This document shows, piece by piece, positions 1-64,000 of a stretch of DNA of 64,000 nt. Source of the DNA: Olsenella sp. An270 (lineage in GTDB: Bacteria; Actinomycetota; Coriobacteriia; Coriobacteriales; Atopobiaceae). Under the pieces are notes generated by a model, which saw only the letters and a program-made list of their open reading frames with translations, was not told where the DNA came from and did no database searches. Positions within the stretch are counted from its first letter, which is position 1. Every line of letters begins with the position of its first letter. The stretch covers positions 124,001 through 188,000 of the forward strand of contig NZ_NFJF01000002.1 of NCBI RefSeq assembly GCF_002159735.1, read 5' to 3'. A program made the translations under genes and the position numbers.

Positions 1-1
1 C

Positions 2-1331
2 GAAGCGGCCAAGCGCTTCATCAAGGGGCTCGAGCCAATCTACCCCGACCTGCATGAGCGCGTGGACCACATCATGCACGAGCAGCTCTACGGCATCGCC
101 ATCACGGAGCTGACGTCGCTGCTCTCGAGGCGGAGCCTCTACTGCTCCAAGTTTCCCAACGGCCGCTTCTCCGTCAGCGAGTTCGACGGGGAAGAGGGCA
201 ACATCCGCTACCGCAACATCCAGCACACGTGGCGAGACAAGCGGTGCATCTACTGCGGGGCGTCGCAGAAGAACTACGACCGCGACAAGGACCTCGAGAC
301 GCACGCCTACGAGTTCATTCACACCACGCACCCCGAGGAGATCTTTGACATGAAGTTCGACGTCATCGTGGGCAACCCGCCGTACCAGCTGAGCGATGGC
401 GGGGCACAGGCGAGCGCGAGCCCGATTTATCAGCTGTTTGTTGAGCAGGCAAAGAAGCTGAATCCAAGATATCTGACAATGATTATCCCTTCTCGCTGGT
501 TTTCTGGCGGGAAGGGATTGGATGCATTTCGTGATGACATGATTTCCGACAAGCATATACGCGTCCTTCATGATTTCACCAATGCGGCCGATTGCTTTGG
601 GACGGGTGTTGAAATCAAGGGAGGAGTCTGTTACTTCCTCTGGCAGCGCGAGTCGGAAGGTATGTGTCAGATTGTTACCCATGTCGGTAATTCAGCTTTT
701 GAGCAGCAACCTCGTTTTTTAAAGGAGCCAGGATCGGAGTTCCTAATTCGCTTTGAAGAGGGCGTGAACGTCTACCGAAAGGTTGTTAATGGACAATTCG
801 AATCATTCTCGAAGCTAGTGAGCTCACAGAAGCCTTTTGGACTGAGGACGTTTGTTCAAGGCGACAGCAAGCCAAGCACCGATAGGCAAATTAAGCTATA
901 TCAGCGGGGTGGTGTTGGTTACGTCGGGCTCTCTGAGGTAGAGAAGAATCAGGGAAGTATCGACCAGTGGAAAATCTTTATTTCTAGGGCATATAACGCT
1001 GGAGATGCTATTCCTCACCAAATAATTGGACAGCCAATTCTTGCTGGGCCTAAGTCCTGTTGTACGGAAACCTACGTCATGATTGGTCCTTTTAGCCAAG
1101 AATCTATTGCTAGAAATGTTATGGGCTATATAAAGACTAAGTTCTTTAGGTTCATGGTGTCGCTGATTAAAGTGTCTCAGATGGCTCCCGCTAAGGTATA
1201 CGAGTTTGTACCAATGCAGGATTTCTCATCGCCCATTACTGACAGAGATCTTTACGAGCATTACAACTTAACTGAACGAGAAATCGATTTCATCGAATCG
1301 ATGATTAAGCCAATGGAATCGGACGGCACCG

Positions 1332-1339
<8 letters not shown>
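2..1339 (+). CDS. Adenine-specific DNA methyltransferase, Eco57I/N6-MTase type (5' end outside window)
   Basis: The reading frame is open from base 2, so the N-terminus lies before the window and about 445 residues are visible. The catalytic motif NPPY (in [10 protein letters not shown]) lies at bases 374-385, the signature of an amino-group DNA methyltransferase that modifies adenine. The protein should transfer a methyl group from S-adenosylmethionine and protect host DNA. Base composition changes sharply near base 425: the first part is GC-rich like the chromosome, while the rest, where target recognition is expected, is AT-rich with many TTT/ATT codons. The stop overlaps the next start (ATGACTAG), so the two genes form one operon. 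Assignment as a methylase is firm; the restriction type (II or ISP-like) is not certain. Confidence 0.85.
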
Positions 1340-4151
<2,812 letters not shown>

Positions 4152-4228
4152 AGCATCTACGACGGTCGCGTGTTTGGAGCCTGTCCAGTGTGGTATAAGA
4201 GAAGTGGGCCCTTCGGGGTCTTCCAAGC

Positions 4229-4256
4229 GCCGGGGGCGTTTCCCCCGGCATTTTTT
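4229..4256 (+). terminator. Rho-independent terminator after the restriction operon
   Basis: GCCGGGGG and CCCCCGGC pair around a short loop and are followed by A then six T. It lies between the helicase gene and the DUF3800 remnant and would end the restriction transcript. Confidence 0.8.
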
Positions 4257-4274
4257 ATATCGAGAGGGGCTGAG

Positions 4275-4612
4275 TTGCGAGAGCTGAGCGTCTTCGTGGA
4301 TGAGTCTGGAGCCGACGGTCTAGACTCTGACTACTACCTCCTGACGCTTGTGTTCCATGACCAGAGCGTGCCTCTGGTTGACAGTATTTCTCGGTATGAG
4401 CAGAGCCTTGCGACGCGCGGACTTCCCAATCTGCCCTTTCATGCCTCACCACTGCGCAGGCGGCCGACTATGCCTGCGCAGTCGAGCTGACGGCGCTCAA
4501 GTACCAGGCTCACGAGGAGACTGCCACCGACCGGCGCTTCTTCGGCTCGTGGGGAACGTTCAGGAGAAACGTCCTCAAGACGGTGCGCAAAAAGGCGTTT
4601 GTGAGCGAGTGA
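4275..4612 (+). pseudogene. Remnant of a DUF3800 family gene
   Basis: From a TTG at 4275 the frame reads (M)RELSVFVDESG...YYLLTLVFHDQ...LPFHASPL, the N-terminal signature of DUF3800 proteins, and hits a stop at 4490. From 4454 a different frame reads AQAADYACAVELTALKYQ...FFGSWGTFRRNVLKTVRKK and stops at 4610-4612, the usual C-terminal part. The two pieces total about 115 codons against roughly 230-250 in the family, so an internal deletion with a frameshift has destroyed the gene. DUF3800 genes are often seen near defence genes, which fits the neighbouring restriction system. Confidence 0.7.
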
Positions 4613-4654
4613 CGTCGTTCAAGATGTGAAGGCGGCGCCGTCCTTCTCGTCCGA

Positions 4655-4766
4655 TGTTCGGTTGTGTACACCCTTCGGAAGAGGCCGGAGTAGGAGCGCG
4701 GCTGCTGCCTGCGGCTTTGTGGGCGCTGCTACAACGTATTGGTTGTCCGGGTGTGCACAACCGACA
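4655..4766. repeat. Intergenic inverted repeat (TCGGTTGTG core) upstream of aspS
   Basis: The 312-bp space 4613-4924 contains TCGGTTGTGTACACCC at about 4658-4673 and its near-perfect complement GGGTGTGCACAACCGA at 4749-4764, with about 75 bp between. The rest holds the aspS promoter region (a possible -10, TACAAT, about 100 bp before the start) and no convincing gene. Confidence 0.6.
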
Positions 4767-4924
4767 CGAACGCGAATATTGTCGTCCGGTTACGCTCGCG
4801 CGCCGTCCGGCCTGCCCGTAGTACAATCACCCCCGCTGTGGCGTGCGCCGTCTACGTGCGCCGCGGCCATCCGGCAGGCGCCGCCCGTACGGCACGGGGC
4901 GGCAGGACGAGAAAGGCATTGCAG

Positions 4925-6694
4925 ATGGACTCCCATACCATGCACACCCACACCTGCGGCGAGCTGCGCCGCGAGCACATCGGCCAGACGGTCACGCTGA
5001 CCGGCTGGGTCTGGCACCGCCGCGACCACGGCGGCCTCATCTTTGTTGACCTGCGCGACCGCGACGGCGTGACGCAGGTCTCCTTTGACCCGGAGCACTC
5101 CGGCGGCGAGGCGTTCCACGCGGCCGAGACCATCCGCTCCGAGTGGCCGATCAAGGTCACCGGCGTCGTCCGCGAGCGCCCCGAGGGCATGGACAATCCC
5201 AAGCTCGCGACCGGCGAGGTCGAGGTCCTCATCGACCAGATCGAGGTCCTCAACTCCTCCAAGACGCCGCCCTTCCAGATCGAGGACCACGTGGACACCT
5301 CCGAGGACGTCCGCCTGCGCTACCGCTACCTGGACCTGCGCCGCCCACGCATGACGGCCAACCTCAAGATGCGCTCCGACTTCACCTTCGCGCTGCGCCA
5401 GGCGCTGCACGACCGCGAGTTCCTCGAGGTGGAGACCCCCGCGCTCTTCAAGTCCACGCCCGAGGGCGCGCGCGACTTCCTCGTGCCGTCCCGCACCCAG
5501 CCCGGCCACTTCTACGCGCTGCCGCAGTCCCCGCAGCTCCTGAAGCAGCTCCTCATGGTCGGCGGCGTGGAGCGCTACTACCAGGTCGCCAAGTGCTTCC
5601 GCGACGAGGACCTGCGCGCCGACCGCCAGCCCGAGTTCACGCAGGTGGACATCGAGATGAGCTTCGTCGAGCAGGACGACGTCATGGGCGCGCTCGAGGA
5701 CGTGCTGGCGGACGCCTTCTCCAAGATGGGCGTCGAGATGCCCACGCCGCTTCGCCGCCTGGATTACTGGGACGCCATGGACACCTACGGCTCCGACAAG
5801 CCGGACACCCGCATCGGCATGGAGCTCCACGACGTGACGCAGATCTTCTCGGCCTCCAAGTTCAAGCTCTTCGCGAGTGCCGCGGCGACCGAGGGACAGT
5901 ACGTCAAGGCCATCAACGCCAAGGGCGCCGGCACCTGGCCACGCGCGCAGATCGACAAGCTGGCGAACGTCGCCGCAGAGTTTGGCGCCAAGGGCCTCGC
6001 GTGGATCGCATTCCGCGAGGACGGTTCCGTCAACAGCCCCATCGTCAAGTTCTTCTCGGACGAGGAGATGGACGCGCTCAAGGCGGAGATGGGCGTCGAG
6101 CTGGGCGACCTCGTGATGTTTGCCGTGGCCGACCGCAAGACGGCGGACGAGATCCTGGGCGGCATGCGCCTGCACATGGCAAACGCGCTGAACGTCCCGC
6201 GCGAGGGCCACGACTTCCTCTGGGTGGTCAACTTCCCGCTGTTCCACTGGGACGACGAGGCCAAGCGTTACGAGGCCGAGCACCAGCCCTTCACCCTGCC
6301 GACCGAGCTCGACGTCGAGAAGATCAAGGCCGACCCGCTGGCCATTGGCTCGGCGACGTACGACTTCGTCATGGACGGCTGCGAGGCCGGTGGCGGCGGC
6401 ATGCGCATCCACAACTCCCAGATGCAGCTCGACATGCTCGAGCTCATGGGCTTCACGGTGGAGCGCGCCCGCGAGCAGTTCGGCTTCCTGATGGACGCCC
6501 TCGAGTACGGCGCGCCCCCGATGGGCGGCTTTGCGCTCGGCCTCGACCGCGTGTGCATGCTGCTGGCCGGCGAGGACTCCATCCGCGACGTCATGGCGTT
6601 CCCCAAGACGAGCTCCGGCAGCGACCTCATGTCCGACGCGCCGAGCGAGGTCTCCTCGAAGCAGCTCAAGGAGGTCGGCCTGCGCCTGCTGTAG
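4925..6694 (+). CDS. aspS: Aspartyl-tRNA synthetase
   Basis: A 589-residue class II aminoacyl-tRNA synthetase of bacterial length. The OB-fold anticodon-binding domain is at about 10-110 (LTGWVWHRRDHGGLIFVDLRDRDG). Motif 2 contains FRDEDLRADRQPEFTQVDIE, the GAD insertion follows, and motif 3 is GFALGLDRVCMLL near the C-terminus. The ATG at 4925 follows GAGAAAGG; the next methionine, five codons later, is less well placed. The residue after RRD is His, matching His31 of the Pseudomonas aeruginosa enzyme, a known determinant of relaxed Asp/Asn tRNA specificity. The enzyme may therefore also charge tRNA-Asn for the amidotransferase route (inference). Confidence 0.97.
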   Translation: MDSHTMHTHTCGELRREHIGQTVTLTGWVWHRRDHGGLIFVDLRDRDGVTQVSFDPEHSGGEAFHAAETIRSEWPIKVTGVVRERPEGMDNPKLATGEVEVLIDQIEVLNSSKTPPFQIEDHVDTSEDVRLRYRYLDLRRPRMTANLKMRSDFTFALRQALHDREFLEVETPALFKSTPEGARDFLVPSRTQPGHFYALPQSPQLLKQLLMVGGVERYYQVAKCFRDEDLRADRQPEFTQVDIEMSFVEQDDVMGALEDVLADAFSKMGVEMPTPLRRLDYWDAMDTYGSDKPDTRIGMELHDVTQIFSASKFKLFASAAATEGQYVKAINAKGAGTWPRAQIDKLANVAAEFGAKGLAWIAFREDGSVNSPIVKFFSDEEMDALKAEMGVELGDLVMFAVADRKTADEILGGMRLHMANALNVPREGHDFLWVVNFPLFHWDDEAKRYEAEHQPFTLPTELDVEKIKADPLAIGSATYDFVMDGCEAGGGGMRIHNSQMQLDMLELMGFTVERAREQFGFLMDALEYGAPPMGGFALGLDRVCMLLAGEDSIRDVMAFPKTSSGSDLMSDAPSEVSSKQLKEVGLRLL

Positions 6695-6716
6695 CAAGCG
6701 ACAAGAACGTCCGCTC

Positions 6717-6760
6717 CGGGCCCGTCTCCGCGTGATCGCGGCGGCGGGCCCGTTCTTCTC
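6717..6760 (+). terminator. Terminator after aspS
   Basis: CGGGCCCG repeats as a perfect 8-bp stem with an inner CGC/GCG, followed by TTCTTCTC instead of a pure T run. The pyrimidine tail is one copy of the over-represented GTTCTTCTCG word. Confidence 0.65.
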
Positions 6761-6769
6761 GACAGAAAA

Positions 6770-6839
6770 ACTCAACCGAGGTCTTGGTCGGTTATTCGGC
6801 TCAAATCGAGCCAGAAAGTGACCAAAACCTCGGTTGAGT
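6770..6839. repeat. Inverted repeat ACTCAACCGAGGT-TTGGTC
   Basis: ACTCAACCGAGGTCTTGGTC (6770-6789) is matched by its inverted copy GACCAAAACCTCGGTTGAGT (6820-6839) with about 30 bp between. It lies between the convergent ends of aspS and the aquaporin gene and is not followed by a T run. It has the same layout as the other intergenic repeats in the window but its own core word. Confidence 0.7.
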
Positions 6840-6867
6840 CAAACCAAGGGGCGTATGCCGAGAAGAA

Positions 6868-7572
6868 CTACTTCTCGGAGCCGTAGAAGCTCTTGAAGCC
6901 CTTGAAGATGGCCGCGGCGAGGGCGGCGCCGGCGAGCGGGGCAAAGATGAAGACCCAGACCTGCTCGAGGGCGAGGGTGTTGCCGGTCACGGCCATGGCG
7001 AGCGCGGGGCCAAAGCTGCGGGCGGGGTTCACGGAGGTGCCCGTCAGGGGGATGCCCATGATGTGAACGAAGGTGAGGGTGAGGCCGATCACGAGGCCAC
7101 CAAAGTGGCTGGTCTTGTTGTCTGCGGTCACGCCCAGGATGGTGAGCACGAACGCGCAGGTCAGGATGATCTCGACGACAAAGGCGCCGATCATGGAGAG
7201 GCCGGTCGTGGAGGCCGCGTCATAGCCGTTGCAGCCGAGGCCGGTCTCCGCCACGCCGCCGAGGGCGCCGCACTGGCCCACGATGAACAGCAGCGCGAAG
7301 GCAGCCGCGATGCCGCCCACGAACTGGGCGATCCAGTAGCCGTAGAGCTCCTTGAGGCTCATGCGGCCGTCGAGGTAGCAGCCGAAGGTCACGGCAGGGT
7401 TGATGTGGCAGCCGGAGACGTTGCCGATGACGAAGGCCATGCAGACGATCGAGAGCCCAAAGGCCAGCGCGATGCCCACGGTTCCCAGGGCGGCGCCGGC
7501 GATGCAGGCGCTGCCGCAGCCAAAGAGCGTGAGCGTGAACGTGCCCAGGGCCTCGGCCAGGTACTTCTTCAT
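6868..7572 (-). CDS. aqpZ: Aquaporin Z-type water channel
   Basis: A 234-residue MIP family membrane protein with six predicted helices and both pore motifs, HINPAVT and SVNPARS. The water-selective filter residues of AqpZ appear kept: Phe in LAFGLS, His in FVHIMGIP, Thr in TGTSVNP and Arg in NPARS. This favours water over glycerol transport. ATG at 7572 gives the usual MKKYLAEALGTF start. A TTG three codons upstream (7581) sits at a better distance from AAGGAGG and may be the true start. It is convergent with aspS and appears to be a single-gene unit. Confidence 0.9.
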   Translation of the reverse strand: MKKYLAEALGTFTLTLFGCGSACIAGAALGTVGIALAFGLSIVCMAFVIGNVSGCHINPAVTFGCYLDGRMSLKELYGYWIAQFVGGIAAAFALLFIVGQCGALGGVAETGLGCNGYDAASTTGLSMIGAFVVEIILTCAFVLTILGVTADNKTSHFGGLVIGLTLTFVHIMGIPLTGTSVNPARSFGPALAMAVTGNTLALEQVWVFIFAPLAGAALAAAIFKGFKSFYGSEK

Positions 7573-7791
7573 GGAATCCAAGGGTTCCTCCTTGCTTCGT
7601 GGGAGGCGTGAGGCACGTGCCGTCCGCACCCCCGTGACAAAAACGCTCACCATTTTGCAGAAGCGCCCACGCCCCACAACGAGCCGCATCGAGCATCAAA
7701 GAATGGTTGAGTGACGCCTTCCCAGCTCAGCGCGACCCTAAAAACTGAGTTGAACCTTAAAAGACTTAGATTTACCTGCATTTTTGTACGG

Positions 7792-7797
7792 GATAAT
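7792..7797 (+). promoter_or_regulatory. Probable -10 element GATAAT for the binding protein/MscS operon
   Basis: GATAAT lies in an AT-richer stretch (7740-7800) where no coding is expected. Transcription would start near 7804, which argues against the upstream ATG at 7796 and supports a start at 7850 behind AAGGAG. The rest of 7573-7791 shows nothing I can name. Confidence 0.4.
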
Positions 7798-7849
7798 GGC
7801 GAATCGTGTGAAACGGCTGGTTAACGAGACGTACAAGGAGATGCAGGCG

Positions 7850-8677
7850 TTGAATCTGACGAGACGATCGTTCGGAGCGCTCATGCTGGGGGCGCTGCCG
7901 GCGAGCCTTCTGATGGCCGGGTGCTCGGATGACGCGGTGATCGCGATCACCGGTTCCGGGACCCTGCGCGCGGGCGTCCGCGCGGACGTGGTGGGCTTCG
8001 GCTACCTCAACGAGGGCACGGGCAACTACTACGGCATGGAGATCGACCTGGTGGAGGAGCTGGCCTCCCGACTCGGCTACGGAGACATCGAGTTCGTGAC
8101 CATCCTTCCCGAGAACCGCAAGGAGATGCTCCTCGACGGCCAGGTGGACCTCATTGCCGCCTGCTACTCCATCGCGGAGACGCGCCTCGAGAACTTCGAC
8201 TTCTCGCCCGCCTACTACGACGACAGGGTCATCGCCGTGGTGCAGAACTCCTCGCTCATCGAGGGCATCGACGACATGAGGGGCCTCACCTTCGGCACGA
8301 TGTCGGGCGCCAACGCCGCGCCGCTGCTCTCCACCAAGCTCTATGAGGACGGCTTCACCAGCGGCGAGGTCGTCACCGCCAACGAGGACAACTCCGACGT
8401 CTCCTTCGACACCTGGCACCTGCTGCAGTTCCCCAGCTACCAGGAGCTCTCCGACGCCCTCGAGGACGGCACGGTGGACGCCATGGTGCTCGACGGCGCC
8501 ATCGCGCAGACCTACATGGACGACAAGCGCCACGTGATCGACGGCTTCGTCGTCGCCGAGCAGTCCTACGGCATCGCAACGCAGAAGGATTCCGAGCTCT
8601 CCGCGCCGGTCGCCGAGGCGGTCCAGGGGATGCTCGACGACGGAACCATCGACGCGCTCGTCGACAAGTGGGACTAG
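7850..8677 (+). CDS. Solute-binding lipoprotein (PBP2, polar amino acid type)
   Basis: A 275-residue substrate-binding protein. The TTG start at 7850 lies 9 bases after AAGGAG and gives LNLTRRSFGALMLGALPA...LMAGC, a twin-arginine-like signal ending in a lipobox, so the mature protein should be lipid-anchored outside the membrane. The body has type 2 periplasmic-binding-protein features (GTLRAGVRADVVGFGY, YGMEIDLVEELA, GQVDLIAACYSIAETR). An ATG at 7841 is an alternative start but directly abuts the ribosome site. No ABC permease or ATPase is nearby. Instead the next gene, 11 bases downstream, encodes a sensor-MscS channel, so ligand sensing rather than uptake is possible (inference). Confidence 0.8.
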   Translation: MNLTRRSFGALMLGALPASLLMAGCSDDAVIAITGSGTLRAGVRADVVGFGYLNEGTGNYYGMEIDLVEELASRLGYGDIEFVTILPENRKEMLLDGQVDLIAACYSIAETRLENFDFSPAYYDDRVIAVVQNSSLIEGIDDMRGLTFGTMSGANAAPLLSTKLYEDGFTSGEVVTANEDNSDVSFDTWHLLQFPSYQELSDALEDGTVDAMVLDGAIAQTYMDDKRHVIDGFVVAEQSYGIATQKDSELSAPVAEAVQGMLDDGTIDALVDKWD

Positions 8678-8688
8678 GGGGTAAATCG

Positions 8689-11600
8689 ATGCGGATGTCA
8701 CACAGGCTCAAGGTAAAGATCGCGGCCATCGTCATCGCCGCCCTCGCGAGCATCGCGGTCATGGGGGTGCTGCTCTCCGGCATGCAGGGCGAGCTCACCC
8801 GTGCCAACTACGACGCGGAGATGGAGGCGGAGGCCGAGCAGCTCTCCGCCCTCCTCGCCGACGCCGAGGACGAGAACGCGCAGAACAAGGAGACCTTTGA
8901 CGCCATCTACCAGTCCAAGGCCCAGAGCGTCTCGTTCATGGCGGCCAACGACACCGGCTTCGAGGCGACGGACGCCAAGATGCGTGAGTACCAGGAGCTT
9001 CTCGGCGTCGACAACGTGCTCATCGTGAAGGCGGACGGCGCCGTGGCAGCCAAGGCCGCGGACACGCGCGCGGACTTTGCCTCCTCGCGCTTCAACTACC
9101 TGCGCGAGTCGCTCTCCACGGGCGAGCCGTCGCGCGCCGTCGAGGTCAACCTGCCCGAGCGGGACTGGAACACGCGCTACTACGCCGCCAGGATCGACGA
9201 CGAGACCATGGTCGTCATCGAGCAGGACCCCGCAGAGCTCTACGACCTGGTGGAGTCCACCGGCTCCACCGCGAGCGTGCTGCGCAACATCCAGATCGGG
9301 CAGGACGGCTACGTCTTTGCCCTCTCCGCCCAGACCTACGTGATCGAGTACCACCCCAATGACGGCCTCGTCGGCGCCGACGCGCTCGACGCCGGCATGG
9401 ATGTCGGCGACCTCGAGGACGGCTTCACCGGCTGGATGCAGCTCGGCAACGAGCGCCTCTACGGTCACGTCTGCCTGATCGACGACACGTACTACATCGA
9501 GGCCGTCCCCGCTGCCGACATGAACGCGTCGGGCGACATCACCGTCGGCGTCATCCTCTTCGTCTTTGCGGTCGTCGTGGCATCCGTGGCGCTCTACGGC
9601 ATCTTCGTGCTGCGCGAGGACGAGCGCGAGGGACACGATGGGGATGATCTCATCGCCCTCTCCGGCGGCCTGAGCGTCAACCGCCGGATCGCGAGCAGGG
9701 CGGCGGTCCTCTCGGTCATCGGCTTCTTTGCCGTTATCGTCATCTCCTTCTATATGCAGACGCTCTTCGCGCTGTCCTCCCAGTCGCTCACGCTTACCGA
9801 GCGCGTCGACCAGGTCGCCTCGACCATCGAGCGCAGCCAGGACCGCGCCGCCGAGCTCGAGGACCAGTACAACGAGCGCTACCTCTCCAAAGCGCAGGTC
9901 GCGGCCTACATCCTGGACCACAACCCCGAGCTCGCCAACCGCGAGACGCTACAGGAGCTCGCCGACGCGCTGCAGATCCAGTACCTCTTCACCTTTGACA
10001 TCAACGGCACGATGACGGCGACCAACTCCAGCTTCACCAACTTCGCGCTCTCCGAGGACCCCGAGGACCAGTCCTACGAGTTCCGCAAGCTCCTGCAGGG
10101 TGTCGACTCCCTCGTGCAGCCCGCCGGGCCGGACGAGGTCTCGGGGGAGATGCGCCAGTACATCGGCGTGACCACGCACGACGAGTCGGGCACCGTGAAC
10201 GGCTTCGTCCAGCTCGGCATCCACCCGACGCGCCTGGAGACGCTTCTGGAGAGCGTGCAGATCGAGAACGTCCTCGACGGCGTGCAGGTGGGCGTCGGCG
10301 GCTTCGCCTTTGCCGTGAACAAGGCGGACGACACCATCGCCTACTACCCCAACGACAACATGATCGGCAAGCCGGTCACCGAGTGCGGCATGAGCGAGGA
10401 CCAGCTCAAGGACGGCTACAGCGACTACATCACCATCAACGGCGAGCAGCTCTATGCCGCCTCTGCCGAGACGAGCGACTACTACGTCTTTGCCGCGGGT
10501 CCCGACGGCGCCCTCATGGCCGAGCGCGGGCCGCTCACCATGGCTACGGGCGGCGTAGCGCTCGTGTGCCTGGCGGTCCTCTACTGTCTCACGGTCTGCG
10601 AGCCGGTTGCCGGGGCCAAGGGGCAGGCCGCATCCGCCGAGCCGGGAGAGAAGGACGAGGGACGTCCGCGCATGGTGGACGTCACCGTGGGCGGACGCAC
10701 CATGAAGACCATGAGCGCCGCCAGCCGCTGGTTCCGTCGCTCCCTCGACTGGAACGACATGACGCCCGAGCAGAAGCTCGGCTGCGTGCTGCGCTGGTTC
10801 GTCGGTGCCGCCGTCATCCTCGTGTGTCTTGCGGTCGTCTTCAAGGACGCCATCTTCGAGGAGGGCTCGATCTTCTCGTACATCCTCGGCGGCTCCTGGC
10901 AGCACGGGCTCAACATCTTCGCCATCACGGCGGCGATCATGTTCGCCTGCCTGGTCCTCACCGTCACGGAGATCATCCAGAAGATCCTCATGCTCGTCTC
11001 GCGCGTGGTCGAGGCCCGTGGTGTCACGATGTGTCGCCTCGCGTCGAGCATCGTCAAGTACGCCTCGGTGATCGGCATCCTGTACTGGTGTCTCGCTCTT
11101 CTCGGCGTGGACACGGCGACGCTGCTCGCTTCGGCGGGGCTGCTCACCTTTGCGGTGTCCCTCGGAGCCAAGGACATCGTCACCGACATCATCTCCGGCC
11201 TCTTCATCATCTTCGAGGGAGAGTTCCGCGTCGGCGACATCATCCAGGTGGGCGGCCAGCGCGGCACCGTCATGGAGATCGGCGTGCGCACCACCAAGAT
11301 CAACGACGGCAACGGCAACGTGCTCGTGCTGCGCAACTCAAACATCTCCAACGTGGTCAACATGACCAAGGAGCACAGCTACGCCTCCGTCGAGGTGGGC
11401 ATCGAGTACGGCGAGAGCCTCGAGCGCGTGGAGAGCATCCTCTCCAAGGAGCTTCCCAACATCAAGCGGCGTCTGCCGGCGATCATCGACGGCCCGTTCT
11501 ACAAGGGCGTCACGATGCTCGCGGACAACTCGGTCAACATAAAGATCGTGGCGGAGTGCGCCGAGAAGGACCGCTCGGGCCTCACCAACGACCTGAACCG

Positions 11601-11805
11601 CGAGATGAAGCTGCTCTTCGACCGTTATGACATCTCGATCCCGTTCCCGCAGGTCGTGGTCAACCAGCCGACCGTATTCAAGAAGGCGACCATCGCCGAG
11701 AAGCTGGCTGCCGACAAGTTCAACGCGGAGCAAAAGGAGGCCATAAGGAGCATGGCCGACGAGGACGAGGACTTCGACGAGTCCAACGACTCCGAGCGGC
11801 GCTAG
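8689..11805 (+). CDS. MscS-family channel fused to two extracytoplasmic sensor domains
   Basis: A 1038-residue protein. A first helix (about 9-30) is followed by an extracytoplasmic region of about 250 residues. Helices follow near 285-305 and 330-355, then a second extracytoplasmic region of about 260 residues and another helix. The two outer regions resemble each other (GYVFALSAQTYVIEYHPND versus GFAFAVNKADDTIAYYPND, each followed by a GY/GF...LY segment), as in Cache-type sensors. The last 350 residues are a MscS unit: LLASAGLLTFAVSLGAKDIV pore helix, then GEFRVGDIIQVGGQRGTVMEIGVRTTKI. Standard MscS is about 290 residues. ATG 8689 follows AGGGGGT; the protein is likely made with the upstream binding protein. 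Confidence 0.8.
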   Translation: MRMSHRLKVKIAAIVIAALASIAVMGVLLSGMQGELTRANYDAEMEAEAEQLSALLADAEDENAQNKETFDAIYQSKAQSVSFMAANDTGFEATDAKMREYQELLGVDNVLIVKADGAVAAKAADTRADFASSRFNYLRESLSTGEPSRAVEVNLPERDWNTRYYAARIDDETMVVIEQDPAELYDLVESTGSTASVLRNIQIGQDGYVFALSAQTYVIEYHPNDGLVGADALDAGMDVGDLEDGFTGWMQLGNERLYGHVCLIDDTYYIEAVPAADMNASGDITVGVILFVFAVVVASVALYGIFVLREDEREGHDGDDLIALSGGLSVNRRIASRAAVLSVIGFFAVIVISFYMQTLFALSSQSLTLTERVDQVASTIERSQDRAAELEDQYNERYLSKAQVAAYILDHNPELANRETLQELADALQIQYLFTFDINGTMTATNSSFTNFALSEDPEDQSYEFRKLLQGVDSLVQPAGPDEVSGEMRQYIGVTTHDESGTVNGFVQLGIHPTRLETLLESVQIENVLDGVQVGVGGFAFAVNKADDTIAYYPNDNMIGKPVTECGMSEDQLKDGYSDYITINGEQLYAASAETSDYYVFAAGPDGALMAERGPLTMATGGVALVCLAVLYCLTVCEPVAGAKGQAASAEPGEKDEGRPRMVDVTVGGRTMKTMSAASRWFRRSLDWNDMTPEQKLGCVLRWFVGAAVILVCLAVVFKDAIFEEGSIFSYILGGSWQHGLNIFAITAAIMFACLVLTVTEIIQKILMLVSRVVEARGVTMCRLASSIVKYASVIGILYWCLALLGVDTATLLASAGLLTFAVSLGAKDIVTDIISGLFIIFEGEFRVGDIIQVGGQRGTVMEIGVRTTKINDGNGNVLVLRNSNISNVVNMTKEHSYASVEVGIEYGESLERVESILSKELPNIKRRLPAIIDGPFYKGVTMLADNSVNIKIVAECAEKDRSGLTNDLNREMKLLFDRYDISIPFPQVVVNQPTVFKKATIAEKLAADKFNAEQKEAIRSMADEDEDFDESNDSERR

Positions 11806-11828
11806 ACTGCGGTTTCGATCCGTTCTGC

Positions 11829-11866
11829 GGGCCCGTCGTCGCGGATGCGCGGCGACGGGTCCTCTC
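11829..11866 (+). terminator. Terminator after the MscS gene
   Basis: A GC-rich stem (GGGCCCGTCG... with ...GCGACGGGTCC, inner CGCG/CGCG around GATG) is followed by TCTCG. The T run is weak, so termination strength is uncertain. Confidence 0.55.
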
Positions 11867-11882
11867 GTACGGCACGACGATC

Positions 11883-11933
11883 TTCTCGGCTGCGCGTCCT
11901 TCTCGGCTGCGCGTCCTTCTCGGCTGCGCGGCC
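11883..11933. repeat. Three tandem copies of a 17-bp unit
   Basis: TTCTCGGCTGCGCGTCC occurs three times end to end; the third copy differs only near its end. Each junction creates GTCCTTCTCG, the over-represented word of this genome. It lies in the 421-bp space after the MscS gene, which contains no convincing open reading frame. Confidence 0.85.
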
Positions 11934-11962
11934 CTCTCGCCCTCGTCGCGGCCCTCCTTGAG

Positions 11963-12083
11963 GTTTTGGGCAACAAGTTTGATGCTGCGCCGCGAAGCAG
12001 GAACTTTTGCATAAGCGATGTTGCCCACAACAGGGGAGAAAGTGGCGTACGGGCCGCGAAACATAAATCATTTGCCCCAAAAC
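11963..12083. repeat. Inverted repeat GTTTTGGG(G)CAA with an internal extra unit
   Basis: GTTTTGGGCAACAAGTTTGATG-like sequence at 11963-11984 faces two inverted copies: 12010-12031 (CATAAGCGA...GCCCACAAC) and 12062-12083 (CATAAATCA...GCCCCAAAAC). Each unit is 22 bp and the two inverted copies start 52 bp apart. The array lies upstream of the ABC exporter operon, whose likely -10 (TATAAC) is at 12194-12199. Confidence 0.65.
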
Positions 12084-12226
12084 AGCGGGGTACGTCTCGA
12101 AAACGGCCACCCCGCGTGCACGCGCGGGCCGAAAACCCAAAACCTTTGGTTTCGTGCCAGCGCCGCCGCCCGCGCGGGTCGCGCCCGTTGCGCTATAACG
12201 GTGCAAGGCGACGGTAAGGGGGCGGC

Positions 12227-13966
12227 TTGGACGGCGTGCGCCTCATAGCGCGGTTTCTGGGTCCGTATCGGCGGGACTTCCTGCTGGCCGTGCTCTGCGT
12301 CGCCGCTGAGACCTCGCTCGAGCTCTTCATCCCGATTCTCATGGCGCAGGTCGTGGATCAGGGCATCATGGCCGCTGACCTGCACGTTGTTCTCACCAAC
12401 GGCGCGCTCATGCTCCTCTGCGCGGCGGCCGCCCTCGCGCTGGGCCTCGCCTACGCGCGCTTCTCGGCCCGCGCCGCGATGGGCCTGGGCGCCAACCTGC
12501 GCGCGGCGGAGTACGCGCACCTCCAGACCTTCTCCTTCGCCAACATCGACGACTTCGAGGGCTCCTCGCTCGTGACCCGCCTCACCACCGACGTCACCGT
12601 CGTGCAGAACGCACTCGTCACGGGCACGCGCCCGCTCGTGCGCGGCCCCTCGGCGCTGGTGGCGGGCATCGTCTACGCCTTCGTGATGTCGCCGGAGCTC
12701 GCCGTGGTGTTCTGCGTGGTCGTGCCGCTGCTCGCCGTTGCCATGCTCAGCGTGGTCGCGCGCGTGGCGCCGCGCTACCGCGTGCTGCAGCGCGCGATGG
12801 ACCAGCTGAACGACGCCCTGCAGGAGGACCTCGCCGCCATCCGCGTGATCAAGGCCTACGTGCGCGAGGGCCACGTCGCCGAGCGCTTCGCCGCCGTGAA
12901 CACGCACCTGGCAGACACCGCCACGCGCACCTTCCGCACCGCGGTCCTGAACGTCCCGATCCTCCAGGGCGCCATGTACGCGACCAGCGTGGCCATCCTG
13001 CTCTTTGGCGGGCAGATGATCCTTGCCGGCACGCTCACCGTGGGCGCGTTCACGGGCTTCATGAGCTACGTACTGCAGATCGTGAACTCGCTGATGATGA
13101 TCTCCAACGTCTTCCTCATGCTCGCCCGCGCCGTGACCAGCGTGGAGCGCGTGAGCGAGGTGTTGGACGAGAGGCCCACGCTCACCTCCCCTCCGGACGC
13201 GCTCGCGGACGTGGCGGACGGCTCGGTCGTCTTCGATCACGTGTGCTTCAAGTACGCATCAGATGCCGAGAAGAACGTGCTCTCGGACGTCTGCCTGGAC
13301 ATTGCGGCCGGCTCCACCGTGGGCGTGCTCGGCGGCACGGGCTCGGGCAAGACCACGCTCGTACAGCTCATCGCGCGCCTCTATGACGTGACCGCGGGCG
13401 CGGTGCGGGTGGGCGGCCACGACGTGCGCGCCTACGACCTGGCCGCGCTGCGCGACGCCGTTGCGGTGGTGCTGCAGAAGAACGTGCTGTTCTCCGGCAC
13501 GGTGCGCGAGAACCTGGCCTGGGGAGACGCGGACGCCACCGACGAGCAGATGCTCGAGGCGTGCCGGCTCGCCCGCGCGGACGAGTTCCTGGAGCGCATC
13601 GGCGGGCTGGACGGCCTGCTCGGCCAGGGCGGCGCCGGCGTCTCAGGCGGTCAGCGGCAGCGCCTCTGCATCGCACGTGCCCTGCTCAAGCACCCGCGCG
13701 TGCTCATCCTGGACGACTCCACGAGCGCCGTGGACATGGCCACGGACGCCGCGATCCGCGAGAACCTGGCGCGCCTCGCGGGTGTCACCAAGATCGTGAT
13801 CGCGCAGCGCGTGGCGTCCGTGATGGACGCCGACAAGATCGTGGTGCTCGACGACGGGCGCGTCCACGCGTGCGGCACGCACGAGGAGCTTCTCGCTATC
13901 GACCCCATCTACCAGGAGATCTACGAGTCGCAGGTGGGATCTGGAATCAGCGGGGAGGTGGCCTAG
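12227..13966 (+). CDS. ABC exporter half-transporter, degenerate-site subunit
   Basis: A 579-residue protein with an N-terminal six-helix membrane domain (about 1-310) and a C-terminal ATPase. The ATPase has Walker A GGTGSGKTT, signature SGGQRQR and Walker B LILDDSTSAVD. The catalytic Glu after Walker B is replaced by Asp (LDDS rather than LDEA), as in the non-consensus partner of heterodimeric exporters such as LmrCD, TM287/288 and BmrCD. The TTG start at 12227 follows AAGGGGGC; a GTG at 12236 is an alternative. The stop is immediately followed by the start of the partner gene. The substrate cannot be read from sequence; drugs or peptides are typical. Confidence 0.85.
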   Translation: MDGVRLIARFLGPYRRDFLLAVLCVAAETSLELFIPILMAQVVDQGIMAADLHVVLTNGALMLLCAAAALALGLAYARFSARAAMGLGANLRAAEYAHLQTFSFANIDDFEGSSLVTRLTTDVTVVQNALVTGTRPLVRGPSALVAGIVYAFVMSPELAVVFCVVVPLLAVAMLSVVARVAPRYRVLQRAMDQLNDALQEDLAAIRVIKAYVREGHVAERFAAVNTHLADTATRTFRTAVLNVPILQGAMYATSVAILLFGGQMILAGTLTVGAFTGFMSYVLQIVNSLMMISNVFLMLARAVTSVERVSEVLDERPTLTSPPDALADVADGSVVFDHVCFKYASDAEKNVLSDVCLDIAAGSTVGVLGGTGSGKTTLVQLIARLYDVTAGAVRVGGHDVRAYDLAALRDAVAVVLQKNVLFSGTVRENLAWGDADATDEQMLEACRLARADEFLERIGGLDGLLGQGGAGVSGGQRQRLCIARALLKHPRVLILDDSTSAVDMATDAAIRENLARLAGVTKIVIAQRVASVMDADKIVVLDDGRVHACGTHEELLAIDPIYQEIYESQVGSGISGEVA

Positions 13967-15805
13967 ATGCCCGCCCGCGGAAACGCCGCGCCGTCGCGGC
14001 CGCACGACCTTCTCGCCACGCTGCGCGAGCTCCTGTCCTACATGAGCCACGCCCGCTGGCTCATGCTCGCGGTGGCCGTGCTCGTCACGCTGGCGGGCTT
14101 GGCCAACCTGCTCGGCACGTACATGATCAAGCCCGTGGTGAACGCCGTGGGGGAGGGCGACCAGGCGGCGTTTGCCCGCGGCGTGGCGCTGGCGGCCGTG
14201 ATCTACGTGGTGGGCGTGGCGTCGGCCGCGGGCTACACGCAGCTCATGGTGCGCGCGGCGCAGCGCGTGGTCCTTGACGTCCGCCGCGACCTCTTCGCGC
14301 ACATCGAGCGGCTGCCGCTCTCGTTCTTCGACCGGGCGCGCCACGGTGACGTGATGAGCTACTTCACCAACGACGTGGACACGGTCTCCGAGGCCCTCAA
14401 CAACAGCTTCGCCAACCTCGTGCAGGCGGCGGTGCAGATCGTGGGCACGCTCGTGCTGCTTCTGGTGCTGGATTGGCGCCTCACGCTGATCACGATTGCG
14501 TGCGACGCGGCGATCGCGCTCTACGTGCGGTTCTCGGGCGGGCGCAGCAGCCGGTTCTTCTCGCGCCAGCAGGCCGAGCTCGCCGGGCTCGACGGCTACG
14601 TGGAGGAGATGATCGCCGGGCAGAAGGTCGTGAAGGTCTTCAACCACGAGGATGCCAACCTGGCACGCTTCTCCGAGCTCAACGAGCGCCTGCGCGCGGC
14701 GGGCACCACGGCGCAGTCCTACGCGGCTACGATGGTGCCGGTGACGGTGTGCGTGGGCTACGTGAACTACGCGATCGTGTGCGTGCTGGGTGCGCTCCTC
14801 GCCGTGCGCGGGCTCACGGACGTGGGCTCGCTGGCGAGCTATCTGGTCTTCGTGCGGCAGGCGGCCGCGCCGCTCAACCAGTTCACGCAGCAGGGGAACT
14901 TCCTGCTCACGGCCCTTGCGGGTGCGGAGCGGATCTTCTCGGTCATGCGCATTGAGCCCGAGGTGGACGAGGGGGAGGTGCGCCTCGTGCACGCAGACGA
15001 CGTGGAGGCCGCCCGTGCCGCCGCCGGTGCCGCGGGCTGGGCGTGGGAGATCTGCGGAGAGCACGTGCCGCTCCAGGGCGACGTGCAGTTCTACCACGTG
15101 GACTTTGGCTACGAGGAGGGGCAGACCGTGCTTGCGGACCTCTCGCTCTACGCCAAGCCGGGCCAGAAGATCGCGTTCGTGGGCTCCACGGGCGCGGGCA
15201 AGACCACGATCACCAACCTCATCAACCGCTTCTACGAGGTGCGCTCCGGCGTGATCACCTACGACGGCATCGACGTGCGCGACATCGAGAAGGCGTCCCT
15301 GCGCCGGTCGCTGGGCATCGTGCTGCAGGACACGCATCTCTTTGCGGGGACGATCGCGGACAACATCCGCTTCGGCAAGCTGGACGCAACCGACGAGGAG
15401 GTGCGCGCGGCGGCTCGGCTGGCCTGCGCGGACGGCTTCATCTCGCGCCTGCCGCGCGGCTACGACACGCCCGTGGTGGCAGACGGCGCGAACCTCTCCC
15501 AGGGCCAGCGGCAGCTCCTGGCCATCGCGCGGGCGGCCGTGGCGGACCCGCCGGTGCTGATCCTCGACGAGGCCACCTCCAGCATCGACACCCGCACCGA
15601 GGCGCTCATCCAGCGCGGCATGGACGCCCTCATGGCGGGGCGCACGGTCTTCGTGATCGCGCACCGGCTCTCCACCGTGCGCAACGCCGACGCAATCATG
15701 GTCCTGGAGCACGGTCGGATCGTGGAGCGGGGCACGCATGAGGAGCTTCTCGCCCAACGCGGCGAGTACTGGCAGCTCTGGACCGGTGCCAAGGAGCTGG
15801 ACTAG
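13967..15805 (+). CDS. ABC exporter half-transporter, consensus-site subunit
   Basis: A 612-residue ABC exporter half with a membrane domain (about 15-330) and ATPase: Walker A GSTGAGKTT, signature LSQGQRQLLAIARA, Walker B LILDEATSSID with the catalytic Glu intact, and the switch His in VIAHRLSTV. It starts one base after the stop of the preceding gene. The two proteins should form a heterodimer in which this half provides the catalytically competent Walker B. A 25-residue insert (about 340-375, EAARAAAGAAGWAWEICGEH) precedes the ATPase core. Confidence 0.88.
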   Translation: MPARGNAAPSRPHDLLATLRELLSYMSHARWLMLAVAVLVTLAGLANLLGTYMIKPVVNAVGEGDQAAFARGVALAAVIYVVGVASAAGYTQLMVRAAQRVVLDVRRDLFAHIERLPLSFFDRARHGDVMSYFTNDVDTVSEALNNSFANLVQAAVQIVGTLVLLLVLDWRLTLITIACDAAIALYVRFSGGRSSRFFSRQQAELAGLDGYVEEMIAGQKVVKVFNHEDANLARFSELNERLRAAGTTAQSYAATMVPVTVCVGYVNYAIVCVLGALLAVRGLTDVGSLASYLVFVRQAAAPLNQFTQQGNFLLTALAGAERIFSVMRIEPEVDEGEVRLVHADDVEAARAAAGAAGWAWEICGEHVPLQGDVQFYHVDFGYEEGQTVLADLSLYAKPGQKIAFVGSTGAGKTTITNLINRFYEVRSGVITYDGIDVRDIEKASLRRSLGIVLQDTHLFAGTIADNIRFGKLDATDEEVRAAARLACADGFISRLPRGYDTPVVADGANLSQGQRQLLAIARAAVADPPVLILDEATSSIDTRTEALIQRGMDALMAGRTVFVIAHRLSTVRNADAIMVLEHGRIVERGTHEELLAQRGEYWQLWTGAKELD

Positions 15806-15820
15806 GCCGGGCTACTCCGC

Positions 15821-15886
15821 CCGACCATACACACCCCACCAAAATGACGGCATAATGGGGCGAAACGGGGTAGGTGTGTATGGTCG
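15821..15886. repeat. Palindromic element, CCGACCATACACACC family, copy 1
   Basis: CCGACCATACACACCCCACC is mirrored by GGTAGGTGTGTATGGTCG with about 28 bp between. Flanking CTACTC (15812) and GAGTAG (15891) extend the palindrome. The same element recurs at 55806-55872 with the same arms and a similar centre. It lies between the ABC exporter and the flavin reductase gene. Confidence 0.85.
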
Positions 15887-15914
15887 ACCCGAGTAGACAG
15901 TCAGGGAGGCGTGC

Positions 15915-16505
15915 GTGGCAAAGCAGGTCTGGAAGGGCGGCAACATGCTCTACCCGCTGCCCGCGGTGATGGTGAGCTGCGCGAACGAGGCGGGCGAGAA
16001 GGACATCGTCACGGTCGCGTGGGCCGGTACCGTCTGCACCAACCCGCCCATGCTCTCGATTTCCCTGCGCCCGGAGCGGCATAGCTACCACATCATCCGT
16101 GAGTCCGGCGAGTTCGTGGTGAACCTCGTGACGGCACGGCTCCAGCGCGCCTGCGACTGGTGCGGCGTGCGCTCGGGCCGTGACTACGACAAGTGGGAGG
16201 AGTGCCGCCTCACGGCCGTGCCGTCGAGCGCGCTCGAGCTCGCGCCCGCGATCGCGGAGAGTCCGGTGAACATCGAGTGCCGCGTGCGCGACGTGCTGGA
16301 GCTGGGCAGCCACCACCTGTTCCTGGCAGATGTGCTGGCGGTGCAGGTCGAGGAGTCGCTGCTCGATGCGCGCGGCAAGCTGGACCTGGCCCGCGCGAAC
16401 CTCACCGCCTACAGCCACGGCGAGTACTTCGAGCTGGGGCGTCGCCTGGGGAGCTTTGGCTATTCCGTGCGCAAGCGCAAGCCCGGCCCCCGTCGGAGGC
16501 GCTAG
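15915..16505 (+). CDS. Flavin reductase-like FMN-binding protein
   Basis: A 196-residue protein of the flavin reductase-like/FMN-binding split-barrel family: YPLPAVMVSC at the start, then VTVAWAGTVCTNPPMLSISLRPERHSY and GEFVVNLVT. Such proteins bind FMN and reduce flavins or act on small substrates. The GTG start follows GGGAGG by 6 bases. The C-terminus is very basic (RKRKPGPRRRR). The stop overlaps the stop of the convergent flippase gene through a shared CTAG. Confidence 0.85.
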   Translation: MAKQVWKGGNMLYPLPAVMVSCANEAGEKDIVTVAWAGTVCTNPPMLSISLRPERHSYHIIRESGEFVVNLVTARLQRACDWCGVRSGRDYDKWEECRLTAVPSSALELAPAIAESPVNIECRVRDVLELGSHHLFLADVLAVQVEESLLDARGKLDLARANLTAYSHGEYFELGRRLGSFGYSVRKRKPGPRRRR

Positions 16506-17944
16506 TAGCCGCGGCTCATGCGGCGTCGGATGCCAAAGTACTCCATCACGAGCAGCGTGAGCAGGATCGCCATCGAGACGAGCGAGCCCACCACGGCGCC
16601 GGCGAGCCCCGCGAAGTTCACGAGCAACATCGCCACCGGCACTGAGAACGCGAAGGCGATGAGGTAGAGCTTGGAGACGTCGCCCTGTGCGCGCAGCACC
16701 GTGACGATCTGGTAGAGGAAGTCGATGCAGGCGCACACGCCGCCCGTGCCCACCATCACCAGGCAGAGGCCGCGGAACCGCTCGAAGTCCAGGCCGTACA
16801 TGACGCTCATGAGCGGGATGCCGAGCGTGCCCATGAAGAGCGCCATCGCACCCGTGACCAGCGCGATCACACCCACCATGGCGAGCACCAGAAGGTCGAA
16901 GCGGCGGTGCTTCTCGGGGTCGTCCCAGATGCGCGCCAGACGTACGAGCTGCGGCTTGTAGATGAACCCCGCCACCATGAGGATCGAGTGCGCGGGGAAG
17001 TACATCGCGTTGTAGTAGAGCTGGTTGTCGTAGGAGAGGACGCCCTCCATCGCGAACTTGGGCACCGAGTCGATCAGGTTGTAGAGGAAGAGCGCCACGA
17101 AGAGCGGGAAGCACTCCACGAAGAGCTCCTTCACGCCGCGCAGCGTGGCCGGCATGCTCTTCTCGGTCTCGAAGTAGGCGAGCGGCACGGTGAGGACCAC
17201 GAGCGACGCCACGGCGCCCACGGCCATGCCAAAGCTCGCCATCGCCAGGTTGCGCGTCACGAGCAGCACGAGCGAGAAGGCCACGAGCCCCAGCACGCAG
17301 CGGGCCGCCTGCGAGAGGCCGGCGAGGTAGAGCTTGTCCTTCTGCTGGAGGCGCCCCTCGTAGACGTCGGCGAGGCCGTCGACCGCGCGAAACACGAGCA
17401 CGCCCATGCAGATGGAGAACATGTATCCGTCGTAGCCGCGGAACTGGCACCACATCCAGCCCACGAGCAGCATGGCCGCGCAGGTGACAAAGCGGTTGAC
17501 CTGGTAGTCCAGGAAGGAGCGCATATCGTCCAGGTCGGAGACCTGGTAGGTGCGCACGCCGTAGTTGGCCAGGAACAGAAGCAGCGTGCCCACGGTGAAG
17601 GCCATCGAGAACAGGCCCGCCTGCTCGGCGCCGACGAGCCACGTGGCGACCATCGTGAGCAGCGGGAAGAGCATGCCCCACGCTGCCTGGCCGATCGTGT
17701 TGCAGATGTAGTCGCGCTTGGTCTGGTGCGCGAGGTACTGCTCGGTCTGCTCGGAGAACTTTCCGCCAAAGACCGCGGTGATGAGCCTGTTCCACCAGTC
17801 GTTGACTATCCGGGCGAGAAACGCCTCGCGCTCGCGCGGCTGGCGCTCGCGGCGTGGCTTGCGCGGCGACACCCCGTAGCGCGGCGTGCGCGGGGTCTGG
17901 GGCGCCGTGACGACGGCCTTGGTCCTCTTGAACGGGTTCTGCAT
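16502..17944 (-). CDS. Polysaccharide/lipid flippase-like membrane protein (MOP superfamily)
   Basis: A 480-residue protein with a basic N-terminal cytoplasmic tail of about 60 residues (KPRRERQPREREAF) and about 12 predicted helices. It resembles Wzx/oligosaccharide flippases of the MOP superfamily (NTIGQAAWGMLFPLLTMVAT, SVPKFAMEG, FPAHSILMVAGFIYKPQLVRLA). It probably moves a lipid-linked sugar across the membrane. No glycosyltransferase lies beside it, so the substrate is unknown. ATG 17944 follows GGAGAG by 7 bases. Confidence 0.7.
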   Translation of the reverse strand: MQNPFKRTKAVVTAPQTPRTPRYGVSPRKPRRERQPREREAFLARIVNDWWNRLITAVFGGKFSEQTEQYLAHQTKRDYICNTIGQAAWGMLFPLLTMVATWLVGAEQAGLFSMAFTVGTLLLFLANYGVRTYQVSDLDDMRSFLDYQVNRFVTCAAMLLVGWMWCQFRGYDGYMFSICMGVLVFRAVDGLADVYEGRLQQKDKLYLAGLSQAARCVLGLVAFSLVLLVTRNLAMASFGMAVGAVASLVVLTVPLAYFETEKSMPATLRGVKELFVECFPLFVALFLYNLIDSVPKFAMEGVLSYDNQLYYNAMYFPAHSILMVAGFIYKPQLVRLARIWDDPEKHRRFDLLVLAMVGVIALVTGAMALFMGTLGIPLMSVMYGLDFERFRGLCLVMVGTGGVCACIDFLYQIVTVLRAQGDVSKLYLIAFAFSVPVAMLLVNFAGLAGAVVGSLVSMAILLTLLVMEYFGIRRRMSRGY

Positions 17945-18003
17945 GCGCGGTCTCTCCGGTTGACGTTCTTCTCGGCTCCTGATTGTACCGCCGTGAGACG
18001 ATG

Positions 18004-18224
18004 TCTAGGAAATCGAGAGGTTGGCATGGCGGCATCTGGGAATTGCCGAGCTTGTCTCGGCGCAGGGCCGGGATGAGCGCATCTGCGGAGAAAAACTCTA
18101 GGAAACAGGGGCCTTGTACCGCTGCAGTCTAGAAATTTGCGCCCTTGTCGCTCGCCACGGACGCCTGCTGCGACAAGGGCGCGTTTTCCTAGATCGCGTC
18201 ATGACAAGGTCGGCGATTCCTAGA
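18004..18224. repeat. 31-bp-period array of 22-bp units, locus 1
   Basis: Units follow TCTAGGAA-N6-CCCTTGTC. Direct copies start at 18097 and 18128; inverted copies start at 18172 and 18203. A decayed direct copy at 18004 keeps TCTAGGAA and sits exactly 93 bp (3 x 31) before 18097. The array fills the 403-bp space between the divergent flippase and PEP carboxylase genes; no gene is seen there. Confidence 0.85.
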
Positions 18225-18347
18225 AGGGCAGCCGGGGCCCGACGTGAACATCGCGTTTCTCGCGTGGGTCTTTCTTGAGGGGGATTCATCGGGGGAGGCA
18301 GCTTTGGGTATCGTATGGGTGACCACACGTCCAAAAAAGGAGCAACG

Positions 18348-21050
18348 TTGGCCGAGAAGAACGTGCAGGCGCCTGTCGCCACCGATATCATGCCCGCCCT
18401 CAACGTCCCCGAGAGCATCGCCGAGAACCTGGACCTGTTCCTGCGGCTCGTGCGCAAGGTGCTCGAGGAGTTTGACCCGGGGCTGCTCGAGACCTTTGAC
18501 GTCCTGCTCTCGGACGCCTTCCGCGCCAACGCCGACGAGGCGGCCGAGACGCCCGATGAGCGTGCGGCCTTCGACGAGCTCGAGCGCACCATCGACGGCC
18601 TCGACGAGCGCAGCGCCACGCTGCTCATGCGCGCCTTCGTCGCCTACTTCCACCTGGCTAACATCTGCGAGGAGCACTACCGCGTGACCTCGCTGCGCGA
18701 GCGCGAGGGCGCGGTCGACCCCGCCGCCGACGCGGACCCGATCAACGACCTCACAGTGGCCTACCGTCGTCTCGTCGACGAGTGCGGCCGCGCCAAGGCG
18801 GCGGCGCTGCTCCAGCGCCTGGAGTTCCGCCCGGTCTTCACCGCCCACCCCACCGAGGCGCGCCGCAAGGCCGTCGAGGGCAAGATTCGGCGCATCTCTG
18901 AGCTCCTGGCCGAGCGCTCCCACCTGGCGGGCCTCGCGCTCGGCGAGAACGAGCGGCGCCTCCTGCAGGAGATCGACGCCCTCCTGCGCACCTCCCCGAT
19001 CGCGCACAAGAAGCCGACGCCCGTCGAGGAGGCCGACACGATCGTCGACATCTTCGACAACACCCTCTTTGACATGGTGCCGGACGTCTACCGTCGCTTC
19101 GACGACTGGGAGCTCGGCGAGCTCGCGGGGACCGTGTCGCCCGTCTGCCCCGCGTTCTTCCATCCCGGAAGCTGGATCGGCTCCGACCGCGACGGCAACC
19201 CCAACGTGACCGCCCGCGTGAGCCGCGCCGTGGCCGAGAAGTTCCGCGTGCACGTGATCGAGCGCCTGGCCGACGCCACGCAGACCTGCGGGCGCAACCT
19301 CACGCTCGACGCCGTGTCCACGCCGCCGTCCGACGAGCTGGTCAACCTCTGGAACCACCAGGTCGAGATGAGCGAGGAGCTCACGGCCCGCGCCCTCGGC
19401 ATCTCCGCGAGCGAGCTGCACCGCGCGGCCATGCTCGTCATTGCCGAGCGCCTGCGCGCCACCGTGGGGCGTACCGCCGACGTCATGTACCGCTGTGCGG
19501 ACGACTACATTGCCGACCTGCGCGTCGTCCAGGACTCGCTCGCCCGCGCCGGCGCCGTCCGCGCGGCGTACGGACCGGTGCAGCGCCTCGTCTGGCAGGC
19601 GCAGACCTTTGGCTTCCACCTCGTGGAGATGGAGTTCCGCCAGCACTCGCTCGTGCACGCCCGCGCGCTCGAGGACATCCGCGAGCACGGGCGCTGGGGC
19701 GAGCGGGGCGAGCTCGCGCCCATGACGCGCGAGGTCCTGGACACGTTCCGCGCCATCTCGCAGATCCAGCGCAAGAACGGCGTCGACGCGGCGCGCCGCT
19801 ACATCATCTCGTTCACCCGCTCGGCCGAGGACGTCGCCAACGTCTACGAGCTGGCGCACCTCGCCTTCGCGCACGAGGCCGACGTCCCCGTGCTCGACGT
19901 CATCCCGCTCTTCGAGCAGGCCGTCGACCTCGAACGCGCCACCGAGACGCTCGACCAGATCGTGCGCCTGCCGGAGGTCCAGCGCCGCCTCGCCCAGACG
20001 GGCCGCCGTCTCGAGGTCATGCTCGGCTACTCCGACTCCTCCAAGGACGTTGGCCCCACCGCCGCCACGCTTGTGCTGCACGAGGCGCAGGCCAGCATCG
20101 CGCGCTGGGCAGAGGCGCATGACATCGACCTCGTCCTCATGCACGGCCGCGGCGGCGCGGTCGGCCGCGGCGGCGGTCCCGCCAACCGCGCGGTCCTCTC
20201 CCAGCCCGCTGGCTCCGTGAACGGCCGCTTCAAGCTCACCGAGCAGGGCGAGGTCATCTTCGCGCGCTACGGCAACCCCACGCTGGCGCGCCGCCACGTG
20301 GAGTCGGTCGCGGGCGCCACGCTCCTCTCGTCTGCCCCCTCGATCGAGCTGCTCAACACCGAGATGACCGAGAAGTACGCGGGCCTCGCGGCGGAGCTCG
20401 ACGCCGCCAGCCGCGAGCGCTATCTCGACCTGCTGCACACCGACGGCTTTGCCTCGTGGTTCTCCACGGTGACTCCGCTCGCCGAGGTGGGCCTCATGCC
20501 CATCGGCTCGCGTCCCGCGAAGCGTGGCCTCGGCGCGACCTCCCTCGACGATCTGCGCGCGATCCCGTGGATCTTCTCGTGGTCCCAGGCGCGCGTGAAC
20601 CTGGCGGCGTGGTACGGCCTCGGCACCGCCTGCGAGCGGGTGGGCGACCTCGACCGGCTCCGCGCCGCCTACGCCGAATGGCCGCTCTTCTCGACGTTCG
20701 TCGACAACGTGGAGATGTCGCTCTCCAAGGTGGACGAGCGCATCGCCCGGCTCTATCTCGCGCTCGCCGACCGCGACGACCTTGCGGCGAAGGTGCTCGA
20801 CGAGATGGAGCTCACGCGTCGCTGGGTGCTCGCGATCGCGGGCGACGAGTGGCCGCTGCAGCACCGGCGCGTGCTCGGCCCCGTCATCCGCATGCGCCTG
20901 CCGTTCGTGAACGTGCTCTCGGTGACGCAGGCGCTCGCCCTGCGCCGCCTGCGCACGGGAGACCTCGAGCCCCAGGAGCGCGACGCGCTCACCTACCTCA
21001 TCCTCTGCACCGTCTCCGGTGTCGCCGCGGGCCTGCAGAACACGGGGTGA
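18348..21050 (+). CDS. ppc: Phosphoenolpyruvate carboxylase
   Basis: A 900-residue enzyme that carboxylates PEP to oxaloacetate to refill the TCA intermediates. Seen: the first active-site block FTAHPTEARR (His near 165), the second block MLGYSDSSKDVGPTAATL, the glycine-rich loop HGRGGAVGRGGGP, and the invariant C-terminus QNTG. The TTG at 18348 lies 6 bases after AAAGGAG. An upstream ATG at 18315 overlaps a likely -10 (TATCGT) and lacks a ribosome site. The gene stands alone; array locus 1 lies in its upstream region. Confidence 0.96.
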   Translation: MAEKNVQAPVATDIMPALNVPESIAENLDLFLRLVRKVLEEFDPGLLETFDVLLSDAFRANADEAAETPDERAAFDELERTIDGLDERSATLLMRAFVAYFHLANICEEHYRVTSLREREGAVDPAADADPINDLTVAYRRLVDECGRAKAAALLQRLEFRPVFTAHPTEARRKAVEGKIRRISELLAERSHLAGLALGENERRLLQEIDALLRTSPIAHKKPTPVEEADTIVDIFDNTLFDMVPDVYRRFDDWELGELAGTVSPVCPAFFHPGSWIGSDRDGNPNVTARVSRAVAEKFRVHVIERLADATQTCGRNLTLDAVSTPPSDELVNLWNHQVEMSEELTARALGISASELHRAAMLVIAERLRATVGRTADVMYRCADDYIADLRVVQDSLARAGAVRAAYGPVQRLVWQAQTFGFHLVEMEFRQHSLVHARALEDIREHGRWGERGELAPMTREVLDTFRAISQIQRKNGVDAARRYIISFTRSAEDVANVYELAHLAFAHEADVPVLDVIPLFEQAVDLERATETLDQIVRLPEVQRRLAQTGRRLEVMLGYSDSSKDVGPTAATLVLHEAQASIARWAEAHDIDLVLMHGRGGAVGRGGGPANRAVLSQPAGSVNGRFKLTEQGEVIFARYGNPTLARRHVESVAGATLLSSAPSIELLNTEMTEKYAGLAAELDAASRERYLDLLHTDGFASWFSTVTPLAEVGLMPIGSRPAKRGLGATSLDDLRAIPWIFSWSQARVNLAAWYGLGTACERVGDLDRLRAAYAEWPLFSTFVDNVEMSLSKVDERIARLYLALADRDDLAAKVLDEMELTRRWVLAIAGDEWPLQHRRVLGPVIRMRLPFVNVLSVTQALALRRLRTGDLEPQERDALTYLILCTVSGVAAGLQNTG

Positions 21051-21078
21051 TGCGGGGAGCGGTGCCACACCCTTAAAA

Positions 21079-21094
21079 GTTTCCTCTATGTAAC
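21079..21094. promoter_or_regulatory. Weak copy of the metal box upstream of feoA
   Basis: GTTTCCTCTATGTAAC fits GTTA-N8-TAAC with one mismatch. It lies about 90 bp before feoA and may be an auxiliary site. Confidence 0.35.
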
Positions 21095-21126
21095 TCAATC
21101 GGCGAACGGTGGTTGCTTCGTCAGAA

Positions 21127-21166
21127 GTTAGTCCTATATTACTTGTGTGAGTTGAAATAGGGTAAC
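21127..21166. promoter_or_regulatory. Two metal-box-like palindromes overlapping the feoA promoter
   Basis: GTTAGTCCTATATTAC (21127-21142) covers a likely -10 TATATT, and GTTGAAATAGGGTAAC (21151-21166) follows. Each matches GTTA-N8-TAAC with one mismatch. Placement over the promoter of ferrous iron transport genes suggests a metal-dependent repressor, most simply of the DtxR/MntR class (inference). Confidence 0.55.
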
Positions 21167-21182
21167 TTCAAGGGAGGCAGTC

Positions 21183-21413
21183 ATGGCCGCACCGCAGCTC
21201 CCGCTGGCAATGGCGGGCACCGACGAGGTCGTGCGCGTGGAGCGCGTGCGCGGGGACGCCAACCTGCGCCAGCACCTCGCGGAGCTCGGCTTCGTCGAGG
21301 GGAGCGAGGTCAAGGTCGTCTCGCGCGCCGCCGGCGACGTCATCGTGACCGTCAAGGGCGCCCGTCTCGCGCTCAACCGCTCCATGGCGAGCCGCATCAC
21401 CGTGTCGATCTAG
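21183..21413 (+). CDS. feoA: FeoA-domain protein 1
   Basis: A 76-residue SH3-like FeoA protein (VRVERVRGDANLRQHLAELGF, GSEVKVVSRAAGDVIVTVKGARLALNRSMASRI). FeoA is a small cytoplasmic partner of the FeoB ferrous iron transporter. GGGAGG lies 5 bases before the ATG. It is the first gene of a feoA-feoA-feoB cluster. Confidence 0.9.
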   Translation: MAAPQLPLAMAGTDEVVRVERVRGDANLRQHLAELGFVEGSEVKVVSRAAGDVIVTVKGARLALNRSMASRITVSI

Positions 21414-21458
21414 CGCGCGGGAGGGGTCGCCCCTCCGCGCGGGGAGAAAGGAAGGCAG

Positions 21459-21698
21459 ATGACAACACTCAGGGACGTGAAGGTGGGGGAGAGCTGCACC
21501 GTGGCCGCCCTCACGGGCACCGGGGCCCTCAAGCGCCGGATCATGGACATGGGACTTACCAAGGGCACCCGCGTCCACGTGCGCAAGGTCGCCCCGCTCG
21601 GTGACCCCCTTGAGCTCACGGTGCGCGGCTACGAGCTCTCCATCCGCAAGGACGAGGCGGCGGGCGTCGAGGTCACCGACGTGTCGAGGGGCGAGTAG
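21459..21698 (+). CDS. feoA: FeoA-domain protein 2
   Basis: A 79-residue second FeoA (LRDVKVGESCTVAALTGTGALKRRIMDMGLTKGTRVHVRKVAPLGDP). It is closer to the classical FeoA pattern (RIMDMGLTKGT, PLGDPLEL) than its upstream neighbour and 45 bases after it. Two separate FeoA proteins before FeoB are known in some anaerobes. A terminator-like hairpin follows, so feoB may have its own promoter. Confidence 0.92.
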   Translation: MTTLRDVKVGESCTVAALTGTGALKRRIMDMGLTKGTRVHVRKVAPLGDPLELTVRGYELSIRKDEAAGVEVTDVSRGE

Positions 21699-21711
21699 AA
21701 CCTCGCATAAA

Positions 21712-21742
21712 CCTGACAAAGTGCCCTGGCACCTTTGTCAGG
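21712..21742. repeat. REP-like palindrome CCTGACAAAGTGCC/GGCACCTTTGTCAGG
   Basis: A nearly perfect 31-bp palindrome between feoA2 and its terminator. GACAAAGGTGCC-type palindromes of this kind occur as REP elements in other bacteria; that comparison is from memory. No REP-associated transposase gene is present in the window. Confidence 0.6.
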
Positions 21743-21745
21743 AAT

Positions 21746-21766
21746 CGGCCGGGAGCGGCCGTTTTT
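21746..21766 (+). terminator. Terminator between feoA2 and feoB
   Basis: CGGCC-GGGAG-CGGCCG followed by five T. It would limit read-through from the feoA pair into feoB and fits a separate feoB promoter at the next box. Confidence 0.75.
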
Positions 21767-21778
21767 CTCGCTCTAGGA

Positions 21779-21794
21779 GTTAACTCTATCTAAC
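21779..21794. promoter_or_regulatory. Perfect metal box upstream of feoB
   Basis: GTTAACTCTATCTAAC matches GTTA-N8-TAAC exactly. It lies 49 bp before the feoB start and just after the terminator. The half-site TAACTTGAG also occurs at 21813-21821. Confidence 0.6.
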
Positions 21795-21842
21795 AAATGG
21801 CACCACACAAGTAGCAATTGGCTAACTTGAGAAAGGCAGGAC

Positions 21843-24092
21843 ATGGCAGAGACGACCATCGGTCTCGCAGGAAACCCAAACTGCGGCAAGACCACGCTGT
21901 TCAACGAGCTCACGGGCTCGAACGGGTACGTGGGCAACTGGCCCGGCGTCACCGTCGAGAAGAAGCAGGCGACCTGGCGCGCCAACCGCGACGTCACCTT
22001 CGTCGACCTGCCCGGCATCTACTCGCTCTCGCCGTACACGCCCGAGGAGGTCGTCTCGCGCGACTACCTCGTGGGGGAGCGCCCCGACGCCGTGATCAAC
22101 CTCGTTGACGTCACCAACCTCGAGCGCAACCTCTACCTCACGACGCAGCTCCTCGAGGCGGGCCGCCCCGTCGTCGTGGGCCTCAACATGTGCGACCTGC
22201 TCAAGGAGCGGGGCGACGTCATCGACGCGGCCGCGCTCTCCGAGCGTCTGGGAGCGCCGGTCGTCGAGGTGTCCGCGCTGCGCGCGACCAACCTCGACGC
22301 GCTGGTGAAGAAGGCCGTGGCCGCCGGCAAGGAGGGTAAGGTCCAACCGGGGGCTCCCTGCTTCTCGCCCGAGGTCGAGGACGCGCTCGGCAAGATCGCG
22401 GCCATCGTCTCCGGCAGCTGCGACGCCAACCTCGTGCGCTGGTACTCGATCAAGGTCTTCGAGCGCGACGCCGAGGCCGTGAAGCAGCTGCACCTCTCGT
22501 CCGCCCAGCTCAACCAGGCCGAGAAGATCATCAAGTCCGTCGAGGAGTCCCGCGACGACGACGCCGAGTCCATCATCACCTCCGACCGCTACGACTGGAT
22601 CGCCTCCGTCATGGACGCGTGCGTCAAGAAGGCGCCCAAGAAGCTCAGCATGTCCGAGAGGATCGACAAGGTCGTGACCAGCCGCGTGCTGGGCCTGCCG
22701 ATCTTCGTGGCCGTGATGTTCGTCGTGTACTACATCGCGGTCTCCACGGTGGGCGACTGGGGAACCGTCTGGGCCAACGACGAGGTCTTCGGCGAGGGCT
22801 GGGAGCTCTTTGGCATGGCGATCCCGTCTATCCCTGCGGTGGTCGAGGGCTGGCTCGCCGCAGCGGGCGCCTCTGACATGGTGAGCTCGCTCGTGCTCGA
22901 CGGCATCGTGGGCGGCGTGGGCTCCGTCCTGGGCTTCATCCCGCAGATGCTCGTGCTGTTCATGATGCTCGCGTTCCTCGAGGACTGCGGCTACATGAGC
23001 CGCGTGGCCTTTGTCATGGACCGCCTGTTCCGCCGCTTTGGGCTCTCGGGCAAGAGCTTCATCCCGTTCCTCATCTCCTCCGGCTGCGGCGTCCCCGGTG
23101 TCATGGCCACCAAGACCATCGAGAACGAGAAGGACCGCCGCATGACGGCGATGCTCACCACCATGATCCCGTGCGGCGCCAAGACCCCGATCATCGCCCT
23201 CGTGATGGGCGTGCTCGTGGGCGGCGCGGACGCGTGGTGGGTGGCCCCGATGTTCTACTTCCTCGGCCTCGCCGCCATCGTCGTCTCCGCGCTCATGCTC
23301 AAGAAGACCAAGATGTTTGCCGGCGAGCCCGCGCCGTTTGTGATGGAGCTTCCCGACTACCACCTGCCTGCGCTCAAGAGCTGGTGGCTGCACGTCTGGG
23401 AGCGCATCTCCGCGTACCTCAAGAAGGCCGCGACGATCATCTTTGCCGCGTGCGTGGTCGTGTGGTTCCTCTCGAGCTTTGGCTTCGCCTCGTGGGAGGG
23501 CGGCGACGGCTCCTTTGGCTTCCTCGCCTCGCTGCCCGGCGCGCCCGAGTACAGCGCCGACTACTCGCTGCTCGCCATCGTGGCCGGTGCCATCTCGTGG
23601 ATCTTCGCGCCGCTCGGCGCCGACAGCTGGCAGGCGACCGCAGCCTCCATCAACGCCCTCATCGCCAAGGAGAACCTGGTCTCCACGTTTGGCTCGATCT
23701 TTGGCCTGGGTGAGGCCACCGAGGGCGACCCGGCCATGTGGCAGGCCTTCGCGGCCATGTTCACCGACGGCGCGGGCGTCATGCACGCGGGCGCGATGTG
23801 CGCGTTCGTGGCGTTCAACATGCTCGACGCGCCGTGCTTCGCGGCGATCGGCACCATCCGTCGCCAGATGGACTCGCCCAAGTGGTTCTGGTTCGCGATC
23901 GCCTACCAGTGCGTCTTCGCCTGGTGCGTGGGTCTCATCATCAACCAGCTCTGGGAGCTTATCGTGCTGGGGAACTTCGGTGTGTGGACGGTGGTGGCGT
24001 TTGTGCTGCTCGCTGGCATGATCTTCCAGGTCGTCCGTCCGATGCCCAAGACCGAGCAGGGCGAAGAGAAGGTCCTCGCGCAGCTCGCCTAG
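21843..24092 (+). CDS. feoB: Ferrous iron transporter FeoB
   Basis: A 749-residue membrane protein with an N-terminal G domain: G1 GNPNCGKTT (residues 10-18), G3 DLPG, G4 NMCD, followed by a helical GDI-like region. The membrane part has the two Gate motifs (VGSVLGFIPQMLVLFMMLAFLEDCGYM and the later CGAKTPI segment). GTP hydrolysis by the G domain controls Fe2+ uptake. The start follows GAGAAAGG. It acts with the two upstream FeoA proteins and probably the Cys-rich peptide at 26366. Confidence 0.97.
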   Translation: MAETTIGLAGNPNCGKTTLFNELTGSNGYVGNWPGVTVEKKQATWRANRDVTFVDLPGIYSLSPYTPEEVVSRDYLVGERPDAVINLVDVTNLERNLYLTTQLLEAGRPVVVGLNMCDLLKERGDVIDAAALSERLGAPVVEVSALRATNLDALVKKAVAAGKEGKVQPGAPCFSPEVEDALGKIAAIVSGSCDANLVRWYSIKVFERDAEAVKQLHLSSAQLNQAEKIIKSVEESRDDDAESIITSDRYDWIASVMDACVKKAPKKLSMSERIDKVVTSRVLGLPIFVAVMFVVYYIAVSTVGDWGTVWANDEVFGEGWELFGMAIPSIPAVVEGWLAAAGASDMVSSLVLDGIVGGVGSVLGFIPQMLVLFMMLAFLEDCGYMSRVAFVMDRLFRRFGLSGKSFIPFLISSGCGVPGVMATKTIENEKDRRMTAMLTTMIPCGAKTPIIALVMGVLVGGADAWWVAPMFYFLGLAAIVVSALMLKKTKMFAGEPAPFVMELPDYHLPALKSWWLHVWERISAYLKKAATIIFAACVVVWFLSSFGFASWEGGDGSFGFLASLPGAPEYSADYSLLAIVAGAISWIFAPLGADSWQATAASINALIAKENLVSTFGSIFGLGEATEGDPAMWQAFAAMFTDGAGVMHAGAMCAFVAFNMLDAPCFAAIGTIRRQMDSPKWFWFAIAYQCVFAWCVGLIINQLWELIVLGNFGVWTVVAFVLLAGMIFQVVRPMPKTEQGEEKVLAQLA

Positions 24093-24148
24093 GTGCGACC
24101 GACATTGCCTCACGCGGGCGCGTCGCCAATCCGGCGGCGCGCCCCGTT

Positions 24149-24276
24149 CGTTGTCTGGGTACTTTTCTCAGGGGTGTCCGTGTAGTCTGGGAGGAACTGG
24201 CGGAAAAACCGCAGGCAGGAAATTGGTACTGTTTGGGTAGTACTTAACCAGACGAGAAAAAAGTACCCAGACAACG
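24149..24276. repeat. Inverted repeat CGTTGTCTGGGTACTTTTCTC
   Basis: The outer arm at 24149-24169 is mirrored by GAGAAAAAAGTACCCAGACAACG at 24254-24276. Partial copies of the core lie inside (AGTCTGGGAGGAACT near 24184, TGTTTGGGTAGTACTT near 24230, CCAGACGAG near 24248). It occupies the space between feoB and the ZIP gene. The array layout is as for the other intergenic repeats; the core word is unique here. Confidence 0.65.
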
Positions 24277-24292
24277 AGAGAGAGGCCCTCAG

Positions 24293-25102
24293 ATGATCGA
24301 CAACATCCCGCAGGCGCTCGCATGGGCCGCGCTCGGCTGCGGCTTCACCTGGCTTATGACCACGGCGGGCTCGGCCGTGGTGTTCTTCTTCCGCTCCGAG
24401 CGCAGGCTCATGCACCACATCTTCCTCGGCTTCGCCGCGGGCGTGATGGTTGCGGCGAGCGTGTGGTCGCTGCTCAACCCGGCGATCGAGCAGGCCGAGG
24501 GGCTTGGCGTCCCCGGCTGGCTCCCCGCGGCGGGCGGCTTTCTCCTGGGTGTCGCCTTCCTCATGGCGCTCGACACGTTCCTGCCGCACCTCCACGTCGA
24601 CGCCGACGAGCCCGAGGGCGTCCCCTCCGACTGGAAGCGCACGACGCTGTTGGTCTCGGCCGTTACGCTGCACAACATTCCCGAGGGCATGTCCGTCGGT
24701 CTGCTCTTCGCGATGGCGGCGCAGACCGCCGGGGCGGCGGGGGAGGCCTACCTCGGCATGGCCGTGGCGCTTGCCGTAGGTATAGGCCTGCAGAACTTCC
24801 CGGAGGGCGCCGCCGTCTCGCTGCCACTCGCGCGCGAGGGCCTGAGCCGCCGACGCGCCTTCGCGATGGGCAGCCTCTCCGGCATCGTGGAGCCGATCTT
24901 CGGCGTGCTCGTGGTGCTCGCGAGCGGCTGGATCGCCCCGTACATGCCGTGGCTGCTGTCCTTTGCCGCCGGTGCGATGATCTACGTGGTGGTGGAGGAA
25001 CTTGTCCCCGAGGCTCATCTCGGCGAGCACTCCAACGTGGGGACGCTCGGCTTCATCGCAGGCTTTGTCGTGATGATGGTCCTCGACGTCGCGCTGGGCT
25101 AG
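24293..25102 (+). CDS. ZIP family divalent metal transporter
   Basis: A 269-residue membrane protein with about eight helices. It carries the ZIP signatures HNIPEGMSVG and QNFPEGAAVS in the metal-binding helices, and a His/Asp-rich loop (FLPHLHVDADEPEG) between helices III and IV. It should import zinc, iron or manganese into the cytoplasm, like ZupT/GufA. It follows feoB in the same direction and lies among metal-box sites, which favours iron or manganese, but the ion cannot be fixed from sequence. Confidence 0.9.
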   Translation: MIDNIPQALAWAALGCGFTWLMTTAGSAVVFFFRSERRLMHHIFLGFAAGVMVAASVWSLLNPAIEQAEGLGVPGWLPAAGGFLLGVAFLMALDTFLPHLHVDADEPEGVPSDWKRTTLLVSAVTLHNIPEGMSVGLLFAMAAQTAGAAGEAYLGMAVALAVGIGLQNFPEGAAVSLPLAREGLSRRRAFAMGSLSGIVEPIFGVLVVLASGWIAPYMPWLLSFAAGAMIYVVVEELVPEAHLGEHSNVGTLGFIAGFVVMMVLDVALG

Positions 25103-25105
25103 ATA

Positions 25106-25121
25106 GTAAACCTTGGTTGAC
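25106..25121. promoter_or_regulatory. Metal-box-like site after the ZIP gene
   Basis: GTAAACCTTGGTTGAC shares the core ACCTTGGTT with the box at 26320 and resembles GTTA-N8-TAAC with mismatches in both half-sites. Confidence 0.35.
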
Positions 25122-25168
25122 TTATGGAGAACTTGCGAATCCCAGCAAACCGGTGGGATTACCATCAA

Positions 25169-25184
25169 GTTACCCTATACTAAC
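25169..25184. promoter_or_regulatory. Perfect metal box over a promoter with no downstream gene
   Basis: GTTACCCTATACTAAC matches GTTA-N8-TAAC exactly, and its centre contains the -10 hexamer TATACT (25176-25181). Transcription would begin near 25187, directly at the stem-loops of the next feature. No protein gene follows on this strand. Confidence 0.6.
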
Positions 25185-25186
25185 AA

Positions 25187-25400
25187 CCGTGCCGAGAAGA
25201 ACAGCGACTCGGAACCCCCGGCACGATTCGTTTAACCCTGCCCGAGCGACGGACCCTCTCCCCGTCGCGAACGGCGAACCCAAGCGCCGCCTGCCCACCC
25301 CCTCTACGGCAGGCGGCGCGCTCTTGCCGACACTCATGAGTGCCGGCAGGTCGAGAAGGGCCTCGCGACCGCCCCTCGGCGTTGACCCGACACAGAAAGG
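25187..25400 (+). ncRNA. Candidate metal-controlled structured small RNA
   Basis: This 378-bp gene-free space (25103-25480) holds a run of strong stem-loops: GTGCCG/CGGCAC (25189/25219), GCGACGG/CCGTCGC (25246/25262), GCGCCGCCTGCC/GGCAGGCGGCGC (25284/25308), TGCCG-CACTC/GAGTG-CGGCA (25325-25348) and GGTCG/CGACC (25349/25366). The order box, -10, then stems suggests a transcript made when metal is scarce. No known RNA family was recognised, and its 3' end is unclear because the gpmA hairpin follows without a T run on this strand. Function is not known. Confidence 0.4.
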
Positions 25401-25460
25401 CCCGCCCCACTTGCTAGGAGGAGTTCCGCGAAGCGCACTCCTGCATGCAAGCGGGGCGGG
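25401..25460 (-). terminator. gpmA terminator with large hairpin
   Basis: CCCGCCCC...GGGGCGGG encloses CTTGC/GCAAG and a tip GAGTTCCGCGAAGCGCACTC. On the minus strand it is followed by CCTTTCTG. The tip sequence recurs, inverted, at 31480-31499. Confidence 0.65.
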
Positions 25461-25480
25461 CCCACCCTTGCTGTTGGCTG

Positions 25481-26242
25481 CTACTTGGCCTTGCCCTGGT
25501 TGGCGACGGCGTTGATCTTGGCCTCGATGGTGGCGGGGTCGCCGATGTAGTGCTTGTCGACGACGTTCCAGTCCTTGTCGAAGGTGTAGGCGCACGGCAC
25601 GCCGGTCGGGATGTTGACCTCGAGGATCTCCTCGGGGGTCAGCTTCTCGAACTGCATGACGAGGGCGCGCAGGCTGTTGCCGTGGGCGGCGATCAGCACG
25701 CGCTTGCCGGCCTCCATCTGCGGCTTGATCTCCTGCTCAAAGTACGGCCAGGCGCGGGCGATGGTGTCCTTGAGGCACTCGGTGTAGGGGAGGTCCTCCT
25801 TGGGCACGTCGCGGAACATCTCCTGGACGTGCGGGTCGCGCTCGTCGCCGGGCTCGAGGGCGGGCGGCTGGACGTCGAAGGAGCGACGCCAGATCTTGAC
25901 CTGGTCCTCGCCGTGCTCGGCGGCGGCGTCGGCCTTGTTCAGGCCCTGGAGGGCGCCGTAGTGGCGCTCGTTGAGCTGCCAGGCCTTGTGGACGGGCAGC
26001 CAGTTGCGGTCGAGCTCGTCGAGCACGCAGTTGAGCGTGTGGATGGCGCGCTTGAGCAGGGAGGTGTAGCAGACGTCAAAGTCGAAGCCGGCCTCCTTGA
26101 GGGCCTTGCCGCCCGCGTGGGCCTCCTCGCGACCGGTGTCGGTGAGGTCGACGTCGGTCCAGCCGGTGAAGAGGTTGAGCTTGTTCCACTCGGACTCGCC
26201 GTGGCGGACGATGACGAGCTGCATGGTCTGATCGTCGTTCAT
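25481..26242 (-). CDS. gpmA: 2,3-bisphosphoglycerate-dependent phosphoglycerate mutase
   Basis: A 253-residue glycolytic enzyme interconverting 3- and 2-phosphoglycerate. It has the phosphohistidine motif LVIVRHGESEWN near the N-terminus, the second catalytic His in AAHGNSLRAL, and the signature NLFTGWTDVDLTDTG with substrate residues NERHYGALQGLNK. ATG 26242 lies 10 bases after AAGGGA; a GTG three codons upstream touches the ribosome site and is less likely. It is transcribed toward the candidate small RNA. Confidence 0.96.
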   Translation of the reverse strand: MNDDQTMQLVIVRHGESEWNKLNLFTGWTDVDLTDTGREEAHAGGKALKEAGFDFDVCYTSLLKRAIHTLNCVLDELDRNWLPVHKAWQLNERHYGALQGLNKADAAAEHGEDQVKIWRRSFDVQPPALEPGDERDPHVQEMFRDVPKEDLPYTECLKDTIARAWPYFEQEIKPQMEAGKRVLIAAHGNSLRALVMQFEKLTPEEILEVNIPTGVPCAYTFDKDWNVVDKHYIGDPATIEAKINAVANQGKAK

Positions 26243-26319
26243 TGGAGACACGTCCCTTCTCGATGCGTAGTTTGTGCGGCGGGCGCCGCGCTACGTATAT
26301 AGTAGCCGGAACGGGTATA

Positions 26320-26335
26320 GTTGACCTTGGTTAAC
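26320..26335. promoter_or_regulatory. Metal box upstream of the FeoB-associated peptide
   Basis: GTTGACCTTGGTTAAC matches GTTA-N8-TAAC with one mismatch and lies 30 bp before the start of the Cys-rich peptide gene, linking it to the feo genes. Confidence 0.5.
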
Positions 26336-26365
26336 ACAAAGATTTCCTCCAGGGGAGCGTGCCCC

Positions 26366-26563
26366 ATGGGACTCACGGACCTTCTCGTCATAGCGCTCGT
26401 CGCCGTGCTGTTCGCGCTCGCCGTCCGCTCGGTCGCGCGCTCCGGCGCCGGCGGCTGCTCGGACTGCGGCAGCAAGGACGGCTGCTCGGCCCACGCCACG
26501 GGCGGGCCGTGCCCCGCCGCCCGCAGGATGCTCGAGGACGTCGAGAATAACCTCGAGAAGTGA
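26366..26563 (+). CDS. FeoB-associated Cys-rich membrane protein
   Basis: A 65-residue protein with one N-terminal helix (LTDLLVIALVAVLFALAV) followed by a cysteine cluster, GGCSDCGSKDGCSAHATGGPCP. This is the pattern of the small FeoB-associated Cys-rich family. It probably helps iron handling at the FeoB complex; its mechanism is not established. ATG 26366 lies 8 bases after AGGGGAG. Although about 2.3 kb from feoB, it shares the metal-box motif. Confidence 0.8.
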   Translation: MGLTDLLVIALVAVLFALAVRSVARSGAGGCSDCGSKDGCSAHATGGPCPAARRMLEDVENNLEK

Positions 26564-26647
26564 CGCCCGACCGGTAACAGCGGCGAAACACTCATGTGAG
26601 AACCTTGCTCGGACTATGACCTTCGGCGCCGTCGGAGAGGAATCCGC

Positions 26648-27988
26648 ATGAGCAGCGAGAAAGACATCGACTTCGTCTTGCGCACCGTCGAGAAGCGCGA
26701 CATCCGCTTCGTGCAGCTGTGGTTCACGGACGTGCTGGGCAACCTCAAGTGCTTCGCCATCTCCCCGGAGGAGCTGGAGGAGGCCTTCGAGGAGGGCATC
26801 GGCTTCGACGGGTCCGCCGTCGACGGCTTTGCCTCGCTCGAGGAGTCGGACATGCTGGCGTTCCCGGACCCCGCCACCTTCGCCCTCCTGCCGTGGCGCC
26901 CCAAGGAGTCCGGCGTGGCGCGCGTCTTCTGCGACGTCCACACCCCGTCGCGCGAGCCCTTCGAGGGCGACCCGCGCCGCTGCCTGCGCAAGGTCTTCGC
27001 CCGCGCCGACGAGCAGGGCCTCGTGCCCAACGTGGGTCCCAAGATCGAGTACTTCTACTTCGACAACGACCTCGACCCCGTGCCGCTGGACACCGCCGGC
27101 TACTTTGACCTCACGCCGATGGACCGCGCCAACGACCTGCGCCGCCAGACCACGCTCACCCTCGAGAAGATGTCCATCCCGGTGCAGTACTCCTACCACG
27201 CCGCGGGCCCGTCCCAGAACGGCGTGGAGCTGCGCTTCACCGAGGCCGTGAGCTGCGCCGACAACATCATGACCGCGCGCCTGGTCATCAAGCAGGAGGC
27301 CGCCGGCCAGGGCATGTTCGCCTCGTTCATGCCCAAGCCCATCGCGAGCGCCCCGGGCTCGGCCATGTACCTCTACCAGTCGCTGCTCGACCACGACGGC
27401 GAGAACCTCTTCTGGGGCCCCAAGGAGCTCCACCCCGCGCACCTCTCGGACCTGGCGCAGCACTACGTCGCGGGCATCCTCAAGTACGCTCCGGAGTTCA
27501 CTCTGGTCACCAACCCCACGGTCAACTCCTACAAGCGCTTCGTCTCCACCGGCGAGGTCCCCACGCACGCCACCTGGGGCCGTAAGAACCGCTCCGCGCT
27601 CGTGCGCATCCCCACGCACAAGCCGGGCAAGCACATCGCCACGCGCATCGAGCTGCGCAGCCCCGACCCCACGGCCAACCCCTACCTGGCGCTCGCCGTG
27701 ACCATCGCGGCCGGCCTCAAGGGCATCGAGGAGGGCCTACCCATGCCGGAGGAGTCCACCTGCGACACCTTCGCCGCGCCCGACCGCGAGCTCGAGGCCA
27801 AGGGCATCCGTCGCCTGCCGCGCACGCTCGGCGAGGCCATCGACCGCTTTGAGTCCTCCGACCTCATGCGCGAGGTCCTCGGCGAGCACATCTTCACCTA
27901 CTTCGTGCGCGAGAAGCGCCGCGAGTGGGAGGAGTTCTGCACGTCCGTGACCGACTGGGAGCGTGAGCACTACTACGGCGGGGTCTAG
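26648..27988 (+). CDS. Glutamine synthetase type I-like, with altered active-site histidines
   Basis: A 446-residue GSI-fold protein: FDGSAVDGFASLEESDM at the N-terminal domain boundary, FMPKP, NRSALVRIP and NPYLALAVTIAAGLKGI. It lacks a clear adenylylation Tyr segment, as in the short GSI-alpha class. The usual GSGMHVHQS, whose histidines bind metal and ATP, reads GSAMYLYQS here (near residue 238), and GQHEID-type sequence reads SQNGVEL. It may still make glutamine or may ligate another amine to glutamate; the sequence alone cannot decide. Array locus 2 begins 7 bases after the stop. Confidence 0.75.
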   Translation: MSSEKDIDFVLRTVEKRDIRFVQLWFTDVLGNLKCFAISPEELEEAFEEGIGFDGSAVDGFASLEESDMLAFPDPATFALLPWRPKESGVARVFCDVHTPSREPFEGDPRRCLRKVFARADEQGLVPNVGPKIEYFYFDNDLDPVPLDTAGYFDLTPMDRANDLRRQTTLTLEKMSIPVQYSYHAAGPSQNGVELRFTEAVSCADNIMTARLVIKQEAAGQGMFASFMPKPIASAPGSAMYLYQSLLDHDGENLFWGPKELHPAHLSDLAQHYVAGILKYAPEFTLVTNPTVNSYKRFVSTGEVPTHATWGRKNRSALVRIPTHKPGKHIATRIELRSPDPTANPYLALAVTIAAGLKGIEEGLPMPEESTCDTFAAPDRELEAKGIRRLPRTLGEAIDRFESSDLMREVLGEHIFTYFVREKRREWEEFCTSVTDWEREHYYGGV

Positions 27989-27994
27989 GTTGCC

Positions 27995-28205
27995 CCTAGG
28001 AAAAGCCACCCTTGTCCGGAGGGCGTCTAGAAATCGCGGCCCTTGTCGCCTTTGGCTCTAGGAATCGCGGCCCTTGTCCTGCAAAGGCCGCGAAAAAACC
28101 CGCTTTGGGCGAGAAGAACGTGACAAGGCCCCGGATTCTTGGACGGCCGCAGGACAAACCCGCCGGTTCCTAGACGCGCTCATGACAAGGCCAGAGTTTT
28201 CTAGA
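27995..28205. repeat. 31-bp-period array of 22-bp units, locus 2
   Basis: Three direct units start at 27995, 28026 and 28057 and three inverted units at 28122, 28153 and 28184. Every step within each half is exactly 31 bp. The best unit reads TCTAGGAA-TCGCGG-CCCTTGTC. The array lies between the glutamine synthetase gene and the amino acid ABC operon, in a 432-bp space. Confidence 0.92.
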
Positions 28206-28211
28206 TCGCAT

Positions 28212-28246
28212 GCCGCGTCCTTCTCGCCGGGCGAGAAGGACGCGGC
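28212..28246. terminator. Perfect hairpin of two inverted uptake-like words
   Basis: GCCGCGTCCTTCTCGCC is followed after one base by its complement GGCGAGAAGGACGCGGC. The stem is 17 bp and perfect. It could terminate the glutamine synthetase transcript although no T run follows; inverted pairs of uptake words serve as terminators in Neisseria and Haemophilus. Confidence 0.5.
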
Positions 28247-28311
28247 GTCGTCATGTCAATCTTGTTAAGTAACCCATATGTCGAGGGTCGGACGCGTGTC
28301 GTTGGCGCAAA

Positions 28312-28396
28312 CTCTTCACTTGGCGACGGGCGGGGCATGCGCCCTGACACGGGAAGACCCGTGCCTCCGTCGGGAAAGGGCGTGACCACGCGCCAA
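28312..28396 (+). other. Possible structured leader of the amino acid ABC operon
   Basis: TTGGCGC (28312) can pair with GCGCCAA (28390), and a second TTGGCG (28320) competes for the same partner. Inside lie GACGG/CCGTC and CACGGG/CCCGTG stems. The layout is switch-like but matches no riboswitch family I know. Confidence 0.3.
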
Positions 28397-28420
28397 AACT
28401 ATGGGGGAAGGAACCCAGAC

Positions 28421-29275
28421 ATGAAGAGCATGACCAGAAGGAACTTTCTGACCGTCGCGGGTGCGCTCGCGGGCACCGCCACGCTTGCCGGCTGCGGCGG
28501 GCAGACCGCCGAGCAGACCGACCAGGCTGCCGACGACGCCACCGACGACACCGCCGCGGACGACTCCGCCGACGGCGACCTCGGCCTCGTGACCGAGGGT
28601 TCCCTCACCTTTGCCGTCTCGCCCGACTACCCGCCCTTCGAGAACCTCGTGGACGGCGAGTACGTGGGCCTGGACATGGACCTCGGCCGTGCCGTGGCCG
28701 AGCAGCTCGGCCTCGAGTGCGTCTACACCAACATCGACTTCGACGGCATCGTCCCGGCCATCGTCGCCGGCGGCCAGGCCGACGCGGGCCTCTCGGGCAT
28801 CTCCATCACCCCCGACCGCGAGGACGAGGTCAACTTCACCACGCCCTACTACATCGACAACCAGGCCGTGGCCGTCCTCTCCTCCAACACCGACGTCACC
28901 GAGGAGAACGCCGCCGAGGTCCTCAACACCGCCGAGATGACCATCGCCGTCCAGAGCGGCTCGACGGGCGCCGACTTTGCCGCCGAGAACTTCCCCAACG
29001 CCGAGCAGCTCGCGTTCCCGCAGTTCACCGACGCCTTCGCCGCCGTCTCCGCCGGCCAGGCCAACGCCGTCTGCGGCAACCTCGCCGTCGTTGAGCAGAT
29101 GCTCGCCGGCGCCTACACCGACCAGCACGTCGTGCTCACCTCCGCCACCGGCGAGGAGTACGCCATCTGCGTCAACAAGGACAACCAGGCCCTGCTCGAC
29201 GCCATCAACGACGCCCTCGCCACGCTCCAGGAGGACGGCACGATCGACGAGCTCATCGCCGCCAACATGGGCTAA
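28421..29275 (+). CDS. Amino acid ABC transporter substrate-binding lipoprotein
   Basis: A 284-residue solute-binding protein. A twin-arginine-like lipoprotein signal (MTRRNFLTVAGALAGTATLAGC) is followed by an Ala/Asp/Thr-rich linker of about 35 residues and a PBP2 domain (GSLTFAVSPDYPPFENLVDGEYVGLDMDLGRAVAEQLG, FDGIVPAIVAGGQADAGLSG). It captures a polar amino acid outside the membrane for the permease and ATPase encoded just downstream. ATG 28421 follows GGGGGAAGG. Confidence 0.92.
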   Translation: MKSMTRRNFLTVAGALAGTATLAGCGGQTAEQTDQAADDATDDTAADDSADGDLGLVTEGSLTFAVSPDYPPFENLVDGEYVGLDMDLGRAVAEQLGLECVYTNIDFDGIVPAIVAGGQADAGLSGISITPDREDEVNFTTPYYIDNQAVAVLSSNTDVTEENAAEVLNTAEMTIAVQSGSTGADFAAENFPNAEQLAFPQFTDAFAAVSAGQANAVCGNLAVVEQMLAGAYTDQHVVLTSATGEEYAICVNKDNQALLDAINDALATLQEDGTIDELIAANMG

Positions 29276-29305
29276 GCCGCGCGCCTACGTCAACGACAAG
29301 CCGTC

Positions 29306-29339
29306 GCGGCCCCTTCTTGCACGCGCAGGGAGGGGCCGC
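29306..29339 (+). promoter_or_regulatory. Intercistronic hairpin between binding protein and permease
   Basis: GCGGCCCCT and AGGGGCCGC form a 9-bp stem without a T run. Such hairpins commonly keep the binding protein mRNA in excess over the permease mRNA (inference). Confidence 0.5.
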
Positions 29340-29365
29340 TGGCGCATGAGAAGCGAGGGAAACAC

Positions 29366-30692
29366 GTGAACACTCTTCCGCTGAGCGCGTCCGCACTCCG
29401 TCGCGGCCAGACGGTCCTTCTCGCCGTCCTGGCCCTCGCGGTCGCGCTCCTGGGCGCCCTGGCGCTGCCCGCCGAGCGCGCCGACGCCATGGAGGCCGTG
29501 AAGTGCACCGGCCGCCCCAACTCCGAGGACGACCCCACGGTCATCATGGGCGCCACCGAGTCGCGCATAACCTTTGAGGCCAGCGTCGCCGAGGGTGAGG
29601 GCGTCACGAGCCTCACGCTGTGCCTCCCCGAGGGAACCGGCTACAGCAACCAGGATCTCTCCGTGACGCTGCTCACCGGCGACGACCTCATGACCAGAAA
29701 CGAGCTCGACTACACCGAGACCATGGACGGTCAGGGTCTCACCCTCGACTTTGCCGAGCCCATAACCCAGGCGGGCCACCTCAACGTCATGATCTACGAC
29801 GTGTTCTTCCCCGCAGAGGGTGGCGAGATGCAACTCGAGGCCACCTACGAGCTGGCCGACGGCACCGAGAAGGACATCGAGGGCATTCCGTCCATTCCGG
29901 TCGAGGGGATCTCGACCACCGAGTCCCTCTCGCAGTGGCTCGAGGAGCAGCCCTGGGTCCAGGCGTGGAACTCCAATCGGTTCCTGCACCTCTTCTTTGA
30001 CCCGGCGCTTCTCGTCACGAGCTTCCCGGTGGTGCTCACCGGCTTCTTCATGTCCGTCTCTATTGTGGCGGTGGCCTTCCCGCTGGCCATTCCCATGGGC
30101 CTTCTGCTCGCGCTCATGCGCATCTCCAAGCCGCGCCTCCTGCGCGGCATAGCCACCACCTACGTCAACATCGTCCGCGGCACCCCGCTCTTCCTGCAGA
30201 TTTACGTGGCCTTCTTCGGCCTGCCGCTCGCCGGGATCCAGATTCCCAACTTCGTGCTGGGCGTCACGGTCATGTGCATGAACTCGGGCGCCTACATGTG
30301 CGAGATCTTCCGTGCCGGCATCCTCTCCATCAGCAAGGGTCAGACCGAGGCCGCGCGCTCGCTCGGCATGAACGGCGCGCAGACCATGTTCTACGTCATA
30401 CTGCCGCAGATGTTCCGGATCGTGATTCCCAACCTCACGAGCGAGTTCATAGTCCTCTACAAGGACACGTCGCTGCTCGCCGCCGTGGGCATAATGGAGC
30501 TCGTCATGTACGCGCGCACGATCGTGGCCTCCACCGGCTCGATCACGCCCTACATTGTGGCTGCCCTGTTCTACCTGGTGATCACGCTGCCGCTCTCCAA
30601 GGTCACGCGCCACCTGGAGGACCGCGTCCGCGGCCACCGCACCCGCAAGCACGCCGTCGAGCCTGAGGCGGCCTCCGAGGAGGGAGCCTCCC

Positions 30693-30700
<8 letters not shown>
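29366..30700 (+). CDS. Amino acid ABC permease with large N-terminal ectodomain
   Basis: A 444-residue permease of the His/Glu/Gln/Arg type. The C-terminal 230 residues carry the membrane domain and EAA loop ([22 protein letters not shown]). Unlike ordinary 220-residue permeases it has a signal-like first helix (about 12-38) and about 150 extra residues outside the membrane ([20 protein letters not shown]...) of no recognised family. The GTG start follows GCGAGGG. The last 8 bases overlap the ATPase gene. Confidence 0.88.
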
Positions 30701-31445
<745 letters not shown>

Positions 31446-31467
31446 CCAACCCGTTGGCTGCCCGGGC

Positions 31468-31509
31468 GTTCCTCCGAGAAGTGCGCTTCGCGGAACTTCT
31501 CTCCGGAAC
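31468..31509. repeat. Hairpin with the shared AGTGCGCTTCGCGGAACT tip
   Basis: GTTCC-TCCGAGAAGT pairs with ACTTCTC-CCGGAAC around GCGCTTCGCGGA. The 18-bp tip is identical to the tip (opposite strand) of the gpmA hairpin at 25421. No T run follows. Confidence 0.6.
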
Positions 31510-31595
31510 ATCGGACGACCTGCTCGTGTGTGGCGGCTGGGATCGATGTGGTAACATGCTCACATTCATGCTGATGCTTTGGGAGGGGCCTCAGG

Positions 31596-32270
31596 ATGCA
31601 CCATAAGAACATCCTGCTCATATCCGCCACCACGCGCCTGCACGACCGCATGCGCGAGCTCTCGCACGCGATCGACGTCTCCATCGCGCTCGCGAACGAG
31701 GAGACCTTCCCGCAGGCCGTGTCCTCGGGCCACGAGTTCGACCTGGTCATCCTCGACGGCGAGGGCATGAGCCAGGACCTTCTCAACGCCGTGGACTCGT
31801 TCGTGGCCGAGAACGGCTTCACGCCGCGCCTGCTCGTCCAGGACCCCGACAAGCTGGCAACGCTCCACATGCCCACACAGGGCACCAACGACTTCATCCT
31901 CTCCACGGCCGGCGCGGCCGAGTTCGAGCTGCGCTGCACGCTGCTTCTGTGGCCGGGGGAGGAGAGCGCGCCGGCGGACATCGTCACGATCGACAACATG
32001 ACGATCAACCTGGCAACCTACCAGGTCTACATCGACGAGCATCCCGTCGACCTCACGCTCATGGAGTACTCGCTGCTGTCGTTCCTCGCCACGCACCCCT
32101 CCCGCGCCTACTCGCGCGAGACGCTGCTGCACCGCGTCTGGGGCTTCGAGTACTGCGGCGGCACCCGTACCGTCGACGTTCACATCCGCCGCGTCCGTTC
32201 CAAGGTGGGCCCGCAGGTCGCGAGCCACATCGTCACCATCCGCGGCGTGGGCTACCTCTTCCGCATCTAG
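31596..32270 (+). CDS. Orphan OmpR-family response regulator, GlnR-like
   Basis: A 224-residue protein. The N-terminal receiver domain is degenerate: ILLISATTR replaces the usual acidic pair, although Asp54 in DLVILDGEG remains at the phosphorylation position. The C-terminal winged helix is normal (DLTLMEYSLLSFLATHPSRAYSRETLL, RTVDVHIRRVRSKVG, IRGVGYLF). No histidine kinase is adjacent. Atypical orphan regulators of this build, such as GlnR, control nitrogen genes in actinobacteria. The neighbouring amino acid importer and glutamine synthetase fit, but this role is inference. Confidence 0.75.
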   Translation: MHHKNILLISATTRLHDRMRELSHAIDVSIALANEETFPQAVSSGHEFDLVILDGEGMSQDLLNAVDSFVAENGFTPRLLVQDPDKLATLHMPTQGTNDFILSTAGAAEFELRCTLLLWPGEESAPADIVTIDNMTINLATYQVYIDEHPVDLTLMEYSLLSFLATHPSRAYSRETLLHRVWGFEYCGGTRTVDVHIRRVRSKVGPQVASHIVTIRGVGYLFRI

Positions 32271-32311
32271 CGCCGAGAAGAGCGTTCTTCTCGCCCGGCG
32301 CGCGTTGTTCT

Positions 32312-32470
32312 TGCACAGACGGGGCGACTTGGCAGCGATTTCCCTGCCAAGTCGCCTGTTTTTTGCATTGGGCGAGAAGAACGCCCAGTTGAGGTTCTTC
32401 TCGCCCTGCCAAGTCGGCATCTTTTTACGCCGGCGGCTCCGGTTTCCTGCCAAGTCGGTAACTTTGTGCG
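32312..32470. repeat. CTGCCAAGTCG repeat array with embedded inverted uptake-word pair
   Basis: Direct units CTGCCAAGTCG-N4-TTTTT-rich start at 32344, 32406 and 32447; one inverted unit is at 32312-32335. The first two direct units are 62 bp apart, twice the 31-bp period of the other arrays. Between them GGGCGAGAAGAAC (32370) and GTTCTTCTCGCCC (32394) make a perfect 13-bp hairpin. This fills most of the 383-bp space before the protease gene. Confidence 0.75.
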
Positions 32471-32653
32471 CGCCGGCCGGACAGCCGGGCCGCGCCGCGC
32501 GCTACGATGGTCCCGAGGCGTTTTCAGGAAGCGGAAAGCAACGTGTCCGACCGGTGGCAATGTTGGCGCCAGCGCAACCGGGGCAGGGCTTTGGGTACAT
32601 TTCTCGACGGTAGGAAACCCGCCGCCCGCGCGGCGCCAAGGAAAGAAGGAATC

Positions 32654-34003
32654 ATGAGCGACTATCCCTACGGTGCCCCTGCGTCGCAGGGACCGGACCA
32701 GAGCACGGAGCAGCGGCCGACGCCGCCCGCCCCGGGTCACATGGGCGGCGGCGCACCGCAGACCCCTCCCAACTTCTCTGCCGAGAAGCCCAAGAAGAAG
32801 CCGCACACCACCCTCAAGGCCCTGCTCGTGGGCCTGCTCGGCGGTCTGCTGGGCGCCGGTGCCCTCACGGGCGTCCTGTACCTCACGGGTGTGATCGGCC
32901 CCACGAGCACCCAGGTCGTGGGCGGCGACGCCACGCAGCAGATCACCATCGACCCGGCAGACGAGGACACCACCGTCGCCAACGCCGTGGCGGCCAAGGC
33001 GCTGCCGTCCGTCGCCACGATCTACTGCACCTTCCCCGAGGGCGAGGGCATGGGCTCGGGCGTCATCTACGACACCAACGGCAACATCATCACCAACAAC
33101 CACGTGATCGAGGATGCCGAGAGCATCTCCGTCTCCTACAACGGCAAGAGCTACGACGCCACGCTCGTGGGCACCGACCCGTCCAGCGACGTCGCGGTGG
33201 TCCACGTGGACTTTGGCGACGACGAGGTGACGCCGATGGAGCACGGCGACTCCGACGCGCTGCAGGTCGGCGACTGGGTCATGAGCGTGGGCAGCCCCTT
33301 CGGCCTGGAGAACTCCGTCTCGCAGGGCATCGTCTCGGCCCTCTCGCGCTCCACGCTGCTCGAGAACTCCTCCGGCAACACCCTCTACACCAACCTCATC
33401 CAGACCGACGCCACGATTAACCCCGGCAACTCCGGCGGCGCGCTCGTCGACTCCGGGGGCAAGCTCGTGGGCATCTGCACGCTCTTCTCGTCCGACACCG
33501 AGAGCTTCGCGGGCATCGGCTACGCCATCCCCGGCAACTATGCCATGGAGGTCGCCGACAAGATCATCGCCGGCGAGACGGTCACCCACGCCTACATCGG
33601 CCTCTCCATGCAGACCGTGACCCCCGCCAACGCGCTGCGCAACGGCCTGTCCGTCGACGAGGGCGCCTACGTCGTGGAGGTCACCGACGGCAGCCCGGCC
33701 GCCGAGGCGGGCATCGAGGTGGGCGACGTCATCACGAGCATCGGCGGCGAGGCCGTCACCTCGGCCGACAGCGCGATCCTCGCCGTGCGCTCCCACGACA
33801 TCGGCGACACCGTCGAGGTGGTCGTCATGCGCGGCGACCGCGAGATGAGCTTCGACGTGACCCTGGGCTCCGACGAGGCCCTCCAGGAGCAGCAGGAGCA
33901 GGAGCAGACCGTGAACGTCAACGGCCAGGAGATCAGCGTCGAGGACCTCATGCGCCTCTACGAGCAGTACCAGCAGGAGCAGAGCAACCCCTTCGGACGC
34001 TAG
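32654..34003 (+). CDS. HtrA/DegP-like membrane-anchored serine protease
   Basis: A 449-residue protein with a Pro-rich cytoplasmic N-terminus (about 1-55), one membrane helix (ALLVGLLGGLLGAGALTGVLYL), a trypsin-like domain and a C-terminal PDZ domain (about 330-420, VVEVTDGSPAAEAGIEVGDVITSIGG). The catalytic triad is visible: His in NNHVI (near 149), Asp in SSDVAVV (near 178), Ser in NPGNSGGAL (near 259). It should degrade or refold damaged exported proteins. Gln/Glu-rich tail (LQEQQEQEQ). ATG 32654 follows AAGAAGGA. Confidence 0.93.
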   Translation: MSDYPYGAPASQGPDQSTEQRPTPPAPGHMGGGAPQTPPNFSAEKPKKKPHTTLKALLVGLLGGLLGAGALTGVLYLTGVIGPTSTQVVGGDATQQITIDPADEDTTVANAVAAKALPSVATIYCTFPEGEGMGSGVIYDTNGNIITNNHVIEDAESISVSYNGKSYDATLVGTDPSSDVAVVHVDFGDDEVTPMEHGDSDALQVGDWVMSVGSPFGLENSVSQGIVSALSRSTLLENSSGNTLYTNLIQTDATINPGNSGGALVDSGGKLVGICTLFSSDTESFAGIGYAIPGNYAMEVADKIIAGETVTHAYIGLSMQTVTPANALRNGLSVDEGAYVVEVTDGSPAAEAGIEVGDVITSIGGEAVTSADSAILAVRSHDIGDTVEVVVMRGDREMSFDVTLGSDEALQEQQEQEQTVNVNGQEISVEDLMRLYEQYQQEQSNPFGR

Positions 34004-34026
34004 CCCCATAACCGATCGGCGACTCG

Positions 34027-34056
34027 GAGGCCCCGCGGCACACGTCGCGGGGCCTC
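34027..34056 (+). terminator. Terminator after the protease gene
   Basis: GAGGCCCCGCG and CGCGGGGCCTC form an 11-bp stem around GCACACGT. The tail TCATGTTG is only weakly T-rich. Confidence 0.65.
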
Positions 34057-34104
34057 TCATGTTGCGGGCTCAGCCCCGCGCGTCCTTCTCGCCCGCCGCC
34101 CGCG

Positions 34105-34213
34105 TGTCCTGAAAATCGAGGCTGCGGCATGAAAATCGCCGAGAAGTCCTGAAAATCGAAGCTGTGGCAGGGTTTTGGGGTTATCCGCTGCCGTAGGTTC
34201 GATTTTCAGGACA
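34105..34213. repeat. TGTCCTGAAAATCG repeat array
   Basis: Two direct 25-bp units (34105 and 34145, TCCTGAAAATCGA-GCT-GGCA) are 40 bp apart and face one inverted unit at 34189-34213. The core GAAAATCG also occurs midway, giving 34111, 34131 and 34151, a 20-bp period. It lies in the 305-bp space before the DUF2130 gene. Confidence 0.75.
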
Positions 34214-34308
34214 AACGGAAGGGGCGGGGCCAGACGGGGCGGGCTTCTCGTCGTTTGTGTCCGGCGGTACGGGTAAGCTGGTTCCAGGCGAGAAGGACGG
34301 AGGGTCCC

Positions 34309-35691
34309 ATGGCAGAGATCAGGTGCCCGCACTGCGGCGAGGTGTTCCAGGTAGACGAGACGGAGTACGCGCAGATCGCGCGCCAGGTGCGCGACGCCGA
34401 GTTCCAGCGCGAGCTGGCGGCACGCGAGCGGAGCGCCGAGCGCGAGCGCGAGAGCGCCGTCGAGGCGGCCGTGGCGCGCGCACGCCAGGAGTCGCTGACG
34501 GAGTCCGCGCAGAAGGATGCAGAGATCGCGCAGCTCAAGGCCCGCGTCAAGGAGAGCATGGACGCGCTGGCCCTGGAGCGTGCGCAGGCCGAGAAGAGCC
34601 TCGCCGAGCAGCTCTCCGAGCGCGAGCGCCAGATCGCGGAGCTCCGGGCCCGCCTCGAGGCGCGCGAGTCCGCCTTCGACACCGAGAAGAGCCTCGCCGT
34701 CGCGCAGGCCACCGGCGAGCAGGACCGTCGCATCGTGGAGCTGGAGGGGAGCCTGCGCGCCGCCCAGCTCGAGCGCGAGCAGACGGAGGCGACGCTCAAG
34801 CAGCAGATGGCCGAGCAGGCCCAATTCAAGGACCAGACCATCCGCGACCGCGAGGATGAGATCGAGCGCCTGCGCAGCCAGCGCTCGCGCCTCTCGACCA
34901 AGCTCATCGGCGAGACGCTCGAGCAGCACTGCGAGATGGAGTTCAACCGCTGGCGCGCCACGGCGTTCAGAAACGCCGAGTTCCACAAGGACAACGACGT
35001 CGTGGACCACTCCAAGGGCGACTACGTCTTCCGCGAGGTCGACGAGGACGGCGTCGAGGTCGTCTCCATCATGTTCGAGATGAAGAACGAGGACGAGGCC
35101 TCCGCCGCGTCCAGCCGCCACAAGAACGCCGACTTCTTCAAAAAGCTCGACCAGGACCGTCGCAACAAGGGCTGCGAGTACGCGGTGCTCGTCTCGCTGC
35201 TCGAGCCCGAGAGCGAGCTCTACAACACCGGCATCGTGGACGTGTCCTACGAGTACGAGAAGATGTACGTCATCCGCCCGCAGTTCTTCATCCCCATGAT
35301 CACCCTGCTGAGAAACGCCGCCGAGAACGCCCACTCCTACCGCCGCGAGCTCGCCGAGGTGCGCCAGCAGAACCTCGACATCACGCACTTCGAGGACGCG
35401 CTCGAGGACTTCAAGGAGCGCTTCGGCAAGAACTACGAGACGGCGTCCCGCAAGTTCCAGGCCGCGATCGATGAGATCGACAAGACCATCTCCCACCTCC
35501 AGAAGGTCAAGGAGAACCTCACCTCGTCCGAGAACCAGCTGCGCCTGGCCAACAAGAAGGCAGACGAGCTCACCATCCGCAAGCTCACCTGGAAGAACCC
35601 CACGATGCGCGAGAAGTTCGAGGAGGCTCGCGCCGCCCGCGGGCAGGAGGGCGACGAGCGCGAGGCCGTGGAGCCCGACGCCGTGGAGTAG
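34309..35691 (+). CDS. DUF2130 domain coiled-coil protein
   Basis: A 460-residue protein. The N-terminus has a zinc-ribbon-like CPHCGE, followed by about 170 residues of Glu/Ala/Arg-rich coiled coil. The DUF2130 domain follows (CEMEFNRWRATAF, DNDVVDHSKGDYVFRE, FEMKNEDEAS, HKNADFFKKLDQDRRNKGCEYAVLVS), and a second helical segment ends the protein. DUF2130 resembles restriction-endonuclease-like folds, but its function is not established. ATG 34309 follows GGAGGG, in a leader that starts with GGCGAGAAGGAC. Single-gene unit. Confidence 0.85.
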   Translation: MAEIRCPHCGEVFQVDETEYAQIARQVRDAEFQRELAARERSAERERESAVEAAVARARQESLTESAQKDAEIAQLKARVKESMDALALERAQAEKSLAEQLSERERQIAELRARLEARESAFDTEKSLAVAQATGEQDRRIVELEGSLRAAQLEREQTEATLKQQMAEQAQFKDQTIRDREDEIERLRSQRSRLSTKLIGETLEQHCEMEFNRWRATAFRNAEFHKDNDVVDHSKGDYVFREVDEDGVEVVSIMFEMKNEDEASAASSRHKNADFFKKLDQDRRNKGCEYAVLVSLLEPESELYNTGIVDVSYEYEKMYVIRPQFFIPMITLLRNAAENAHSYRRELAEVRQQNLDITHFEDALEDFKERFGKNYETASRKFQAAIDEIDKTISHLQKVKENLTSSENQLRLANKKADELTIRKLTWKNPTMREKFEEARAARGQEGDEREAVEPDAVE

Positions 35692-35766
35692 GGCCCGCGT
35701 CCCGGAGGTCGCCAAGTTGCCCGAACGCTACAATTGCGTGCGGACACGCAACGAGAGAGGGCACGG

Positions 35767-38121
35767 ATGAACCTGGACGAGCTGGGGATCGGCAAGGACG
35801 CGATCGTGGCGTCGGTTGACTGCGACGAGCCGTCGCTGCGCCAGCACATCCTCGACATGGGCCTCACGCCGGGCGTGGAGGTCACGCTCATGAAGCGCGC
35901 CCCTATGGGCGACCCGCTGGAGATTCGCCTGCGCGGCTACGAGCTCACGCTGCGCCGCGACGACGCCGCGCACATCGCGCTCACGCAGGTGCACGACATG
36001 CACGACCTCCCGCAGGGCCGTGAGCGCCTGGAGGCCTCGGAGCACCCGGCCATCGGCGAGAAGTACGCGCCGCGCGCGGCCGGCACGGCCATTCCGGAGG
36101 GCCGCCCGCTCAAGCTGGCGCTCGCCGGCAACCAGAACTGCGGCAAGACCACGCTCTTCAATGCGCTCACGGGTTCCAACCAGCACGTGGGCAACTTCCC
36201 GGGCGTCACCGTGGACCGCAAGGACGGCCAGATCAAGGGCCATCCCGAGGTCACGGTCACCGACCTCCCGGGCATCTACTCGCTCTCCCCGTACACGAGC
36301 GAGGAGGTGGTCTCCCGCCGCTTCATCCTCGAGGACGACCCCGACGCGATCATCGACATCGTGGACGCCACCAACATCGAGCGCAACCTCTACCTGACGC
36401 TCCAGCTCATGGAGCTCGACCGACCGATGGTGCTCGCGCTCAACATGATGGACGAGCTCACGGCCAATGGCGGCACCGTGAGCGTGAACCGCCTGGAGGC
36501 CGCGCTCGGCATCCCGGTGGTGCCCATCTCCGCCGCGCGCGAGGAGGGCATCTCGGAGCTCGTGGAGCACGTGCTGCACGTGGCGCGCTTCCGTGAGCAC
36601 CCGGGTCGCGTGGACTTCTGCGCGCCGGACGGCCCCGACCACGGTGCCCTGCACCGCTGCATCCACGGCATCTGCCACATCATCGAGGACCACGCCGCCG
36701 CGGCCAACCTTCCGGTGCGCTTTGCGGCCACCAAGCTCATCGAGGGCGACTCCCTGGTGATGGGCGCCCTCGGCCTCGACCAGAACGAGCTCGACGCCGT
36801 GGAGCACATCATCTGCCAGATGGAGGGGGAGAGCGGGCGCGACCGCATGGCGGCGCTGGCGGACATGCGCTTCTCGTTCATCGAGGGCGTCTGTGCCGAG
36901 TGCGTGGTCAAGCCGCGCGAGAGCCGCGAGCACGCGCGCTCGGTCGCTGCCGACCGCATCCTCACGGGCAAGTACACCGCCATCCCGGTCTTCGTCGCCA
37001 TCATGGCGCTCGTCTTCTGGCTCACGTTCGACGTCATCGGCCAGCGGCTCTCCGACCTTCTCGCCCTGGGCATTGACTGGGTGACGGCGCAGGTCGACGC
37101 CGCGCTCACGGCCTTTGGGCTCAACCCCGTGGTGCACAGCCTCGTGATCGACGGCGTCTTTGCCGGCGTGGGCAGCGTGCTCTCCTTCCTGCCGATCATC
37201 GTGGTCCTCTTCATCCTGCTCTCGATCCTCGAGGACTCCGGCTACATGGCGCGCGTGGCCTTCGTGATGGACAAGCTGCTGCGACGCCTGGGCCTCTCCG
37301 GCCGCAGCTTCGTGCCCATGCTCATCGGCTTCGGCTGCAGCGTGCCCGCCATCATGGCCACGCGCACCCTGCCCTCCGAGCACGACCGCAAGATGACGGT
37401 CATGCTCACGCCGTTCATGAGCTGCTCGGCCAAGGTGCCGGTCTACGCGCTCTTCTCGGCCGCGTTCTTCCCGGAGTGCGCGCCGCTCGTCATGATCGCC
37501 CTCTACCTCATGGGCATCGTGGTGGGCATCCTCGTGGCGCTCGTGCTCAAGGGGACGGCCTTCCGCGGCGACCCGGTGCCCTTCGTGATGGAGCTGCCCA
37601 ACTACCGCATGCCCGCGCCGCGCACCGTGGCGCGCCTGGCCTGGGACAAGGCCAAGGGCTTTGCCACCAAGGCGTTCACGATCATCTTCGTGGCGAGCGT
37701 GGTGATCTGGTTCCTGCAGACCTTCGACGTGCGGCTCGACGTGGTCTCCGACCAGTCCCAGAGCATGCTCGCTGCGCTGGGCGCCCTGCTGACGCCGCTC
37801 TTCGTGCCGCTCGGCTTTGGCAACTGGCGCGCGGCGGCGGCCCTGGCGGCCGGTTTTGGCGCCAAGGAGAACGTCGTGGCCACGCTCACGGTGCTCATGG
37901 GCGGTTCCACCGCTGGCCTGCCCGAGCTCTTCTCGCCGCTCACGGCCTTCTCGTTCCTCACGTTCACGCTGCTCTACACGCCGTGCGTGGCCGCGGTGTC
38001 CGCGGTGAAGGCCGAGCTGGGGACGCGCATGATGTGGGCCGTGGTCGCCATGCAGTGCGGCGTGGCCTGGGTCGTCGCGCTGGTGGTGCGCCTCGTGGGG
38101 ATGGCCCTCGGCCTGGCCTAG
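35767..38121 (+). CDS. feoB: FeoA-FeoB fusion ferrous iron transporter
   Basis: A 784-residue protein. The first 75 residues are a FeoA domain (LRQHILDMGLTPGVEVTLMKRAPMGDPLEIRLRGYELTLRRDDA). The FeoB G domain follows (GNQNCGKTT, DLPG, NMMD), then the transport domain with Gate motifs (GVGSVLSFLPIIVVLFILLSILEDSGYM). It duplicates the function of feoB at 21843 but differs in architecture, and no GTTA-N8-TAAC box is seen upstream. It may serve another ion such as manganese or work under other conditions (inference). Confidence 0.94.
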   Translation: MNLDELGIGKDAIVASVDCDEPSLRQHILDMGLTPGVEVTLMKRAPMGDPLEIRLRGYELTLRRDDAAHIALTQVHDMHDLPQGRERLEASEHPAIGEKYAPRAAGTAIPEGRPLKLALAGNQNCGKTTLFNALTGSNQHVGNFPGVTVDRKDGQIKGHPEVTVTDLPGIYSLSPYTSEEVVSRRFILEDDPDAIIDIVDATNIERNLYLTLQLMELDRPMVLALNMMDELTANGGTVSVNRLEAALGIPVVPISAAREEGISELVEHVLHVARFREHPGRVDFCAPDGPDHGALHRCIHGICHIIEDHAAAANLPVRFAATKLIEGDSLVMGALGLDQNELDAVEHIICQMEGESGRDRMAALADMRFSFIEGVCAECVVKPRESREHARSVAADRILTGKYTAIPVFVAIMALVFWLTFDVIGQRLSDLLALGIDWVTAQVDAALTAFGLNPVVHSLVIDGVFAGVGSVLSFLPIIVVLFILLSILEDSGYMARVAFVMDKLLRRLGLSGRSFVPMLIGFGCSVPAIMATRTLPSEHDRKMTVMLTPFMSCSAKVPVYALFSAAFFPECAPLVMIALYLMGIVVGILVALVLKGTAFRGDPVPFVMELPNYRMPAPRTVARLAWDKAKGFATKAFTIIFVASVVIWFLQTFDVRLDVVSDQSQSMLAALGALLTPLFVPLGFGNWRAAAALAAGFGAKENVVATLTVLMGGSTAGLPELFSPLTAFSFLTFTLLYTPCVAAVSAVKAELGTRMMWAVVAMQCGVAWVVALVVRLVGMALGLA

Positions 38122-38237
38122 GGTCGTGCGCTCGCGGTCGCCCGGCGCGCCAAAACGGGTACACAAACGCTATGGCGCAGCTTACCCGCAGCTGACGCCG
38201 GGCGCGTAACGTAGTGCGCCGACCAGAAGGAGAGACC

Positions 38238-38987
38238 ATGGCAGACGAGAAGGACGACGTCCTCGGCACCACCTACCACCGCGGTCCCGTGATCCTGCGC
38301 GGGCCCATGATCCCCGAGAAGACCACCACGACCAACCTGCTCGAGCCGGAGGCAGATACCGACTGGCTGCACATGGACCCCTGGCGCGTCCTGCGCATCC
38401 AGGCCGAGTTCGTGGACGGCTTTGGCGCGCTCGCCGAGCTGGGCCCGGCGGTCACCGTCTTTGGCTCGGCGCGTACGCCGCGCACCGACCCGATGTATCG
38501 CGCCGCACGCCACGTGGGCCGCAAGCTCGCGCAGGAGGGCGTGGCCGTGATCACGGGCGGCGGCCCCGGCATCATGGAGGCCGCCAACTGTGGCGCGGCC
38601 AAGGCCGGCGGCAAGTCGGTGGGGCTCGGCATCGAGCTCCCGCACGAGCAGGGCATCAACAAGTGGGTGAACCTGGGCATGACGTTCAGGTACTTCTTCG
38701 TGCGCAAGACGATGTTCGTGAAGTACTCCCGCGGCGCGATCATCTTCCCCGGCGGGTTTGGTACCCTTGACGAGGCCTTCGAGCTGCTCACCCTCGTGCA
38801 GACGCACAAGGTGGCGCGCACCCCGGTGGTGCTCTTTGGCTCCGAGTACTGGGGCGGGCTCATGGAGTGGATCGAGGGCACGGTTCTGGGCGCCGGCAAC
38901 ATCTCGCCGCTCGATCCCGAGCTCGTGGTCGTGACCGACGACGAGGACGAGGCCGTGCGCGTGGCGCTCTCGGAGATGCGCCGCTAG
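38238..38987 (+). CDS. LOG-family (TIGR00730) nucleotide phosphoribohydrolase
   Basis: A 249-residue Rossmann-fold protein with the LOG/YgdH motifs GGGPGIMEAAN and FPGGFGTLDEAFELLTLVQ. Family members hydrolyse nucleoside 5'-monophosphates to base and ribose 5-phosphate. The N-terminal 60 residues (ADEKDDVLGTTYHRGPVILRG...) are an extension typical of the longer actinobacterial forms. ATG 38238 follows AGAAGGAGAG. The substrate is not defined by the sequence. Confidence 0.88.
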   Translation: MADEKDDVLGTTYHRGPVILRGPMIPEKTTTTNLLEPEADTDWLHMDPWRVLRIQAEFVDGFGALAELGPAVTVFGSARTPRTDPMYRAARHVGRKLAQEGVAVITGGGPGIMEAANCGAAKAGGKSVGLGIELPHEQGINKWVNLGMTFRYFFVRKTMFVKYSRGAIIFPGGFGTLDEAFELLTLVQTHKVARTPVVLFGSEYWGGLMEWIEGTVLGAGNISPLDPELVVVTDDEDEAVRVALSEMRR

Positions 38988-39014
38988 GCCGGTCGGCGCG
39001 TGGGGAGGAGAAAC

Positions 39015-39713
39015 GTGGACGAGAAGGACGAGCGACCGACGCTGCGACGCCGTCGCGCGGCCGTGGTCGCCGTGCTCGTCGCGCTGATCGCCCTTCTCGC
39101 CGTCCTGTGCTGGCACGGGCTCCCCGAGCTCTACTCCTGGCTCTCCGACGTCTCGGCGGTGCGCGCCCTCGTGGCGGAGCATCCCGTCCTGTCGCGCCTC
39201 GCCCTCGGCGGCGTCAACGTGCTCCAGATCGTCTGCGCGTTCCTCCCGGGCGAGCCGATCGAGCTGGCGTGCGGCTACGCGTTCGGCTTCGTCGAGGGCA
39301 CGCTCGTGTGCCTCGCCGCGAGCGCCGTGGCGTCGGGCGCGATCTTCCTCGCGGTCCGGCGCTGGGGCTGGTCGCTCGTGGGGCTCTTCTTCGACCGGAG
39401 TCACCTCGAGCGCTTCCACTGGCTGCACAACACGCGCCGGCTCGAGCTCGTGATGCTGATCGTGTTTCTCATCCCCGGCACGCCCAAGGACTTCCTCACC
39501 TACTTCGCCGGGCTCACGAGGATGCGGCTCGCCCACGTGCTCGCCATCACCACGCTCGGGCGCATCCCCTCGATCGTGACGTCCACGGTGGCGGCGTCGG
39601 CCTTCGGCGCCGGCAACTACGCCCTGGCTGCGGGCGCGGTCGTGGTCGCCGTCGCGCTGGCGGCGGCGGGCGGCCTGCTGTATCGGCGATTCGAGAGCGC
39701 GGTGCGGGAGTAG
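39015..39713 (+). CDS. TVP38/TMEM64 family membrane protein
   Basis: A 232-residue protein with a basic N-terminus and about six hydrophobic segments. It has the SNARE-associated/VTT domain pattern FLPGEPIELACGYAFG...GTLVCLAASAVASGAIFLAVRRWG and IPGTPKDFLTYFAGLT. The family is linked to lipid handling; the exact function here is unknown. GTG 39015 follows GGGAGGAG by 4 bases; it is 27 bases after the LOG gene and may be cotranscribed. Confidence 0.85.
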   Translation: MDEKDERPTLRRRRAAVVAVLVALIALLAVLCWHGLPELYSWLSDVSAVRALVAEHPVLSRLALGGVNVLQIVCAFLPGEPIELACGYAFGFVEGTLVCLAASAVASGAIFLAVRRWGWSLVGLFFDRSHLERFHWLHNTRRLELVMLIVFLIPGTPKDFLTYFAGLTRMRLAHVLAITTLGRIPSIVTSTVAASAFGAGNYALAAGAVVVAVALAAAGGLLYRRFESAVRE

Positions 39714-39720
39714 GGCGGCG

Positions 39721-39975
39721 CTAGAACGTCGCCATGATCTTCTTGATGGCCTCGGCGGCGACGGCTTCGTCCGGGCCCTCCACGCGCACGACGATGTGCT
39801 CCCCGGAGCGGATCCCGAGCATCATGAGCTCCATGGGCTGCGTGACGCCCAGGGAGCGCCCGGCATGCTCCAGCGTCACGGTGCTGCGCCAGCGCTGCGC
39901 CTCGCTCGCGAGCAGGACGGCGAGCTGGACGTGCAAGCCCAGCGGGTCGGTGATGTCACACGGGATCTCTACCAT
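39721..39975 (-). CDS. Divergent HPr-family phosphocarrier protein
   Basis: An 84-residue HPr-like protein. The phosphorylatable His15 is present in PLGLHVQLAVLLASEA, but the usual GLHARPA has become GLHVQLA, losing the Arg17 that stabilises phosphohistidine. The region of regulatory Ser46 reads QPMELMMLGI with no serine. It may be a regulatory paralogue rather than the main sugar-PTS HPr. No other PTS gene is in the window. Confidence 0.8.
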   Translation of the reverse strand: MVEIPCDITDPLGLHVQLAVLLASEAQRWRSTVTLEHAGRSLGVTQPMELMMLGIRSGEHIVVRVEGPDEAVAAEAIKKIMATF

Positions 39976-40117
39976 GGTTCCTCTCGGGGGATGAGGCGAC
40001 GCTCCAATCGTAACGCTACGACGCGCAAGGCGCCACGTCGATAGGGGAGTCGCCGAGCGTCGACATGGCCATCGGCGGACGGTGGCGTTTGGCCGGTGGG
40101 CGCGCTACCATGGGCGC

Positions 40118-40633
40118 ATGGCAGACTACCAGCGCATATCCCACGGCTTCGAGCCCATCTTCGACGAGCGGAGCCGCGTGCTCGTGCTCGGGTCGTTCCC
40201 CTCGGTCCTCTCGCGCGAGAACCGCTTCTACTACGGCAACCTGCGCAACCGCTTCTGGCGCGTGATGGCGGACGTGCTGGGGGAGACCGAGCCCGCGGCG
40301 GACGACATCGCCGCCAAGCGGGCGATGCTGCTGCGCCATGGCATCGCGCTCTGGGACGTGATCGAGAGCTGCGAGGTGCGCGGATCCTCCGACGCCTCCA
40401 TCCGCGACGTCGTCCCCGCGGACGTGGCGAGAATAACCCGCGTGGCGCCGGTTCGTGCCGTGGTCTGCAACGGCGGCACGGCGGGCCGCCTCTATCGTCG
40501 CTGGCTGGAGCCCGTCACGGGCCTGGCGGCCGAGGTGCTGCCGTCAACGAGCCCGGCCAACGCCGCCTGGTCGCTGCCGCGGCTCACCGAGCGCTGGCGC
40601 GAGGTCCTTCTCGCCGCGCTTGCCACCAAATAA
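40118..40633 (+). CDS. DNA-deoxyinosine/uracil glycosylase family protein
   Basis: A 171-residue member of the uracil-DNA glycosylase superfamily, of the type annotated as DNA-deoxyinosine glycosylase: VLVLGSFPSVLSRENRFYYGNLRNRFW, LWDVIESC and STSPANAAWS. It should remove deaminated bases from DNA. A TACCAT hexamer at 40105-40110 ends seven bases before the ATG and no ribosome site is visible, so the mRNA may be leaderless. The final codons AAA TAA lie inside the repeat element at 40628. Confidence 0.82.
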   Translation: MADYQRISHGFEPIFDERSRVLVLGSFPSVLSRENRFYYGNLRNRFWRVMADVLGETEPAADDIAAKRAMLLRHGIALWDVIESCEVRGSSDASIRDVVPADVARITRVAPVRAVVCNGGTAGRLYRRWLEPVTGLAAEVLPSTSPANAAWSLPRLTERWREVLLAALATK

Positions 40634-40706
40634 CGCACAAAGTTTGCTTCAGCTATGCATATTCCCAGTTGGAAATAACGCACTTGTCGAATTTTGTGCG
40701 TTATTT
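40628..40706. repeat. AAATAACGCAC element, copy 1
   Basis: AAATAACGCAC at 40628 and 40673 and inverted GTGCGTTATTT at 40696. The outer copies make a 79-bp palindrome; the inner pair makes a tight hairpin. Spacings (45 and 19 bp between cores) are identical in the second copy at 57120. The stop codon of the glycosylase gene is the TAA of the first unit. Confidence 0.85.
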
Positions 40707-40719
40707 CCCCGGGTCTTAG

Positions 40720-41673
40720 CTAGACGCCGAGAAGAGCCTCGACCTCGGAGCGCGTGGGCATCGCGGGGATGGCGCCGCGCTTGCGGACGCAGAGCGACGC
40801 CACGGCGTTGCCCAGGCGCGCGAAGCCCGCGGCGTCCTCGACCGTGACCTCCGCGGCCACCTTGCCGCTCTCGCAGAAGCCAGCGAGGAAGCCGCCCCAG
40901 AAGGAGTCTCCGGCGCCCGTGGCGTCCACGGCGTCGGCGGGAAATCCCGGCACCGTGGCGCCGCCGTCGGCAGTGCGCACGTACGCGCCGCCCGCGCCGA
41001 GCGTCACGGCCACGACCTTGGGGCCGGCCGCCAGCAGCGCCGCGGCCGCGGCCTCCGGGTCGTCAAAGCCCGTGAGCAGCGCGCACTCCTCGTCAGAGAG
41101 CTTCATGAGGTCCATCTGCGGCACCACCGCGCGCATCTGCTCCACGGCCGCCTCGACCGACGGCCAGAGGTTCGCGCGGTAGTTGGGGTCGTAGGAGAGG
41201 GTGCAGCCGGCCTCGTGCGCGCAGGCGAGCGCGGCGAGCGTGGCCGAGCGCGCGGGCTCGTCGGTGAGCGAGAGCGAGCCCACGTGGAAGACGCGGGACG
41301 CAGCGATCACGTCGCGCGCGAGCTCGCCCTCGGTGATGCGGGTGTCGGCCCCGGGCTTGCGCGCGAAGGAGAACTCGCGCTCGCCGTCAGGCGAGAGTGC
41401 CACGAAGGCCAGCGTCGTGAAGGCGTCCGGGTCGCTGATCAGCCCCGTGGTGTCGATGCCCTCCCGCTCCAGCGTGGCGCGCAGGAACTCGCCGTGCATG
41501 TCGCAGCCGACCTTGCCGAGAAACGCCGTCTCGTGGCCGAGCCTCTCCAGCGCCACGAGCACGTTGGCCGGCGCGCCGCCGGCGTTGCGCTCGAAGAGGC
41601 GCTGGCCGTCCGCGGAGGTGCCGGCGTCGGTGAAGTCGATGAGAAGCTCGCCCAGTGCGGAGACGGAGAACAT
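40720..41673 (-). CDS. PfkB-family fructokinase
   Basis: A 317-residue ribokinase/PfkB-type sugar kinase with GELLIDF at the N-terminus, NAGGAPANVLVALERLG (sugar binding) and DATGAGDSFWGGFLAGF (catalytic Asp and anion hole). The context with a LacI regulator and amylosucrase suggests phosphorylation of the fructose released from sucrose. ATG 41673 follows GAAGGGA; a GTG/ATG further upstream would overlap the operator. An operator-like palindrome lies 21 bp upstream. Confidence 0.88.
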   Translation of the reverse strand: MFSVSALGELLIDFTDAGTSADGQRLFERNAGGAPANVLVALERLGHETAFLGKVGCDMHGEFLRATLEREGIDTTGLISDPDAFTTLAFVALSPDGEREFSFARKPGADTRITEGELARDVIAASRVFHVGSLSLTDEPARSATLAALACAHEAGCTLSYDPNYRANLWPSVEAAVEQMRAVVPQMDLMKLSDEECALLTGFDDPEAAAAALLAAGPKVVAVTLGAGGAYVRTADGGATVPGFPADAVDATGAGDSFWGGFLAGFCESGKVAAEVTVEDAAGFARLGNAVASLCVRKRGAIPAMPTRSEVEALLGV

Positions 41674-41693
41674 AGCGTGGTCCCTTCGGTTGC

Positions 41694-41705
41694 GGAATCG
41701 ATTCC
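41694..41705. promoter_or_regulatory. LacI-type operator upstream of the fructokinase
   Basis: GGAATCGATTCC is a perfect 12-bp palindrome with the central CG typical of LacI/GalR operators. It lies between the fructokinase start and the LacI gene. Confidence 0.5.
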
Positions 41706-41774
41706 ACACCCATTATGGCGCTCGTCCACCGGCCGCGCGGCTCTTCTCGGCAAGCGGCGCGATCGACGCCGGGG

Positions 41775-42758
41775 CTAGCGCGTGGAGTTCCTCGTCACGA
41801 CCTCGTAGCCCATCCTGACCTTGCGGGGCACGTACTCCTCGCCGGACATGAAGCCCACGAGCATGCGCGCGGCCTCGAGGCCCGAGGTCTTGTAGTGGTT
41901 GTGGATGGTGGTGAGGGTGGGCGTGACGATCTGGGAGATCTCGGAGTCGTCCACGCCGGTCACGACGACGTTCCCGGGCACGGCGCGCCCGTACTCGCGC
42001 AGGCAGGTGAGGGCGCCGTAGGCGATCGAGTCGGTGGCGCAGACGATGGCGTCGAGCTCGGGATAGTCCTCGAGCAGCGCCTCGGCCTGCTCGTAGCCGG
42101 AGTCCACGGTGAAGTCCGCGATGCGCAGGGCGCGCTCGGGCACCTCGAGGCCGGCCTCGGCGCACGCGGCGAGGAAGCCCTTGCGGCGCATCTGGCCCAC
42201 CGCGACGTCCTCCTCGAAGACGCCGATGTAGGCGGGGTGACGCGCGTCGCGCAGCGCGACGGCTGCCACCTCGCGCATGGCCTCGTAGTCGTCCTGGTAG
42301 ACGCAGGAGCAGAAGTCGACGTCCTGGTCGAGCACCACGATGGGCACGGGTAGGGCGGAGATGGCATCGCGGTGCTCGGGGGTGATGACGGTGGCGATGA
42401 GGATGGCGCCGTCCACCTGGCTCTTCTCGGCAAAGAGGCGCAGGAAGTCCACCTCGCGCGCGGCGTCGTTGTCTGTGTTGGCGAGAAGGACCTGGTATCC
42501 GGCCTCGTTCAGGACGAGGGTGATGCCCGCGACCATCCGGCTCACGGAGGCGGAGTTGATCTTGGGGATGATGACGCCCACGACGTCGGTCTTGCCGGTG
42601 CGCAGGGACTTGGCCTGGCGGGAGGGGACGTAGCCGGTCTTCTCGATGACGCGGCGGATGGCGGCGCGCTTCTCCTGGGAGACGTAGCCGTCGTTCAGGT
42701 AGCGCGAGACCGTCGCGCGCGAGACGCCTGCCATCTGGGCAATCTGGTTGATGTCCAT
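41775..42758 (-). CDS. LacI-family transcriptional regulator
   Basis: A 327-residue repressor. The N-terminal helix-turn-helix (DINQIAQMAGVSRATVSRYL, hinge VPSRQAKSLR) precedes a sugar-binding periplasmic-type domain (VVGVIIPKINSASVSRMVAGI, DGAILIATVI, VVTGVDDSEISQIVTPTLTTI). ATG 42758 lies 11 bases after GGAGG, with the palindrome GTTAACGTTAAC between them, which suggests autoregulation. It probably controls the adjacent fructokinase and the amylosucrase gene. Confidence 0.9.
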   Translation of the reverse strand: MDINQIAQMAGVSRATVSRYLNDGYVSQEKRAAIRRVIEKTGYVPSRQAKSLRTGKTDVVGVIIPKINSASVSRMVAGITLVLNEAGYQVLLANTDNDAAREVDFLRLFAEKSQVDGAILIATVITPEHRDAISALPVPIVVLDQDVDFCSCVYQDDYEAMREVAAVALRDARHPAYIGVFEEDVAVGQMRRKGFLAACAEAGLEVPERALRIADFTVDSGYEQAEALLEDYPELDAIVCATDSIAYGALTCLREYGRAVPGNVVVTGVDDSEISQIVTPTLTTIHNHYKTSGLEAARMLVGFMSGEEYVPRKVRMGYEVVTRNSTR

Positions 42759-42770
42759 GTTAACGTTAAC
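42759..42770. promoter_or_regulatory. Operator-like palindrome at the LacI start
   Basis: GTTAACGTTAAC, a perfect palindrome with central CG, lies between the ribosome site and start codon of the LacI gene. Binding there would block its own expression. Confidence 0.45.
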
Positions 42771-42863
42771 CTCCTCGTCCACCACGAGTTTAGCGCATGG
42801 GACGCGGCGACCCGGTATCATGTTCGCAGAAGGTCACCCAACGAGGAGGGACAGAGCATAGCA

Positions 42864-43196
42864 GTGCCGGGCAAGGCGGGGCGCGTCGTGGCGGGCGTCA
42901 TCGTGGTCGCCATCATCGCGATCGGCGTCATCATGGGGTTCAACCCGTTTGGCAGCAACGTCCCCGAGGGCGTCGACACCGACGTCGCCGAGGTCCGCAG
43001 CGTCACCATGAGCGGGGAGGACTACGAGGTCGTGGACTACAACGACGTACTCTACGAGCTCTCCCCGGACGTCTGCGAGGTGTTCGTGCTGGACGAGGAC
43101 GTCACCCGCCAGTTCATCTCGCGTGACCGCAACACGCTCTGGATCACCGAGGACACGGCCGAGAGGATCGGCGTGGCCGACGCCGCCTCCGAGTAG
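42864..43196 (+). CDS. Hypothetical membrane-anchored protein
   Basis: About 110 residues with an N-terminal helix (VVAGVIVVAIIAIGVIMGF) and an acidic domain with no recognised family (VDTDVAEVRSVTMSGEDYEVVDYNDVLYELSPDVCEVFVLDEDVTRQF). The GTG at 42864 is 14 bases after GGAGGG. An ATA codon at 42858 is better spaced but a rare start, so the exact start is uncertain. It diverges from the LacI gene. Confidence 0.6.
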   Translation: MPGKAGRVVAGVIVVAIIAIGVIMGFNPFGSNVPEGVDTDVAEVRSVTMSGEDYEVVDYNDVLYELSPDVCEVFVLDEDVTRQFISRDRNTLWITEDTAERIGVADAASE

Positions 43197-43300
43197 GCCG
43201 AGCCGCTGGCCGAGCGCTGGCGCCCGCATAACCTGGCCGAGCGCCTCCCGTCTGCGTTGCCTCTAGAATCGCATCAGGGACAGACGGAGGGGAGTGCCAC

Positions 43301-43834
43301 ATGATCGAGCGCGACGGGCTGGCCGTGCGACTGCTGCACGCCTGCATGGAGGTCATCGCCTCGGAGGACGAGTTGGCGGGTCTCGACGTGGCCGGCGGCC
43401 ACATCATGGTGGAGGTCGCCTCCGCGATCAGCAGCTCGGTCGCCGCGTCGACCGGCGACGTGCTCGACCTCTTCGACGACGCCGCCCGCGCGGTCTCGCG
43501 CCTGGGCGTCTCGGGCGGCACGGTGGAGTTCTGGGACGCGTGGCTCGAGGGCCTCGCCGAGGGTGCCCCCGGGAGCGACGAGATGACGGTCGACGAGCTC
43601 AGGGCCATGCTCTCGCTCGGACGCGACGAGGTCGCGCGGGCGCTCGAGTCGGGGCTCGGTGACGCCGCGGCCCTCGAGGTCCTTGTCGCCGTCTGCGACG
43701 CCGTGGCCGCGAGCGAGGACGAGCTCGACCTCTTTGACGACGCCGCCGACGCTGCGGAGGGGGCCACGGAGGGGTCGACGAGCGTCGCCGCCGTGTCCGC
43801 TGCGCGCTTCCTGCGCGGGCTCGCCCAGGCCTAG
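43301..43834 (+). CDS. Hypothetical acidic helical protein
   Basis: A 177-residue, strongly acidic protein of no recognised family. Two segments look related: LLHACMEVIASEDELAGLD near the start and VLVAVCDAVAASEDELDLFDD near the end, with LDLFDDAARA between. This suggests an internal repeat of a helical unit. ATG 43301 follows GGAGGGGAG. Its stop overlaps the stop of the convergent amylosucrase gene through CTAG. Confidence 0.7.
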   Translation: MIERDGLAVRLLHACMEVIASEDELAGLDVAGGHIMVEVASAISSSVAASTGDVLDLFDDAARAVSRLGVSGGTVEFWDAWLEGLAEGAPGSDEMTVDELRAMLSLGRDEVARALESGLGDAAALEVLVAVCDAVAASEDELDLFDDAADAAEGATEGSTSVAAVSAARFLRGLAQA

Positions 43835-45741
43835 CCCAGCCACCACCTGAAGTCCCAGGCCGCGAGCTCGAAGGTCTCGAACTCGCTGCGCTCCCCGGTC
43901 ACGAGGTCGGTGTACTCGCCGCGCTCCGGCATCCAGAGCGTGCGCCCCTCGTCGCTGAAGTTGAAGACCGCGTGCAGGGTCCTCTCGCCCGCGCGTCGCC
44001 TGACCCAGAGGACCGAGGGGTCGCTGTACCCCACGACCGACATCTCGGCGTCCGCGTCGAAGACGCCCTCCGTGCGGCGGACCTCCTCGAGGCGCTGGAT
44101 CGCGTCGTAGATGCGCTGCTGGACGCTGCCGGGCTCGTCCGTGCGGTCCACGAGCGACCAGTCGAAGCGCCCGCGGTGGATGTAGCGGGAGTCGTCCGCG
44201 CGCTCGGGGTCGTCATGGTAGGTGTAGTCGTTCACCTGGCCAACCTCGTCGCCGCTGTAGACGATCGGCAGGCCGGACTGGCTGAGCAGGTAGGCGTGGA
44301 GCATGACGTCCTTGCGGATGGCCACGTCCATGGCCTCCGCGTCGCCGGCGAAGCCCGCCGCCTCGACGCCGCACATGGAGGCCGTGGTCGCGCAGAAGCG
44401 TGCGTCGCCGGTCACGGGGTCGGCGTTGTAGAGCTCGCCGCGGGAGACGCTGCCCTCGGTCAGCCCCTGGAAGTAGGCGTTGAGGTAGCGCTTGTGCGGG
44501 ACCTCCTCCATGCCCCAGTCCGAGAGCGTCGCGTAGTCGAGCCCCCACCCGATGTCGTCGTGGCAGCGCAGGTAGTTGAGGAAGGTGTAGGTGCGCGGCA
44601 GGCCGCAGACGGCCTCGAGCTGGCGGCGCAGCAGGCGCGTGTCGCGGCAGGCCACGCTGTTCCAGGTGGTGGCCATCGTCGTGACGTTGTAGAGCATGTG
44701 GCACTCGGGCTTCTCGACCGTGCCAAAGTAGGGCACGACCTCCACCGGCGCCATCACCACCTCGCCGAGAAGGACGATGCCCGGGCACACGATCTCGCCG
44801 ATCATGCGCATCATGCGCACGATGGTGTGGACCTGGGGCAGGTTGCGGCAGTTGGTGCCGAGCTGCTTCCAGATGTAGGGGACGGCGTCGATGCGGATGA
44901 CGTCCATGCCCTGGTTGGCCAGGAAGAGGAAGTTGTACATCATCTCGTTGAAGACGCGGGGGTTCTTGTAGTTGAGGTCCCACTGGTAGGGGTAGAACTG
45001 CGTCATGACCGACTGGCCAAGCTCCGGCAGGTAGGTGAAGTGGCCGGGCGCCGTGGTGGGGAAGACCTGCGGAACGTCGCGGGTGTAGCGGTCGATGAGG
45101 GCCTGGTCGCCGGTGAAGAAGTAGCGGCTCATGTACTCGCCCTCGCCGGCGCGCGCCCGGCGGGCCCACTCGTGCTCGTCGGAGGTGTGGTTCATGACGA
45201 AGTCCATGCAGAGGCTGATGCCGAGCTCGTGGCACCTCTCGGCGAGGTGGGCGAGGTCGTCCATCGTGCCCAGCTCGGGCTTGACGCGGCGGAAGTCGCT
45301 GACCGCGTAGCCGCCGTCGGAGCGGCTGCGGTCGGCGGGGGTGTCGAGGAACGGCATGAGGTGGAGGTAGTTGACGCCCGTCCGCTCGAGGTAGTCCAGG
45401 TTGTCCTCCACGCCGCGGATGGTGCCGGCAAAGTTGTCGATGTACATCTGCATGCCGAGAAGGTCGCGGTCACGGTACCACGCGCGTCCCTCGCGCCGGG
45501 CGTCGAGGGCCCTGAGCGCCTCGGGACGCGCGTCGTAGAAGGCCTTCATCTGGTCGCAGAGCTCGGCGAACATCGCGCCGTTGTCGTAGAGCTCCATGTA
45601 GAGCCAGCGCAGCTCGTCGTGGTGGCGACGCAGGCGGCGGAGGAACGCGGAGTCGGAGCGCGCCCGCGCGGCGGAGCGCTCGAGCGGCTGGCGGGCGCGT
45701 CGCGTGCCGGTGGTCGCGCGCTCGTTCTTCTCGTTGGCCAT
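43831..45741 (-). CDS. Amylosucrase (GH13 subfamily 4)
   Basis: A 636-residue glucosyltransferase, the same length as the Neisseria polysaccharea enzyme. Motifs: YLHLMPFLDTPADRSRSDGGYAVSDFR, CMDFVMNHTSDEHEWARRAR, VIRIDAVPYIWK (catalytic Asp), VLLGEVVMAP (acid/base Glu) and LRCHDDIGWG. It splits sucrose, builds alpha-1,4-glucan and frees fructose, which the nearby fructokinase could phosphorylate. No signal peptide is seen, so it is cytoplasmic and needs sucrose uptake from elsewhere. An operator-like palindrome lies just upstream. Confidence 0.92.
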   Translation of the reverse strand: MANEKNERATTGTRRARQPLERSAARARSDSAFLRRLRRHHDELRWLYMELYDNGAMFAELCDQMKAFYDARPEALRALDARREGRAWYRDRDLLGMQMYIDNFAGTIRGVEDNLDYLERTGVNYLHLMPFLDTPADRSRSDGGYAVSDFRRVKPELGTMDDLAHLAERCHELGISLCMDFVMNHTSDEHEWARRARAGEGEYMSRYFFTGDQALIDRYTRDVPQVFPTTAPGHFTYLPELGQSVMTQFYPYQWDLNYKNPRVFNEMMYNFLFLANQGMDVIRIDAVPYIWKQLGTNCRNLPQVHTIVRMMRMIGEIVCPGIVLLGEVVMAPVEVVPYFGTVEKPECHMLYNVTTMATTWNSVACRDTRLLRRQLEAVCGLPRTYTFLNYLRCHDDIGWGLDYATLSDWGMEEVPHKRYLNAYFQGLTEGSVSRGELYNADPVTGDARFCATTASMCGVEAAGFAGDAEAMDVAIRKDVMLHAYLLSQSGLPIVYSGDEVGQVNDYTYHDDPERADDSRYIHRGRFDWSLVDRTDEPGSVQQRIYDAIQRLEEVRRTEGVFDADAEMSVVGYSDPSVLWVRRRAGERTLHAVFNFSDEGRTLWMPERGEYTDLVTGERSEFETFELAAWDFRWWLG

Positions 45742-45759
45742 GGTCGGTCACCCCTCTGA

Positions 45760-45775
45760 CTGGAAACGTTCTCAC
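45760..45775. promoter_or_regulatory. LacI-type operator upstream of amylosucrase
   Basis: CTGGAAACGTTCTCAC contains GAAACGTTCTC, close to the LacI/CcpA-type palindrome GAAACGTTTC. It sits about 20 bp upstream of the amylosucrase start. Confidence 0.4.
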
Positions 45776-45959
45776 ATCCATAGGCATTCTAGCCCGCGGG
45801 GCCGCTCGGGGGGAGGGAAATCCCGTGAGCGGATGCGGCGGCGCCCGGCGTCCCTCCCACTCAACCCAGCGTTTAGAGAGGGGGGTCTATTCCAGACGTC
45901 ACGTGCGTATGTGCAACCATGGAAAGGCTGCGTGGCGTTCGAACGGTCGAGGAGGGGCT

Positions 45960-46847
45960 GTGAACATAAAGCAGGTCAGATACGTCTGCGCCATCATGGA
46001 CCTCGGGAGCTTCTCGGCCGCCGCCGCGCGCGAGGGCGTCTCCGTGCAGGCCGTCTCCAAGGCCATGTCCGAGCTGGAGTCCTCGCTCGGCGAGCCCCTC
46101 TTCGAGCGCCGCAGCGCCGGCGTCTCCCCCACGCCGCTCGGCCGCGCCTTCGCCGTGCGCGCGCGTCGCGTGCTCGACGAGTGGGAGGCGCTCGAGCGCT
46201 TTGCGAGCGCGCCCGCCGCCGTGGCGAGCTCGCCGTTCCGCATGGGGTTCTGCTGCCCGGCGTACCCGGGCGTCGACCGGCTCGTCCGCCTGATCTCCAC
46301 GGTGACGGGCAAGGTGCTCGGCCGTCGCGTCGACGTCGAGCTGCTGGAGTGCGCCGAGGGTCTCGACGCGCTCCGCGCCGGGCGCGTGGACGGCCTCATC
46401 ACCGTGGGCACGCTCGAGGCGGACGACGTGGCCTGCACCCCGCTCGGGACCGTCTCCTCCGACGTCCTCGTCCCGCTGGACCACCCGCTCGCCGCCAAGG
46501 GCGAGGTCACGCTCGACGAGCTCGCGGGCTATCCCGTGCTCTATCCCTGCAACTTCGACCACTACTGCCACGCCGTGGTGGACGAGTACCTCAAGCGCGG
46601 CCTGCGATCGGAAGTCGTCCGGTTCTCGGTGGGCGACGCGGTCCCCGAGCCCGTCGCCGACGAGCGGTGCTACTCGTTCATCTTCGTCGGCAACATCACG
46701 GGCGCGCCCGAGGGCTTCGTCATCCGCCCGCTCGTCCGCGGCGACGCCCTGTCGGTGCCCATCTGCCTCTCGACGCTGCGCGGCCCCGGCGGCCTCGACC
46801 ATGTCTCCTTCCGGCGTGCCCTCTCGCGTCTGAGCCTCTTCGCGTAG
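45960..46847 (+). CDS. LysR-family transcriptional regulator
   Basis: A 295-residue LysR protein with a winged helix (IKQVRYVCAIMDLGSFSAAAAREGVSVQAVSKAMSELE) and an effector domain. The GTG at 45960 lies behind GAGGAGGGG. It diverges from amylosucrase, but LysR targets cannot be read from sequence. The effector domain is short and has a Cys-rich start (MGFCCPAYPGVDRL). Confidence 0.85.
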   Translation: MNIKQVRYVCAIMDLGSFSAAAAREGVSVQAVSKAMSELESSLGEPLFERRSAGVSPTPLGRAFAVRARRVLDEWEALERFASAPAAVASSPFRMGFCCPAYPGVDRLVRLISTVTGKVLGRRVDVELLECAEGLDALRAGRVDGLITVGTLEADDVACTPLGTVSSDVLVPLDHPLAAKGEVTLDELAGYPVLYPCNFDHYCHAVVDEYLKRGLRSEVVRFSVGDAVPEPVADERCYSFIFVGNITGAPEGFVIRPLVRGDALSVPICLSTLRGPGGLDHVSFRRALSRLSLFA

Positions 46848-46911
46848 GGGATTGTCGTCCTTCTCGCCCGCCGCCCTGCCCTCCGTGTGCCGCCCTGTTC
46901 CGGCCTTGCGC

Positions 46912-47022
46912 CGAGTGTACGAGTTTCGATTCTCTATCCCTATGGCGTCTCCTTTCAACCTGCGGAAACGCGGCGCTCGTAGTGGGGCGGCGTCCCAAAC
47001 AGAGCGCTAACTCGTACACTCG
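46912..47022. repeat. CGAGTGTACGAGTT inverted repeat
   Basis: The 22-bp unit at 46912-46933 (CGAGTGTACGAGTT...) is mirrored at 47001-47022 (...AACTCGTACACTCG). About 67 bp lie between. It fills the 306-bp gap between the LysR and HTH genes, where no gene is seen. Confidence 0.7.
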
Positions 47023-47153
47023 ACGAGAGGGGTGGCCCTGCCGCCCCGGCGGAACGTCCGCAACCCAAACGCAACCGCACGTTGCGCGATAGGTGGTGGG
47101 CGCAACCGCGCAGCTCGGCTACAGTGGGGCAAAGTCGGCGAAAGGAGGGCGTC

Positions 47154-47522
47154 ATGATCTATGGAATGGGGCCGATGGAGCTCGTGATGATCTTGTTCCC
47201 GATCCTCCTTGGCAGGGTGGTGCCGTGGGTCCTCTTCATCGTGATGGTGGTCCTCGCCATCCGCTGGTTCCTGCGCCAGGAGAAGGCCGACAAGAGCCCC
47301 GAGACCGTGGCCGCCCGCCGCTCGCTCGGTGAGGTGCTGCGCGAGCGCCGCGAGGGCTGCAAGATGACGCAGGAGCTCGTGGCCGAGAAGCTCGGCGTGA
47401 GCAGGCAGGCCGTGTCCAAGTGGGAGCAGGGCAAGACGGAGCCCTCGACGACGAACCTCGTGAAGCTGGCGCGCCTCTACGGCGTGGACCCCGCCGACCT
47501 TCTGCGCGAGGTCAAGGAATAG
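47154..47522 (+). CDS. Membrane-anchored XRE-family HTH protein with TatA-like N-terminus
   Basis: A 122-residue protein. An N-terminal membrane segment (MIYGMGPMELVMILFPILLG) is followed by a second hydrophobic stretch and a cytoplasmic XRE helix-turn-helix domain (LRERREGCKMTQELVAEKLGVSRQAVSKWEQGKTEPS). The first 11 residues are almost identical to those of TatA at 52993 (MIFGMGPMELA). The ATG follows AAAGGAGGG. Membrane-tethered XRE proteins are known in Firmicutes, but the role here is unknown. Confidence 0.8.
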   Translation: MIYGMGPMELVMILFPILLGRVVPWVLFIVMVVLAIRWFLRQEKADKSPETVAARRSLGEVLRERREGCKMTQELVAEKLGVSRQAVSKWEQGKTEPSTTNLVKLARLYGVDPADLLREVKE

Positions 47523-47537
47523 CACCCGCGCCCTCTC

Positions 47538-47553
47538 GGGTATAACGAACGTG
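47538..47553 (+). promoter_or_regulatory. Promoter word GGGTATAACGAACGTG, copy 1
   Basis: It includes a -10-like TATAAC and lies 27 bp before the nitroreductase start. The identical 16-mer is found at 55480. Confidence 0.55.
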
Positions 47554-47579
47554 ACGGACCAGCCCGAGAGGAGAGCACC

Positions 47580-48101
47580 ATGAACGAGGCCATCAGGGCC
47601 ATGGAGGAGCGCCGCAGCGTGCGCGCCTACACCGACGAGATGCCGGAGCGCGAGAAGATCGAGGCGGTGATCGAGGCCGGCCTCTGGGCCGCGAGCGGCA
47701 TGAACCGCCAGGGCCCCATCGTCGTGGCGGTCACGAACAGCGAGCTGCGCGACCGGCTCTCGGCCATGAACGCGGACATCATGGGCCGCCCCGGCACCGA
47801 CCCGTTCTACGGCGCCCCGGTCGTCCTGGTCGTGCTCGCCCCGCGCGACCAGCCCAACCGCGTCTACGACGGCAGCCTCGTGATGGGCAACCTCATGCTC
47901 GCCGCTCATTCGCTCGGCCTGGGCAGCTGCTGGATCCACCGCGCCCGCGAGGAGTTTGACACGCCCGAGGGCAAGGCCATCCTCGCCGAGCTGGGCGTCG
48001 AGGGCGACTACGAGGGCATCGGCCACTGCATCCTGGGCTACCCCGCGGAGACCCCCGAGGCCAAGCCGAGAAACGACGGTCGCGTGTTTTACGCGGAGTA
48101 G
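47580..48101 (+). CDS. Nitroreductase family protein
   Basis: A 173-residue FMN-dependent nitroreductase-like protein: EERRSVRAYTDE at the N-terminus (FMN binding), GLWAASGMNRQGPIVVAV, and LGLGSCWIHRAREEFDTPEGKA near the C-terminus. It probably reduces nitro or quinone compounds with NAD(P)H. ATG 47580 follows GAGGAGAG. Single-gene unit with its own terminator. Confidence 0.92.
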   Translation: MNEAIRAMEERRSVRAYTDEMPEREKIEAVIEAGLWAASGMNRQGPIVVAVTNSELRDRLSAMNADIMGRPGTDPFYGAPVVLVVLAPRDQPNRVYDGSLVMGNLMLAAHSLGLGSCWIHRAREEFDTPEGKAILAELGVEGDYEGIGHCILGYPAETPEAKPRNDGRVFYAE

Positions 48102-48136
48102 GCGCGGGACGGTCGGGCGTTCTGCTAGCCTAGGAA

Positions 48137-48164
48137 GGCGCCGGGTTCTTCTCGGCGCCTTTTT
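48137..48164 (+). terminator. Terminator after the nitroreductase gene
   Basis: GGCGCCG and CGGCGCC pair around a TTCTT loop, followed by five T. The loop region contains one GTTCTTCTCG word. Confidence 0.85.
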
Positions 48165-48185
48165 CCGTTGACGGGAGTGAGCAAC

Positions 48186-49148
48186 GTGGATCTGAGCCAG
48201 GCCATAGAGTGCGCGAGCGCCCTGACGTTCCCCGGGTTCCTCGTGGACGACGCCTCGCTCGCGGCCGAGCGCACGCGCAACGAGGACGCGCTCGTCACGC
48301 TGATGGCCGCCTGGCGCGACGCCGACGCCGGCAGGGAGCCCTGCGACTTTGGCCTCATCCGCGAGCTCGCCGACCGCAACCGCGACGTCTGCGACCGCTA
48401 CGGCATCGAGCGCCTGCGCGACGTGAACCCCACGTGCCTCTCGCGCTCCCTCTCCAACTCCGAGCTCGTCCACGCCGTCGCCGTGCTCCAGCACCGGACG
48501 GACGCCCAGGTGAGCGCCCTCGCCGGCCCGGACGCGCGCGACCTCAACGTGGCGTGGGTGGACGCGCCGGTCTCGGGCATGGTCGTGGGCATCGACATCG
48601 AGACCACCGACCGCGACCCCTCGCGTGGCTACATCATCAACGTGGGCCTGGAGTTCATGACCGTGGGCCCCAAGGCCAAGCCGCACGACCCCTTCGCCGG
48701 CTACTTCGGCCTGCCCGAGATGTACGCCGAGAAGGGCGTGCCGCTGGCGGACATCCACAAGATCGAGTGGTCCGACCTCGAGGGGCGTCGCCCGTTCCGC
48801 GAGGACAGGCAGGTCCAGGCCGCGCTTCTCGCCGCCCTCACGGCCTACCCGTTCATGGCGCACAACGCCGCCTTCGAGGACTCCTGGTTCATGCTGCACA
48901 TCGACGGCTACGCCGAGGCGCGCAAGGCGGGTCGCGTGGTGCCCATCGACACGCGCGACATCTGCCGTCGTGTGGACCCCGAGACCAAGATCTTGCCGCA
49001 CGAGCAGCGTCCCGCCTCGCTCGAGAGCTGGGCGCGCCGCCGCGGCACGCTCAAGGCGGGGGAGTCCGAGCGTCACCTCGGCCTCGATGACGTGGAGCTC
49101 ATGCTCGCCACGGTCCAGGCGGAGTTTGCGGCGCGCAACATGCTGTAG
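48186..49148 (+). CDS. DnaQ-like 3'-5' exonuclease domain protein
   Basis: A 320-residue protein. The N-terminal 130 residues (Asp/Arg-rich, unknown) precede a DEDDh exonuclease domain: ExoI VVGIDIETTDRD, ExoII MAHNAAFEDSWF, ExoIII with HLGLDDVELML. The expected metal-binding acids and His are present. It should trim DNA or RNA from the 3' end; the substrate is unknown. The GTG at 48186 follows GGGAG; a TTG at 48168 is an alternative. Confidence 0.82.
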   Translation: MDLSQAIECASALTFPGFLVDDASLAAERTRNEDALVTLMAAWRDADAGREPCDFGLIRELADRNRDVCDRYGIERLRDVNPTCLSRSLSNSELVHAVAVLQHRTDAQVSALAGPDARDLNVAWVDAPVSGMVVGIDIETTDRDPSRGYIINVGLEFMTVGPKAKPHDPFAGYFGLPEMYAEKGVPLADIHKIEWSDLEGRRPFREDRQVQAALLAALTAYPFMAHNAAFEDSWFMLHIDGYAEARKAGRVVPIDTRDICRRVDPETKILPHEQRPASLESWARRRGTLKAGESERHLGLDDVELMLATVQAEFAARNML

Positions 49149-49187
49149 GGGTGCGACCGCGCGCCCTTCTCGCCTGCGCTCTTATCG

Positions 49188-49221
49188 CAAAAAAGGAGGC
49201 GGGGCCCCGAGGGACCCCGCC
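49188..49221 (-). terminator. Phosphofructokinase terminator
   Basis: On the minus strand GGCGGGG/CCCCGCC is followed by TCC and six T. Confidence 0.8.
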
Positions 49222-49249
49222 GTCTCGTCTGGATTGCCGAGAAGAGCCG

Positions 49250-50329
49250 CTACTCGTCGCCGAAGCTGATGCCGAGCGCCTTGGCCTCGCGGACGAGGTC
49301 GCCCTCGGGGTCGACGTACTTGAGCTTGCCGGCGACCTCCTCGAGCGGCACGCGGACCATCTTGCCCTTGCGCTGCGCGACCATGAAGCCAAACGTGCCC
49401 TCGAGGCAGCCGAGCGCGGCCTCGACGCCGCACTGCGTGGCGAAGATGCGGTCCTGGGCGTCGGGCTGGCCGCCGCGCTGGGTGTGGCCGGGCACGGCGA
49501 TGCGGATCTCGCGGCCGGTGCGCTTGTCGATCTCTGCCGCGATGTCGTAGGCGATCGACGGCGTGGTGCGCGCGGCCACGAGCTTCTTGTACTCCTTCTT
49601 GGAGAGGGCGGCCTCCTCCTTGGAGATGGCGCCCTCGGCCACGACCACGATCGTGAAGCGCGAGCCTGCCTTGTCGCGGTCCTCGATCACGCGCACGACG
49701 TTGTCCATGTCGTAGGGGATCTCGGGGATGAGGATGACGTCGGCGCCGCCGGCCACGCCCGCGTACAGCGGGATCCAGCCGACCTTGTGGCCCATGATCT
49801 CGATCACGAAGACGCGGCCGTGGGAGCTCGCGGTGGTGTGAATCTCGTCGATGCAGCGGGTGGCCACCTCGACGGAGCTCGTGAAGCCAAAGGTCATGTC
49901 GGTGCCCCAGGTGTCGTTGTCAATCGTCTTGGGCAGGGCGATGACGTTCAGGCCCTCTTGAGAGAGGCGGTTGGCCGTCTTGGTGGAGCCGTTGCCGCCG
50001 AGCATGAACAGGCAGTCGAGCTTGAGCTTGCGGTAGGTGTGCTTCATCGCCTCGACCTTGTTGATGCCGTCGGCCTCAGGGGTGTCGAGCAGCTTGAACG
50101 GGGTGCGGCTCGTGCCGAGCACGGTGCCGCCGCGCGTGAGCAGGCCGGAGAAGTCGCGGTTGTCCATCATGCGGTAGTGCTCGTAGATGAGGCCCTGATA
50201 TCCGTCCTCGAAGCCGTAGACCTCGACCGGCTCGTCGGACTGACGGTAGAGCGTCTTGACGATGCCGCGCATCGTCGCGTTGAGCGCCTGGCAGTCGCCG
50301 CCGCTCGTGAGAAGACCAACTCGAAGCAT
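49250..50329 (-). CDS. pfkA: 6-phosphofructokinase
   Basis: A 359-residue PfkA-type enzyme: LLTSGGDCQALNA (phosphate binding), LGGNGSTKTA near residue 110, LPKTIDNDTWGTDMTFGF (catalytic TIDND), and GHTQRGGQPDAQDR. It phosphorylates fructose 6-phosphate. The canonical GGDGS of ATP-dependent enzymes is GGNGS here, so the phosphate donor (ATP or pyrophosphate) is not settled. ATG 50329 follows AAGGAAAG. Confidence 0.92.
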   Translation of the reverse strand: MLRVGLLTSGGDCQALNATMRGIVKTLYRQSDEPVEVYGFEDGYQGLIYEHYRMMDNRDFSGLLTRGGTVLGTSRTPFKLLDTPEADGINKVEAMKHTYRKLKLDCLFMLGGNGSTKTANRLSQEGLNVIALPKTIDNDTWGTDMTFGFTSSVEVATRCIDEIHTTASSHGRVFVIEIMGHKVGWIPLYAGVAGGADVILIPEIPYDMDNVVRVIEDRDKAGSRFTIVVVAEGAISKEEAALSKKEYKKLVAARTTPSIAYDIAAEIDKRTGREIRIAVPGHTQRGGQPDAQDRIFATQCGVEAALGCLEGTFGFMVAQRKGKMVRVPLEEVAGKLKYVDPEGDLVREAKALGISFGDE

Positions 50330-50495
50330 GGGCTTTCCTTCCCTCAGGACCACAGATAGGAAAAGTATGCGCCTCAATCGGGGGAACGTGCGCGTTTCTC
50401 CGCAAACGGTGTCGTTCTCAGGGATTGGCGCGGGGCTCGCGCGACGCCGCCCTGCTACCATGGGCGAGAAGAACATCGAGCCGGGGGAGGGTCCC

Positions 50496-50915
50496 ATGAC
50501 GCCGGAAGAGAGACGAGAGGTCGCCGAGGCCGTGGCGGCGGGACGCCGTGCGCTGGCGAGCCTCGAGGAGGCCGCCGACGCGCTCGACAGCGCGGGCAAC
50601 TGGGGGCTCTTCGACCTGGTGATGGGCGGTCCCCTGACAAGCGTCCTCAAGCACTGGCGCCTCAACGACGCCCGCGGCGCGCTCGACCAGGCGCGTGCCG
50701 ACCTCTATGCGTTTACGCGCGAGCTCTCGGACGTGCGCGGGATCGAGGCGCTGCGCGTGGACGTGGGCGCCATCGCCTCGGCCCTCGACGTCCTCGTGGA
50801 CAACCCCTTCGTCGACCTCTACGTGCAGAAGAAGATCCAGGACGCCGACGAGAACGTGCAGGCCGCGATCGCCGCGACCAAGACCGTGCTCGCGCGTCTG
50901 GAGGCGGCGCGGTAG
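50496..50915 (+). CDS. Hypothetical helical protein
   Basis: A 139-residue, mostly helical protein without a recognised domain (EERREVAEAVAAGRRALASLEEAADALDSAGNWGLFDLVMGGPLTSVLKHWRLNDARGALDQARADLYAFTREL). ATG 50496 lies 5 bases after GGGGGAGGG. A TACCAT hexamer at 50455 is a likely -10, and the leader begins with GGGCGAGAAGAAC. It diverges from pfkA. Confidence 0.75.
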   Translation: MTPEERREVAEAVAAGRRALASLEEAADALDSAGNWGLFDLVMGGPLTSVLKHWRLNDARGALDQARADLYAFTRELSDVRGIEALRVDVGAIASALDVLVDNPFVDLYVQKKIQDADENVQAAIAATKTVLARLEAAR

Positions 50916-50916
50916 C

Positions 50917-51028
50917 GGGCTGCCGGGGCGGCGGGCGGGGAACGTCCGCCGCGAGTTCCGCAGGCGCGCCCTTTGCGCCGAGGACTGTCCGAGCGCCGGA
51001 CGTTCCCCGCCCGCCGCCATGGCAGCCC
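50917..51028. repeat. Long GC-rich inverted repeat
   Basis: GGGCTGCC plus GCGGCGGGCGGGGAACGTCCG (50917-50948) is mirrored by CGGACGTTCCCCGCCCGCCGC plus GGCAGCCC (50997-51028), with about 48 bp between. It separates the hypothetical gene from phenylacetate-CoA ligase and could act as a terminator or binding element. Confidence 0.75.
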
Positions 51029-51124
51029 ATCCTCCGTTTCCGTTTGCGAACGACCCGCGCGCACGCGGTCCTTCTCGCCCTAGAATCGGCCCAGCGAGTT
51101 TTCAGGTTCCAACGGGAGGGCAAC

Positions 51125-52426
51125 ATGCAGGAGATTCTCCACGCGCCCCACGAGCGGATCGAGGAGATCCAGCTCGAGGGCATCAAGAAGACCGTGATCG
51201 CGTGCTACGAGAACGTGCCGTTCTACAAGAAGAGCTTCGACGAGGCAGGCTTCGACCCGTACGCGGTCAAGAGCCTCGACGACCTGCAGAAGGCGCCGTT
51301 CGTCACCAAGCAGGACCTGCGCGACAACTACCCCTACGGCATGTTTGCCACGCCGCTCTCCGAGGTGAAGGAGATCCACATGTCCTCCGGCACCACCGGC
51401 GTGGCAACGGTGGGCGGCTACACCCAGCACGACCTCGACATCTGGGGCGAGTGCTTCGCGCGCGGCATCGAGTACGCCAATGGCGGCGCCGACGACGTGG
51501 TCCACGTCTGCTACGGCTATGGCCTGTTCACCGGCGGCCTGGGCGCGCACTACGGCGGCCTCTACTCCGGCGCCACCACGATCCCCATGTCCGCGGGCAA
51601 CACCGAGCGCCAGATCCGCGTGCTCAAGGAGATGGGCTCCACGATCATCTGCTGCACGCCGAGCTACGCCATGCACATCGCCGACACCGCCATCGAGATG
51701 GGCATCGACCCGGCGCGCGACTTCCACCTGCGCGCGGGCATCCACGGCGCCGAGCCCTTCTCGGACAACTTCCGCCGCGACCTCGAGCGCAAGCTCAACT
51801 ACCACGTGCTCGACGTCTACGGCCTCACCGAGACCATGGGCCCGGGCGTGGCCATCGAGTGCTGGGAGCAGAACGGCCTGCACCTGGCCGAGGACCACTT
51901 CTACGCGGAGATCATCGACCCCAACACCGGCGAGGTCCTGCCCGACGGCGAGTGGGGCGAGCTCGTGCTCACCACGATCGACCGCGAGGCGTCGCCGGTG
52001 GTGCGCTACCGCACGCGCGACATCACGCGCATCCTGCCGGGCGAGTGCGCCTGCGGCTGCACGCACCGCCGCATCGACCGCATCCACGGCCGCACCGACG
52101 ACATGCTCATCATCCGCGGCGTCAACGTCTTCCCGAGCCAGATCGAGGACGTCATGAAGACCTTCGACCAGGTCTCCTCCTGGTACCAGATCGAGGTCGA
52201 CACCGACCACCGCTCGCTCGACATGGTCACGCTCAAGGCCGAGGTCAACCCCGACTTTGCCTTCGACTCCGTCGCCGCGGTCGAGCGCCTGCAGAAGGAG
52301 ATCTCTGCGCGCCTCAAGACGGCGCTCTCCGTGGGCGTCAAGGTCAAGCTCGTCGAGCCCAAGACCATCGCGCGCAGCGAGGGCAAGGCAAAGCGCATCG
52401 TCGACCTGCGAAAGGGGATCAAGTAA
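51125..52426 (+). CDS. Phenylacetate-CoA ligase-like AMP-forming enzyme
   Basis: A 433-residue member of the adenylate-forming PaaK family: P-loop-like MSSGTTGVATVGGYT, YGLTETMGPGVAIEC, VRYRTRDITRI and RTDDMLIIRGVNVFPSQIED. It should activate an aryl acid to its CoA thioester. It is translationally coupled to an ACT-domain gene, a pairing known for indolepyruvate/arylacetate metabolism in anaerobes. Its acid could be phenylacetate or indoleacetate (inference). Confidence 0.9.
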   Translation: MQEILHAPHERIEEIQLEGIKKTVIACYENVPFYKKSFDEAGFDPYAVKSLDDLQKAPFVTKQDLRDNYPYGMFATPLSEVKEIHMSSGTTGVATVGGYTQHDLDIWGECFARGIEYANGGADDVVHVCYGYGLFTGGLGAHYGGLYSGATTIPMSAGNTERQIRVLKEMGSTIICCTPSYAMHIADTAIEMGIDPARDFHLRAGIHGAEPFSDNFRRDLERKLNYHVLDVYGLTETMGPGVAIECWEQNGLHLAEDHFYAEIIDPNTGEVLPDGEWGELVLTTIDREASPVVRYRTRDITRILPGECACGCTHRRIDRIHGRTDDMLIIRGVNVFPSQIEDVMKTFDQVSSWYQIEVDTDHRSLDMVTLKAEVNPDFAFDSVAAVERLQKEISARLKTALSVGVKVKLVEPKTIARSEGKAKRIVDLRKGIK

Positions 52427-52854
52427 TGATTGATCAGATTACGGTTTTCCTCGAGAACAAGCGCGGCCGCATCGCCTCTCTGTGCCGCACCCTCGGCGAT
52501 GCCAACATCAACATGGCGGCGCTCTCCGTGGCCGACACCACCGAGTACGGCATCGTGCGCATCATCTGCAGCGACACGGCGGCGGCGCTCGCCGCGCTCG
52601 ACGCCGGCGGCTACCGCGCGATCAAGACCAAGGTCATGGCCATCGCCGTCCCTCACCACCCGGGCGGTGCCGCCGACCTGCTCGAGAAGCTCGACGACCT
52701 CGACGTGGACATCGAGTACTTCTACTGCTTCTCCACCACCGACGACCTCGCGGTGCTGGCGCTCAAGATCGCCGACCCGGCGAGCGCGGCGGAGGCGAGC
52801 TGGGCCATCGAGAAGGCCGGCTTCCACGTCTTCGAGCAGAGCGAGATCGAGTAG
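52426..52854 (+). CDS. Tandem ACT-domain protein
   Basis: A 142-residue protein with two ACT domains (DQITVFLENKRGRIASLCRTLGDANINM and a second from about residue 72). Its ATG overlaps the stop of the ligase gene (TAATG). ACT domains bind amino acids, so it may sense aromatic amino acids and regulate the ligase (inference). Confidence 0.88.
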   Translation: MIDQITVFLENKRGRIASLCRTLGDANINMAALSVADTTEYGIVRIICSDTAAALAALDAGGYRAIKTKVMAIAVPHHPGGAADLLEKLDDLDVDIEYFYCFSTTDDLAVLALKIADPASAAEASWAIEKAGFHVFEQSEIE

Positions 52855-52884
52855 GGCCTGCGACGCCACGTTCTTCTCGACCGA

Positions 52885-52920
52885 GGGGTCGCCATACAAC
52901 TGATGTATGGCGACCCCTTC
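52885..52920 (+). terminator. Terminator after the ACT gene
   Basis: GGGGTCGCCATAC and GTATGGCGACCCC form a perfect 13-bp stem around AACTGAT, followed by TTCTC. Confidence 0.8.
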
Positions 52921-52930
52921 TCATATGTAT

Positions 52931-52959
52931 TTTACCGTTGGCCTCCCGCGACCTACGAT
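52931..52959 (+). promoter_or_regulatory. tatA promoter
   Basis: -35 TTTACC and -10 TACGAT (52954-52959) are 17 bp apart. The transcript would begin with GGACGAGAAGAAC, one of the over-represented words. Confidence 0.5.
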
Positions 52960-52992
52960 GGACGAGAAGAACAGCGTCAGAGGAGGCATCAC

Positions 52993-53196
52993 ATGATCTT
53001 TGGCATGGGCCCGATGGAGCTTGCCGTCATCCTGCTCGTCGTCCTGGTGATCTTTGGGCCGAAGAACCTGCCCAAGCTGGGCTCGGCCCTCGGCAAGACG
53101 GTCAAGAACGTCCGCGAGGGAATGGAGGAGGGCTCCGGCGACTCGGAGCCCGTCTCCGACGCGGTCGAGACGGACGACGAGCCCGTGCAGCAGTAG
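52993..53196 (+). CDS. tatA: Sec-independent protein translocase TatA/E
   Basis: A 67-residue protein with the TatA pattern: one helix (PMELAVILLVVLVIFGP), the FGP hinge and an amphipathic helix (KNLPKLGSALGKTVKNVREGM), then an acidic tail. It forms the export pore for folded proteins. The two binding lipoproteins in this window carry RR-type signals that could use it. ATG 52993 follows AGAGGAGG. tatC is not in the window. Confidence 0.9.
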   Translation: MIFGMGPMELAVILLVVLVIFGPKNLPKLGSALGKTVKNVREGMEEGSGDSEPVSDAVETDDEPVQQ

Positions 53197-53249
53197 CCCT
53201 TCCTCCTGCGCCCCCGGACCTTTCCCGCCGGGGGCGCCTTTGTCTACGG

Positions 53250-53279
53250 GGCGAGCTTCCGCCCGAGTGATCTCTCGCC
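53250..53279. repeat. 30-bp operator-like repeat, copy 1
   Basis: GGCGAGCTTCC...GTGAT...CTCGCC, with GGCGAG/CTCGCC ends inverted. A second copy lies 251 bp downstream. Confidence 0.65.
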
Positions 53280-53305
53280 GAGCGGGGGCCGGTCATCCTT
53301 CTCGC

Positions 53306-53465
53306 TGTGCGCATGCCCTCCAAAAGTGGGCATTCTCCCGACGGTGTGCGCACCTTCTCCAGGGTATGTACGAAGTTTCAGTGTTTATACGATGGTCAGA
53401 TCCGTGTTTTCCCAGCTAGACGGGTTGGCGGGAAATACATCAATACTTCAAGCGTGCACATACCC
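53306..53465. repeat. GGGTATGT(GC)AC inverted repeat cluster
   Basis: GGGTATGTACGAAGTTTCAG (53362) faces inverted CTTCAAGCGTGCACATACCC ending at 53465. Two related units with TGTGCGCA cores start at 53306 and 53345. The 343-bp space between tatA and the LysR gene holds this cluster and the two 30-bp repeats, and no gene. Confidence 0.6.
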
Positions 53466-53500
53466 TCTGGAACTTGACCCTTCACGAGGGGAGAGTGCAG

Positions 53501-53530
53501 GGCGAGCTTCCACCTCGGTGATTACTCGCC
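53501..53530. repeat. 30-bp operator-like repeat, copy 2
   Basis: GGCGAGCTTCC-CC-GTGAT-CTCGCC pattern, 23 of 30 bases as in copy 1 at 53250. It ends 9 bp before the LysR stop. Confidence 0.65.
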
Positions 53531-53539
53531 ATTTGGCCG

Positions 53540-54382
53540 CTAGCAGAGCTCGCCGAGAAGGGCGACCGCGCGCTCGGCGAGCGGGGAGAGGGCGCGGTCG
53601 GCCTTCCATATGACGGCGGCGCGGCTCTCGAGGTCCTTCTCGACCAGCGTCTTGATGTAGCAGGGACCGGTGTCGCAGACGGTGAGCAGGGAGCGCGGCA
53701 CGAGGCCCACGCCCAGCCCGGCCGCCGCGCAGGAGCAGACGCTGCGGGCGTCCTCGGTGACGCAGAAGGGCTCGCGGCCCAGGGCGGTCGCCGTTCGGGC
53801 GTCGCAGACGATCGGCACGCCCTCAAGCTGGGCGAGAAGGACGGTGAGCTCGTCGCCGTGCTCGAGCGCGGGCGGCATGACGGCGACGAGCGGCTCGGCG
53901 GGGGCGTAGCGCGTGCGCAGGCCCTGGGTGGAAAAGGGCGTGCGCACGACGCCGACCTCCGCGATGCCGCTCGCCACGAGCTCGAGCACCTCGGGGACGC
54001 CGCCCTCGCGCAGCTCGAGGGAGACGTCCGGCGCGAGCGCGGCGAGCTCCGCCAGGCGTGCCCCCGGTGCGAGCCCGGCCGCCGAACCGCAGACCGCGAG
54101 GCAGAGGGTGCCGGTGAGGCCCTTGCCCACGCTCGAGACCTCGCGCGCGGTGGCCGTGGCCATGGCGAGGATGCGCGTCGCGCGTTTGTACAGGAGCCGT
54201 CCCGCCTCGGTGGGCGTGACGCCGCGCGGGCCGCGGCGCACGAGCTGCGTGCCCAGCTCGCGCTCGAGCTCGCGGAGCTCGTAGGAGAGCGGCGGCTGGG
54301 AGATGTGCAGGCGCCGGGCGGCGGCCGTGATCTGGCCCTCCTCGGCGATGGCGACGAAGTACTCGAGCTGCTTGAGATTCAA
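53540..54382 (-). CDS. LysR-family transcriptional regulator
   Basis: A 280-residue LysR protein: LKQLEYFVAIAEEGQITAAARRLHISQPPLSYELRELE and an effector-binding domain. The TTG start at 54382 lies 7 bases after GGAGG. An ATG upstream would place the start on the operator. The palindrome CATACAGCGATTGTATG just upstream fits a T-N11-A LysR box. Targets are unknown. Confidence 0.87.
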   Translation of the reverse strand: MNLKQLEYFVAIAEEGQITAAARRLHISQPPLSYELRELERELGTQLVRRGPRGVTPTEAGRLLYKRATRILAMATATAREVSSVGKGLTGTLCLAVCGSAAGLAPGARLAELAALAPDVSLELREGGVPEVLELVASGIAEVGVVRTPFSTQGLRTRYAPAEPLVAVMPPALEHGDELTVLLAQLEGVPIVCDARTATALGREPFCVTEDARSVCSCAAAGLGVGLVPRSLLTVCDTGPCYIKTLVEKDLESRAAVIWKADRALSPLAERAVALLGELC

Positions 54383-54406
54383 GACGTCCTCCCTGTGGCG
54401 CTGCGT

Positions 54407-54423
54407 CATACAGCGATTGTATG
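54407..54423. promoter_or_regulatory. LysR-type box
   Basis: CATACAGCGATTGTATG has ATAC/GTAT arms around 7 bases and lies 25 bp upstream of the LysR start, so it is probably its own operator. Confidence 0.5.
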
Positions 54424-54456
54424 TCGCAATGCGCCCCGCGGCGTCCCTGCCCACAG

Positions 54457-54490
54457 AAAAGGGGCGAGGAGCCCGCAGGCCCCTCGCCCC
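54457..54490 (-). terminator. Terminator of the lipoprotein-side transcript
   Basis: On the minus strand GGGGCGAGG and CCTCGCCCC pair and are followed by TTTTC. It separates the lipoprotein gene from the LysR gene, which are both on this strand. Confidence 0.75.
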
Positions 54491-54510
54491 TGGCAGCGCC
54501 TTCGTGCGCC

Positions 54511-55245
54511 CTACGCCCGCTCGGATACGTAGGGGCCGTAGGAGACAAACAGCGGCATATCGGGGTTGGGCAACGATTCGGGGTTTGATGACGAGGAGAC
54601 GATAAGCATAGACTCGGTTTCCTGACCCTTGAACGTGTCCGGGTAGGTGAAGTTGCCGACTATGCGGCCCGTCTCGAAGGGATCGCCGACGTAGGAGTCG
54701 GTGAACGCGGGCAGCCCGACCGCGTCGCCCACGCTCCGGGCGATCGTCTCGTACTCGGAGGAGTCAGCCTCGGGGAGGTAGAACCCAATGACGACGCCCG
54801 TGGGGACGGTGCTCGGGTCGATGGTCTCCAGGGAGCACTCGGTCTCTCCCTCCAGGAGCGCGGGGTTCTCGTAGGTGAAGGAGACCCAGACCGTCTCGTC
54901 CGATCCTTCGACGGGGTTGCTCTCGGGCGCACCCTCGAAGTAGCTGAAGTAAAACGTGATGTCGCCGAGCGCGTCTGTGTCCTCGTAGGAGTCCTCGTTC
55001 GTGAGCTCGAAGCCCAGCAGTTCGAGGTCGCTTACGATCTCTGACGTCGGGCGGTCATAGAAGGCGGCCTCCTGCCAGTTGGTCATGGCGGGCTCCGGCT
55101 CCGGCTCCGGCTCCGGCTCGGTCTGCTCGACGGCGGCCTCGTCCTGCGTCGCGTCGGTCGCGTCGGTGGCCGGCGCCTGGCCGCAGCCCACGAGCAGCGC
55201 CGTCGAGAGGACGAGCGCCGCCACTACTGTCTTTGTGAATCTCAT
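54511..55245 (-). CDS. Hypothetical lipoprotein
   Basis: A 244-residue protein with a signal peptide and lipobox (ALVLSTALLVGC), an Ala/Thr/Asp linker and a PEPEPEPEP run, then an acidic beta-rich domain (DLELLGFELTNEDSYEDTDALGDITFYFSYFEG...) without a recognised family. It should be anchored on the outer face of the membrane. Single-gene unit; ATG 55245 follows GGAGG. Confidence 0.8.
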   Translation of the reverse strand: MRFTKTVVAALVLSTALLVGCGQAPATDATDATQDEAAVEQTEPEPEPEPEPAMTNWQEAAFYDRPTSEIVSDLELLGFELTNEDSYEDTDALGDITFYFSYFEGAPESNPVEGSDETVWVSFTYENPALLEGETECSLETIDPSTVPTGVVIGFYLPEADSSEYETIARSVGDAVGLPAFTDSYVGDPFETGRIVGNFTYPDTFKGQETESMLIVSSSSNPESLPNPDMPLFVSYGPYVSERA

Positions 55246-55479
55246 GGCTCCTCCGTTCTTATCGTCCGCATGGGCGGATGTTCCGTAAGGCTGATGCTAT
55301 CAGCGCTGATGTTTGAGACCCAAGCTGTCAGTTACCTGAAACAATGGGTCCGATGAGCGGGTGCAAACCATCTCTTAACGGTGCGTCAAATCCGGAAAAC
55401 GCAGGTGAGCACATTTATGGAGCCTCTGCGTAGGAGAGATAATGACTTTGTCAACCCTCTTTCCACGAACGGTCGAAAT

Positions 55480-55495
55480 GGGTATAACGAACGTG
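55480..55495 (+). promoter_or_regulatory. Promoter word GGGTATAACGAACGTG, copy 2
   Basis: Identical to the 16-mer at 47538, here 23 bp before a small gene. The space 55246-55479 shows a short direct repeat of GCTGATG near 55290 and nothing else identifiable. Confidence 0.55.
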
Positions 55496-55518
55496 TCAAA
55501 CTCGAAAGGAGGGAAGGC

Positions 55519-55743
55519 ATGACCAAGATCAAGGACATGAGCAAGCGCCAGCGCAAGGTGCTCGACGCCTGCCACAACGGCTGGTTCATGAGCGGCGAGT
55601 ATCGCGCGCTGATGGACGGCCACGAGCGTCGCTTCTGGGCCGACAGCCCGAGGCTTCTGTTCAATGACGTTGACGAGTGGTTCTCCTCCCACGAGCAGAA
55701 CCACGCGGACTCGCCGCTGCTCGTCAAGTATGTGGCGGCGTAA
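55519..55743 (+). CDS. Hypothetical small protein
   Basis: A 74-residue soluble, charged protein (IKDMSKRQRKVLDACHNGWFMSGEYRALMDGHERRFWADSPRLLFNDVDEWFSSHE) of no recognised family. A good ribosome site (AAAGGAGGGAAGG), its own promoter word and a strong terminator support it as a real gene. The helical, Trp-rich content gives no functional clue. Confidence 0.72.
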   Translation: MTKIKDMSKRQRKVLDACHNGWFMSGEYRALMDGHERRFWADSPRLLFNDVDEWFSSHEQNHADSPLLVKYVAA

Positions 55744-55768
55744 GCGTCATCACATCCCAAACGGGAGG

Positions 55769-55792
55769 AGGAGCCTGCGGGCTCCTTTTTCT
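55769..55792 (+). terminator. Terminator after the small gene
   Basis: AGGAGCC and GGCTCCT pair around TGCG, followed by TTTTTCTTT. Confidence 0.85.
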
Positions 55793-55805
55793 TTGACTAG
55801 AACGT

Positions 55806-55872
55806 CCGACCATGCACACCTACCCAAAATCGACCCCGTGGGGCGTCAAATGGGGTAGGTATGTATGGTCGG
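55806..55872. repeat. Palindromic element, CCGACCATACACACC family, copy 2
   Basis: CCGACCATGCACACCTACC is mirrored by GGTAGGTATGTATGGTCGG, with a GGGGCG-containing centre as in copy 1 (15821). Its right arm encodes the last eight residues and stop of the M20 peptidase. Confidence 0.88.
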
Positions 55873-57027
55873 CTCATTTGCATGCTCCAGCATGAGGGCC
55901 AGGATGACCGCGAGCCCCCTCCGCAGGCTGTCCTTCTCGATCCACTCCTCGCGCGTGTGGAGCAGGTCGCCCTCGACGGTGCCCACGGTGTGCGCGGGGA
56001 TGCCCAGCGAGAGCGGGATGTTCGCGTCGGTCGAGGACTCCTGGTGGTGGATCTGGTCCACGCCGCCGAGCTCGCGCAGGATCTCGTCGGTGCGGGAGAC
56101 GAGCGCGGCCTGCCCCTCGGGCACGTGCTCCCCGGAGGCGGGGCGCCGCCCGATGAGCTGCACGTCGATGCGGGTGTTCTCCTTGAGGTGCTCCTCCACG
56201 AGCACCACGAACTTGCCGTACATCTCCTCGAGACACTCCTCGGAGGCCGAGCGGTACTCCACGAGTACGCTCGCGTCCTCGGCGATGGAGTTCACCGTGG
56301 TGCCGCCCACGAACCGCCCCACGTTGATCGTGGTCTTGGCGCGCGTGGGCAGCTCGAGCGCGTAGAGGTCCTCGATGAAGCTGCAGAGCGCCTCGATCGC
56401 GTTGTCGCGCCCGAAGTTCTCCCAGGAGTGGCCGCCCTCAGTGTGGCACTTCACGCGCCAGCGATGGCTGCCCACGGCGGAGACCACGTGCATGCCGAGG
56501 TAGAGGTCAAAGCTCGTGAACTCGCGCACCTGTCCGTCGTAGTGGCGGAAGAGCTCGCGCGTGCCGGCCAGGTTGCCGAGGCCCTCCTCGCAGGAGTTGG
56601 CCACCACGAGCAGGCGCCGGTCGAGCGGAACCTTGTGGCGCAGCAGGTAGCGCGCGGCGAGGAGCAGCCCCACGAGGTTGGCCGTGTCGTCGCCCACGCC
56701 CGGCGCCAGAAGGCGCGTCGCGCTCTCGGCGAGCGGCAGCGGCTCGGTGTCGGGGAAGACCACGTCGGTGTGGGCGGCAAAGACCGCGATCCCGTCATCG
56801 CCGCCCGTGGGGCCGGGCAGGCTCAAGATCACGTTCTTGGCGTCGTCGACGCGCACGGCCCCCACGGGCGCACCCTGGGCGAGCAGCCAGTCGCGGATGA
56901 ACTCCGCGCGCCGCTCCTCGTGGCCGGACGGCGCGGGGATCTGCGCGAGCGTGCGCAGGAGCTCGAGCTCCTCCTCGTAGCACTCCTCGGCGTATGCCTC
57001 TGCGACGCGCCTGGTCTTCTCGTCCAC
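55846..57027 (-). CDS. M20-family metallopeptidase (peptidase T-like)
   Basis: A 393-residue metallopeptidase with the M20 metal and catalytic sites: FAAHTDVVFPD, GVGDDTANLVGLL, SCEEGLGNLAG, then a dimerisation domain and a C-terminal HHQESSTDANIPLSLGIPAHTVG. It probably trims peptides or acylated amino acids in the cytoplasm. The GTG at 57027 follows GGGAGGAG. The C-terminus PTIHTYPI and the TGA are encoded inside the repeat at 55806, so the native end has been replaced. Confidence 0.87.
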   Translation of the reverse strand: MDEKTRRVAEAYAEECYEEELELLRTLAQIPAPSGHEERRAEFIRDWLLAQGAPVGAVRVDDAKNVILSLPGPTGGDDGIAVFAAHTDVVFPDTEPLPLAESATRLLAPGVGDDTANLVGLLLAARYLLRHKVPLDRRLLVVANSCEEGLGNLAGTRELFRHYDGQVREFTSFDLYLGMHVVSAVGSHRWRVKCHTEGGHSWENFGRDNAIEALCSFIEDLYALELPTRAKTTINVGRFVGGTTVNSIAEDASVLVEYRSASEECLEEMYGKFVVLVEEHLKENTRIDVQLIGRRPASGEHVPEGQAALVSRTDEILRELGGVDQIHHQESSTDANIPLSLGIPAHTVGTVEGDLLHTREEWIEKDSLRRGLAVILALMLEHANEPTIHTYPI

Positions 57028-57119
57028 CGCTCCTCCCTTCAGCCTTGCTCTAGGTTAGCGTAGGACGTTGCTGCGGCGCACGCGTTTCCGATGTTCGGGC
57101 CGCAGGGGAGCCCCAGTGG

Positions 57120-57197
57120 ATTAACGCACAAAATCAAGCACAACAATCTATATCCGCAGGTGGAAATAACGCACATGTACGATTTTGTGCGTTATTT
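57120..57197. repeat. AAATAACGCAC element, copy 2
   Basis: AACGCAC cores at 57123 and 57168 and inverted GTGCGTT at 57187, at the same 45- and 19-bp spacings as the copy at 40628. The centre is also conserved (TAT-TCC-CAG-TGG). It lies between the divergent peptidase and lysine-biosynthesis genes, in a 494-bp space. Confidence 0.88.
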
Positions 57198-57261
57198 GGG
57201 GTGGCGTCCCGGGCGGGCGAGAAGAACGCGCCGCCGCGATGTTTCAGGTTTGTTTTTCGCC

Positions 57262-57290
57262 TTGTGGGCCGTGCAGGGCGGTGCTAGGCT
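57262..57290 (+). promoter_or_regulatory. Promoter of the lysine operon
   Basis: -35 TTGTGG and -10 TAGGCT (57285-57290) are separated by 17 bp. The predicted start, about 57297, coincides with the 5' end of the riboswitch aptamer. Confidence 0.55.
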
Positions 57291-57299
57291 ACCCACATC

Positions 57300-57459
57300 G
57301 ATAGAGGAGCGGACACGAAGGGTCCCGGGGGAGCCGGCGGGCGCAGATCCCGGGGCGAGGCGAGGTCCGCCGAACTGCCGAGCCGGGCGCGGCGAGGTGG
57401 TGGGCTCGCGGGAAAGACCCGCGGGACTGTCTGCGAGAAGAGCTCGCAGGGGCGCTATC
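57300..57459 (+). ncRNA. Lysine riboswitch (L box)
   Basis: The closing stem GATAGAGG (57300) pairs with the GCGCTATC end (57459), as in the lysC L box. Conserved internal blocks are present: GGTCCGCCGAAC (compare GTCGCCGAAG) and ACTGTCTGCGAGA before GGGGCGCTATC. Downstream CTCGGG/CCCGAG (about 57483/57502) lies just before the GAGAGG ribosome site of lysA and no T run is seen. Control is therefore probably at translation: lysine binding would hide the ribosome site. Confidence 0.85.
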
Positions 57460-57521
57460 CTTTGCCGCGGACGAACGCTCCGCTCGGGGGTCGCGAACCT
57501 GCCCGAGAGGCGAGAGGTGCC

Positions 57522-58769
57522 ATGGTAAAGCGGCCGTTTGTCACAAAGGACCAGCTCGAAGCCATAGCGGACGTGTATCCCACGCCCTTCTACCTCTATG
57601 ACGAGGCGGAGATCCGCCGTCGCGCGGCGGAGCTCTCCGCCGCCTTCGCATGGAACCCCGGCTTCAAGGAGTACTTTGCCGTCAAGGCCACGCCCAACCC
57701 CGCGATCCTTCGGATCCTCGCGGAGTGCGGCTGCGGCTGCGACTGCGCCACGGGCGTCGAGCTTTTGCTCGCGGACCGTGCGGGCGTGACCGGCCGCGAC
57801 ATCATGCTCTCGTCCAACGACACGCCCGACGAGGACTTCCGCGCCGCCGACGAGCGCGGCGCGATCATCAACCTGGACGGGCCGGACATGGTGGCCTGCC
57901 TCCGGCGCGCCCTCGGCGGCCGCGTTCCGCGCACGGTGTGCTGCCGCGTGAACCCGGGCGGGACCTTCGAGAGCGCGAACGGCATCATCGGCTTGCCGGC
58001 CGACTCCAAGTTTGGCATGACGCCGGCGCAGCTCGAGCAGGCGTTCCGCGAGCTCGCCGCCCTAGGCGTGGAGGAGTTTGGCATCCACGCGTTTCTCGCC
58101 AGCAACACGCAGGTGAACGACTACTACCCGCGTCTCGCGCGACAGCTCTTCGAGATGGCCGCCGACCTCTCGGCGCGCCTGGGCGTGCACGTTGGCTTCG
58201 TTGACCTCTCCGGTGGCATCGGTGTGGCCTACCACCCGGACGACACCCCCTGTGACCTCGCCGTCATTGGCGAGGGCGTGCGCCAGGCGTACGAGGACGT
58301 GCTCGTCCCCGCGGGCATGGACGACGTCGCGGTCTTCTCGGAGCTCGGGCGCTGGATGCTCGCGCCGGCCGGCGCGCTCGTGACCCGCGTCATCCACGAG
58401 AAGCGCACCTACCGCGACTACCTGGGCGTGGACGCCTGCGCGGCCAACCTCATGCGTCCGGCCATCTACGACGCCTACCACCACGTCACCGTGATGGGCG
58501 CCGAGGACGCGCCGGCCACGCGCCGCTACAACGTGGTCGGCCGGCTCTGCGAGAACAACGACCAGTTCGCCCGCGACCGCCTCATGCCCGAGTGTCACGT
58601 TGGCGACCTGCTGTTTATTCACGACGCGGGCGCCCACGGTCACTCCATGGGCTACAACTACAACGGCGCGCTGCGCTCCGCGGAGCTGCTGCTGCGCTGC
58701 GACGGATCGGTCGAGCTCATCCGCCGGGCCGAGACGCCCGCCGACTACCTGGCAACGCTGGACGTGTGA
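57522..58769 (+). CDS. lysA: Diaminopimelate decarboxylase
   Basis: A 415-residue PLP enzyme of fold type III that makes lysine from meso-diaminopimelate. The PLP lysine is Lys55 in YFAVKATPNP. Substrate and phosphate sites include VDLSGGIGVAYHPDD and GYNYNGALR, with the catalytic Cys in LCENNDQFARDR. It is the first gene after the lysine riboswitch, ahead of the dap genes. ATG 57522 follows GCGAGAGG. Confidence 0.94.
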   Translation: MVKRPFVTKDQLEAIADVYPTPFYLYDEAEIRRRAAELSAAFAWNPGFKEYFAVKATPNPAILRILAECGCGCDCATGVELLLADRAGVTGRDIMLSSNDTPDEDFRAADERGAIINLDGPDMVACLRRALGGRVPRTVCCRVNPGGTFESANGIIGLPADSKFGMTPAQLEQAFRELAALGVEEFGIHAFLASNTQVNDYYPRLARQLFEMAADLSARLGVHVGFVDLSGGIGVAYHPDDTPCDLAVIGEGVRQAYEDVLVPAGMDDVAVFSELGRWMLAPAGALVTRVIHEKRTYRDYLGVDACAANLMRPAIYDAYHHVTVMGAEDAPATRRYNVVGRLCENNDQFARDRLMPECHVGDLLFIHDAGAHGHSMGYNYNGALRSAELLLRCDGSVELIRRAETPADYLATLDV

Positions 58770-58803
58770 GGCACCCCTCGCACGGGAGATAAGAGAGGCA
58801 ACC

Positions 58804-59694
58804 ATGGACATGACCAACCTGACCGGCTCGATCGTCGCGCTGGTGACCCCGTTTTGCGAGGACGGCTCCGTCGACTTCCCCGCGCTCGAGCGCCTCGTCG
58901 ACTTCCATTTGGCCAACGGCACCGACGGCATCCTCGTGCTCGGGACCACCGGCGAGTCCTCGACGATGACCGACGACGAGGACTACGAGGTCGCCCGCTG
59001 CGTCATCGAGCGCGTGGCCGGTCGCGTCCCTGTGATCGGCGGCGCCGGCTCCAATGCTACCTTCGAGTCCGAGCGCAAGGCCGCCGGCCTGGTCAGGCTC
59101 GGCATCGACGGCCTGCTGCTCATCACGCCCTACTACAACAAGTCCAACGAGGAGGGCATCTACCGTCACTTCACCGCCGTCCTGGACAAGGTGGACGTGC
59201 CCTGCATCCTCTACAACATCCCCGGCCGCACCGGCTGCTCCATCAGCGAGAAGAACCTCGCGCGCCTGGCCCAGCACCCCAACGCGTGGGGCATCAAGGA
59301 GGCCTCGGGCTCCATCAGCTATGCGACCATGGCCGCCCGCTACCTCACGGACGACTTCCGCATGTTCTCCGGCAACGACGACATCGTGGTGCCGCTCATG
59401 AGCCTCGGTGCCAAGGGCGTCATCTCGGTGTGGGCCGACGTCGCGCCCGCCACGGTGCATAAGATGTGCGTCGACTACCTGTCCGGCGACGTCGAGGCTG
59501 CGCGCCGCGCCCAGCTCGAGAACCTCGACCTCATCCACGCGCTCTTCTGCGAGGTCAACCCGATCCCGGTCAAGTGCGCGCTGGCCGAGATGGGCCTCAT
59601 CGGCGAGAACTACCGCCAGCCGCTCTGGACGATCTCCGACGCCGGCCGCGAGCAGCTCGTGGCGGCCATGAGGGGGGTCGGTCTCCTTGGCTAG
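58804..59694 (+). CDS. dapA: 4-hydroxy-tetrahydrodipicolinate synthase
   Basis: A 296-residue TIM-barrel aldolase condensing pyruvate with aspartate semialdehyde. Seen: TTGES (48-52), Tyr137 in LYNIPGRTG and the Schiff-base Lys165 in GIKEASGS. It follows lysA by 34 bases and overlaps dapB by 8, so it belongs to the riboswitch-controlled operon. Confidence 0.97.
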   Translation: MDMTNLTGSIVALVTPFCEDGSVDFPALERLVDFHLANGTDGILVLGTTGESSTMTDDEDYEVARCVIERVAGRVPVIGGAGSNATFESERKAAGLVRLGIDGLLLITPYYNKSNEEGIYRHFTAVLDKVDVPCILYNIPGRTGCSISEKNLARLAQHPNAWGIKEASGSISYATMAARYLTDDFRMFSGNDDIVVPLMSLGAKGVISVWADVAPATVHKMCVDYLSGDVEAARRAQLENLDLIHALFCEVNPIPVKCALAEMGLIGENYRQPLWTISDAGREQLVAAMRGVGLLG

Positions 59695-60406
59695 CGCGAT
59701 CGTGGTCGGCGGCGCGGGCCGCATGGGTCGCCTCGTGCGCGAGGAGCTGTCCGCCCGCGGATTTGGCGTCGTGGGCTCCTACGACGTGGACAACATCGAC
59801 GAGCTGGACGAGCTCGCGCCCGCGGCGGACGTGGCGGTGGACTTCTCGGCGCCTGCGGCGCTGCCGCACGTCCTCGCCTACGCACGCCGCACGGGCGCGG
59901 CGCTGGTCTCGGGCACCACGGGCCTTGCGGCCGACCAGCTGGACGAGCTGCGTGCGCTGGGCGAGAGGAACCGTGTTATCTGGGCGTCCAACTACTCGCT
60001 CGGCGTGGCGGCCCTGCGCCGCGCGACGGCGATGGTGGCCCGTACGCTCGCCGGCTGGGACGTGGAGATCGTCGAGACCCACCACAACCAGAAGGCCGAC
60101 GCGCCGAGCGGCACTGCCAGGGCGCTCGTCGCCGCCGTCGACCCGACGGGGGAGCGCCCGGTCGTGGGCGGCCGCGAGGGCATGGTGGGCGCGCGGGTCC
60201 CCGGCGAGATCGGCGTGCACGCCGTCCGCGGCGGCACCGTTGCGGGCACGCACGAGGTCCACTTCTTCGGGCCCGACGAGGAGGTCTGCCTCACGCATCG
60301 CGCCACGAGCCGCCAGATCTTCGTCACCGGCGCCGTGGCCGCCGCGGCGCGCCTGCTCACGCGCGAGCCCGGCTTCTACGACTTTGATACCCTGATGTTT
60401 GGCTAG
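59687..60406 (+). CDS. dapB: 4-hydroxy-tetrahydrodipicolinate reductase
   Basis: A 239-residue NAD(P)H enzyme: nucleotide fold [11 protein letters not shown], catalytic [15 protein letters not shown] and a C-terminal oligomerisation part. The TTG start overlaps the dapA stop and lies behind AGGGGGG. It carries out the second step of the diaminopimelate branch. Confidence 0.95.
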
Positions 60407-60431
60407 ACCGCACGGATCGAGAGGAACGGGT

Positions 60432-61133
60432 TTGAACGCACAGGAGATCATCGACTTCATCGCCAGCGCTCCCAAGAAGACGCCGGTCAAGGTGTACGTC
60501 CGCGAGAAGTGCGGCATGAGGGTCGACTGGCCGGGGACCCACGTCTACGGCGGGCGCGACGGCAAGGTCGTCATCGGCGAGTGGTCAGCCATCGAGCCCG
60601 TCCTTCTCGCCAACGCCGACTCGATCGAGTATGCCGACGTCGAGTGCGACCGCCGCAACTCCGCGGTGCCGCTGCTGGACCTGCGCGGGGTGAACGCGCG
60701 CATCGAGCCGGGCGCGATCATCCGCGACCAGGTCGAGATCGGCGACAACGCCGTGGTCATGATGGGCGCCGTCATCAACATCGGCGCCGTGGTGGGCGAG
60801 GGCACCATGATCGACATGGGTGCCGTGCTCGGCGGGCGCGCGATCGTGGGCGCGCGCTGCCACGTGGGCGCGGGCGCCGTGCTCGCCGGCGTGGTCGAGC
60901 CCGCCAGCGCCACGCCCGTCGTCGTCGAGGACGACGTCATGATCGGCGCCAACGCCGTGGTCATCGAGGGCGTGCGCGTGGGCGCGGGCGCCGTGGTGGC
61001 GGCCGGGGCCGTCTGCGTGGAGGACGTGCCGGCGGGCGCCGTCGTGGCGGGCTGCCCGGCGCGCGTGATCAAGATGAAGGACGACAAGACCGCCGACAAG
61101 ACCGCGCTGGTCGACGCCCTGCGTTCGCTGTAG
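60432..61133 (+). CDS. dapH: Tetrahydrodipicolinate N-acetyltransferase
   Basis: A 233-residue left-handed beta-helix acyltransferase. NDRRNSA-like and [31 protein letters not shown] match Bacillus DapH closely, indicating the acetylase route, not the succinylase route. The TTG at 60432 follows GAGGAACGG. The remaining acetyl-pathway genes (aminotransferase, deacetylase, epimerase) are not in the window. Confidence 0.93.
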
Positions 61134-61351
61134 CGAGCCCGCGTCCTTCTCGCCCCGAGGTCCCCAGCTTGCGCTTTGTCACGTTTTTGGGGCCCGTTTC
61201 GTTACCAACAGCAAATTGGCACGCGCCGCCACTTCCCCTTGCCGACACGACGTGCCGTTCGCGGAGAAGTTAGCACGTCAACAACTCTCAAAGGGAACAC
61301 TACGCAGCGGACCGCCGGCATTCCGGCACGCATCAACCCAAGGGGGAACAC

Positions 61352-62515
61352 ATGGCAGTCAACCGCTTCGTCCTGAACAACATCTCCTATCACGGCTCCG
61401 GCGCGATCAAGGAGATCCCCGGCGAGCTCGAGCGCCGCGGCTACAAGAAGGCCTTCGTCTGCTCCGACCCCGACCTCGTGAAGTTTGGCGTCGTCGCCAA
61501 GGTGACCGACCTGCTCGACGAGGCCGGCATCGCCTGGGAGCTCTACTCCGAGATCAAGCCCAACCCCACGATCAAGAACGTCCAGGACGGCGTCGAGGCG
61601 TACAAGGCCTCCGGTGCGGACTGCATCGTCACCATCGGCGGCGGCTCCTCGATGGACACCGCCAAGGGCATCGGCATCATCGTCGCCAACCCCGAGTTTG
61701 CCGACGTTGTCTCCCTCGAGGGCGTGGCCCCCACCAAGAAGCACGCCGTCTTCACCATCGCCGTGCCCACCACCGCCGGCACCGCGGCCGAGGTCACGAT
61801 CAACTACGTGATCACCGACCCCGAGAAGGTCCGCAAGTTCGTGTGCGTCGACGTCAACGACATCCCCGACGTCGCCGTGGTCGACCCCGACATGATGGCC
61901 TCCATGCCCGCCGGCCTCACCGCCGCCACCGGCATGGACGCGCTCACGCACGCGATCGAGGGCTACACCACCCAGGGCGCCTGGGAGCTCTCCGACATGT
62001 TCCACTACAAGGCCATCCAGCTCATCTCGAAGCACCTGCGCGACGCCGTGGCCGAGGCCAAGAGCGGCGTCCCGGGCTCCGGCCGCGAGGGCATGGCGCT
62101 CGCCCAGTACATCGCCGGCATGGGCTTCTCCAACGTGGGCCTGGGCATCGACCACGCCATGGCGCACACGCTCTCCGCGCACTACGACACCCCGCACGGC
62201 GTCGCCTGCGCGATGCTGCTGCCCGTTGCGATGGAGTACAACAAGCCCGTCGTGACCAAGCGCCTCGCCGAGGTCGCCGTGGCCATGGGCGTCGACACCA
62301 CCGGCATGAGCGACGACGAGGCCGCCGACGCCGCCATCGCCGCGGTGCGCCAGCTCTCCGCCGACGTCAACATCAAGCCCACGTGCGACGGCCTGGTTGA
62401 GGAGGACCTCGACCAGCTGGCCGACGACGCCATCGCCGACGCCTGCTTCCCGGGCAACCCGCGCGAGGCCGACCACGCCGCCGTCGTGGAGCTGTTCCGC
62501 AAGGTGATGGCGTAG
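61352..62515 (+). CDS. fucO: Lactaldehyde reductase / iron-containing alcohol dehydrogenase
   Basis: A 387-residue group III alcohol dehydrogenase with high similarity to Escherichia coli FucO (SLEGVAPTKK, IPTTAGTAAEVTINYVITD, MDALTHAIEGY, AGMGFSNVGLGIDHAMAH, DTPHGVA). The Fe2+ ligands are present. It reduces L-lactaldehyde to 1,2-propanediol or acts on related aldehydes. ATG 61352 follows AGGGGG. The 218-bp upstream gap contains no other recognised feature. Confidence 0.92.
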   Translation: MAVNRFVLNNISYHGSGAIKEIPGELERRGYKKAFVCSDPDLVKFGVVAKVTDLLDEAGIAWELYSEIKPNPTIKNVQDGVEAYKASGADCIVTIGGGSSMDTAKGIGIIVANPEFADVVSLEGVAPTKKHAVFTIAVPTTAGTAAEVTINYVITDPEKVRKFVCVDVNDIPDVAVVDPDMMASMPAGLTAATGMDALTHAIEGYTTQGAWELSDMFHYKAIQLISKHLRDAVAEAKSGVPGSGREGMALAQYIAGMGFSNVGLGIDHAMAHTLSAHYDTPHGVACAMLLPVAMEYNKPVVTKRLAEVAVAMGVDTTGMSDDEAADAAIAAVRQLSADVNIKPTCDGLVEEDLDQLADDAIADACFPGNPREADHAAVVELFRKVMA

Positions 62516-62533
62516 CATCCTCGCCAACGTAAA

Positions 62534-62608
62534 GGGGCCCGGCACCTCGCACGCAAACTGCTTCGCGCGTAGCGCTCAGGAAGTTTGCTTGGCGAGGTGC
62601 CGGGCCCC
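62534..62608 (+). terminator. Large hairpin after fucO
   Basis: GGGGCCCGGCACCTCGC and GCGAGGTGCCGGGCCCC form a 17-bp stem with an inner GCAAAC/GTTTGC. No T run follows. Confidence 0.7.
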
Positions 62609-62625
62609 GCTGTCTCGGGGCTCCT

Positions 62626-62846
62626 TCTAGGAATTGACGTTCTTGTCGGCGGGGAATCTAGGAAAAAGCGGGGTTGTCCTCTGGTTGGCAGCGGGACGAG
62701 GCTTTTGTGCGTCGGAGGGCCCCTGTTTTGGTACAAGGGCGGGAAATCCTAGAAGTTCGGGCGACAAGGGCGGCGATTTTAGGAAGCGCGTAGGACAAGG
62801 CCCTCGGTTTCTAGAAGCCGTCCGGACAAGGGCGGCGATTCCCGGG
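62626..62846. repeat. 31-bp-period array of 22-bp units, locus 3
   Basis: Two direct units start at 62626 and 62657 and four inverted units at 62732, 62763, 62794 and 62825. Every step is 31 bp. The array fills the space between the convergent fucO and holin-like genes. Confidence 0.9.
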
Positions 62847-62885
62847 CGACAGGGTGCCCGCGCGGGCGAGAAGGACGACCTCCCG

Positions 62886-63248
62886 CTACTCCTCGCCCAC
62901 GGCCCCGCCGACGAGCATGCTCACGATCGAGATGATGACGGCGCCGACCAGCGCGGAGCCGAAGGACTCGATCGCGATGCCGGCGTGGAAGATGTTGCGG
63001 GAGAGGAAGCTCGCCAGCTCGAGCACCATCGCGTTGACCACCACGTAGAAGATGCCCAGCGTGCCGATCGTGAGCGGCAGCGCGAGCACCTGCATCACGG
63101 GCTTGATCGTGGCGTTGAGCAGCGCGAGCGTGAGCGCGCACATGATCGGCCCCGCCCAGGTGCCGCCCACGGCCTCGATGCCCGGGACGATCCAGATGGC
63201 CACCGCGCACGCGACGGCCGTGACGAGCCACTTGCCGAGAAACCCCAT
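62886..63248 (-). CDS. Phage-holin-family four-helix membrane protein
   Basis: A 120-residue protein with four predicted helices (GKWLVTAVACAVAIWIVPGI, MCALTLALLNATIKPVMQVLALPLTIGTLGIFYVVVNAMVLEL...). This is the pattern of the chromosomal phage holin 4 family, found in many bacteria without a phage. The function is unknown. ATG 63248 follows GGAGG. It follows the HAD gene by 20 bp. Confidence 0.82.
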   Translation of the reverse strand: MGFLGKWLVTAVACAVAIWIVPGIEAVGGTWAGPIMCALTLALLNATIKPVMQVLALPLTIGTLGIFYVVVNAMVLELASFLSRNIFHAGIAIESFGSALVGAVIISIVSMLVGGAVGEE

Positions 63249-63268
63249 GGGTCGCACCTCCCGTCCGC

Positions 63269-64000
63269 CTACGCGCGCCGCGCCGCCAGCACGGCGTCGA
63301 TCACCTGCGCCACGCCGCGCTCGTTGTTGGAGGGGATGCGGAAGTCGGCGAAGCGCTCCATGCGCTCCTCCGCGTTGGCGACGAGGTAGCCGTGGCCCAC
63401 GGTCTCGAGCATCTCGGCGTCGTTGTCGGTGTCGCCGCAGGCCACGACGTCGGCGACGGAGATCCCCAGGTGCTCGCAGAGGCGCTCGACGCCCGTGCCC
63501 TTGTCGACGCCCTGGTTCATGATGTCGATCCACACGGCGCCGCCGCAGGTCACCGAGAGCTGCTCGCCCCAGGCCGGCGCGTACACCTCGTCGCGCATGG
63601 GCACCGCGTTGCCCTCGGGGAAGTAGACCGTGAACTTGTTGACCTCGGCCGCCAGGTGGTCGAGCGTCTCCACGTAGACGATGTTGTGGTAGAAGGTGCG
63701 GAAGACGTCGTCATAGCGGCGGTCCTGCTCGCGGACGTAGCAGGCGTCGAGTCCGCAGACCGTGGGCAGCCCGTAGCCGCCCTCGAGCGTGAACTCGGTG
63801 AGCGCCTGGACCGTCGCCGGCTCGATGAGGCTCTTGAACACGACGTCCTCGCGGCAGACCACCGCGGCGCCGTTGTCGGTGACGAAGGCCATGTGGTCCC
63901 ACGAGTCCGGGAACATATCGCGCAGCGTGTAGAGCGGCCGCCCGCTCGCCGCGGCAAAGAGCGCCCCCGCGCCCTCGAGCGCGCGGATGCGTCCCGGCAT
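63269..64000 (-). CDS. HAD-family Cof-like phosphatase (N-terminus outside window)
   Basis: At least 244 residues of a HAD hydrolase of the Cof type: FAAASGRPLYTL, the cap domain, and VVACGDTDNDAEML (motif IV). The catalytic DxD motif would lie in the missing N-terminal part, because the visible frame starts mid-domain at the window edge. It likely removes phosphate from a sugar phosphate or cofactor. Confidence 0.8.
   Translation of the reverse strand: MPGRIRALEGAGALFAAASGRPLYTLRDMFPDSWDHMAFVTDNGAAVVCREDVVFKSLIEPATVQALTEFTLEGGYGLPTVCGLDACYVREQDRRYDDVFRTFYHNIVYVETLDHLAAEVNKFTVYFPEGNAVPMRDEVYAPAWGEQLSVTCGGAVWIDIMNQGVDKGTGVERLCEHLGISVADVVACGDTDNDAEMLETVGHGYLVANAEERMERFADFRIPSNNERGVAQVIDAVLAARRA

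Follow-up and report, generated by a model that had tools for sequence, protein, structure and literature searches.

Phased, mirror-symmetric intergenic repeat arrays in Thermophilibacter and the nuclease-like protein family proposed to dock on them

The window analysed here, a stretch of 64 kb, carries an intergenic array of 22-bp units belonging to a family with a period of 31 bp (fam1) that is dispersed through the genome. Each array is probably a site on which one cognate protein, from a Coriobacteriales family not yet characterised, docks cooperatively, with binding inferred. In the genome of the window (G000, 2.01 Mb; GTDB genus Thermophilibacter, Coriobacteriales) this protein would be P0001, a 362-aa protein whose gene lies outside the window (G000:C1:127509-128600) between two fam1 arrays. 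P0001 appears to be the reader of the fam1 arrays, because protein subfamily and array family occur one-to-one and the gene is found between its own arrays; its binding is inferred from this association and from evolution. No published description of the arrays or of the protein was found in the literature.

The window array has six units, three direct and then three inverted, matching TCTAGGAA-N6-CCCTTGTC, where 0.004 are expected per 400 bp by chance (Table 1). The coordinates and 31-bp steps that the preliminary description gave for the six units were exact on re-examination, with 0-3 mismatches in each. In the whole window 16 fam1 units were seen, against 0.20 expected by chance. The + to - distance of the window array is 65 bp rather than the usual 44+31k, ca. 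two helical turns above 44, and a 64-65 bp offset also recurs in arrays of related species. Judged from their translations, the upstream neighbour is taken to be the glutamine synthetase gene (glnA) and the downstream neighbour is presumably the gene for an amino-acid ABC transporter substrate-binding protein. The second fam1 array of the window has a degenerate further unit near 18004, extending it to 18004..18224, and is missing at the equivalent place in G025, G004 and G006.

Table 1. Arrays of the window and the neighbours of the array at glnA (positions are those of the window)
Feature	Position	Strand	Remarks
glnA (presumed), upstream neighbour	26648..27988	+	stop 7 bp ahead of window array
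Unit 1, CCTAGGAAAAGCCACCCTTGTC	27995..28016	+	1 mismatch
Unit 2, TCTAGAAATCGCGGCCCTTGTC	28026..28047	+	1 mismatch; step 31
Unit 3, TCTAGGAATCGCGGCCCTTGTC	28057..28078	+	0 mismatches; step 31
Array centre, 43 bp	28079..28121		+ to - distance 65
Inverted unit 4	28122..28143	-	3 mismatches
Inverted unit 5	28153..28174	-	3 mismatches; step 31
Inverted unit 6	28184..28205	-	2 mismatches; step 31
Downstream neighbour of window array	28421..29275	+	identity from translation
Second fam1 array	18035-18224 (+ 18035, 18097, 18128; - 18172, 18203)		divergent intergenic region
Third fam1 array	62626..62846 (+ 62626, 62657; - 62732, 62794, 62825)		between convergent genes
Second-family array, GTCCTGAAAATCGNNGCTGCGGCAC	34106..34212 (+ 34106, 34146; - 34188-34212)		step 40
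Third-family array, CGACTTGGCAG	32325..32457 (+ 32325; - 32344, 32406, 32447)		dyad 19, steps 62 and 41

A 12-mer, GGCGAGAAGRAC, occurs 20 times in the window (0.04 expected), at sites that include 28108-28119, 28217-28241, 32371-32405 and 62865-62876. It is found within and between genes and also in other members of the genus, and several array centres contain it; it looks like a genome-wide signal, e.g. a DNA-uptake sequence. Right after the window array, at 28212-28246, it makes up a perfect 17-bp inverted repeat with a 1-bp loop and without a T-run. The Rfam-type RNA matches in the window are a lysine riboswitch and aspS, at 57294-57465 and 4837-4917.

Ca. 296 fam1 units were found in the G000 genome at no more than 3 mismatches, compared to 5 for the reversed control pattern. 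At least 40 arrays of two or more units are present in the G000 stretches that were fetched, from which array contexts were taken (not every array was examined), and none is inside a gene, with genes called by codon usage in this analysis. Contigs C1, C7 and C9 end inside or beside arrays, and the true number may therefore be higher. Forty arrays were classified by setting – 22 are tandem, 9 convergent, 5 divergent, and 4 at contig edges – and arrays are present in 27% of the convergent intergenic regions, in 18% of the tandem ones and in 17% of the divergent ones. They are strictly intergenic, near stop codons and away from start codons. A terminator function, judged by gene orientation, was rejected since there is no clear orientation preference.

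The layout is constant: 2-6 direct units, a fixed 22-bp centre, and 2-6 inverted units, with 44 bp from + start to - start, or 44+31k where inner units have decayed. Steps between same-orientation units, 357 in all at loci from four species, are exact multiples of 31 bp in 349 cases; all 8 exceptions differ by -1, +1 or +10 bp. The centres match 44+31k in 73 of 86 cases; 12 of the 13 exceptions are +/-1 or +/-10-11 bp, and the remaining one is -12. Non-array intergenic DNA differs between G000 and G014 by 0.196 substitutions and ca. 0.046 indels per bp, and at this indel rate unconstrained 31-bp steps should rarely survive. The array geometry is under constraint. A lack of preferred spacing among genome-wide copies had been named as a finding that would refute the proposed single-protein reading of the array; the 31-bp preference is present.

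The units are also conserved unevenly. Between orthologous arrays, identity is 82% in the half-sites, 63% in the N6 and 54% in the gaps, which bears out the claim that the 9-bp gaps are not conserved. Mirror units are no more similar to each other than non-mirror units (over the whole unit, the N6 or the gaps), with no mirror covariation, and arm lengths are often unequal within an array. Orthologous arrays differ in unit number, their length changing by whole units. Related gaps were found within arrays; between different arrays gap identity is at chance level except in one related pair, and no full-length sequence is common to them. The innermost units are distinct: A is at position 22 in 26 of 62, versus 6 of 195 other units (p=2e-13), and CG directly follows the unit. 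Because half-sites are conserved while the gaps and N6 are not, and mirror covariation is absent, the pattern indicates protein recognition of DNA and not an RNA hairpin or a MITE. The preliminary description had proposed that a single protein reads an asymmetric 22-bp site and builds up along one face of the DNA. This gains support from the exact spacing across unconserved gaps, from deviations that amount to +/-1 bp or to one turn of the helix, and from purifying selection on half-sites without mirror covariation. Alignment of the arrays as a decayed transposon end, which would have counted against it, was not obtained, as the arrays do not align mutually.

Orthologs of P0001 at 76-82% identity are found only in G014, G023 and G003, the other three fam1-rich species, and fam1 arrays lie on both sides of the P0001-type gene in all four. 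A G001 protein 43% identical to P0001 adjoins a different array. The P0001-type gene occupies one locus in nine species, adjoining a DUF308-like gene, with an ABC transporter on the other side confirmed in eight of the nine. Four species have fam1 arrays at this locus, G004 has fam2 (41 bp), and G028 and G030 have GGTACACCGG-type arrays (42 bp). The protein family has 5-14 matches in each of the 31 genus genomes and members in 162 of 199 order genomes, array-bracketed in some other genera too. There is a flanking array at 24 of 32 homolog loci versus 25 of 106 control genes (p=3e-7), though for only 8 of the 32 did the automatic detector place an array on each side; both array detection and the control gene sets are heuristic. 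No copy of the P0001-type gene was found in plasmid or phage collections, and with one locus in nine species it is not visibly mobile. The fixed locus argues against recent mobility.

Searches with P0001 of Pfam, NCBIfam, PADLOC and PHROGs gave no match, and a PDB sequence search gave nothing usable; PF18741 (restriction-endonuclease-like) matched weakly in 6 of 30 relatives. Confident AlphaFold models (whole protein pLDDT 88.7, N-terminal domain 92.5) predict an AbiEi-antitoxin-like domain joined to an I-Bth0305I/Vsr-like nuclease domain, with cleavage untested. In these models, residues 178-299 resemble the I-Bth0305I catalytic domain (3r3p; Z 9.8, 2.6 A, 95 of 98 residues aligned), and residues 1-173 resemble AbiEi 67-195 (6y8q; Z 8.6), with Rv2827c (1zel) second at Z 5.8. 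The AbiEi and Rv2827c ranks come from re-alignment of Foldseek candidates with weak E-values, and because the Foldseek E-values alone are not significant, the domain matches are statements about fold only. The AbiEi match covers the AbiEi C-terminal domain and not the DNA-recognising winged helix; PF13338 (the AbiEi_4 winged helix) had no match in P0001, its relatives, or the whole G000 genome. E181, D225 and H249 are invariant in 49 of 49 homologs and D258 is present in 43 of 49; these residues are inferred to be equivalent to those of I-Bth0305I. Residues 31-90 are a candidate for specificity because they diverge fastest between same-locus orthologs that have different arrays.

Among the 31 genus genomes searched, only G000, G003, G014 and G023 are rich in fam1. 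Thermophilibacter provencensis (G022) has two fam1 arrays, flanking a PTS operon, and no convincing fam1 doublet was found elsewhere among 140 genomes searched in the family. An array search of phage, plasmid and viral collections gave no match in any. Many fam1 arrays are at addresses shared among the four rich species, and some addresses are empty in relatives. In further relatives, such addresses are occupied by different array families; at the glnA address there are GTCCCGGAATCG-type units in G025 and G004, and GGTTGTGCGCAC units in G001 and G027. Periodic arrays of direct plus inverted units turned up de novo in every genus member scanned; periods near 31, 40-42 and 62 bp are enriched among them. 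The phylogeny within the array-bearing clade is unresolved.

The segment between the two T. provencensis arrays (L070 6389-13492, PTS/SIS/GntR) matches G000:C9 and was probably acquired horizontally. A binder encoded on this flanked island was considered and rejected, as the two arrays, the only ones in T. provencensis, bracket a PTS operon that is conserved in G000. A 3.8-kb contig filed under uncultured Collinsella (L095) has a fam1 array with flanks 94-95% identical to G000, and is probably misbinned.

Paralogs and diverged orthologs of P0001 are bracketed by other array families (periods of 30, 40, 41 and 42 bp), likewise dispersed, and two of them are represented in the window. The GTCCTGAAAATCGNNGCTGCGGCAC family of 34106..34212 brackets a paralog gene at G000:C9:17569-18660, and the arrays bracketing the second G000 paralog are of the GTCCTGAAAATCG family, which includes this window array and is dispersed in G000, G006, G024, G013, G012 and G028. 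The second paralog is bracketed by fam10 (40-41 bp) in G000, G006 and G024, and every genome with an ortholog of it at 70% identity or more (G000, G024, G006, G013, G028) carries fam10; G012, a fragmented assembly, has fam10 units without a detected 70% ortholog. The array at 32325..32457 has the dyad and steps of the arrays that bracket a G003 paralog. G004 and G025 have fam2 at dispersed sites, G006 has ten of its units, and other genomes have little of it. G025 has ca. 100 fam2 units, and no close ortholog of the fam2-bracketed G004 protein is among its matches; it is possibly a natural reader-loss strain. Since G025 keeps fam2 units and G022 keeps fam1 arrays without a close ortholog, arrays can outlast their reader for some time.

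In the mechanism proposed, one P0001 monomer would bind each asymmetric unit, its AbiEi-like N-terminal domain and its Vsr/I-Bth0305I-like C-terminal domain contacting the two half-sites. Monomers are inferred to sit every three helical turns, forming a row on one DNA face, and two such rows would come together at the dyad, the place where special bases mark the innermost units. AbiEi and Rv2827c are known to bind as monomers to asymmetric 23-bp inverted repeats near their own genes (PMC7319586), and for I-Bth0305I, dimerisation on a target of almost 60 bp has been described (PMC3943268). The central module of the arrays is 22+22+22 bp (66 bp: unit, 22 bp, inverted unit). The arrays beside the P0001 gene probably autoregulate it, and those at dozens of other intergenic sites would be standing nucleoprotein clusters that dock and control the nuclease-like protein. 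The benefit to the cell is unknown; the leading guess is of a vertically inherited system with a homing endonuclease as ancestor, where docking would keep the nuclease in check and label intergenic DNA. It counts against docking that the gene-side association could come from common descent of gene and arrays as a unit, with no binding involved, and that the conservation of the nuclease residues is difficult to reconcile with docking alone on at least 40 intact sites.

Those residues also speak for a rather unlikely alternative, selfish recombination or homing, in which an EDxHD nuclease nicks or cuts the dyad, repair from other arrays spreads, lengthens and shortens arrays, and the gene persists by drive. 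The invariant active-site-like E, D and H, the special bases at the dyad, the local duplication of 31-bp steps with changes in unit number between orthologs, and a gene bracketed by its own sites would all fit, as would the fold match to a homing endonuclease whose family dimerises on nearly 60 bp (PMC3943268). However, the gene is at a single locus in nine species and absent from the plasmid and phage collections, and routine cutting is hard to reconcile with at least 40 intact sites in each genome. Recent copying between arrays is likewise not seen, because gap and centre sequences are not shared beyond the one related pair. Somewhat less probable again is a nucleoid or insulator role without nuclease activity, with phased filaments serving as roadblocks or marking the boundaries of neighbouring transcription units or of chromosome domains. 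Strict intergenic placement close to stop codons and far from start codons suits such boundaries, as do the strong spacing constraint and symmetric arms facing both ways, but orientation preference is not clear (the 27%, 18% and 17% given above), array families are lineage-specific with some positions empty in relatives, and the nuclease residues are retained.

Two further readings have very little in their favour. If the inverted arms formed a long transcribed hairpin for termination or stability, their global inversion would be explained, and a role in transcription termination has been suggested for BIMEs (PMC2817692); the arrays have no Rfam match, however, arms are often unequal, and mirror units lack the extra similarity that pairing arms would be expected to have. 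An origin as MITEs or decayed transposon ends is no better placed. Some loci are clean empty sites in relatives, and multi-site transposon ends exist in other systems, but here only the units are common to the arrays, with gaps, centre and flanks all different, and the geometry is kept in vertically inherited copies.

Among known systems, the layout of gene and dispersed arrays is closest to that of REP/RAYT, in which the protein gene lies between inverted repeats, repeats are dispersed intergenically in large numbers and sometimes regularly spaced, and repeat type tracks protein type (PMC2817692). Similarly, the gene is bracketed by inverted-orientation repeats in G000, G014, G023 and G003, and there are more than 100 dispersed intergenic copies (the ca. 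296 fam1 units). Unlike RAYT, P0001 is not a Y1 (HUH) transposase – it has no Pfam match and its fold matches lie elsewhere. REP units are palindromic stem-loops with a GT(A/G)G head, whereas the units here are asymmetric, of 22-27 bp (best self-complementarity of the fam1 consensus 8 of 22 matches), and stand first in direct and then in inverted orientation, at periods of about three or four turns of the helix. Palindromes similar to the REP sequences of RAYT systems, CAAAAGGGGACAGACCCC / AAAGGGGACAGGCAC, were seen in L162, L166 and L165 (G001) and in L070 and L257 (G022).

AbiEi and Rv2827c, regulators of type IV toxin-antitoxin systems, share with P0001 the predicted fold of its N-terminal domain, that of the AbiEi C-terminal domain. 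P0001 differs in lacking the AbiEi winged helix (PF13338), in its added nuclease-like domain, in its dozens of sites per genome, and in having a DUF308-like gene and an ABC transporter as neighbours instead of an adjacent AbiEii nucleotidyltransferase toxin. Orthodox AbiEi_4 regulators were rejected as the reader, being absent from G000 and G023. With I-Bth0305I and Vsr (EDxHD) the likeness is in the predicted C-terminal fold and the conserved E, D and H; unlike an EDxHD homing endonuclease, P0001 is chromosomal, at a fixed locus in nine species, and bracketed by intact sites. MITEs and CRISPR-like arrays are also intergenic repeats, with a constant repeat and variable spacer lengths, but here there is no common full-length sequence, the arms are inverted around a centre, and unit sequences vary. 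The transposase and the palindromic repeat that define REP/RAYT are absent, the system is not an AbiEi one, and homing mobility is unsupported; REP/RAYT is a known analogue in layout.

The broadest reading is tentative, falling a little short of even likelihood: that AbiEi/homing-endonuclease hybrids, Coriobacteriales-wide, vertically inherited and several per genome, each build and read private phased mirror-symmetric arrays, with specificity and dozens of sites changing together between species, as a new class of nucleoprotein marking system that acts genome-wide. The association would give a conspicuous unexplained repeat class a function-bearing partner, and the same link would serve a multi-copy protein family without a curated Pfam, NCBIfam or PADLOC assignment. 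Several natural protein/site pairs with fixed loci and different specificities offer a way to read the evolution of an asymmetric recognition code and to see how a nuclease fold can sit on at least 40 chromosomal sites. The system also lends itself directly to testing why cognate protein/dispersed-repeat systems, of which REP/RAYT is an example, are retained by bacteria.
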